Below, piece after piece: positions 1 to 32,751 of a stretch of DNA of 32,751 nt. The notes under the pieces were generated by a model that worked only from the letters and a program-made list of their open reading frames with translations, searched no databases and was not told where the DNA came from. The translations under genes and the position numbers were made by a program. This DNA comes from Pseudomonadota bacterium (GTDB lineage: Bacteria > Pseudomonadota > Gammaproteobacteria > Burkholderiales > Ga0077523), in NCBI GenBank assembly GCA_963205165.1, contig CAUJJX010000190.1, positions 1-32,751 of the forward strand, written 5' to 3'. Within the stretch, counting starts at the first letter, position 1, and the number at the start of each line of letters is the position of its first letter.

Positions 1-1
1 C

Positions 2-2869
2 TTCGAGACAGGCTCGAACCAGTTCGAGTGGGAACACCTCCGCGCCGACGGCGAGCAGTTCACGGCCCGCGTGCTGACGACCGCGATCCGTCAGGGCGGC
101 AAGGATCTCCTGCACGTCGTCTGGACCGACATCACGGCACAGAAGCAGGCCGAGGCCGAGCTGGCCGAGTACCGCCACGATCTCGAACGCAAGGTCGCGG
201 AGCGTACCGCCGAGGTGATCGCGGCGACCGAGTCGCTGCGCGTCGCCCAGGAGGAGCGGCAGGTGGTCTTCGACGCGGCGAGCGTCGGCATCGTGCTGAC
301 GCGCGACCGGGTCATCGTGCACTGCAACCGGACGATGGAACGCATGCTCGGCCGCGAGGCTGGCGAACTCACGGGGCAGCTCACGCGCATCTGGTATCGC
401 AGCGACGCCGAGTACGCCGCTGCCGGTGAGCGCATCTACGCCGACGTCTCGCGGCAGGGCCTCCACAGCGAGGAGGTCGAGCTGACCCGCAAGGACGGCA
501 GCACGTTCTGGGCGCGCCTGACGGTGCAGGCGTTCGATCGCGACCGACCGGAGCAGGGCGTCGCGGTCACCATCGAGGACAACACCGCCGAGCGCGCGGC
601 CATCGCCGAGATGGCGCGGGCGCGGGCACTGGCCGAGGACGCCGCCCGGACCAAGTCCGACTTCCTCGCCAACATGAGCCACGAGATCCGGACGCCGATG
701 AACGCCGTCATCGGGATGACGCACCTCGTGCTCAAGACCGCGCTCACGCCGCGGCAGCGCGAGTACGTCCGGAAGATCCAGTCGTCGAGCCAGATGCTGC
801 TGGGCATCCTGAACGACATCCTGGACTTCTCGAAGATCGACGCCGGCAAGCTCGTCGTGGAGCGCATCGATTTCGAGCTCGACCGCGTGCTCGACAACGT
901 CGCCGCGATGGTCGCCGAGCGCACGGCCGGCAAGGGGCTCGAGCTGATCATCGACGTCGCCGCCGACGTGCCGAACAACCTGATCGGCGATCCGCTGCGC
1001 ATCGGCCAGATCCTGACCAACTACGCGAACAACGCCGTGAAGTTCACGGAGCACGGCGAGATCGTGATCCGCGTCGAGGTCGAGGGACGCGAGGGCGACG
1101 ACCTGCGGCTGCGCTTCGTGGTGCGCGATACCGGAATCGGCATCGAAGCGGCGCAGCGCGAGCGCCTGTTCCGGAGCTTCGAGCAGGCGGACACGTCGAT
1201 CACCCGGAAGTACGGCGGCACGGGCCTCGGCCTCGTCATCTCGAAGCGGCTCGCTGAACTGATGGGCGGCGAGGTCGGCGTCGACAGCGTGCCGGGCGAT
1301 GGGTCCACGTTCTGGTTCACCGTCGCGCTCGGCACCGGCTGCGACGCCGGCGAACGCTTCCTGCCGCGGGCCGACCTGCGCGGGCGTCGCGTGCTCGTGG
1401 TGGACGACAACGAGCACGCGCGCGAGATCATCGGTGACCAGTTGCGCGCGATGACGTTCGTGGTCGCGACGGCGGCGTCCGGTGACGATGCGCTTGCGGA
1501 ACTGCTCCGTGCCGAGGCGGCGCGCGAGCCCCACGAGATCGTCTTCCTCGACTGGCACATGCCCGGGATGGACGGGCTCGAGACGGCCGCCGAGATCCGC
1601 CGGCTCGGGCTCCGGTCGTCGCCGCATCTGCTGATGGTCACGGCGTACGGCCGGGATGACCTCGTGGCGTCGGCGAGCCGGGTCGGCATCGAGGACGTCC
1701 TGACGAAGCCGGTGACGCCGTCGCAGCTCTTCGATGCGGCGATGCGGGTGCTCGGGGCCGACGAGTCCGCGCGACACCGGCCGCGGGCGGACGAATCCGG
1801 CGTGTCGCGCGACGTGTCGATGCTCGCGGGTGCCCGCGCGCTCCTCGTCGAGGACAACGATCTCAACCAGGAGGTCGCGACCGAGTTCCTCCACGAGGTC
1901 GGGCTCGAGGTCGACGTGGCCCCCGACGGCGCCGTCGCGCTCGAGAAGCTGAAGACGAACACGTACGACATCGTGCTGATGGACATGCAGATGCCCGTGA
2001 TGGACGGTCTCACGGCGGCCCGCGAGATCCGGAAGCTGCCCGGGCTGCGCGATCTCCCGATCGTGGCGATGACGGCCAACGTGATGGCCGCCGATCGTGA
2101 GCGCTGCATCGACGCCGGCATGAACGATCACATCGCGAAGCCCATCGATCCGGCGACGCTCGTCGCGAAGCTCGTGCAGTGGGTCCGGCCGCGGGTCGAG
2201 CGGTTGCCGGTCGCCACTATCGCCGCCGCCGGGCGGGACGCGGCACGGCAGCCGGTGTCGGCGCATGTGCTGGACGGCATCCCCGGGCTGGACGTGAAGC
2301 TCGGCCTGCATCTCGTGATGGATCGCGACGCGCTGTACCTCAGCATCATGGAGAAGTTCGTCGAGGGACAGGCCGACGCGCCTGCCCGCATCGGCGCTGC
2401 CATCGCCGCGGCCGACTGGCCGACGGCCGAGCGCGAGGCCCATACGCTCAAGGGCGTCAGCGCGCAGATCGGGGCGGGGGATCTGCGCGGGATGGCGGAG
2501 CAGCTCGAGCGTGCGATCCGCGGTCGTGAACCCGTGGCGCGGCTCGACGAGCTTCGTGCCGGCGTGGCGGCTGCCCTCGGGTCACTGATCGGCGCGATCG
2601 CGGAGCGGCTGCCGAAGGCGGCGCCGGTCGTGGCTGCGTCGTCGGTCGATCCGGCGGCGCTGCGCGAATTGTGCGTCCGCCTCGCCGGGCTGCTTCGCGA
2701 CGACGATTTCGCCAGCGGGAAGCTCCTCGGGGACAACGCGGCGATGCTGCGCGCGGCGTTCGGCGACCGTTACCGCGAGATCTCCGAGGCCGTGCGCCAG
2801 TACGACTTCGCGATCGCGCTCGATCGACTCGAGCGGGCGGCGGAGTCCCTCGGGATCGCGGTGCGCTGA
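2..2869 (+). CDS. Hybrid sensor histidine kinase with PAS, two receiver domains and HPt (5' partial)
   Basis: The reading frame is open from the first bases of the window, so the gene starts upstream; the GTG at 71 in the ORF track is probably internal. Visible order, numbered from that GTG: the tail of one PAS/PAC domain, a short coiled-coil linker, a second PAS domain (about 60-165), HisKA with the H-box NMSHEIRTPMN (His near 206), HATPase_c (NNAVKFT, DTGIGIE, GGTGLGL), receiver 1 (Asp in FLDWHMPGMDG near 494), receiver 2 (Asp in LMDMQMPVMDG near 638) and a C-terminal HPt domain (HTLKGVSAQIG, His near 791). This is a BarA/ArcB-like multi-step phosphorelay kinase. Receiver 1 ends with an intact KPV lysine motif, so both receivers look functional. 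Signal and output partner are unknown; no cognate regulator is adjacent. Any membrane segments would be in the missing N-terminus. Confidence 0.93.
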   Translation, partial: FETGSNQFEWEHLRADGEQFTARVLTTAIRQGGKDLLHVVWTDITAQKQAEAELAEYRHDLERKVAERTAEVIAATESLRVAQEERQVVFDAASVGIVLTRDRVIVHCNRTMERMLGREAGELTGQLTRIWYRSDAEYAAAGERIYADVSRQGLHSEEVELTRKDGSTFWARLTVQAFDRDRPEQGVAVTIEDNTAERAAIAEMARARALAEDAARTKSDFLANMSHEIRTPMNAVIGMTHLVLKTALTPRQREYVRKIQSSSQMLLGILNDILDFSKIDAGKLVVERIDFELDRVLDNVAAMVAERTAGKGLELIIDVAADVPNNLIGDPLRIGQILTNYANNAVKFTEHGEIVIRVEVEGREGDDLRLRFVVRDTGIGIEAAQRERLFRSFEQADTSITRKYGGTGLGLVISKRLAELMGGEVGVDSVPGDGSTFWFTVALGTGCDAGERFLPRADLRGRRVLVVDDNEHAREIIGDQLRAMTFVVATAASGDDALAELLRAEAAREPHEIVFLDWHMPGMDGLETAAEIRRLGLRSSPHLLMVTAYGRDDLVASASRVGIEDVLTKPVTPSQLFDAAMRVLGADESARHRPRADESGVSRDVSMLAGARALLVEDNDLNQEVATEFLHEVGLEVDVAPDGAVALEKLKTNTYDIVLMDMQMPVMDGLTAAREIRKLPGLRDLPIVAMTANVMAADRERCIDAGMNDHIAKPIDPATLVAKLVQWVRPRVERLPVATIAAAGRDAARQPVSAHVLDGIPGLDVKLGLHLVMDRDALYLSIMEKFVEGQADAPARIGAAIAAADWPTAEREAHTLKGVSAQIGAGDLRGMAEQLERAIRGREPVARLDELRAGVAAALGSLIGAIAERLPKAAPVVAASSVDPAALRELCVRLAGLLRDDDFASGKLLGDNAAMLRAAFGDRYREISEAVRQYDFAIALDRLERAAESLGIAVR

Positions 2870-2921
2870 TCCGGTGTGCCGCTGTGCCGGTGCGCCGGGC
2901 TTGCCGGGCGCGATCGGCGAT

Positions 2922-3932
<1,011 letters not shown>

Positions 3933-3947
3933 CGGGGCGGGGCGCGG

Positions 3948-4733
3948 TCAGCGGCCGGTGAAGTTGCCGGGGCGGCGTTCGAGGAAGGCGCGCATGCCTT
4001 CGGCAGCGTCTTCCGTGCGGAGCAGGCGCTGGAGTTCGGGCATGAGCTTCGGGATCTCGGCGCGTTCGCCTTCCGCGCGCGCGGTGCGCGACGACGCGAG
4101 CGTCGATGCGACGGCCTGCGGCGCCTGTCGGGCGATGGTCTCGGCGATCGCGAGGGCACATTCGAACTGCCGGCCGACCGGCGTGACTTCCTGGACGAGC
4201 CCGATGCGCAGCGCCTCGGTGGCGTCGAAGCCGTCACCGGTGAGCAGCCAGCGCATCGCGTTGCCCCAGCCGGCTTCCTGGACGAAGCGGATCGTCGCGC
4301 CGCCGATCGGGTAGATCCCGCGGTGCACCTCGATCTGCGCGAAGCGCGTGTCGGCCGCCGCGACGCGGATGTCGGCGGCGAGCAGCAGCTCGATCCCGAT
4401 GGTCATGCACCAGCCCTGCACCGCCATCACGAGCGGCTTCGAGAGGATGCGTCCGGCGTCGAGGCCGAGCGGGTCGATGCCGTCGTCGGGCAGGGGCGGG
4501 CGGCGGTTCGCGGCGAAATGCGGGGTCCACTGCGGGAGGTCGATACCGCCCGTGAAGTGGTCGCCGTGGGCGAAGAGCAGGCCGCATCGCAGCGCGGGGT
4601 CGCGGTCGAGTTCGCCGAGCGCGCGGGACAGTGCCTCGTACATCGGGACGTCGACGGCGTTGCGCTTCGCGACGCGATCGAGGCCCACGAGCAGGACGCC
4701 GCCGCGCCGTTCGAGGGTGACGGTGCCGTTCAT
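3948..4733 (-). CDS. Enoyl-CoA hydratase/isomerase family (crotonase) protein
   Basis: This is a 261-aa crotonase-fold protein. The ATG at 4733 is chosen because AAGGAAG lies just upstream and the N-terminus (NGTVTLERRGGVLLVGLDR) matches the family start; the track ORF extends back through bpt in another frame. Glutamates in GIELLLAADIRV and FAQIEVHRGIYP occupy the positions of the two catalytic acid/base residues of enoyl-CoA hydratase, which suggests hydratase chemistry, but the substrate cannot be read from sequence. The oxyanion-hole segment is HFTGGIDLPQW rather than the common AGADI form. Fatty-acid or aromatic-acid beta-oxidation is the usual role of such genes. It sits 23 nt after bpt and 15 nt before pyrD, so it is probably co-transcribed, without an obvious functional link. 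Confidence 0.9.
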   Translation of the reverse strand: MNGTVTLERRGGVLLVGLDRVAKRNAVDVPMYEALSRALGELDRDPALRCGLLFAHGDHFTGGIDLPQWTPHFAANRRPPLPDDGIDPLGLDAGRILSKPLVMAVQGWCMTIGIELLLAADIRVAAADTRFAQIEVHRGIYPIGGATIRFVQEAGWGNAMRWLLTGDGFDATEALRIGLVQEVTPVGRQFECALAIAETIARQAPQAVASTLASSRTARAEGERAEIPKLMPELQRLLRTEDAAEGMRAFLERRPGNFTGR

Positions 4734-4756
4734 CGTTGGTGCTTCCTTGGAGGAGT

Positions 4757-5491
4757 TCAGGTGTCGGTGTCCGGGAGCCGTTGCCAGGCGCCGCCGATCA
4801 GGCCCTCGATCGGACGGAAGTTCACCTTGTAGGCCATCTTGCGGCTCTCGGCGATCCAGTAGCCGAGGTACAGATGCGGCAGGTCGAGCTGCCGGCAGAG
4901 CTCGATCTGCCAGAGCACGTTGTACGTGCCGAAGCTGGCGTTCTCGAGTTCCGGATCGAAGAAGGTGTAGACGGACGACAGGCCGTCGTTCAACCGGTCG
5001 ACGATGCTGACCATGCGCAGTGCGCCGTCCTCGCGGAACTCGACGAGGTTCGAGTTCACGTTGCTCTGGAGCAGGAAGTGGCGGTACTGCTCGCGGGAGT
5101 CCTGGTCCATGCCGCCGCCGAAATGGCGTGCCGACTGGTAGGCGAGATAGAGCGCGTAGTGCTCGGAGTGGTACTCGAGCTTCAGGATCCGGGTCTCGAG
5201 GTTCGCGTGGCGCTGGCGCGCACGGCGTTGCGAGCGGGTCGGCTGGAACTCGTTCACGAGGATGCGCACCGGGACGCACGCGCGGCAGCTGTCGCAGTAG
5301 GGGCGGTACGTGAACGCGCCGCTGCGCCGGAAGCCGGCACGGACGAGTTCGCTGTAGACGTGGGAATCGATCGCGTGGCTCGGCGTCGCGACCTGCGAGC
5401 GTGCGAGGCGGTCCGCGAGGTAGCTGCACGGGTACGGTGCCGTCGCGTAGAACTGCAGCACCGAGAAGGGCAGGTCGTTCAGCTGGGTCAT
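4757..5491 (-). CDS. bpt: Aspartate/glutamate leucyltransferase (arginyl-tRNA--protein transferase family)
   Basis: The 244-aa protein belongs to the ATE1-related Bpt family, which transfers leucine from Leu-tRNA to N-terminal Asp or Glu and so creates a destabilising N-degron for ClpS/ClpAP. Recognition rests on the N-terminal [13 protein letters not shown] region, the cysteine-containing [16 protein letters not shown] segment (about 62-78) and the C-terminal [21 protein letters not shown] block, all typical. The start codon overlaps the aat stop as ATGA, so the two transferases are translationally coupled. Older annotations call this gene ate; specificity for leucine rather than arginine is inferred from bacterial family members. 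Confidence 0.95.
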
Positions 5492-6195
5492 GGCGTTGCC
5501 TCGGGGACCGCGGCGAGCGCGTGCCAGCGCTGCGGTTCGGGCCCGGAGTTTACCAACTCCGCGATGCGCTTCGAGAACTCCGCCCGCGGGATTTCGCGGG
5601 CGCCGAGCGACGCGAGATGCGACGTCGCCATCTGGCAGTCGATCATCGGGAAGCCGAGTGCGGCGACGTGCGCGACGAGGTGCGCGACCGCGATCTTCGA
5701 GGCGTCGCGGACCCGTGTGAACATCGATTCGCCGTAGAACATCCGGCCGATCGCGACCCCGTACAGGCCGCCGGCGAGTTCGCCGTCGATCCAGGTCTCG
5801 ATGCTGTGCGCGTGGCCGGCCTCGTGGAGCCGGACGTAGGCGTCGATCATCGCGTCGGAGATCCAGGTGCCGCCGTGGGCATCGCGCGGCGCGGCGCAGG
5901 CCTGCATCACGTCACGGAATGCGGTGTCGACGCGCACCTCGTACGGCCGGTTGCGCAGCGTCTTCGCGAACGAGCGCGTGATCCGGAACTCGTCGGTGAA
6001 CAGCACCATCCGCGGATCGGGGCTCCACCAGAGCAGCGGTTCCCCCGGCGAGAACCACGGGAAGATGCCGTGCCGGTAGGCGTCGATGAGGCGTCCGGTC
6101 GAGAGGTCGGCGCCGGCCGCGAGGAGGCCGTTCGGATCGCGCAGCGCGCGGGACACCGGCGGGAAGGGATCGCGCCGGCCCAGCCAGGGAATCAA
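5488..6195 (-). CDS. aat: Leucyl/phenylalanyl-tRNA--protein transferase
   Basis: Aat attaches Leu or Phe to proteins beginning with Lys or Arg, generating N-degrons read by ClpS. At 235 aa it has the standard length. The family signature near the N-terminus is clear ([35 protein letters not shown]), followed by the [22 protein letters not shown] core and the [17 protein letters not shown]-terminal motif. The start is TTG at 6195, chosen because I-P-W-L immediately after it is the conserved family N-terminus and no ATG is better placed. It lies 22 nt downstream of sodC and overlaps bpt by 4 nt. Confidence 0.96.
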
Positions 6196-6217
6196 GCGGA
6201 CCCGCGTCTGCGCGCCG

Positions 6218-6748
6218 TCATGGACCCTTGCTGATCAGGCCGCAGGCGATGCGGTTGCTCGCATTGCCGGCCGGCTGCGACTGGAGGTCGTCGGGGGCGG
6301 CGTGGACGACGAGGGCGCGACCGATGATGCTGGCAGCGTCGACACCGAGCGAGAGGCCCTCGACCTCGATGCTGAACTCGGCGACGCCCTCGCTGTTCGC
6401 GATGATGTTGCCGAGATCGCCTGCGTGGCGCGGGGTGCTGTGCGGGCCGGCGTGCGGAGCGCCCGCCGGATTGAAGTGGCCACCGGCGCTGGAGGCGTCG
6501 GGTGCCGTGCAGTTGCCTTTCTCGTGGACGTGGAAGCCGTGCGCGCCCGGTGCGAGGCCGGCGATGCGGCCGGCGATGACGACCGCCCGACCCTTGCGCG
6601 TGAAGGTCACGGTGCCGCGCGCCTCGTGATCGCGCGTGGGCAGGACGGTGGCCGTGGCCCCCGGCGCCTTCGCGACGATCTTCTGCACCGGCACGCAGGC
6701 CGGCAATGCCACAGCCGAGCAGGCGAGTGCGAGAAGCAGCGTTTTCAT
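6218..6748 (-). CDS. sodC: Superoxide dismutase [Cu-Zn], probable lipoprotein
   Basis: This 176-aa protein is a Cu,Zn superoxide dismutase acting outside the cytoplasm on superoxide. The N-terminus is a signal peptide ending in a lipobox-like LPAC (Cys18), so it is probably a lipid-anchored periplasmic form. Metal ligands are all present: His73 and His75 in [10 protein letters not shown], bridging His91 in GGHFNP, His99, His108 and Asp111 in RHAGDLGN, and His149 in ALVVHA. The disulfide cysteines (GNC and IACGL) and the active-site Arg in NRIACG are retained. It is the first gene of the minus-strand run and has its own strong-looking promoter upstream (6807-6835). Confidence 0.95.
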
Positions 6749-6806
6749 CGAGACCCCATTTAGGCAGGTGTCGCGCTTGTCGAATTCGCTCGATCACCCG
6801 TGCGGT

Positions 6807-6835
6807 TTTTTAGCATCGGCCCCCCACCCTGTCAA
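6807..6835 (-). promoter_or_regulatory. Sigma-70 promoter of sodC
   Basis: On the minus strand a perfect -35 TTGACA (6835-6830) is followed after exactly 17 nt by TAAAAA (6812-6807), which matches TATAAT at four of six bases. The predicted start near 6800 leaves a leader of about 50 nt before the sodC ATG. It would drive sodC and possibly the whole run down to pyrD. Confidence 0.65.
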
Positions 6836-6920
6836 ACGCGGTTTCTGTCACGGCCGCGGCTCGCGGGCCGACGGTGTCACGCGCATAATCCGCCGGGTCT
6901 CCAACGCCTCCGCATGCCCA

Positions 6921-8099
6921 GTGAACGACAGCGTCAAGGCGATCGATCCACGCGAACTCGAAGCAGCGTTCTCCCTCTTCAACGAGGCGTCGACGCAGCT
7001 CGCGACGGCGTACCACGACCTGCAGGCACGGGTCGACCGGCTCGCCGCCGAACTCGCGGTCGCGAACGGCGAACTCAAGCGGCAGTACCTCGAGAAGGAA
7101 GCGTTGTCCGAACGCCTGCGGCTGCTGCTCGACGCGCTGCCCGGCGGCGTCGTCGTGGTGGACGGCGATGCGCGGGTCGTCGAGGCGAATCCGGCAGCGC
7201 GCGCCTGGCTCGGCGAGGATCTCGTCGGGCGACCGTGGCCGGAGATCGCGTCCGGCCGGTTGTCGACGGGGCCGGGCACGGCCGAATGGTCGGTGCCGTC
7301 GGCCGATGGTACGCGCCGGCTGACGCTGTCCGAAAGCCGGTTCGACGCGTCGGGCGGCCGGATCCTGTTGCTCAACGACGTGACCGAGGCCGTGCGCCTG
7401 CAGCAGCAGCTCGAGCATCACAAGCGGCTGTCCGCGATGGGCGAGATGGCGGCGGGGCTCGCGCACCAGCTGCGCACGCCGCTCGCGACAGCACTGCTGC
7501 ATGCGGCCAACCTCTCGCGTCCCGATCTGGAAGAGGCCGATCGCGTGCGCTTCAGCGAGCGCGTGCGCGAACGCCTGAAGCACCTCGAACGGATGATCCA
7601 GGACATGCTGATGTTCGTGCGCGGCCAGCGCGGCGGCGAGGACGAGGTCTTTCCGCTGGAGCCTGTCCTGCGCGACGTCGTGCAGATCATCGAGCCGCAG
7701 ATGGCCGGCCGGTCGCTCGAATTCACGTGGCAGCCGCCCGAGGGCGAGGTCCGGCTGCGTGGCGGACGCAAGGCGCTGACCGGCGTCCTGCTCAACCTTC
7801 TGGAGAACGCAATGCAGGCAACGGAGGCGGGCGGATCGATCTCGCTCGTCGCGGAACGGGTCCCGGGTGCCGTGAATGTGCGGGTGCGCGACACCGGTCG
7901 CGGCATCGATCCGGAGATCCGGCAGCGGCTGTTCGAACCTTTCTTCACGACCCGCCAGGAGGGCACGGGCCTCGGGCTCGCGATCGTGCGTGGTGTCGTC
8001 GAGTCCCACGGGGGCGAGGTGGCCGTCGAGTCTGCACCGGGCGCGGGCAGTACCTTCACGCTGCGTCTGCCGCTCGTGGCCGACGCGGTGGCCGCGTGA
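6921..8099 (+). CDS. fleS: Flagellar sensor histidine kinase FleS/FlrB-type
   Basis: The 392-aa kinase partners FleR to switch on sigma-54-dependent flagellar genes. The N-terminus (LEAAFSLFNEASTQLATAYHDLQARVDRLAAEL) is the FleS/FlrB coiled-coil region. A PAS domain (about 65-150, LLDALPGGVVVVDG) follows, then the H-box MGEMAAGLAHQLRTPLA (His182), the N-box LLENAMQA and the ATP lid DTGRGID / GTGLGLAIV. No transmembrane segment is visible, consistent with a cytoplasmic kinase. The start is GTG at 6921: the track ORF extends 95 codons upstream through non-family sequence that overlaps sodC, while this GTG gives the family-like N-terminus. No clear Shine-Dalgarno precedes it, so the start is uncertain by a few codons. 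Its stop is 7 nt from fleR. Confidence 0.92.
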   Translation: MNDSVKAIDPRELEAAFSLFNEASTQLATAYHDLQARVDRLAAELAVANGELKRQYLEKEALSERLRLLLDALPGGVVVVDGDARVVEANPAARAWLGEDLVGRPWPEIASGRLSTGPGTAEWSVPSADGTRRLTLSESRFDASGGRILLLNDVTEAVRLQQQLEHHKRLSAMGEMAAGLAHQLRTPLATALLHAANLSRPDLEEADRVRFSERVRERLKHLERMIQDMLMFVRGQRGGEDEVFPLEPVLRDVVQIIEPQMAGRSLEFTWQPPEGEVRLRGGRKALTGVLLNLLENAMQATEAGGSISLVAERVPGAVNVRVRDTGRGIDPEIRQRLFEPFFTTRQEGTGLGLAIVRGVVESHGGEVAVESAPGAGSTFTLRLPLVADAVAA

Positions 8100-8106
8100 G
8101 GTCGCG

Positions 8107-9501
8107 ATGAGTGCGCGCCCCCTGCCCATCCTGATCGCGGAAGACGACGCGGCGCTGCGCGAGGCGATCGTCGACACGCTGCGGCTCGCGCGCTACCAGG
8201 TCATCGAGGCGATCGACGGCGAGAGCGCGCTCGACGCGCTCGAGAAGCACCGCGTCGGCATGATCGTGAGCGACGTCCAGATGAAGCCGATGGACGGTCA
8301 CGCGCTGCTTGCCGAGGTGAAGCGGCGCCAGCCGTACATGCCCGTGCTGCTGATGACGGCCTACGGGATGGTCGATCGCGCAGTCGAGGCGATGCGATCG
8401 GGCGCCTGCGACTACATCACGAAGCCGTTCGAGCCCGAGGTGCTGCTCGCGCTGATCGTCCGGCACATGCTGCCCGCCTCGTGGGGCGACGACGACCTGA
8501 TGGTCGCGGAAGACCCGGCGACCCGCGAGGTGCTCGAGCTCGCCCGGCGCGTCGCGGCCACCGATGCGACCGTGCTGATCACCGGCGAGAGCGGCACCGG
8601 CAAGGAAGTCATTGCGCTCGCGATCCACCGGCTGTCGCCGCGGGCGCAGAAGCCGTTCGTCGCGATCAACTGCGCGGCGATCCCGGACAACCTGCTCGAG
8701 TCCACGCTGTTCGGCTACGAGAAGGGCGCGTTCACCGGCGCGATGGCCGCGACGCCCGGCAAGTTCGAGCAGGCCGACGGCGGGACGCTCCTGCTGGACG
8801 AAATTTCCGAGATGCCGCTCGCACTCCAGGCGAAGCTGCTGCGGGTGCTCCAGGAGCGCGAGGTCGAACGCGTCGGCGGCCGCAAGCCCGTGCCGGTCGA
8901 CATCCGGGTGCTCGCCACATCGAACCGCGACATGGCGTCCGAGGCGAAGGCGGGGCGGTTCCGCGAAGACCTCTACTACCGGCTGAACGTGTTTCCGCTG
9001 CACAACCTTCCGTTGCGTGAGCGCCGGGGTGACATCGTGCCGCTCGCGAAGCGGATCCTGGCGCGCGGAATCACCGGCGGCCACACCGCGTACACCCTCG
9101 CGCCGGAGGCCCAGGCTTCGTTGACCACCTATGACTGGCCCGGTAACATCCGCGAGCTTGAAAATGTCATGCAGCGCGCCATGATCCTCACGACGGGAAC
9201 GGTCATCGAACCCCGTCAGCTGGCCCTGCCGCGCAGGGAAATCGAAGTGCGCGCTGCGCCGGTGAACGGCGCGGGCGTGGCGGCACCAGCGGCAATGCCC
9301 ACGGATATTCGCAGTCTCGAACGCAGGCACATCCTCGATACGCTTGCAGCATGCGGGGGAGTGCGACGGGCCGCAGCGGAAGTGCTCGGCATGGCGGAGC
9401 GCACGTTGCGCCACAAGCTCCTGCAGTACCGCCAGGAAGGGTTCGCGATACCCTCGGGCGGCGGACAGGACGAACCGGATCATTCGGGTGGTATCGAGTG
9501 A
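8107..9501 (+). CDS. fleR: Sigma-54-dependent flagellar response regulator FleR/FlrC
   Basis: This is a 464-aa NtrC-type activator. The order is receiver domain (phospho-acceptor Asp56 in VSDVQMKPMDG, Lys in ITKPFEP), AAA+ domain with Walker A GESGTGKE (about 160-167), the sigma-54 contact loop GAFTGA (about 207-212) and Walker B GGTLLLDE (about 225-232), then a Fis-type helix-turn-helix at the C-terminus (GVRRAAAEVLGMAERTLRHKL). The intact GAFTGA loop means it can act on sigma-54. The ATG at 8107 gives the canonical start; the longer track ORF is out of frame with any known extension. Immediate downstream sigma-54 sites (before fliE and fliK) are its probable targets. Confidence 0.96.
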   Translation: MSARPLPILIAEDDAALREAIVDTLRLARYQVIEAIDGESALDALEKHRVGMIVSDVQMKPMDGHALLAEVKRRQPYMPVLLMTAYGMVDRAVEAMRSGACDYITKPFEPEVLLALIVRHMLPASWGDDDLMVAEDPATREVLELARRVAATDATVLITGESGTGKEVIALAIHRLSPRAQKPFVAINCAAIPDNLLESTLFGYEKGAFTGAMAATPGKFEQADGGTLLLDEISEMPLALQAKLLRVLQEREVERVGGRKPVPVDIRVLATSNRDMASEAKAGRFREDLYYRLNVFPLHNLPLRERRGDIVPLAKRILARGITGGHTAYTLAPEAQASLTTYDWPGNIRELENVMQRAMILTTGTVIEPRQLALPRREIEVRAAPVNGAGVAAPAAMPTDIRSLERRHILDTLAACGGVRRAAAEVLGMAERTLRHKLLQYRQEGFAIPSGGGQDEPDHSGGIE

Positions 9502-9504
9502 CAC

Positions 9505-9518
9505 GGCATGCGGTTTGC
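9505..9518 (+). promoter_or_regulatory. Sigma-54 (-24/-12) promoter upstream of fliE
   Basis: GGCATG-CGGT-TTGC matches the consensus GGCACG-N4-TTGC with one change, and the invariant GG (9505-9506) and GC (9517-9518) are exactly 10 nt apart. It begins 3 nt after the fleR stop, 65 nt before the fliE ATG, with a predicted start near 9530. FleR or a FleQ-like activator is the likely partner. Confidence 0.75.
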
Positions 9519-9582
9519 AATGTCGGTGCGAACCAGCGAGACGCATCCACGTCGGAGAGCGGGCGCAAGCTTCCATAGCTAC

Positions 9583-9900
9583 ATGAACACACAAGGCATC
9601 GACCAACTTCTCGGGGAATTGCGGCAGGCCGCGGCCAAGGCTTCGGGCCAGGAGCCGGCAGCTTCTTCCGCCGGGGCGGCAAATTTTGCCGACCTCCTCC
9701 AGGCTTCGATCGGCCAGGTGAACGCTGCCCAGCAGGAAGGGCAGGCGATGCAGCAGGCCTTCGATGCCAACGACCCGAACGTGAATCTCCAGGACGTCAT
9801 GGTCCAGCTGCAGAAGGCGAGTCTGTCCTTCCAGACCATGGTGCAGGTCCGCAACCGCCTCGTCTCCGCGTACCAGGAAGTCATGAGCATGCAAGTCTGA
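9583..9900 (+). CDS. fliE: Flagellar hook-basal body complex protein FliE
   Basis: FliE is the small protein joining the MS ring and export gate to the rod, and is secreted by the flagellar type III apparatus. The 105-aa protein has a variable Ala/Gln-rich N-terminus and the conserved C-terminal half (DPNVNLQDVMVQLQKASLSFQTMVQVRNRLVSAYQEVM region). The ATG at 9583 is preferred over the track start at 9508, because the extra 25 residues are not family-like and the predicted sigma-54 start near 9530 lies after 9508. It is first in the fliEFGHIJ unit, 16 nt before fliF. Confidence 0.93.
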   Translation: MNTQGIDQLLGELRQAAAKASGQEPAASSAGAANFADLLQASIGQVNAAQQEGQAMQQAFDANDPNVNLQDVMVQLQKASLSFQTMVQVRNRLVSAYQEVMSMQV

Positions 9901-9916
9901 GCGACTGGCAGCGCTC

Positions 9917-11629
9917 ATGGCACAGACACCCCGCGAAACCCTCCTCGCCCTCGCGCGGGGCTTCAACCAGCTCACCAACGCCCGCAAGCTCGGCCTGATC
10001 TCCGGCGTCGCCGGAATCATCGCCATCGTCGTGGTCGCCCTGATCACGGTGCGCTCGACCGACTACAAGGTCCTGTTCACCAACATCTCCGAGAAGGACG
10101 GCGGGGCGATCATCGCGCAGCTGTCCCAGATGAACGTCCCGTACAGGATCGCGGACGGCGGCGGTGCGATCCTCGTGCCGGCGGACAAGGTCTACCAGAC
10201 CCGCCTCCAGCTCGCGTCGCAGGGGCTGCCGAAGGCCGGCGGCATCGGCTTCGAACTGATGGACAACCAGCGATTCGGCGTCAGCCAGTTCACCGAGCAG
10301 GTCAACTACCAGCGGGCCCTCGAAGGTCACCTCGCCCAGACGATCAAGGCGATGCCCGAGATCGAGGAGGCCCGCGTGCACCTCGCGATCCCGCGGCCCT
10401 CCGTGTTCGTCCGGGAGAACCAGAAGCCCAGCGCCGCGATCCTCGTGCAGCTGCGGCCCGGCCGCGTGATCGACGCCGGGCAGGTCGCGGGCATCGTCCA
10501 CCTCGTGGCATCCGGTGTTCCAGAGCTTGCCCCCCGCAACGTCACGGTCGTCGATCAGCGCGGCAACCTGCTGTCCGGATCGCCCGAGGAAGGCGGTGGC
10601 GTCGCGGGCCTCGACCGCGCGCAGCTGAAGTACCTGCACCAGGTCGAGACCGGGATCGTCCAGCGCATCGAGAACATCCTGAAGCCCATCACCGGGCCGG
10701 ACAACGTACGCGCCCAGGTGGCGGCGAGCCTCGACTTCTCGGAGGTCGAGCAGACTTCCGAGAGCTTCAAGCCCAACAGCGATCCGAAGGAACAGGCGAT
10801 CCGCAGCCAGCAGTCGAGCGACAACCAGAGCTCGACGCCGCAGGCGCCGCAGGGCGTCCCCGGCGCGCTGTCCAACACGCCGCCCGGCGCGGCGTCCGCG
10901 CCGCTGAACACGCCGGCCGCGCAGGCGCAGGGTCAGCAGCAGCCCATGTCGACGACGGCGCAGAAGGCGAGCACGATCAACTACGAGGTCGACAAGACCA
11001 TCCGTCACACGAAGGGCGAGGTCGGCGCGGTCAAGCGACTCTCGGTCGCGGTGGTGGTGAACCACAAGCGCGTCGTCGATGGCGGCAAGACGAAGCTCCA
11101 GCCGTTCACCGAACCCGAGATGACCCAGATCACGAACCTCGTGCGCGAGGCGATGGGTTTCAGCAAGGAGCGTGGGGATACCGTGAACGTCGTGAATGCG
11201 CCGTTCCGGATTGCGATCGAGGAGGAGGAAGCGCCCTTCTGGAAGAATCCGGCCAACATCCCGATGGCGCTCGAGGCCGGAAAATGGCTCCTGCTCGCGG
11301 GTCTCGGCCTGACCTTCCTGCTGATCCTGCGTGGTGGTGTGCGCGATGTGGTGCGCCTCGCGCGGCCGCCGGAACCCGAGCCCGCCGAAGCCGCGGCAGG
11401 GAGAGGCGCCGAGGGTGTGGCGGGCGGGGCGGCCGGCGAAGGTGCCTTCGTCGGAACGCCCGAGGAACGCGAGGAAGCCGAGGCTGCCGCCGCCGCGGCC
11501 GCCGAGGCCGCAGCACCGAAGGAAGAGAGCGAGCATCACCGTGCGCTCCGGCTCATGCGTGAACTGGCGCGCGACAATCCGCGCCTCGCGGCACAGATCA
11601 TCAAGGACTGGATGACGAGCGATGAGTGA
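9917..11629 (+). CDS. fliF: Flagellar M-ring protein FliF
   Basis: FliF multimerises into the MS ring, the membrane base of the flagellar motor. The 570-aa protein shows a first membrane helix (about 26-45, GVAGIIAIVVVALITV), the periplasmic YscJ/FliF ring-building domain (VLFTNISEKDGGAII, FTEQVNYQRALEGHLAQTI, VHLAIPRPSVF), a Gln/Pro/Ser/Ala-rich disordered stretch (about 290-350), the C-terminal periplasmic domain and a second membrane helix (about 455-475). The cytoplasmic tail (ALRLMRELARDNPRLAAQIIKDWM) is the FliG-binding motif. An extra Glu/Ala-rich segment (about 480-535) lies between that helix and the tail. It overlaps fliG by 8 nt (ATGAGTGA). Confidence 0.97.
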   Translation: MAQTPRETLLALARGFNQLTNARKLGLISGVAGIIAIVVVALITVRSTDYKVLFTNISEKDGGAIIAQLSQMNVPYRIADGGGAILVPADKVYQTRLQLASQGLPKAGGIGFELMDNQRFGVSQFTEQVNYQRALEGHLAQTIKAMPEIEEARVHLAIPRPSVFVRENQKPSAAILVQLRPGRVIDAGQVAGIVHLVASGVPELAPRNVTVVDQRGNLLSGSPEEGGGVAGLDRAQLKYLHQVETGIVQRIENILKPITGPDNVRAQVAASLDFSEVEQTSESFKPNSDPKEQAIRSQQSSDNQSSTPQAPQGVPGALSNTPPGAASAPLNTPAAQAQGQQQPMSTTAQKASTINYEVDKTIRHTKGEVGAVKRLSVAVVVNHKRVVDGGKTKLQPFTEPEMTQITNLVREAMGFSKERGDTVNVVNAPFRIAIEEEEAPFWKNPANIPMALEAGKWLLLAGLGLTFLLILRGGVRDVVRLARPPEPEPAEAAAGRGAEGVAGGAAGEGAFVGTPEEREEAEAAAAAAAEAAAPKEESEHHRALRLMRELARDNPRLAAQIIKDWMTSDE

Positions 11630-12620
11630 CGAAGGCGTGAGCCGCGCGGCGGTCCTGCTGATGACGATGGGCGAGGAATCCGCCGTCGAGGTCCTGAAGT
11701 ATCTCGGCCCGAAGGAGGTCCAGCGCCTCGGCGCCGAGATGGCCACGCTGAGCATCATCAGCCACGACCGCATGTTCGAGGTCAGCAAGTCCTTCCTCGA
11801 CGAGGCACAGGCGCAGGGTGGCTTCGCGACCGACTCCGACGAGTTCATCCGCAACGTCCTCACGAAGGCGCTCGGCAACGACAAGGCCGGCGCCGTGATC
11901 GACCGCATCCTGCAGGTCCACGACAACGCCGGCATCGACAGCCTCAAGTGGATGGACGCCGCCTCGGTCGCCGACCTCATCAAGAACGAGCATCCGCAGA
12001 TCATCGCGACGATCCTGGTGCACCTCGAGCCGGACCAGGCGAGCGAGATCCTCCGGCACTTCGCGGAGCGCGTCCGCAACGACGTGATGTTCCGGATCGC
12101 GACGCTCGAGGGCGTCCAGCCGGCTGCCCTGCGCGACCTCAACGAGGTGCTGACGCAGCTGCTCGCCGGCGGTGATCGCGTGAAGAAAGGAACGCTCGGC
12201 GGCATCGACGTCGCAGCCGACATCCTCAACTTCATGGGGGCGCAGTTCGAGACCTCGATCACGGACTACATCCGCGAGAGCGACGCCGACCTCGCCCAGA
12301 AGATCCAGGACAAGATGTTCGTCTTCGAGAACCTCATGGACCTCGACGACCGTGGCATCCAGCTGCTGCTGCGCGAGGTGCAGTCCGAGACGCTCGTCGT
12401 GGCATTGAAGGGCACCTCCGATCCGCTCAAGGAAAAGATCTTCAAGAACATGTCGTCGCGTGCCTCCGAGATGCTGCGCGAGGACCTCGAATCGAAGGGG
12501 CCGGTGCGCCTGTCCGAGGTCGAGGCCGAGCAGAAGGAGATCCTGAAGATCGTCCGCCGCCTTGCCGAGGAAGGTCAGATCACGCTGGGCGGCAAGGGGG
12601 AGGAGGGTCTTGTCGAGTAA
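11622..12620 (+). CDS. fliG: Flagellar motor switch protein FliG
   Basis: FliG couples stator torque to rotation and sits between the MS ring (FliF) and FliM in the C ring. The length of 332 aa is standard. Visible blocks are the N-terminal FliF-binding region (AAVLLMTMGEESAVEVLKYLGPKEVQ), the middle domain with the EHPQ motif (NEHPQIIATILVHLE) and the C-terminal torque helix (VFENLMDLDDRGIQLLLREV) with its alternating charged residues. The start overlaps the end of fliF by 8 nt and its end overlaps the start of fliH by 11 nt, so translation is probably coupled across all three genes. Confidence 0.97.
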   Translation: MSDEGVSRAAVLLMTMGEESAVEVLKYLGPKEVQRLGAEMATLSIISHDRMFEVSKSFLDEAQAQGGFATDSDEFIRNVLTKALGNDKAGAVIDRILQVHDNAGIDSLKWMDAASVADLIKNEHPQIIATILVHLEPDQASEILRHFAERVRNDVMFRIATLEGVQPAALRDLNEVLTQLLAGGDRVKKGTLGGIDVAADILNFMGAQFETSITDYIRESDADLAQKIQDKMFVFENLMDLDDRGIQLLLREVQSETLVVALKGTSDPLKEKIFKNMSSRASEMLREDLESKGPVRLSEVEAEQKEILKIVRRLAEEGQITLGGKGEEGLVE

Positions 12621-13329
12621 CAAGATCATCCGGCGCCGCAGCGCACAGACGCTGCAGGGCTGGCAGCTGGGCGACCTGTTCGCGCCGGTGGCGCCGCTGC
12701 CGGTGCCCGAGGCGCCGCCCGCGGCGAAGAAGCCCGCGCCGAAGCCGGTCGCGCCGCCGCCACCTGTCGTGGTCGCACCGCCGCCACCGCCGATCCCGCC
12801 CGAGGAACTCTTCCGTGACGAACTCGCGGCGCTGCGCGAGGAGGCACGCGCGGAGGGTTTCGAGGCAGGTCGTGCCGAGGGTTTCGCCGTCGGTGAAGCC
12901 GACGCCGCTGCGATCGGTGCGCTGCTCGCTCATCTGCGCGACGTCGTCGAAGACCTCGAGCAGGGCATCGCCAACGACGTGCTGTCGCTCGCACTCGAAC
13001 TCACCAAGCAGATCGTCCGTGTGTCGCTGCGCGTGCGACCCGACCTCGTCCTCGCGATCATCCGGGAGGCCGCGAAGAGCTTCCAGGGCCTCGGCGAGAA
13101 CCCGCGGCTCATCCTGCATCCGGCCGACGCCCAGTCCGTCCGCGCCGCGATCGCCGCCGAGCCCCCCGGCGAATGGACGTGGACCATCGTCGAGGACGCC
13201 CATGTCGAACGCGGCGGCTGCAAGTTCCAGACGAGCGCGACCGAGATCGACGCGACCCTCGAGACCCGCTGGCGCCGGGTCGTGGCGAGCCTCGGGCGCG
13301 ACGACGCCTGGCTCGACCTGAACCTCTGA
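12610..13329 (+). CDS. fliH: Flagellar assembly protein FliH
   Basis: FliH is the stator-like regulator of the export ATPase FliI. I place the start at TTG 12610, giving 239 aa, because it follows a purine-rich GGGGGAGGAGG tract inside the end of fliG and yields the usual N-terminus ([17 protein letters not shown]). The track start at 12562 adds arginine-rich shadow sequence. A long Pro/Ala/Lys segment (about 32-70) is followed by a charged helix with glycine spacing ([21 protein letters not shown]), typical of FliH GxxxG repeats, and the C-terminal V-ATPase subunit E-like domain. The proline tract makes the N-terminus longer than in many homologues. The exact start is uncertain. Confidence 0.9.
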
Positions 13330-13399
13330 GGTCGCCGACGGTGGCCCGCATCTGCAGGCGCGGCCCGACCGCACGCATCGACCGCCCGGAGCCGCGTCC

Positions 13400-14812
13400 A
13401 TGAGTCGCAATCGTCGCTGGCAGAAGTACTTCCAGGATTGCCAGGCGGCCGCCGGGACCATCTCCCCGTGGACGGTCAGCGGCCGTCTCACGCGCGTGGC
13501 CGGGCTCGTCATGGAGGCCGTCGGACTCAAGCTCCCGGTCGGCAATTCCTGCTACGTGATCGCGCCGTCGGGGCAGCGCGTCGACGCCGAGGTCGTGGGC
13601 TTTTCCGGTGACCGCCTCTACCTGATGCCCGCGACCGACGTCTACGGACTCGAACCCGGCGCACTCGTGATGCCGGTCGAGGCCGGCGCCGTGCGCAATC
13701 CGAAGCTCGGCGTGGATTTCATCCCGCGCCGCCGCGCCGAGGACCGTGCGCGGCAGGTCGGCGTCGGCTGGAGTCTTCTCGGTCGCGTGCTCGACGGGAC
13801 GGGGCGCGCGCTCGACAGCCGGGGGCCCGTGGTCTTCGACAAGCAGGTCCCGCTGTACAGCCGCCCGCTCAATCCGATGAGCCGCGCACCGATCCGCAAG
13901 CCGCTCGATGTCGGCGTCCGGGCGATCAACGGCCTGCTCACGGTGGGTCGCGGGCAGCGGCTCGGCCTGTTCGCGGGCAGCGGTGTCGGCAAGAGCGTGC
14001 TGCTCGGAATGATGGCGCGCTACACCGAGGCCGACGTCGTCGTGGTGGGGCTGATCGGCGAACGCGGACGCGAGGTGAAGGAATTCATCGAGAGCATCCT
14101 CGGGGAGGAAGGGCTCGCGCGGTCGGTCGTCGTCGCTGCGCCCGCGGACAGTCCGCCGCTGCTGCGCATCCACGGCGCGGCCTACGCGACGGCGCTCGCA
14201 GAACACTTCCGCGAGGAAGGCAGCAACGTCCTGCTCATCATGGATTCGCTGACGCGCTACGCGATGGCGCAGCGCGAGATCTCGCTCGCGATCGGCGAGC
14301 CGCCCGCGACGAAGGGCTACACACCGTCGGTCTTCGCGAAGCTGCCGCAGCTCGTGGAGCGTGCGGGCAACGGCGAGAGCGGCGGCGGCTCGATCACGGC
14401 GTTCTATACCGTGCTGACCGAAGGCGACGACCAGCAGGATCCCGTGGCGGACAACGCCCGCGCGATCCTCGACGGACACATCGTGCTCGCGCGCGACCTC
14501 GCGGAGCAGGGCCACTATCCCGCGATCGACATCGAGGCGTCGATCAGCCGCGTGATGACCGACGTCGTGAGCCAGGCGGACATGGCGCACGCACGGCGCT
14601 TCAAGCAGCTCTACTCTGCATACCGGCGCAGCCGCGACCTCATCAATGTCGGCGCGTACGTGCGTGGCGCCGATCCGGATATCGACGAGGCGCTCCGGCT
14701 GCGCGAACCCTTCCTGACCTACCTGCGCCAGGACATCACGGAACGCGCGAGCTACGCGCAGAGCCGCGACGCGCTCGCGTATCTCGTGGGCAGCAGCCTC
14801 GGCAGCGGCTGA
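13400..14812 (+). CDS. fliI: Flagellum-specific ATP synthase FliI (export ATPase)
   Basis: FliI is the hexameric ATPase of the flagellar type III export apparatus. The length of 470 aa is typical. The N-terminal beta-barrel domain ([22 protein letters not shown]) is followed by Walker [12 protein letters not shown] (about 189-199), [14 protein letters not shown], Walker [18 protein letters not shown] and the C-terminal [19 protein letters not shown] block, all characteristic of F1-beta-like secretion ATPases. The ATG at 13400 follows a 70-nt gap after fliH, the largest inside fliE-J, in which I see no promoter or terminator. fliJ follows after 2 nt. Confidence 0.97.
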
Positions 14813-14814
14813 CG

Positions 14815-15264
14815 ATGGCCCGGCCGTTTCCGCTCCAGGCTGCACGCGATCTTGCGCATCGCAGGCTCGACGACGCGGCGGATGCACTGCGCAGCCATGC
14901 ACAGCGACTGCGGGAATCCGAAGAGAAGTCCGCCGAGCTCGACCGGTATCGCAACGAGTACCAGGTGCAGCGGATGTCGCAGCTGGCAGAAGGCATGGAT
15001 GCCGGACGACTGCGCGCATTCGATGCCTTCATCGTCCGGCTCGACGAGGCGATCGCGGCGCAGCAGCTCGATACCGAGCGGCGGCGCTCGATCTGGGAAT
15101 CCGCCCGACAGGCCTGGATCGCGGCGCATCGGCGTTCGGAGGCGATGGACGCGCTCGCCGAGCGCCACGTCGCGGCGGAGGCTCTGCGCGAGGGGCGCGC
15201 AGAGCGCAAGCGCGAGGACGAGTTCGCCGGACGCGCCGCGGCGATCAAGGCCGGGCGTTCCTGA
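14815..15264 (+). CDS. fliJ: Flagellar export protein FliJ
   Basis: FliJ is the coiled-coil stalk-like protein that links the FliI hexamer to the FlhA export gate and escorts chaperones. The 149-aa protein is almost entirely charged alpha-helix with heptad character (DDAADALRSHAQRLRESEEK; LDRYRNEYQVQRMSQ), matching the family. The sequence conservation of FliJ is low, so the call relies partly on its place between fliI and fliK. It starts 2 nt after the fliI stop. The sigma-54 promoter of fliK begins 20 nt beyond its stop. Confidence 0.9.
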   Translation: MARPFPLQAARDLAHRRLDDAADALRSHAQRLRESEEKSAELDRYRNEYQVQRMSQLAEGMDAGRLRAFDAFIVRLDEAIAAQQLDTERRRSIWESARQAWIAAHRRSEAMDALAERHVAAEALREGRAERKREDEFAGRAAAIKAGRS

Positions 15265-15283
15265 TGCGCGAATGACCTCGTCG

Positions 15284-15298
15284 TGGCACGGCGATTGC
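15284..15298 (+). promoter_or_regulatory. Sigma-54 (-24/-12) promoter upstream of fliK
   Basis: TGGCACG-GCGA-TTGC is a perfect match to the consensus TGGCACG-N4-TTGC, with GG at 15285-15286 and GC at 15297-15298 separated by 10 nt. The predicted start is near 15310, about 29 nt before the fliK ATG, which has GGAGAAAAG just upstream. In Pseudomonas aeruginosa fliK is transcribed separately from fliE-J as a FleR-dependent gene, so a separate promoter here fits known biology. Confidence 0.88.
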
Positions 15299-15338
15299 CA
15301 AACAGGGTGCGTACCTGTTCCGAAGCCGGAGAAAAGCC

Positions 15339-16454
15339 ATGACAACCAGCACGATCTTGCCGCCAGCGATGCCCAAGCCGGCGGAAATTGCCGCCCCCCC
15401 CGCGGCTGATTCCGCCAATGCCGCCGCGGCGGACGGTGGGCCCAGCTTCGGCAAGGTGCTCGAATCGCAGATGAACAAGCCGGGCAAGGAAACGAAGGGC
15501 GACGCCGAGGCGTCTTCGGAGACGACACCGAAGGACGCCACGGCGGAACCCGCGGAAACCGCGGACGAAGCGGCGCCCGTCGAATCGAATTCCACGCTGA
15601 TGGACATCCTGTCCGCGGCGGCCGATGCCCGCCCGGTGATGGCCGACGGCTTCGCCCAGCAGATGGTGCAGGCGAAGGATCCTCGAACGCAGGCTGCACC
15701 GGTCACCGAGGAACGCTCCAAATCCGATGGCGGTATCGCGACGCTCCGCGCTGGCGGTCGTGACGCCGGGGTGATCGCGGGTGCCGGCCTGAAGTCCGAC
15801 GATCCGGCCGACGCCGGTGCCGGGTCCGGCCAGCAATTCCGGATCGAACCGGCCGCCGACGAACTGCGTGCGGCGGCGACTGCGCGTAGTCGCCAGGACG
15901 AAGGTGAACCCGCGGAGTCCAAGCCGCTGCTCGTCGCCGCATCGAACCAGTCGTCGAACGCGACGCCGCTCGCTGCCGCCGAGACCCGGCGCGCCGTCGA
16001 GGCCGCGCCACTGCGGCTCGCGGTCTCTCAGCCGGTCGCGTCGAAGGGATGGGGCGAGGCCGTGGCCGATCGCGTCACGTGGGTCACGCAGGCGCGACAG
16101 CCCAGCGCCGAGATCCAGCTCAATCCCCCGAACCTCGGGCCTGTCGAGGTGCGCGTCAGCATGACCGGCGATCAGGCGACCGTCTCGTTCTTCTCTGCCC
16201 ACGCGCCGGTGCGCGAGGCACTGCAGTCGGCGATGCCGCGATTGGCCGAAGCGTTCGCGGCGTCCGGCCTGTCGCTCGGCGACGTGCACGTCGGTGCGGA
16301 CTCCCGCTCCGGCCAGGATCAGGGCCGGCAGCAGCAGGGCCGCCACACTCGCCGAGGCGACGACGATGACAGTGCGATCGGACGCGTCGCCGCCCCCGCA
16401 GCGCGCTGGACATCGTCCGTCGGCGGCATGCGCGCAGTCGATCTCTTCGCCTGA
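15339..16454 (+). CDS. fliK: Flagellar hook-length control protein FliK
   Basis: FliK is the secreted molecular ruler that sets hook length and switches export specificity through FlhB. The 371-aa protein has a long Ala/Asp/Glu-rich low-complexity N-terminal region and a conserved C-terminal Flg_hook domain (RQPSAEIQLNPPNLGPVEVRVSMTGDQATVSFFS, then REALQSAMPRLAEAFAASGLSLGDVHV). The last residues are Gln/Arg-rich, as usual. The ATG at 15339 has a good Shine-Dalgarno (GGAGAAAAG). It has its own sigma-54 promoter and is followed 38 nt later by a strong terminator, so it may be a single-gene unit that is also reached by read-through from fliEFGHIJ. Confidence 0.94.
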   Translation: MTTSTILPPAMPKPAEIAAPPAADSANAAAADGGPSFGKVLESQMNKPGKETKGDAEASSETTPKDATAEPAETADEAAPVESNSTLMDILSAAADARPVMADGFAQQMVQAKDPRTQAAPVTEERSKSDGGIATLRAGGRDAGVIAGAGLKSDDPADAGAGSGQQFRIEPAADELRAAATARSRQDEGEPAESKPLLVAASNQSSNATPLAAAETRRAVEAAPLRLAVSQPVASKGWGEAVADRVTWVTQARQPSAEIQLNPPNLGPVEVRVSMTGDQATVSFFSAHAPVREALQSAMPRLAEAFAASGLSLGDVHVGADSRSGQDQGRQQQGRHTRRGDDDDSAIGRVAAPAARWTSSVGGMRAVDLFA

Positions 16455-16492
16455 CCCGACCGTCTCCTCCCTCGCCGGGTTTCCGGCGATTA

Positions 16493-16527
16493 CGCCCGCG
16501 GCGCGCAATGCCTCGCGGGCGTTTTTT
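16493..16527 (+). terminator. Rho-independent terminator after fliK
   Basis: CGCCCGCG (16493-16500) pairs perfectly with CGCGGGCG (16514-16521) across a 13-nt loop, followed at once by six T residues (16522-16527). It closes the fliE-K half of the flagellar cluster. Confidence 0.85.
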
Positions 16528-16567
16528 CTTCCGCGACGTGCGGAATCGGGCCAGGCCGCACTTCTTC

Positions 16568-16649
16568 TTGCAATTTTCCGATACGCGAGTTACAAAGCAC
16601 CTAAGGTTTCGCCGAAAAATTATTGTTTTTAAAAGAAAAGCCTTAGAAT
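16568..16649 (+). promoter_or_regulatory. AT-rich leader with candidate promoters for fliL operon
   Basis: This is the most AT-rich stretch between flagellar genes and lies between the fliK terminator and fliL. Two weak sigma-70-like candidates are visible: TTGCAA-N17-TACAAA (16568-16596), and a TTGTTT-N15-TAGAAT pair (16623-16649) whose spacer is short. A 6-bp dyad CTAAGG (16601-16606) / CCTTAG (16641-16646) flanks the A/T tract. No -24/-12 element with correct spacing was found. A promoter is needed here because of the upstream terminator, but which element is used cannot be decided. Confidence 0.4.
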
Positions 16650-16749
16650 TCGCCGCGCATCAGCAGCACGCCGGGAGTCCTGGGGCTCGAGTCTGGCGCC
16701 GCGCGGCCGATGACATGCCCGTTCAGATCATTCATGAAAGAGGGAAGAC

Positions 16750-17361
16750 ATGTCAGGAAAGGCAGCGGCAGCTCCGGCGGATGGCGAAGCAGGTGCGGGT
16801 GCAGGCAAGAAAAAGAAGATCCTGCTGATCGTGATCATCCTCGTCGTCGTGCTGGCGGCGGGTGGTGGTGCGGCGTGGTTCTTCCTCGGCGGCAAGAAGA
16901 AGCCGAAGGGACATGGCAAGGCGGACGCCGAGCACGCGGAGCAGTCGGCCGACGGCGACCATGATTCGGGCGAGGACGAGGAGGAGCCGGAAGACGACTC
17001 CCACGCGAAGCCGCCTGTGTTCGTCACGCTGGAGCCGTTCACGGTGAACCTCGCATCGGAAGCGTCGGATCGCTATCTCCAGGTCGGGATCGACCTGAAG
17101 GTGTCGGCGCCGGATGTCGCGGAGAAGATCAAGGTTCATCTTCCCGAGATCCGCAACGGCATCCTGCTGATCCTGACGAGCAAGAAGGTGGACGAGCTTG
17201 GCAAGGTCGAGGGAAAGAACCAGTTGCGTATCGATATCCGTGATGCCGTGAACAAGCCCATCGGCATGTTCAAGGCGCCGCCGGAAAGTGCCGACCCGCT
17301 CAAGTGGAAGCCCAAGAAGGGCGCGGTCGACGTGCTGTTAACTTCATTCGTAATTCAATAG
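16750..17361 (+). CDS. fliL: Flagellar basal body-associated protein FliL
   Basis: FliL is a single-pass inner membrane protein near the stators that affects torque and motility. The 203-aa protein has a short Lys-rich cytoplasmic N-terminus, one membrane helix (about 24-46, ILLIVIILVVVLAAGGGAAW), an unusually long acidic, histidine-dotted linker (about 52-90, with HDSGEDEEEPEDDSH) and the conserved periplasmic FliL domain (FVTLEPFTVNLASEASDRYLQVGIDLKV). The linker makes it longer than many homologues of around 150-180 aa. The ATG at 16750 follows GAGGGAAG. It opens the fliLMNOPQR unit; the gap to fliM is 4 nt. Confidence 0.94.
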   Translation: MSGKAAAAPADGEAGAGAGKKKKILLIVIILVVVLAAGGGAAWFFLGGKKKPKGHGKADAEHAEQSADGDHDSGEDEEEPEDDSHAKPPVFVTLEPFTVNLASEASDRYLQVGIDLKVSAPDVAEKIKVHLPEIRNGILLILTSKKVDELGKVEGKNQLRIDIRDAVNKPIGMFKAPPESADPLKWKPKKGAVDVLLTSFVIQ

Positions 17362-17365
17362 GCGG

Positions 17366-18361
17366 ATGGCAGAGGACATCCTTTCTCAGGAAGAGGTCGA
17401 TGCACTCCTTCGCGGCGTCACCGGTGAAACCGAGGATGCGCCCTCCGAAGAGGCTGCGGGCGGCGTTCGCCCCTACGACATCGGCCGCCAGGAAAGGATC
17501 GTCCGTGGGCGCATGCCCACGCTGGAGCTCATCCACGAGCGTTTCGCGCGACTGCTCCGGCTCGGCCTCTACAATTTCATGCGGCGCACGGCCGAGATCT
17601 CGATCAATCCGATCAAGGTCCAGAAGTACAGCGACTTCGTTCGCAACCTGGTCGTGCCCACCAACCTCAACGTCGTTCATGCGACGCCGCTGCGCGGCAC
17701 CGGTCTCATCATTCTCGAGCCGACGCTCGTGTTCCAGGTCGTCGATCATCTGTTCGGTGGCAGCGGGCAGATCCACACGCGAATAGAAGGCCGGGACTTC
17801 ACGCCCACCGAGCAGCGCGTCATCATGCGGCTGCTCGAAGTGGTGTTCAGCGAGTTCGAGAAGGCTTGGGCGCCCGTGTATCCGCTGAAGTACGAGTACG
17901 TGCGGTCGGAAATGAACACGCAGTTCGCGAACATCTGCACCCCGACCGAAGTCGTCGTGACGGCGAGCTTCACCATCGAGTTCGGCAATGGCGGCGGCGA
18001 CCTCTTCGTCTGCCTGCCGTATTCGATGCTGGAGCCGATCCGCGACATGATCTACAGCAGCTTCCAGGCAGATCGTGCGGAATCCGATCTCCGCTGGGTG
18101 CGTTCGATGACCAAGCAGGTCCAGGGCGCGAAGCTCGAACTGGTCGCGACGCTCGCCGAAGCATCGCTGACCCTGCGGGAACTGATGGATCTCGAGGTGG
18201 GCGACGTGATCTCGGTCAACATCCCCGAGACGATCCAGGCCGGTGTCGACGGCATACCGGTGCTCGACTGCAAGTACGGCGTGGCCAACGGGCGTTACGC
18301 GCTCAAGGTCGAGCGTGCGCTGATTCCGGATGGTGCGGAACATGGAGGTTCCGGTGGCTGA
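17366..18361 (+). CDS. fliM: Flagellar motor switch protein FliM
   Basis: FliM is the C-ring protein that receives phosphorylated CheY and controls rotation direction. The length of 331 aa is normal. The N-terminal CheY-binding motif is present as ILSQEEVDALLRGV. The middle CheC-like domain (FARLLRLGLYNFMRRTAEI; VDHLFGGSGQIHTRIEGRDFTPTEQR) and the C-terminal SpoA/FliN-like domain (LVATLAEASLTLRELMDLEVGDVI) follow. Its end overlaps the fliN start by 8 nt when fliN is started at the GTG that has the good ribosome binding site. Confidence 0.97.
   Translation: MAEDILSQEEVDALLRGVTGETEDAPSEEAAGGVRPYDIGRQERIVRGRMPTLELIHERFARLLRLGLYNFMRRTAEISINPIKVQKYSDFVRNLVVPTNLNVVHATPLRGTGLIILEPTLVFQVVDHLFGGSGQIHTRIEGRDFTPTEQRVIMRLLEVVFSEFEKAWAPVYPLKYEYVRSEMNTQFANICTPTEVVVTASFTIEFGNGGGDLFVCLPYSMLEPIRDMIYSSFQADRAESDLRWVRSMTKQVQGAKLELVATLAEASLTLRELMDLEVGDVISVNIPETIQAGVDGIPVLDCKYGVANGRYALKVERALIPDGAEHGGSGG
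18344..18348 (+). promoter_or_regulatory. Ribosome binding site fixing the fliN start
   Basis: GGAGG lies 5 nt before GTG 18354. The ORF-track start (ATG 18330) and the ATG at 18342 lie upstream of or overlap this site and have no comparable Shine-Dalgarno, so GTG 18354 is the better start for fliN. Confidence 0.7.
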
Positions 18362-18785
18362 CGAGGACAACGACGACATCTCCGCGGACGACTGGGCCGC
18401 GGCACTTGCCGAGCAGCAGGCGGTGACCCCCGACCCGGTCGCGTCCGTGCCTGACATGGCGGGCGTGAAGCCGGGCGGCGTGTTCCAGGAGCTCAAGCCG
18501 GATGCACTCGCCGGCGTCGCGCCCAACCGCATCGAGATGATTCTCGACATCCCGGTCACCATGACCGTGGAACTGGGCCGGACCAAGATCGCCATTCGCA
18601 ACCTGCTGCAGCTCGCGCAGGGTTCGGTCGTCGAACTCGATGCGCTGGCCGGCGAACCGATGGACGTGCTCGTGAACGGCTGCCTGATCGCGCAGGGCGA
18701 GGTCGTCGTCGTGAACGACAAGTTCGGCATCCGGCTCACGGATGTCATCACGCCCGAAGAGAGACTGCGCGGTCTCAACCGATGA
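18354..18785 (+). CDS. fliN: Flagellar motor switch protein FliN
   Basis: FliN is the most abundant C-ring protein and binds FliH-FliI cargo complexes as well as forming the switch. With the GTG start the protein has 143 aa: an acidic N-terminal extension (ADEDNDDISADDWAAALAEQ) followed by the SpoA domain (MILDIPVTMTVELGRTKIAIRNLLQLAQGSVVELD; GEPMDVLVNGCLIAQGEVVVVNDKFGIRLTDVITP), which is nearly invariant across the family. The track gives a start 8 codons earlier, inside fliM, without a ribosome site. Its stop overlaps the fliO start (ATGA). Confidence 0.96.
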   Translation: MADEDNDDISADDWAAALAEQQAVTPDPVASVPDMAGVKPGGVFQELKPDALAGVAPNRIEMILDIPVTMTVELGRTKIAIRNLLQLAQGSVVELDALAGEPMDVLVNGCLIAQGEVVVVNDKFGIRLTDVITPEERLRGLNR

Positions 18786-19210
18786 AGATGCAGATGCCAG
18801 CCGGTATGGCGGGGCTGTTCACCGCGGCGGGCGTGCACGCGGCCGACGCGCAGCCAGTGCCCGCGACCAGCGCCACTTCGACGCTCCTGCAGGTGGTGCT
18901 CGGTCTCGCCGTCGTGATGATCATGATTGGCGGCGCCGCCTGGCTCGCGCGTCGCTACCTGCCCGCGGCCGGCGGTGCCCGCGGTCCGGTCCGCATCGTG
19001 GGTGGTGTGATGGTCGGTCCACGTGAGCGTGTCGTCGTCGTCGAGATCGCCGACACCTGGGTCGTCGCCGGAGTCACCTCGCAGAACGTGTCTGCCTTGC
19101 ATGCCATGCCCCGACCGCTCGGTGAACCTGCCGACGCATCGATGAACCTTCCGGCCGATCGCAATTTCTCGCACTGGCTCGCGAAGGCTGTGAAGGGTGA
19201 CCCGCGCTGA
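18782..19210 (+). CDS. fliO: Flagellar biosynthetic protein FliO
   Basis: FliO is a small membrane protein that helps assemble the FliP ring of the export gate. The 142-aa protein has an N-terminal signal-like region ([15 protein letters not shown]), a membrane helix (about 38-56, [19 protein letters not shown]) followed by ARRYLP, and a cytoplasmic FliO domain ([30 protein letters not shown]). FliO is poorly conserved, so its position between fliN and fliP supports the call. It overlaps fliN by 4 nt; the fliP start lies 31 nt after its stop. Confidence 0.92.
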
Positions 19211-19241
19211 CCGTCGGCGAACGGTCCGTGCCATCGATCCG

Positions 19242-19988
19242 ATGAAGTTCATCACCCGCGCTGCAGTGTTCGTCCTGTTGTCGGTCGCCGCATCTGTCGC
19301 TGTGGCGCAGGCCGGCCTGCCTGCGATCACGTCCGCGCCGGGCCCGAGCGGCACCCAGACCTACTCGCTGTCGCTGCAGGCGCTGATCTTCCTGACGGCG
19401 CTGTCGTTCCTGCCGGCGCTGCTGCTGATGATGACGAGCTTCACGCGACTGATCATCGTGCTCTCGCTGCTGCGGCAGGCCCTCGGCACGATCCAGACGC
19501 CACCGAACCAGGTGCTCGTCGGCCTTGCGCTGTTCCTCACCTTCTTCGTGATGGCGCCGGTGCTCGACCAGATCTACGTCGAGGCTTACAAGCCGCTCGC
19601 GGAAGAACGCATCAAGTTCGAGGAAGCCATCGAGCGCGGTGCCGTGCCGCTGCGCAAGTTCATGCTGCGCCAGACCCGCGAGACCGACCTCGCGCTGTTC
19701 GTGAAGCTTTCCGAATCGCCGCAGCCCAGTACGCAGGACGACATCCCGATGAAGGTGCTCGTGCCGGCCTACGTGATCTCGGAACTCAAGACGGCGTTCC
19801 AGATCGGCTTCGTCGTGTTCATTCCGTTCCTGATCATCGACCTCGTCGTTTCGAGCGTGCTGATGTCGATGGGCATGATGATGCTGTCGCCGGTGATCAT
19901 TTCACTGCCGTTCAAGCTGATGCTCTTCGTGCTCGTGGACGGCTGGAACCTGCTGATCGGTTCGCTCGTCCGCAGCTTCTACGTGTGA
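19242..19988 (+). CDS. fliP: Flagellar biosynthetic protein FliP
   Basis: FliP forms the pentameric core of the flagellar type III export gate with FliQ and FliR. The ATG at 19242 gives 248 aa with a cleavable signal peptide ([22 protein letters not shown]), which FliP characteristically has; the track start at 19197 adds 15 Arg-rich residues ahead of it and overlaps fliO. Family blocks include [72 protein letters not shown] and the C-terminal [18 protein letters not shown], with about four membrane helices. Confidence 0.97.
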
Positions 19989-20010
19989 CGTTCCCGTCGA
20001 GGACTCCGTC

Positions 20011-20280
20011 ATGACACCCCAGTCGGTCATCGGCCTGATCCAGCAGGCGCTGCAGATTCTCGTGATGGTGTCGGCGCCGCTGCTGCTCACCGCGCTCGTC
20101 GTCGGTCTCATCGTCAGCATTTTCCAGGCGGCCACGCAGATCAACGAGATGACGCTCTCGTTCATCCCGAAGCTGCTCGCCATGTTCCTCGTCTTCCTGC
20201 TCGTGGGGCCCTGGATGCTCCAGACGATGATCGACTTCACGCGGCAGCTGTTCTCGTCCATCCCGCAGATCATCGGTTGA
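20011..20280 (+). CDS. fliQ: Flagellar biosynthetic protein FliQ
   Basis: FliQ is a two-helix membrane subunit of the export gate. The 89-aa protein has the family length and both helices (IQQALQILVMVSAPLLLTALVVGLIVSIFQAATQINE and TLSFIPKLLAMFLVFLLVGPWML). The ATQINEMTLSFIPK loop is the most conserved part. It starts 22 nt after fliP and is followed 6 nt later by fliR. Confidence 0.97.
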   Translation: MTPQSVIGLIQQALQILVMVSAPLLLTALVVGLIVSIFQAATQINEMTLSFIPKLLAMFLVFLLVGPWMLQTMIDFTRQLFSSIPQIIG

Positions 20281-20286
20281 CCGCGG

Positions 20287-21078
20287 ATGATCGAGCTGTC
20301 GGTCGCGAGGTTCGGTGAACTGCTGGCGACGCTCGGCTTCCCGTTCGTGCGCATCCTCGCGTTCATCGCGACCGAACCGGTGCTCGGCAATCGCACGATT
20401 CCGGCGCGGGTGAAGGTGCTGCTGGCGCTGCTCGTCGCCATGGTCGTTGCACCGACGATCGGTCCGATGCCGAAGATCGATCCTGCTTCGGCGGCCGGAC
20501 TGCTCGTGATCGCGCAGCAGATCCTGATCGGCGTCTCGATGGGCTTCGTGGCCCGCATCGTCGTGGCGTCCGCGGAGATGGCGGGCCAACTCTCGGGCCT
20601 CCAGGTGGGCCTCGGTTTCGCGGTGTTCTTCGATCCGCAGGGCAGTGGCCAGACGCCGGTGGTCGCGCAGTTCTACGGACTCATCGCGATCCTCACACTG
20701 CTCGCCGCGGACGGACATCACGTCATGCTCACGGCGCTCGTGCAGAGCTTTCAAACGCTGCCGATCGATTCCAGCCCCGTGGCCGCGGCCGGTCTGCGCG
20801 TCGTGGTGGAGTGGGCCGGCGAGATCTTCCGCGCGGGCCTCATGCTGTCGATGCCGGTCGTCGGCGCGCTGCTCGTCGCCAACGTGTCGATGGGCGTGCT
20901 CACCCGCGCCGCTCCGCAGCTCAACATTTTCGCGGTGGGCTTCCCCGTCACGCTCGGACTCGGATTCCTGATGCTCTATCTGTCGCTGCCACTCATCGTC
21001 CCGGCCATCGAGGCCATCTCCCAGGAGAGCACCGTCGTGATGATCCGCGTCCTCGAACGCATGCGGCCGGTGCCATGA
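20287..21078 (+). CDS. fliR: Flagellar biosynthetic protein FliR
   Basis: FliR completes the FliPQR export gate in the membrane. The 263-aa protein is rich in membrane helices and contains the family blocks RILAFIATEPVLGNRTIPARVKVLLA, GLQVGLGFAVFFDPQ, and FAVGFPVTLGLGFLMLYLSLP. The ATG at 20287 gives the standard N-terminus. It is the last flagellar gene in the window; flhB, flhA and the rod/hook genes are not here. Its stop overlaps the next start as ATGA. Confidence 0.97.
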   Translation: MIELSVARFGELLATLGFPFVRILAFIATEPVLGNRTIPARVKVLLALLVAMVVAPTIGPMPKIDPASAAGLLVIAQQILIGVSMGFVARIVVASAEMAGQLSGLQVGLGFAVFFDPQGSGQTPVVAQFYGLIAILTLLAADGHHVMLTALVQSFQTLPIDSSPVAAAGLRVVVEWAGEIFRAGLMLSMPVVGALLVANVSMGVLTRAAPQLNIFAVGFPVTLGLGFLMLYLSLPLIVPAIEAISQESTVVMIRVLERMRPVP

Positions 21079-21632
21079 GTCCGGTCGCCGTGCCTGCGCC
21101 GCACACGGCGGTCGGGGCCGTGTCGCCGTGGATTCGCCGCTGGGGGCGTCTCGTGCCGGCAGGCGCCGACGTGCTCGACGTCGCCTGCGGCGGCGGGCGC
21201 CACAGCCTGTGGTTCGCCACACGCGGCTGCCGCGTCCTCGCGGTCGATCGAGATCCGTCGGTCGCGGCGCTCGCATCGCTGAGTTCTTCGGTGGATCCGG
21301 TCGTCGCCGATCTCGAGACGGGCACCTGGCCGTTCGCCGGCCGACGGTTCGCAGCCGTCGTCGTGACCAACTACCTGCACCGTCCGCTGTTTCCACATCT
21401 GCTGGACGCGGTGGCACCGGGTGGGGTCCTGATCTACGAGACGTTCGCACTGGGCAACGAGCGCTACGGACGTCCGGCGAATCCGGACTTCCTGCTGCAG
21501 CCCGGCGAACTGCTCGACGTCGTCGACACGCACCTCAGGGTCGTCGCCTTCGAGGATCGTCGCGTCGACCGACCGAAGCCCGCCCTCGTCCAGCGCATCT
21601 GTGCCGTCCGCGGCAGCGTTTCCGGCTGGTGA
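21075..21632 (+). CDS. Class I SAM-dependent methyltransferase, unknown substrate
   Basis: This 185-aa protein has a Rossmann-type methyltransferase fold. Motif I is VLDVACGGGRHS (33-44), the acidic residue after strand 2 is in VLAVDRDP, and the post-motif segments VVVTNYLHRPLFPHLLDAVAPGGVLIYETFALGNE resemble the TehB/Methyltransf_11-type families. The start at ATG 21075 is 4-nt coupled to the fliR stop; the track ORF begins 88 codons earlier inside fliR in another frame. The substrate is not evident. Co-transcription with fliLMNOPQR is likely, but a flagellar role is only inference, since small methyltransferases often trail unrelated operons. Confidence 0.87.
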   Translation: MSPVAVPAPHTAVGAVSPWIRRWGRLVPAGADVLDVACGGGRHSLWFATRGCRVLAVDRDPSVAALASLSSSVDPVVADLETGTWPFAGRRFAAVVVTNYLHRPLFPHLLDAVAPGGVLIYETFALGNERYGRPANPDFLLQPGELLDVVDTHLRVVAFEDRRVDRPKPALVQRICAVRGSVSGW

Positions 21633-21669
21633 CCGTCGGCGCATCGGGCCGGCGGACGATGCCTTCGGT

Positions 21670-21693
21670 TAGAATTCCGCCTTTAACGGGAGA
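21670..21693 (+). promoter_or_regulatory. Candidate -10 element and ribosome site for dapA
   Basis: TTAGAATTCCGCC contains a TAGAAT hexamer (21670-21675), five of six matches to TATAAT, in the 67-nt gap before dapA. No good -35 is visible at the right spacing. GGGAGA (21688-21693) is the dapA Shine-Dalgarno, 6 nt before the ATG. Confidence 0.4.
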
Positions 21694-21699
21694 CACGAC

Positions 21700-22593
21700 A
21701 TGCTTACTGGCAGTCTGGTTGCGATTGCGACGCCGATGCACGACGACGGTGCGCTCGATCTCGATCGCTTCCGCCGGCTCATCGATTTCCACATCGCCGA
21801 AGGCACCAACGGACTCGTCGTCGTCGGCACGACGGGCGAGTCCCCGACGGTCGACTACGACGAACACTGCCAGCTGATCCGCGCGGCGGTCGAACACACG
21901 CGCGGCCGCGTCCCGATCATCGCGGGCACCGGCGCCAATTCGACGCGCGAAGCCATCGAACTGCAGAAGTTCGCGAAGGCTGCGGGCGCCGACATGGCGC
22001 TGTCGGTCGTGCCCTACTACAACAAGCCCTCCCAGGAAGGCCTCTACCGGCACTTCAAGGCGATCGCCGAAGCGACCGACCTGCCGACGATCCTCTACAA
22101 CGTCCCGGGCCGGACCGTCGCAGATCTGCAGAACGATACGGTCGTGCGCTTGTCCGAGGTGCGCAACATCGTCGGCATCAAGGACGCCACGGGAAATCTC
22201 GAGCGCGGTGCCGATCTGCTTCGCCGCCTGCCGAAGGACTTCGGTGTCTGGAGTGGCGACGACGGCTCGGGCCTCGCGCTGATGCTGATGGGAAGCCACG
22301 GCGTGATCTCGGTGACCGCGAACGTCGCACCGAAACTCATGCGCCAGATGTGCGATGCGGCGTTCGCCGGGGATCTCGTCCGTGCGCGCGCCATCAACGA
22401 CAGCCTGCAGGCATTGCACAAGCACCTGTTCGTCGAGGCGAATCCGATCCCGGTGAAATGGGTGCTTCAGGAAATGGGCCTCGTGGGCGCCGGCATCCGG
22501 CTGCCGCTCACACCGCTGGCCGAGCAGTACCACAGCCTGCTGCGCGCTGCGATGCGCGAAGCGGGGATCGCGTCTCAGGCGCAGGCAGCATGA
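21700..22593 (+). CDS. dapA: 4-hydroxy-tetrahydrodipicolinate synthase
   Basis: DapA condenses pyruvate with aspartate semialdehyde in the diaminopimelate/lysine pathway. The length of 297 aa is standard. The pyruvate-binding GTTGES motif is at 43-48. Tyr133 and Arg138 (LYNVPGRT) and the Schiff-base Lys161 (VGIKDATG) fall at exactly the positions known from the E. coli enzyme. [17 protein letters not shown] is the family signature 2 region. The ATG at 21700 has a good Shine-Dalgarno. The stop overlaps the bamC start (ATGA), so the two are coupled, an arrangement common in beta- and gammaproteobacteria. Confidence 0.98.
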
Positions 22594-23750
22594 AAGACGG
22601 AGTATTCGTGACGAGCGGTTACAGCAAAGCGGGACGCAACGGTTGGTGGGTCGGGGTCGCGATCGCGGCGTCCGTCGCGCTGCTCTCCGGATGCACCGGT
22701 GCCTTCGAAGGCAAGAAGATCGACTACAAGTCCGCGGGCAAGCTGCCGCCGCTCGAAGTGCCGCCGGATCTCGCGGCGCCGGGCCCCGGAACACGCTACA
22801 CCGTCCCCGAGGCGAAGCCGGACAACACCTTCTCGAAGTACGAGCAAGGGCGCACTGCACCGGCAGCGGGTGCCGGACAGACCGAGGGTGTCGCACCGAC
22901 CGAGCGCGTACGCGTCGAGCGCGGCGGCATCCAGCGCTGGCTCGTCGTGAAGGCGTCGCCGCAGCAGGTATGGCCGCTCGTGAAGGATTTCTGGCAGGAG
23001 AACGGATTCCTCATCGCCATCGAGGAGCAGCGCAACGGCTGGATGGAGACCGACTGGTCCGAGAACCGCGCGAAGATTCCGGTGGGTGGTCTGACCGGTT
23101 TCCTCAACCGGGCCCTCGATGCCGTGAGCTCGCTGCCCGAGCGTGACAAGTTCCGCGCGCGCCTCGAGCCCGGGGTCGAACCCGGCACGACCGAGGTGTA
23201 CCTGAGCCACAAGGGCCTGGCCGAGGTGTACTACCGTGAGCGCGACAACAACACGCGCTGGCAGCTGCGGCCGTCCGACACCGAACTCGAAGCCTTGATG
23301 CTGTCTCGGCTTGCCATGCGTCTCGGACTCGACGAGGTCCAGACGAAGGCGGCCGTGCGTGCTGCCGACTCGTCCCAGCCGCGGGCTTCGCTCGCAACCG
23401 CGGGCGAAGCCACGGTCGTTGCGCTCACCGATCCGTTCGATCGCGCGTGGCGTCGTGTCGGCCTCGCGCTCGATCGCGTCGGGTTCATGGTGGAAGACCG
23501 CAATCGTGCCGACGGCGTCTACTTCGTGAAGTACCAGGATCCCGAAGCCGACGCGCCGAAGCGTTCGGGCGTCTCGAAGCTGGCCTTCTGGCGCAGCGAC
23601 GATGTCGTCGGCCCCGGGCAGTACCGGATCAAGGTCGCGGCGCGCGCCGAGGGGGGCAGCGAGGTCACGGTGCTCTCGAAGGACGGGGTGGTCGAGCAGA
23701 CCGACACCGCCAAGCGCATCCTCGCGGTGCTCGTCGAGCAGCTCAGGTAA
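22590..23750 (+). CDS. bamC: Outer membrane protein assembly factor BamC
   Basis: BamC is the lipoprotein subunit of the BAM complex that inserts beta-barrels in the outer membrane. The 386-aa protein has a signal peptide with lipobox LSGC (Cys35), the conserved unstructured N-terminal segment that binds BamD ([21 protein letters not shown]), and two helix-grip domains (about 110-230 and 265-385). The ATG at 22590 overlaps the dapA stop; a GTG at 22608, preceded by GGAG, is an alternative that would still keep the whole signal peptide. A perfect 10-bp hairpin lies just after its stop. Confidence 0.93.
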
Positions 23751-23757
23751 GGCTGGG

Positions 23758-23781
23758 CGCCCGTCCGGTCACGGACGGGCG
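23758..23781 (+). repeat. Intergenic hairpin between bamC and the hydrolase gene
   Basis: CGCCCGTCCG (23758-23767) and CGGACGGGCG (23772-23781) form a perfect 10-bp stem with a GTCA loop, starting 7 nt after the bamC stop. No T-tract follows on either strand, so it is not a classical terminator. It may stabilise or modulate the transcript before the next gene, which starts 22 nt later. Confidence 0.7.
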
Positions 23782-23803
23782 GAAGGCTGCCGACGGATCG
23801 GTC

Positions 23804-24568
23804 ATGCGTTTCGCCTACCTCGGCAGCGGCAGTCAGGGCAACGGTCTCGTCGTCGAGGCCGATGGATCCCGGCTGCTGCTCGACTGCGGGTTCACCGTGA
23901 CCGAGACCATCACGCGACTCGGGCGCCTCGGACTCCAGCCGGCCGATCTCGATGCGATCGTCGTGACGCACGAGCACGACGACCATATCCGCGGCGTGAC
24001 GTCGTTCGCACGCCGCTTCTCGCTGCCGGTCTGGGCCACCCACGGGACTGTCCGGGGTGCGCGCGACGGCTTCCGTGGCGTCACGGTCCACCGGATCGAC
24101 GGGTATCGCGAGTTCGCCATCGGCGGGCTTCATGTCCGGCCGTTCCCGGTGCCGCACGATGCGGGCGAGCCCGCCCAGTTCGTGTTCTCGGACGGCCAGC
24201 GCCGGCTCGGTGTCCTGACGGACGTCGGCTGTGCCACGCCGCACATCCAGTCCGTGCTGTCGGGTTGCGACGCGCTCGCGCTGGAGTGCAATCACGATCC
24301 AGAAATGTTGCGCAACGGACCCTATCCCGAGTCGCTGAAACGGCGTGTCGGCGGGCGGTTCGGTCATCTCTCCAACGAGGCCGCGGGTGAGCTTCTGGCG
24401 GCGCTCGACCGGACCCGGCTGCAGCACGTCGTCGCGGTCCATCTTTCCCTGAAGAACAACACGCCGGCACTCGCGCGGGCCCCGCTCGCGGAAGCCATGG
24501 GCTGTGAACCCGACTGGATCGCTGCCGCCGACCAGTTCACCGGGCTCGACTGGCGCGACATCCGCTGA
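23804..24568 (+). CDS. MBL-fold metallo-hydrolase, WalJ/YycJ-like
   Basis: This 254-aa protein is a metallo-beta-lactamase-fold hydrolase. The N-terminal FAYLGSGSQGNGLVVEADGSRLLLDCGFT block and the metal motif THEHDDHIRG (His56, His58, Asp60, His61) match the WalJ/YycJ group, which in Firmicutes has been linked to exonuclease activity and cell-wall homeostasis. Further ligands are probably the His in PVPHDAGEP, the Asp in VLTDVG and the His in VAVHLSLKNNTP. The start at ATG 23804 gives the exact family N-terminus; the track ORF extends 119 codons upstream inside bamC. The enzymatic role in this organism is unknown. Confidence 0.9.
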   Translation: MRFAYLGSGSQGNGLVVEADGSRLLLDCGFTVTETITRLGRLGLQPADLDAIVVTHEHDDHIRGVTSFARRFSLPVWATHGTVRGARDGFRGVTVHRIDGYREFAIGGLHVRPFPVPHDAGEPAQFVFSDGQRRLGVLTDVGCATPHIQSVLSGCDALALECNHDPEMLRNGPYPESLKRRVGGRFGHLSNEAAGELLAALDRTRLQHVVAVHLSLKNNTPALARAPLAEAMGCEPDWIAAADQFTGLDWRDIR

Positions 24569-24673
24569 TCCGCGTCGCACTCGCGCGGTGAGTCTTTACC
24601 GAACGCACCAGGTGCGGGGGGGGCATCCAGTGCTCCCGGCAACGCCAGGCGATCAACCCGGGAAATCGCGGAC

Positions 24674-24703
24674 GAAAAAAAGCCGACCTCGAGAGGTCGG
24701 CTT
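24674..24703 (-). terminator. Rho-independent terminator of the Ala-rich lipoprotein gene
   Basis: AAGCCGACCTC (24680-24690) and GAGGTCGGCTT (24693-24703) form an 11-bp perfect inverted repeat. The run of A at 24674-24681 becomes the U-tract on the minus-strand transcript, directly after the small lipoprotein gene. On the plus strand it could also stop read-through from the hydrolase gene, though its T-tract (CTTCTTC) is weak. Confidence 0.85.
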
Positions 24704-24735
24704 CTTCACCTGCGCGAGGTTGCCCCCGCGTGGGA

Positions 24736-24993
24736 TTACTTCTTTTCTTCGGGCTTGGCAGCGGCGTCGGCAGCGGGAGCGGCCGGGGCAGCGGCGTCGG
24801 CGGCCGGCGCAGCCGGGGCAGCGGCGTCAGCAGCGGGAGCGGCCGGGGCAGCGGCGTCAGCAGCCGGGGCAGCCGGAGCCGGGGCAGCGGGCGCTTCGGC
24901 AGCGGGGGCCGGCGCGGGCGCGGGTTCTTCCTTCTTGCCGCAGGCGGCGAGGGCAACGGCGAGCAGGGAGGCGATCAGGAGGGAGCGGGTCAT
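24736..24993 (-). CDS. Small Ala/Pro-rich repeat lipoprotein
   Basis: The 85-aa product has a signal peptide with lipobox LAAC (Cys18), followed by GKKEEPAPAPAPAAE and four copies of a ten-residue unit of the form PAAPAADAAA, then KPEEKK. It is therefore a secreted, lipid-anchored, disordered alanine/proline tether of unknown function. The ORF has a start with plausible leader, its own terminator and a codon pattern consistent with its lipoprotein sequence, so it is probably real despite low complexity. The plus-strand ORFs 24730-25011 and 24755-25006 over the same bases are shadows of the repeat. Structural tether or envelope stress roles are guesses. Confidence 0.75.
   Translation of the reverse strand: MTRSLLIASLLAVALAACGKKEEPAPAPAPAAEAPAAPAPAAPAADAAAPAAPAADAAAPAAPAADAAAPAAPAADAAAKPEEKK
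24757..24876 (-). repeat. Tandem repeat, four 30-bp units
   Basis: Units at 24757-24786, 24787-24816, 24817-24846 and 24847-24876 each begin GGCAGCGGCGTC on the plus strand and differ at only a few bases. The 30-bp period keeps the reading frame and encodes ten residues per unit of the lipoprotein. Copy-number change would lengthen or shorten the protein without a frameshift. Confidence 0.9.
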
Positions 24994-25128
24994 GGCGAAT
25001 CCTTGAGTTGACGGTTGGATTTTTTAAAACATGCATCCGGGCAGCGAGTTACAGCGCGCAACTCGAATGTCAGGCGCGAATGTAACAGACTTTTACAAAA
25101 TACGTCCAGTGTTGCGAAATACCTTTTT

Positions 25129-25623
25129 TCAGAGCCCGAGCGTGGTGCCGGCGGGACCATCTTCGGAGGCGTTCCAGATCTGTTCGTAGCGCTCGGACAG
25201 CAGGTTCGCGCCCTCCGGATCGTCGATCCCGAAGACCGATCGCGAACCGTCCACATGGAGTCGGTGCAGGTAGTGCCGCCGGTCCACGATCACGAGTGGA
25301 TCGTCGGCCCGGCGCGCCTCGTCGCAGGTACTCCGGACGGTCAGCACATGCCCGAAGGACTCCCGCAGACCGCGCAGCCGCGGCGTCGACCGGACGACGG
25401 ACTCGGCATCGTGCAGTGCGATCCGGACCCGGTTGCGATCCCCCGCCAGGCAGAAGCGGCGGAGGCGGTCGATGCGATCCGGACGGTCCCAGTAGCCACC
25501 GAGTCGGGGTTCGAAGATGTCGATCTGGCGCGTCGCGCGCAGCAGCAGTTCGTCGAGCGCCTGCTGGATCTCGGCTTCGCTTTCGAGCGTACGGCGTACG
25601 GCTGTCGGCGGGGTCTCGCTCAT
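25129..25623 (-). CDS. Conserved protein of unknown function coupled to the JmjC oxygenase gene
   Basis: The 164-aa protein starts at ATG 25623, overlapping the stop of the oxygenase gene by 4 nt; the track ORF is longer because it runs back through that gene in another frame. I recognise no catalytic motif with certainty. The sequence pattern (LLLRATRQIDIFEPRL, NRVRIALHDAESVVRSTPRLRGL, DPLVIVDRRHYLHRLHVDGSRSVFGI) alternates short strands and helices in a way reminiscent of a degenerate phospholipase D-like half-domain, without a complete HxKxxxxD motif. It has no signal peptide or membrane segment. The translational coupling suggests a function related to the upstream hydroxylase, but this is inference. 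Confidence 0.7.
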   Translation of the reverse strand: MSETPPTAVRRTLESEAEIQQALDELLLRATRQIDIFEPRLGGYWDRPDRIDRLRRFCLAGDRNRVRIALHDAESVVRSTPRLRGLRESFGHVLTVRSTCDEARRADDPLVIVDRRHYLHRLHVDGSRSVFGIDDPEGANLLSERYEQIWNASEDGPAGTTLGL

Positions 25624-26765
25624 CCGCGCGCGCTCCTGTCGGTGTCGGTCATCGTGAGGAAGCCGGCCTCGAGCCATTGGTGCAGCAGCCGCAGCACGGG
25701 GTCGGAAATCTCGCCACCGCGCCATTCGCGCCGGTCGGCCAGTGTCTCGAGCGCCGCCGGAACGCCCCGCGGAAACCGGATGCATTCGCCATTGATGTAG
25801 GCGGCCTTCGGCCCGTAAAGAAGAATCGTCCGGCGATCGAGTGCGAGCACCCGGTTCGCCAATGCCTTCCTGAATGCAGCGAACGTCGGCGGGTCTTCCG
25901 GCGGATCGAAGAACACCCGCGCCTTCGGATCCGAGAGATAGCGGCCGAGGAAATCCGCGACATCGCCGCGGGTCCAGCGGACCGCGTCGATCGCTGCATT
26001 CGTGGCGTCGACCATCGCCGCGGGAATCCGGCCGGGCGTCTTCGTCGCGCGCAACCCCGGGTCGGCATATCGCCCGTCGAGCGCGACGCGTTCCGAGACG
26101 TCCGCGAGGAACTGGCCTGCGAGTTCCGCATTCGTCGGCGCCCGGAAACCGATCGAGTACGTGAAGCATTCGTCGATCGCGACACCATCGTGCGCGTACG
26201 TCGGCGGCAGGTAGAGCAGGTCGCCGGGTTCGACGACCATTTCTTCCTCGGGAGCGAAGTCCTTCAGGATCTTCAGAGGCAGGCCCGGACGCAGCGTCAG
26301 GTCGTCCTGGCGGCCGATGCGCCAGCGCCGGCGGCCCGGCCCCTGCAGCAGGAACACATCGTACGAGTCGAAGTGCGGACCCACGCCGCCGCCTGGCGCC
26401 GCGTAGCTCACCATCAGGTCGTCCAGTCGTGCCGCCGGGACGAAGTCGAAACGCCGCAGCAGTCGGTCGGCGGCATCGAGATGCAGGTTCACGCCCTGCA
26501 CGAGCACCGTCCAGTTCCGATCCGGCAGGCGTCGGAAATCGGCGCGCTTGAACGGGCCGTGATCCACCTGCCAGCGGCGACCGTCGCGCACGAGCAGGCG
26601 CGACTCGACGTCGGGGTCGCACGCGAGTTCGAGGATGGAGCGGCGGTCGAGAAAACCTTCGAAGCCTGGCAGCGCGTCGCGGAACAGCTGCGCTTGCCGG
26701 TGCCAGGAGTTGCGCATGAATTGCGCAGGAACGAGGCCGTTGAACGCGGTCTTGGTATGGGTCAT
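25620..26765 (-). CDS. JmjC-type 2-oxoglutarate oxygenase, ribosomal protein uL16 hydroxylase-like (RoxA/YcfD)
   Basis: The 381-aa protein resembles E. coli YcfD/RoxA, which hydroxylates an arginine of ribosomal protein uL16. The iron-binding HxD...H triad is visible: His131 and Asp133 in VGPHFDSYDVFLLQ, and His192 in LPPTYAHDGVAI. The segment LYLPPTYAHDG and the QGPGRRRWRIGRQ strand are characteristic of the ROX group, as is the C-terminal dimerisation and winged-helix part (about 210-381). The ATG at 26765 gives the family N-terminus. The substrate is inferred from the family; other ROX proteins act on different ribosomal targets. It is divergent from the peroxiredoxin gene. Confidence 0.9.
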   Translation of the reverse strand: MTHTKTAFNGLVPAQFMRNSWHRQAQLFRDALPGFEGFLDRRSILELACDPDVESRLLVRDGRRWQVDHGPFKRADFRRLPDRNWTVLVQGVNLHLDAADRLLRRFDFVPAARLDDLMVSYAAPGGGVGPHFDSYDVFLLQGPGRRRWRIGRQDDLTLRPGLPLKILKDFAPEEEMVVEPGDLLYLPPTYAHDGVAIDECFTYSIGFRAPTNAELAGQFLADVSERVALDGRYADPGLRATKTPGRIPAAMVDATNAAIDAVRWTRGDVADFLGRYLSDPKARVFFDPPEDPPTFAAFRKALANRVLALDRRTILLYGPKAAYINGECIRFPRGVPAALETLADRREWRGGEISDPVLRLLHQWLEAGFLTMTDTDRSARG

Positions 26766-26827
26766 TCGGGCTTTTCCGGACGGTTTCCGGCGCCCGGATT
26801 CGTGATCGTCGCCGGAGGGAATTCAGT

Positions 26828-26833
26828 TAGAAT
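26828..26833 (+). promoter_or_regulatory. Candidate -10 element before the peroxiredoxin gene
   Basis: AGTTAGAATCGGCC contains TAGAAT at 26828-26833, in the 99-nt gap between the divergent oxygenase and peroxiredoxin genes. No good -35 is visible 16-18 nt upstream. The same TTAGAAT heptamer occurs before dapA and fliL. The peroxiredoxin Shine-Dalgarno is probably GGGAG further downstream. Confidence 0.35.
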
Positions 26834-26864
26834 CGGCCGCGAAGTGCCGAGGGAGCCGACGTTC

Positions 26865-27332
26865 ATGTTGAAGCCTGGAGAGACTGCGCCGCGCTTCGAA
26901 CTGCCGGACGCAGACATGGAAATGGTGAGCCTCGACGCCTTCCTCGGCAAGCACAACGTGGTTCTCTTTTTCTACCCGAAGGACGACTCGCCCGCCTGCA
27001 TTCTCGAGGCGATCGGCTTCAGCGATCTCGACGACGAATTCCGCAGCGCCGGCGCTGCCGTGCTCGGCGTCAGCATGGACGACTGTCTCTCCCACGGAGC
27101 GTTTCGCGACAAGCACGGGCTTGCCGTGCAACTGCTCTCGGATGACGACGGCGAGGTGTGTGCGCGCTACGGCGTGCTCCACGACAAGGAACTGGAGGGG
27201 CGCCGCAGACGCTGCGTGCAACGCTCCACGTTCATCATCGGTCGCGATGGCCGGGTCGTGTCTGCCCAGTACGGCGTGACGGCCCGCGGCCACGCGGCAG
27301 AAGTTCTCAATCTGGTGAAGGGGATGGCATGA
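26865..27332 (+). CDS. Thioredoxin-dependent peroxiredoxin, Bcp/PrxQ type
   Basis: This enzyme reduces hydrogen peroxide and organic peroxides with a reactive cysteine. The 155-aa length fits Bcp/PrxQ. The peroxidatic Cys45 lies in PKDDSPACILEA, a variant of the usual DDTPGCTTEA, and the supporting Arg120 is in QRSTFIIGRDG. Candidate resolving cysteines are Cys74 (MDDCLSH), Cys99 and Cys117, none in the classic PrxQ position five residues after the first. The ATG at 26865 gives the family N-terminus (LKPGETAPRFELPDAD); the 678-aa track ORF is an extension through antisense shadow. It is coupled to slyD by an ATGA overlap. Confidence 0.93.
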   Translation: MLKPGETAPRFELPDADMEMVSLDAFLGKHNVVLFFYPKDDSPACILEAIGFSDLDDEFRSAGAAVLGVSMDDCLSHGAFRDKHGLAVQLLSDDDGEVCARYGVLHDKELEGRRRRCVQRSTFIIGRDGRVVSAQYGVTARGHAAEVLNLVKGMA

Positions 27333-27814
27333 GCCTGACGATCGGCAAGAACACTGTGGTTTCTCTCGAGTACGAATTGGTCGATGCGGATGGCGCCCTG
27401 ATCGAGAAGACGGACGCGCCCATCAGCTACCTGCACGGTGGCCACGACGGGATCTTCCCCCGCGTCGAGGAAGCCCTCGACGGCAAGCAGGCGGGTCACA
27501 CCTGCGAAGTGAAGCTCGAACCCGACGACGCATTCGGCGAATACGATGCATCGAACATCCGCGTCGAGCCGCGCGACATGTTCCCGAAGAACGTCGCCGT
27601 GGGCATGCAGTTCCAGGGCTCCGCGCAGGGTTCGGATCACGTGGTGCTCTATACCGTGACCGACGTCGCCGACGACAAGGTCGTCGTCGATGCGAACCAT
27701 CCGCTCGCCGGCAAGACGGTCACGTTCAAGTGCACCGTCAAGGATGTCCGCAAGGGCACTGCCGAAGAGATCACGCACGGTCACGTGCACGGCGAGGGTG
27801 GCCATCACCACTGA
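27329..27814 (+). CDS. slyD: FKBP-type peptidyl-prolyl cis-trans isomerase, SlyD-like
   Basis: The 161-aa protein is a SlyD-type prolyl isomerase with chaperone activity. The FKBP half (NTVVSLEYELVDADGALIEKTDAPISYLHGGHDGIFPRVEEALDG) is interrupted by the insert-in-flap chaperone domain (about 70-125) and resumes with ANHPLAGKTVTFKCTVKDV. The C-terminus is histidine-rich (HGHVHGEGGHHH) but much shorter than the nickel-binding tail of E. coli SlyD, so metal handling may be limited. It overlaps the peroxiredoxin stop by 4 nt and is followed 17 nt later by a strong bidirectional terminator. Confidence 0.94.
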   Translation: MSLTIGKNTVVSLEYELVDADGALIEKTDAPISYLHGGHDGIFPRVEEALDGKQAGHTCEVKLEPDDAFGEYDASNIRVEPRDMFPKNVAVGMQFQGSAQGSDHVVLYTVTDVADDKVVVDANHPLAGKTVTFKCTVKDVRKGTAEEITHGHVHGEGGHHH

Positions 27815-27831
27815 TCGTCGCGCAGCACAGA

Positions 27832-27869
27832 CATGAAAAAAGCCGGGATGAATCCCGGCTTTTTTCATG
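27832..27869. terminator. Bidirectional terminator between slyD and pqqE
   Basis: CATGAAAAAAGCCGGGAT (27832-27849) and ATCCCGGCTTTTTTCATG (27852-27869) are a perfect 18-bp inverted repeat with a 2-nt GA centre. A6 and T6 flank the GC-rich core, so it reads as stem plus U-tract on both strands and serves the convergent slyD and pqqE transcripts. Confidence 0.93.
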
Positions 27870-27897
27870 GTGCGTTCCGATCCGGATCGATCGCGAA

Positions 27898-29070
27898 CTA
27901 CGTGGTCGGCGTCGCCTCCGCCGCCTTGGTCGCGGCCTCCGCGAGTGCCCGCGAATTGCGGTCGTCGCGAAACACGATCGGCTTCATGTTCGATGCAACC
28001 TGCGGCAACTGCGCCTTCGCGACCTGCTCCGTGATCAGGTGGTGATGCGGTGACAGATCGCACACCGGGTCGGCATTGGTCGCATCACCGGTGAGCATGA
28101 AGGCCTGACAGCGGCAGCCGCCGTAGTCCTTTTCCTTCTCGGGGCAGGACCGGCAGGGTTCCTTCATCCAGTCGTCGCCGCGATACGTGTTGAAGGCCGG
28201 CGAATCGTTCCAGATCCAGCCGAGCTCGTGATCGCGGACGTTCGGGAACTCGATGCCGGGCAGCATCCGCGCCTCGTGGCACGGCAGCACGACACCGTCG
28301 GCCGCGATGTTCACGAAGATCGAACCCCAGCCGTTCATGCACGCCTTCGGACGCGTCTCGTAGTAGTCCGGGTTGACGAAGTAGATCTTCATCCTGTCCC
28401 CGACTTTCTCGCGGAACGCATTCGTCACGGCCTCAGCGCGGACGAGCTGGTCGCGCGTCGGCATGAGCTGCTCGCGGTTCTGCATGGCCCACGCGTAGAA
28501 CTGCGTGTTGGCCAGCTCGACGTATTCCGCGCCGAGCTGCTCGGCCATCTCCAGGATCTGCTGCGTGTGATCGAGGTTGTGCCGGTGCATCACGCAGTTG
28601 AAGACCATCGGGTAGTCGTACTTCTGGATCAGCTCGGCCGCGCGTTTCTTCAGCTCGAAGGTCTTCGTGCTCGAGATCCAGTCGTTCATCTCGCGCGTGG
28701 AATCCTGGAAGGACAGCTGGATGTGGTTCAGCCCGCCTTCCTTGAAGGCTGCGATGCGCTTCTCGGTGAGCCCGATGCCCGACGTGATGAGGTTCGTGTA
28801 GTAGCCGAGCCGGCCGGCCTCCGCGACGATGATCTCGAGGTCGTCGCGCATGAGCGGTTCACCGCCCGACAGGCCGAGCTGCACGAGCCCGAGTTCACGT
28901 CCCTGCCGCAGCACGCGGATCCAGTCGTCGGTCGAAAGCTCGGGGCCGAACTTCGTGTAGTCGACCGGGTTGTAGCAGAACACGCAGTGCAGCGGGCACT
29001 TGTACGTGAGCTCCGCGTTCAGCCAGTGCGGCTTAGGCACTGGCGCGCGGACGGATCCAGCCGTTTCCAT
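27898..29070 (-). CDS. pqqE: PqqA peptide cyclase (radical SAM)
   Basis: PqqE joins the Glu and Tyr side chains of PqqA by a radical SAM carbon-carbon crosslink, the first step of PQQ synthesis. The 390-aa protein has the SAM cluster motif CPLHCVFC (Cys25, Cys29, Cys32), GLSGGEPLM, and a C-terminal SPASM domain with auxiliary-cluster cysteines ([40 protein letters not shown]). The ATG at 29070 is chosen because GGAGG lies 6 nt upstream; the track start is 28 codons further out in pqqD shadow. It overlaps the end of pqqD by 38 nt and is last in the pqq operon. Confidence 0.97.
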
Positions 29071-29335
29071 GGGCGACCTCCAGAAAGTCGACGACATCGG
29101 AGCGCAGGTCGGGTGCGCCGGGGAATGCTTCCTGAAGCGCGGCGACGATCGCATTGAGACTGCGCGTGCCGTCGATGCGCTTGAATATCTCGCCGCCGCT
29201 GCCCGGCAGCTTCACCATCCCTTCGGGGAACAGCAGGACGTGGCAGTCCTGGGCGGGTTCCCACTGGAAGCGGTGGTACTTCGCGACGTCGATCGGGGTG
29301 TCGTGATCGAACGGGACGCGCTTCGGTTCGGCCAT
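29033..29335 (-). CDS. pqqD: PQQ biosynthesis peptide chaperone PqqD
   Basis: PqqD binds the PqqA precursor peptide and presents it to PqqE. The 100-aa protein has the expected winged-helix RRE-type pattern ([42 protein letters not shown] and [15 protein letters not shown]). The ATG at 29335 shares one base with the pqqC stop (TGATG); the track ORF of 242 aa extends back through pqqC in another frame. The last 38 nt also encode the start of pqqE and hold its ribosome binding site. Confidence 0.94.
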
Positions 29336-30054
29336 CAGGCGATCTTCCTGTCGCCGATGCCGTAGTTGACCATCATCGCGTCGCACATGGTCCAGAGCAC
29401 ATCGAGCTTGAACTGCAGGATCTCCAGCGCGCGTTCCTGCTGCTCGCGCGTGCGGAAATGGTCGAGCGTCACGCGGAGGCCGTGCTGCACGTCGCGCCGT
29501 GCTTCCGAGAGGCGCTTGCGGAAATACGCGTAGCCGGCCTGGTCGATCCACGGATAGTGCTGCGGCCAGTTGGCGAGGCGCTCCTTGTGGATCTCGGGCG
29601 CGAACATCTCGGTCAGCGACGAGCACACGGCTTCCTGCCACGGACGCGTGCGACCGAAATTGATGTACGCGTCGACGGCGAATCGCACGCCGGGCAGCAC
29701 GTATTTCAGCGACGTCACGTCGTCCCGCGGGATGCCGACGGCGTCCGCGAGCGTGAGCCACGCCTCGATGCCGCCCTCGTCGCCCTGCGTGCCGTCGTGG
29801 TCGATGATCCGCTGGATCCAGAGCCGGCGATGGTCGCGGTCGGGCATGTTCGCCATGATCGCGGCGTCCTTGATGGGGATCGCGATCTGGTAATAGAAGC
29901 GGTTGCAGACCCAGCCGCGGATCTGTTCCTTCGTGAGGCCGCCGCTGTTCATCGCGACGTGGTACGGGTGATAGATGTGATAGCGCTCACCCTTCGCGCG
30001 CAGCCGCTGCTCGAATTCTTCCGCGCTCCACGGCAGGTTCTCGGCGATGCCCAT
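29335..30054 (-). CDS. pqqC: Pyrroloquinoline-quinone synthase PqqC
   Basis: PqqC catalyses the final cofactor-free ring closure and oxidation to PQQ. The 239-aa protein is a heme-oxygenase-fold enzyme with the conserved blocks [52 protein letters not shown] and [13 protein letters not shown], containing the active-site His and Tyr residues known for the family. I prefer ATG 30054, which is preceded by ACGGAGA; the track uses GTG 30075, which overlaps the pqqB stop (GTGA) and would add seven residues. Either start keeps the whole enzyme. Confidence 0.96.
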
Positions 30055-30071
30055 GCTGGTTGTCTCCGTGT

Positions 30072-30986
30072 TCACAGTTCGATGTCCATGCCGTCGTACG
30101 AGACCTCGATGCCGGCGCGATCGAGTTCGGCACGCTGCGGCGAGTCCTCGTCGAGGATCGGATTGGTGTTGTTGATGTGGATGAGGATCTTCCGGCCGGC
30201 CCGCAGCGGACGCAGCACCTCGATCATGCCGGCGGGGCCGGATTGCGGCAGGTGGCCGATGTCGCGCGCGCGCTTCTTCGAGATGCCGAGCGTGACCATC
30301 TCGTCGTCCGTCCAGAAGGTGCCGTCGACCATGACGCAGTCGGCTTCTTCCATCAGCGGGACGATGTGCGGCTCGATCTCGCCGAGGCCCGGCGCGTAGA
30401 ACAGCGTGCGGCCGGTGCGCGTGTCGCGGATGCGCATCCCGATGTTGTCGCCGATGTGCGGATTGTCGCGATGGGGCGAGTAGGGCGGCGCCTTGCTCTT
30501 GAGCGGCACCGCCGTGAATTCGAGATGCTCGCCACCCACCGGCTGGAAGCTCTCGCCCGACGCGATCGGCAGCTGGTGCCAGTTCACGCCGCAGTAGTGC
30601 CCGAGGATGTTGAACAGCGGATTGCCGGTCGTCATGTCCTCGCGGACCATGTCCGTGCAGTACAGCTCGAGCGGCTTGCCCTCGCGCAGCATCAGCAGGC
30701 CCGTCGTGTGATCGATCTGGCCGTCCATCAGGACGACCGAGCGGATGCCCGTGTCGCGCAGCGCGCGCGCCGGCTGCAGCGCCGGAAAGCTGCGGATCTG
30801 CTGGAGGATGTCGGGCGATGCGTTGAACAGCACCCAGTCGGTGCCGTTGCCGCTCACCGTGATCGACGACTGCGTGCGCGCCTTCGCGCGGAGCGTGCCC
30901 TTGCGCAGACCGTCACAGTTGGGACAGTTGCAGTTCCACTGCGGGAAACCGCCGCCGGCGGCGGCGCCGAGTACGCGAATCTTCAT
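30072..30986 (-). CDS. pqqB: PqqB, metallo-beta-lactamase-fold PQQ biosynthesis hydroxylase
   Basis: PqqB is an MBL-fold metalloprotein that hydroxylates the tyrosine-derived part of the PqqE/PqqF product. The 304-aa length is standard. The N-terminus [24 protein letters not shown] is diagnostic, with the zinc-site cysteines, followed by [31 protein letters not shown] and the terminal [14 protein letters not shown]. The start is ATG 30986; the track adds 41 unrelated residues from the pqqA-pqqB spacer. It begins 236 nt after the pqqA stop, beyond a strong hairpin. Confidence 0.97.
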
Positions 30987-31087
30987 CGATGGATTCCGTG
31001 ACGGCCCCGGAGGGCCGGACTGGTGTGGAGCCGCGGCATTGCGCAGCGGCTGACTGAATCGGGGTGATCTCTCGTGAGGCGCACATG

Positions 31088-31122
31088 ATGCGGCATGCGC
31101 ATGCAACAAGCCGATGCCGCAT
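31088..31122 (-). repeat. Inverted repeat in the pqqA-pqqB spacer
   Basis: ATGCGGCAT (31088-31096) and ATGCCGCAT (31114-31122) are a perfect 9-bp inverted repeat with a 17-nt loop, which itself contains GCATGC. With the hairpin at 31177-31206 it makes the 236-nt leader of pqqB strongly structured. No function is known to me. Confidence 0.5.
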
Positions 31123-31176
31123 GCCTCGCGACAGATCGCCGGAAGACCGGATCGCCTTGCGGCCGATCGTCGAAGA

Positions 31177-31206
31177 CGCGAAGGCCCCGTTGAAGGGGCC
31201 TTCGCG
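31177..31206 (-). terminator. Hairpin (attenuator-like) between pqqA and pqqB
   Basis: CGCGAAGGCCCC (31177-31188) and GGGGCCTTCGCG (31195-31206) make a perfect 12-bp stem with a GTTGAA loop, beginning 16 nt after the pqqA stop on the minus strand. Only a weak TCTT follows, so partial termination or 3'-end protection of a pqqA transcript is more likely than full termination. This would let pqqA be made in excess over pqqBCDE. Confidence 0.7.
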
Positions 31207-31222
31207 CGTCACCACGCCGCGA

Positions 31223-31294
31223 TCAGCGGTTGGCGATGTACATCGTGACTTCGAAGCCGAAACGCATTTCGGTGTACTCAGGCTTGCTCCACAT
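31223..31294 (-). CDS. pqqA: PQQ precursor peptide PqqA
   Basis: This 23-aa peptide is the substrate from which PQQ is built, and is too short for the ORF track. It begins MWSKPEYTEMRF and contains the essential E-V-T-M-Y motif, whose Glu (residue 15) and Tyr (residue 19) are crosslinked by PqqE; it ends IANR. GGAGG (31300-31304) lies 5 nt before the ATG. It heads the minus-strand pqqABCDE set. No pqqF protease gene is in the window, so cleavage of the peptide must rely on a protease elsewhere. Confidence 0.97.
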   Translation of the reverse strand: MWSKPEYTEMRFGFEVTMYIANR

Positions 31295-31425
31295 GACAAC
31301 CTCCGAATGTTAGAGTTGAAATGACTCGCGCGAAGTTCTTGTGGTCTGTTGTCCGACCGTCGCGCTTTCCGTGATCCGCCGTCGACCCCTCTCCGAGACG
31401 CTGCGCCGATCGCGCCCCGCTCATC

Positions 31426-31444
31426 GATTCGTTCCCGTCGAATC
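31426..31444. repeat. Dyad GATTCG-N7-CGAATC in the pqqA / TonB-like divergent region
   Basis: A perfect 6-bp inverted repeat with a 7-nt spacer lies about 130 nt upstream of the pqqA start and 90 nt upstream of the TonB-like start. The 19-nt span and spacing suit a dimeric regulator, but short dyads also arise by chance. Confidence 0.35.
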
Positions 31445-31503
31445 ACGGTCGTTAGTGTCTTGGATGCACCTGCTCGTTCCCACGAAAAAATCATCAAAGA
31501 GCG

Positions 31504-31520
31504 CTCATGATTTTCATGAG
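31504..31520. promoter_or_regulatory. 17-bp palindrome, candidate operator
   Basis: CTCATGA-TTT-TCATGAG is a perfect 7-bp inverted repeat around TTT, placed 11 nt before the GTG of the TonB-like ORF, in a locally AT-richer stretch (31482-31520). The form suits a helix-turn-helix dimer or a short RNA hairpin at the ribosome site. No known regulator box is matched with certainty. Confidence 0.5.
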
Positions 31521-31531
31521 AACCGGACCTC

Positions 31532-32751
31532 GTGCGTGATCCCCTGAGCACGTCGTCGGGCTCGGCGAACGATCCCGGCGCGTCCGGTGTCGCGGCCGCG
31601 CGCACGCTCGATGGCGCGTCGGCCCGCGGTGATGCGGTCGGTGCGGCGTCGGGCCGCAGTCCGATCGGCGCGTCGGCCGATCGCGCCGCGACGGTTGTCG
31701 TGACCGAGTGGTACGAGGAACGTACCTTCCGCTACGCGCTGATCGCATCGCTCGTCGCGCACATCGCGTTCGTCGTGTGCGGCCCGTCGCTGAAGACGCC
31801 GACGCCACCGCCGCGCAAGGCGATCGAAGTGCGCCTGATCGAAGCGCCACCACCACCGCCGCCGCCCGAACCCGAACCGCCCGAGCCGGTGCCCGAACCG
31901 CCGAAGGTGGTCATCCCGAAGAAGGTCGCGGCGAAGCAGGTGCCGTCGAAGAAGACCGAGGCGAGGAAGACCGCGGTGAAGCCCGGTACGCCCCCCGCGC
32001 CGACGCCTCCGCAGCGGATCATTCCCGCACCGCAGCCGATGCCCGCGATCGCGCGACCGACGCCTGCGCCGCCGCGCGTCGACCGCCAGGCGCCGACGCC
32101 GACCGTCGCGCGTCCCGAGGCGCAGCCGCTGCCGCAACTCGCCGCGCGGCCCGATCTCGCGCCGCGTCCCGACCTGCCCGCACCGCGACGGGCCGATGCG
32201 CCCGTCCTCGCCGATGCACCTGCGCGGCCGGCGGTGGCGGCCCCGCGCGCCGACGCACGTCCCGACCTGCCGCGACTCGAGGCGCGCCCCGCCATCGCAC
32301 CGCCGACCGTGCAGCCGCAACTGCGCGCCGATGCGCGACCGGAACCGCATCGCGACGTCCGTCCCGAGGTCCGGTCGCCGACCGCGCCGACGATCGCCGC
32401 ATCACCCGACGCGCCGCGCCCGCAGCTGCGTGACGATGCGGCGGCGCTGCCTTCCGTGGCACGTCCGGCGCCGGCGGCAGTGCCGCGACCCGAGGCCCGG
32501 CCGGATGTGCAGTCCATCGCGAGACCATCGCTCGCGCCGGCCCCCGCGGTCGCGTCGCACGCCGAGCCCCGTCATGCGGCTGCCGATCCATTGCCCGCGC
32601 GCCCGGTGCTGCGCGACGCGCCGACCGCGCCGCGTCCGGAGATCCGCCCCGAACTCCAGGCGCCGGCGCGTCCGTCGCTCGCGCCCGCGGTCGCGTCGCA
32701 CGCCGAGCCCCGTCACGCCGCGGCCGATCCTTCAGCCGCGCGCCCGGTGCT
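31532..32751 (+). CDS. TonB-like envelope protein with very long Pro/Ala/Arg-rich linker (3' partial)
   Basis: A frame open from GTG 31532 to the end of the window (over 400 codons) is missing from the ORF track because it has no stop. A 56-residue Ser/Ala/Gly-rich N-terminus precedes VTEWYEERTFRYALIASLVAHIAFVV, a single N-terminal membrane anchor, then KAIEVRLIEAPPPPPPPEPEPPEPVPEPPK, the typical TonB proline-glutamate/lysine start. Next comes a long linker dominated by RPDLAPRPDLP, ARPEA and similar motifs with internal repeats. The C-terminal TonB domain is beyond the window, so energy transduction is inferred; a TolA-like or other spanning protein is possible. GTG 31700 (TEWYEERTF) is an alternative start. 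Minus-strand ORFs here are shadows of the repeats. Confidence 0.75.
   Translation, partial: MRDPLSTSSGSANDPGASGVAAARTLDGASARGDAVGAASGRSPIGASADRAATVVVTEWYEERTFRYALIASLVAHIAFVVCGPSLKTPTPPPRKAIEVRLIEAPPPPPPPEPEPPEPVPEPPKVVIPKKVAAKQVPSKKTEARKTAVKPGTPPAPTPPQRIIPAPQPMPAIARPTPAPPRVDRQAPTPTVARPEAQPLPQLAARPDLAPRPDLPAPRRADAPVLADAPARPAVAAPRADARPDLPRLEARPAIAPPTVQPQLRADARPEPHRDVRPEVRSPTAPTIAASPDAPRPQLRDDAAALPSVARPAPAAVPRPEARPDVQSIARPSLAPAPAVASHAEPRHAAADPLPARPVLRDAPTAPRPEIRPELQAPARPSLAPAVASHAEPRHAAADPSAARPV
32543..32715 (+). repeat. In-frame direct repeat within the TonB-like linker
   Basis: A 32-nt sequence beginning CCCGCGGTCGCGTCG occurs identically at 32543-32574 and 32684-32715, 141 nt (47 codons) apart. 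Flanking bases are also similar (SLAPA before, AAADP and ARPVL after), so the unit of duplication is larger than the exact match and continues to the window end. Confidence 0.85.

Follow-up and report, generated by a model that had tools for sequence, protein, structure and literature searches.

A pqq locus of Burkholderiales that includes the gene for a putative TonB-class energy transducer with a very long linker

Organization of the locus

The stretch of DNA analyzed here, referred to as the window, is 32,751 nucleotides long and constitutes an entire contig (G000:C190, below C190) of a 409-contig draft genome of a member of the Burkholderiales. Its right end falls inside an open reading frame, and is preceded by pqq genes that are all transcribed leftward. 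The following features define this part of the window:

27,898-29,154, minus strand: pqqE (TIGR02109, 518.3 bits).
29,335-30,075, minus strand: pqqC (TIGR02111, 369.9 bits).
30,072-30,986, minus strand: pqqB (TIGR02108, 433.5 bits).
31,223-31,294, minus strand: pqqA1 (23 residues), recognized by its sequence, which matches the pqqA copies on contig C38.
31,504-31,520, no strand assigned: palindrome CTCATGATTTTCATGAG between pqqA1 and tonB, a candidate response-regulator operator.
31,532-32,751, plus strand: tonB, 5' part, an open frame continued on the minus strand of C38, with orthologues in nine congeners.

The initial annotation had described a frame of more than 400 codons, unfinished at the window edge, and the frame is indeed open from the GTG at 31,532 to the last base (406 codons). 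The remaining half of tonB was located at one end of another contig of this draft genome, C38 (minus strand, L010:7296-6190), which carries the same linker repeat as the end of the window and in which the frame runs to a stop at L010:6190. The shortest in-frame join of both contigs, made in this analysis and not by the assembler, gives a TonB of 771 residues, a value that is a minimum because the break lies within an array of 141-nt repeats and more units may be missing. A misjoin, either because C190 and C38 are not adjacent or because the repeats were wrongly assembled, would be in keeping with an assembly that breaks inside a repeat and an overlap of just 11 nt; however, both the reading frame and the repeat phase are preserved across the junction and the nine congeners show the identical gene order, unbroken, which makes this explanation very unlikely.

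In these nine congeners an uninterrupted orthologous frame of 419 to 690 codons, counted from stop to stop, occupies the same place between pqqA and the prolyl aminopeptidase gene, and the dN/dS values of the linker in four pairs were 0.19, 0.09, 0.06 and 0.08. A chance open frame in G+C-rich DNA was ruled out by these two results. The true start of tonB could be 3' of 31,532, in which case only the cytoplasmic tail would change: the GTG starts of the two closest relatives align with 31,532, and in some other families tonB starts only about 17 residues ahead of the conserved W that precedes the membrane anchor.

Downstream of tonB, C38 includes the genes for a prolyl aminopeptidase (TIGR01249), a PAS sensor kinase and a response regulator of the GacA/UhpA type, followed by two pqqA copies and a PqqU-like receptor gene that is cut by the contig end. 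The arrangement consisting of leftward pqqE..CBA, the palindrome, and rightward tonB, prolyl aminopeptidase, sensor kinase, response regulator and pqqA2 is unbroken in all nine congeners, and a PqqU-type receptor gene comes next in eight of them, L057 being without it. The same gene order is also found in other Burkholderiales families, where tonB may be present with no PqqU gene within the few kilobases read (L207, L208 and L209 are examples). Matches to the kinase, with E values up to 1e-100, were found in 53 of 399 genomes of the order, and in some of the more distant ones the stretch read includes the kinase and the regulator without pqq or tonB genes.

Other characteristics of the region were recorded. 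There are three pqqA copies in G000, the extra ones being located behind their own palindrome beside the response regulator gene, as is also the case in L201, L209 and L210. The prolyl aminopeptidase gene (L010:5214-6278, minus strand) and its orthologues always lie between tonB and the kinase gene in intact loci, and the enzyme might help process the PqqA peptide. A gene for a JmjC/ROXA-like oxygenase and an overlapping DUF7931 frame (25,129-26,765, minus strand) adjoin the pqq genes, beside which the JmjC gene is retained in most congeners. The region between 9,917 and 21,078 is an ordinary flagellar cluster (fliF, fliG, fliI, fliK, fliL, fliM, fliN, fliP, fliR).

Features of the TonB protein

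From the N- to the C-terminus the joined protein has the order cytoplasmic tail, SxxxH anchor, D-box, domain II linker and TonB_C. The part encoded in the window includes:

31,730-31,792, plus strand: membrane anchor with SxxxH (residues 67-87; S73 and H77), from hydropathy and sequence.
31,823-31,843, plus strand: D-box IEVRLIE (residues 98-104), the predicted grip of ExbD according to a published pattern.
31,844-32,751, plus strand: first part of the Pro/Ala/Arg linker (domain II).
32,535-32,610, plus strand: linker repeat copy 1, a 76-nt match; the unit is 141 nt, or 47 residues.
32,676-32,751, plus strand: linker repeat copy 2, where the assembly is interrupted.

The single membrane anchor that had been placed near residue 65 corresponds to the only hydrophobic segment (about residues 65-87), which holds S73xxxH77, the S and H of the SHLS motif, and is the same in relatives. 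The D-box is flanked by prolines and matches the published hydrophobic/hydrophilic pattern (PMC10907165). Beyond 32,751 there is no early stop, and the frame leads to a folded C-terminal domain, which in profile searches scored 66.6 bits with PF03544 (TonB_C; cut-off 24.6) and 61.8 bits with TIGR01352 (cut-off 27.1), and whose best PDB sequence match was HasB (3.9e-9). For the C-terminal 124 residues, an AlphaFold model of moderate confidence (mean pLDDT 72.7) predicts an extra helix before the core, as in HasB, and a fold search with this model returned Helicobacter pylori TonB first and HasB second. Judged by its sequence, the frame in the window is the first half of a putative TonB-class energy transducer, TonB being the protein that passes energy from the inner membrane to a transporter of the outer membrane.

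The initial annotation had also considered a different envelope-spanning protein. A TolA-like product would agree with the length of domain II, since long versions of this domain, of 110-335 residues, are more usual in TolA (PMC12204202), and HasB structurally resembles TolA (PMC3602595). On the other hand, both TonB profiles are above their cut-offs, a TolA profile was not reported, and the SxxxH anchor and the D-box are present; the locus lacks tol-pal genes, its neighbours being the pqq genes, the peptidase, the two-component system and a receptor that is TonB-dependent. A TolA/AgmX-like protein was therefore ruled out by the profiles and the neighbour genes, and we regard a TolA-like or any other envelope-spanning protein as highly improbable.

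Length, repeats and composition of domain II

Counted from the end of the anchor to the C-terminal domain, domain II has at least 593 residues, of which 24% are Pro, and 74% of the successive prolines are at most five positions apart. The description of a TonB-like protein with an exceptionally long linker was thus accurate. In a 2025 survey, domain II of proteobacterial TonB proteins ranged from 40 to 245 residues with a median of 113 (PMC12204202), so that the value found here is over twice the longest of that survey, the domain boundaries and sampling of which differ from ours. In other genomes, pqq-locus TonB proteins have linkers of about 87-522 residues, with 514-522 in two relatives, while most other anchored TonBs examined have linkers of about 90-170 residues. 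A TonB found without other pqq-locus genes (L167) has a domain II of about 420 residues; long linkers are therefore not unique to the pqq locus. Long TonB frames of 837, 669, 568 and 529 codons from stop to stop, found elsewhere in the order, were discarded, as they are mostly upstream read-through and have ordinary or no linkers. At L013, L028, L030 and L031, in several congeners, TonB_C comes almost directly after a hydrophobic N-terminal segment with hardly any linker.

The in-frame repeats noticed earlier in the linker are copies of the 47-residue unit: the two copies in the window are 87% identical and lie 141 nt apart, in frame, and contig C38 begins with a third, more diverged unit. A comparison of repeat counts between the sister species of L060 and L061 showed that the linker of L061 has one additional clean 48-residue unit, besides one single-residue gap. 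The proposal of an adjustable length is consequently borne out between species and at that level only, not within a population. The Arg-rich composition, which had been considered unusual, can be explained in simpler terms. The G+C content of the genomes is about 66%, and Lys is more frequent in two homologues whose loci have 58-60% G+C; the use of Arg for Lys fits the high G+C content, which suffices as an explanation, and a special adaptation was discarded.

As linkers of about 87-522 residues are found in the same gene order, the locus as such does not require a long arm, which is an elaboration that a particular lineage has made to a conserved TonB of the pqq locus. The length could have resulted from functionless slippage in G+C-rich repeats, with a disordered linker of any sufficient length being tolerated, an explanation that concerns length alone and is compatible with a TonB dedicated to PQQ. 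The wide range of linkers within one gene order and the two sister species that are one whole unit apart are in its favour, but all congeners with an intact locus have a linker well above the published median, and the dN/dS values of 0.06-0.19 indicate that the sequence is not free. We give slippage an even chance. A more doubtful proposal is that domain II of a PQQ-dedicated TonB acts as a long flexible tether, not as a rigid rod that spans the periplasm, with a reach that would be tuned by gain or loss of units of about 47 residues. A rough polymer estimate gives a disordered chain of 593 residues an end-to-end distance of about 23 nm versus about 184 nm when fully extended, and the width given for the periplasm is 10-20 nm (PMC3602595). 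Functionless slippage is at least as likely as such tuning, and a literature search on TonB length and osmolarity returned nothing useful.

Candidate regulation and proposed role

The palindrome CTCATGAnnnTCATGAG is present in the gap between pqqA1 and tonB and upstream of both pqqA copies on C38. Four sites with no more than one mismatch were found in G000, versus 0.15 expected from the base composition and none for a reversed control pattern, and in most loci examined the palindrome is kept at these two places with 0-2 mismatches. In G000 it ends 11 nt ahead of the tonB GTG, and several other families have a larger gap to the tonB start. A scan of 31,150-31,700 for sigma-70 promoters and terminators gave no match. 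Through this palindrome, to which the regulator would bind, the two-component system of the locus probably controls the pqqA copies and perhaps also tonB. The genes that share it would make up a candidate regulon.

The fourth site of G000 (about 8528 of L171, G000:C102:13527) lies upstream of a DUF1800 gene, as do those at 3869 of L191 (G008) and 3436 of L193 (G007), all with 0-1 mismatch; in G008 a DUF1501 gene follows. The DUF1800 gene is an additional candidate target of the PQQ regulator; a literature search for a link between DUF1800 or DUF1501 and PQQ returned nothing useful.

The G000 receptor matched Escherichia coli PqqU with an E value of 1.5e-101 and scored 409 bits with NF041535, below the 1200-bit cut-off; its sequence is incomplete at the contig end. 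The residues F/Y99, R304 and R365 (E. coli numbering), given as the signature of PqqU in the sections of Munder et al. 2025 consulted (PMC12124388), were found in 15 of the 15 linked receptors checked, as F, R and R in G000. The same sections describe synteny of pqqU with pqq genes in four Burkholderiales genomes; no reference to a TonB linked with them was found there. At L165 (G077:C5), in another family, a PqqU gene with the signature comes immediately after a tonB frame, in a stretch from which the searched pqq genes are absent. The exbB and exbD genes sought downstream were not found in the locus, where the gene next to tonB is that of the prolyl aminopeptidase. Five ExbB/ExbD-type pairs are encoded elsewhere in G000, and at least one of these may be TolQR.

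We propose, with a probability of roughly 0.68, that this protein is a TonB-class transducer whose main partner is the PqqU-type receptor encoded in its own locus. By analogy with HasB and haem, it would most likely be a TonB paralogue for PQQ recapture that works with ExbBD encoded elsewhere. The N-terminal SxxxH helix would sit in that ExbBD motor, the D-box would be gripped by ExbD just outside the inner membrane, and the very long, flexible Pro/Ala/Arg linker would cross the periplasm. The C-terminal domain would then bind the Ton box of PqqU and open it, and PQQ that the cell has lost or that neighbours have produced would be drawn back into the periplasm. Since PqqU is absent in L057 and, in several other families, from the few kilobases read around the locus, the partner could be a different receptor or be encoded at another site.

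The pqq-locus tonB genes with no PqqU nearby would also be accounted for by a general-purpose TonB, shared among several receptors, that is merely located there, and E. coli TonB does serve PqqU and other receptors (PMC11658791). This is unlikely, considering that G000 has four other TonB_C proteins, one of them encoded beside ExbB/ExbD on C59, that the pqq-linked tonB holds its place across families, and that the tonB-pqqU pair also occurs without pqq genes at L165. For a transducer serving mainly PqqU, the closest known system is HasB of Serratia marcescens, a TonB paralogue that is dedicated to one receptor (HasR) and encoded with it, as the present protein probably is with PqqU; it belongs to a haem locus and its Pro-rich region has about 120 residues (PMC3602595), in contrast to the PQQ locus and the domain II of at least 593 residues described here. 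Ordinary proteobacterial TonB proteins share the SxxxH anchor, the D-box, the Pro-rich domain II and TonB_C, and differ in the length of domain II (40-245 residues, PMC12204202). The receptor homologue shares the signature residues of E. coli PqqU (YncD), but E. coli makes no PQQ and its PqqU uses a shared TonB, whereas here the pqq locus has its own tonB.

The very long TonB and its repeats stand as the initial annotation had them, and the context of PQQ biosynthesis and uptake, which it had missed, is added here. One conserved locus brings together the biosynthesis of the cofactor PQQ and, probably, its recapture, along with a linked energy transducer and a two-component switch. It also provides natural TonBs with constant neighbours and with linkers that vary from ordinary lengths to more than double the maximum of the survey, a series that makes the transfer of force across the periplasm, by a stiff rod or by a flexible tether, directly testable.
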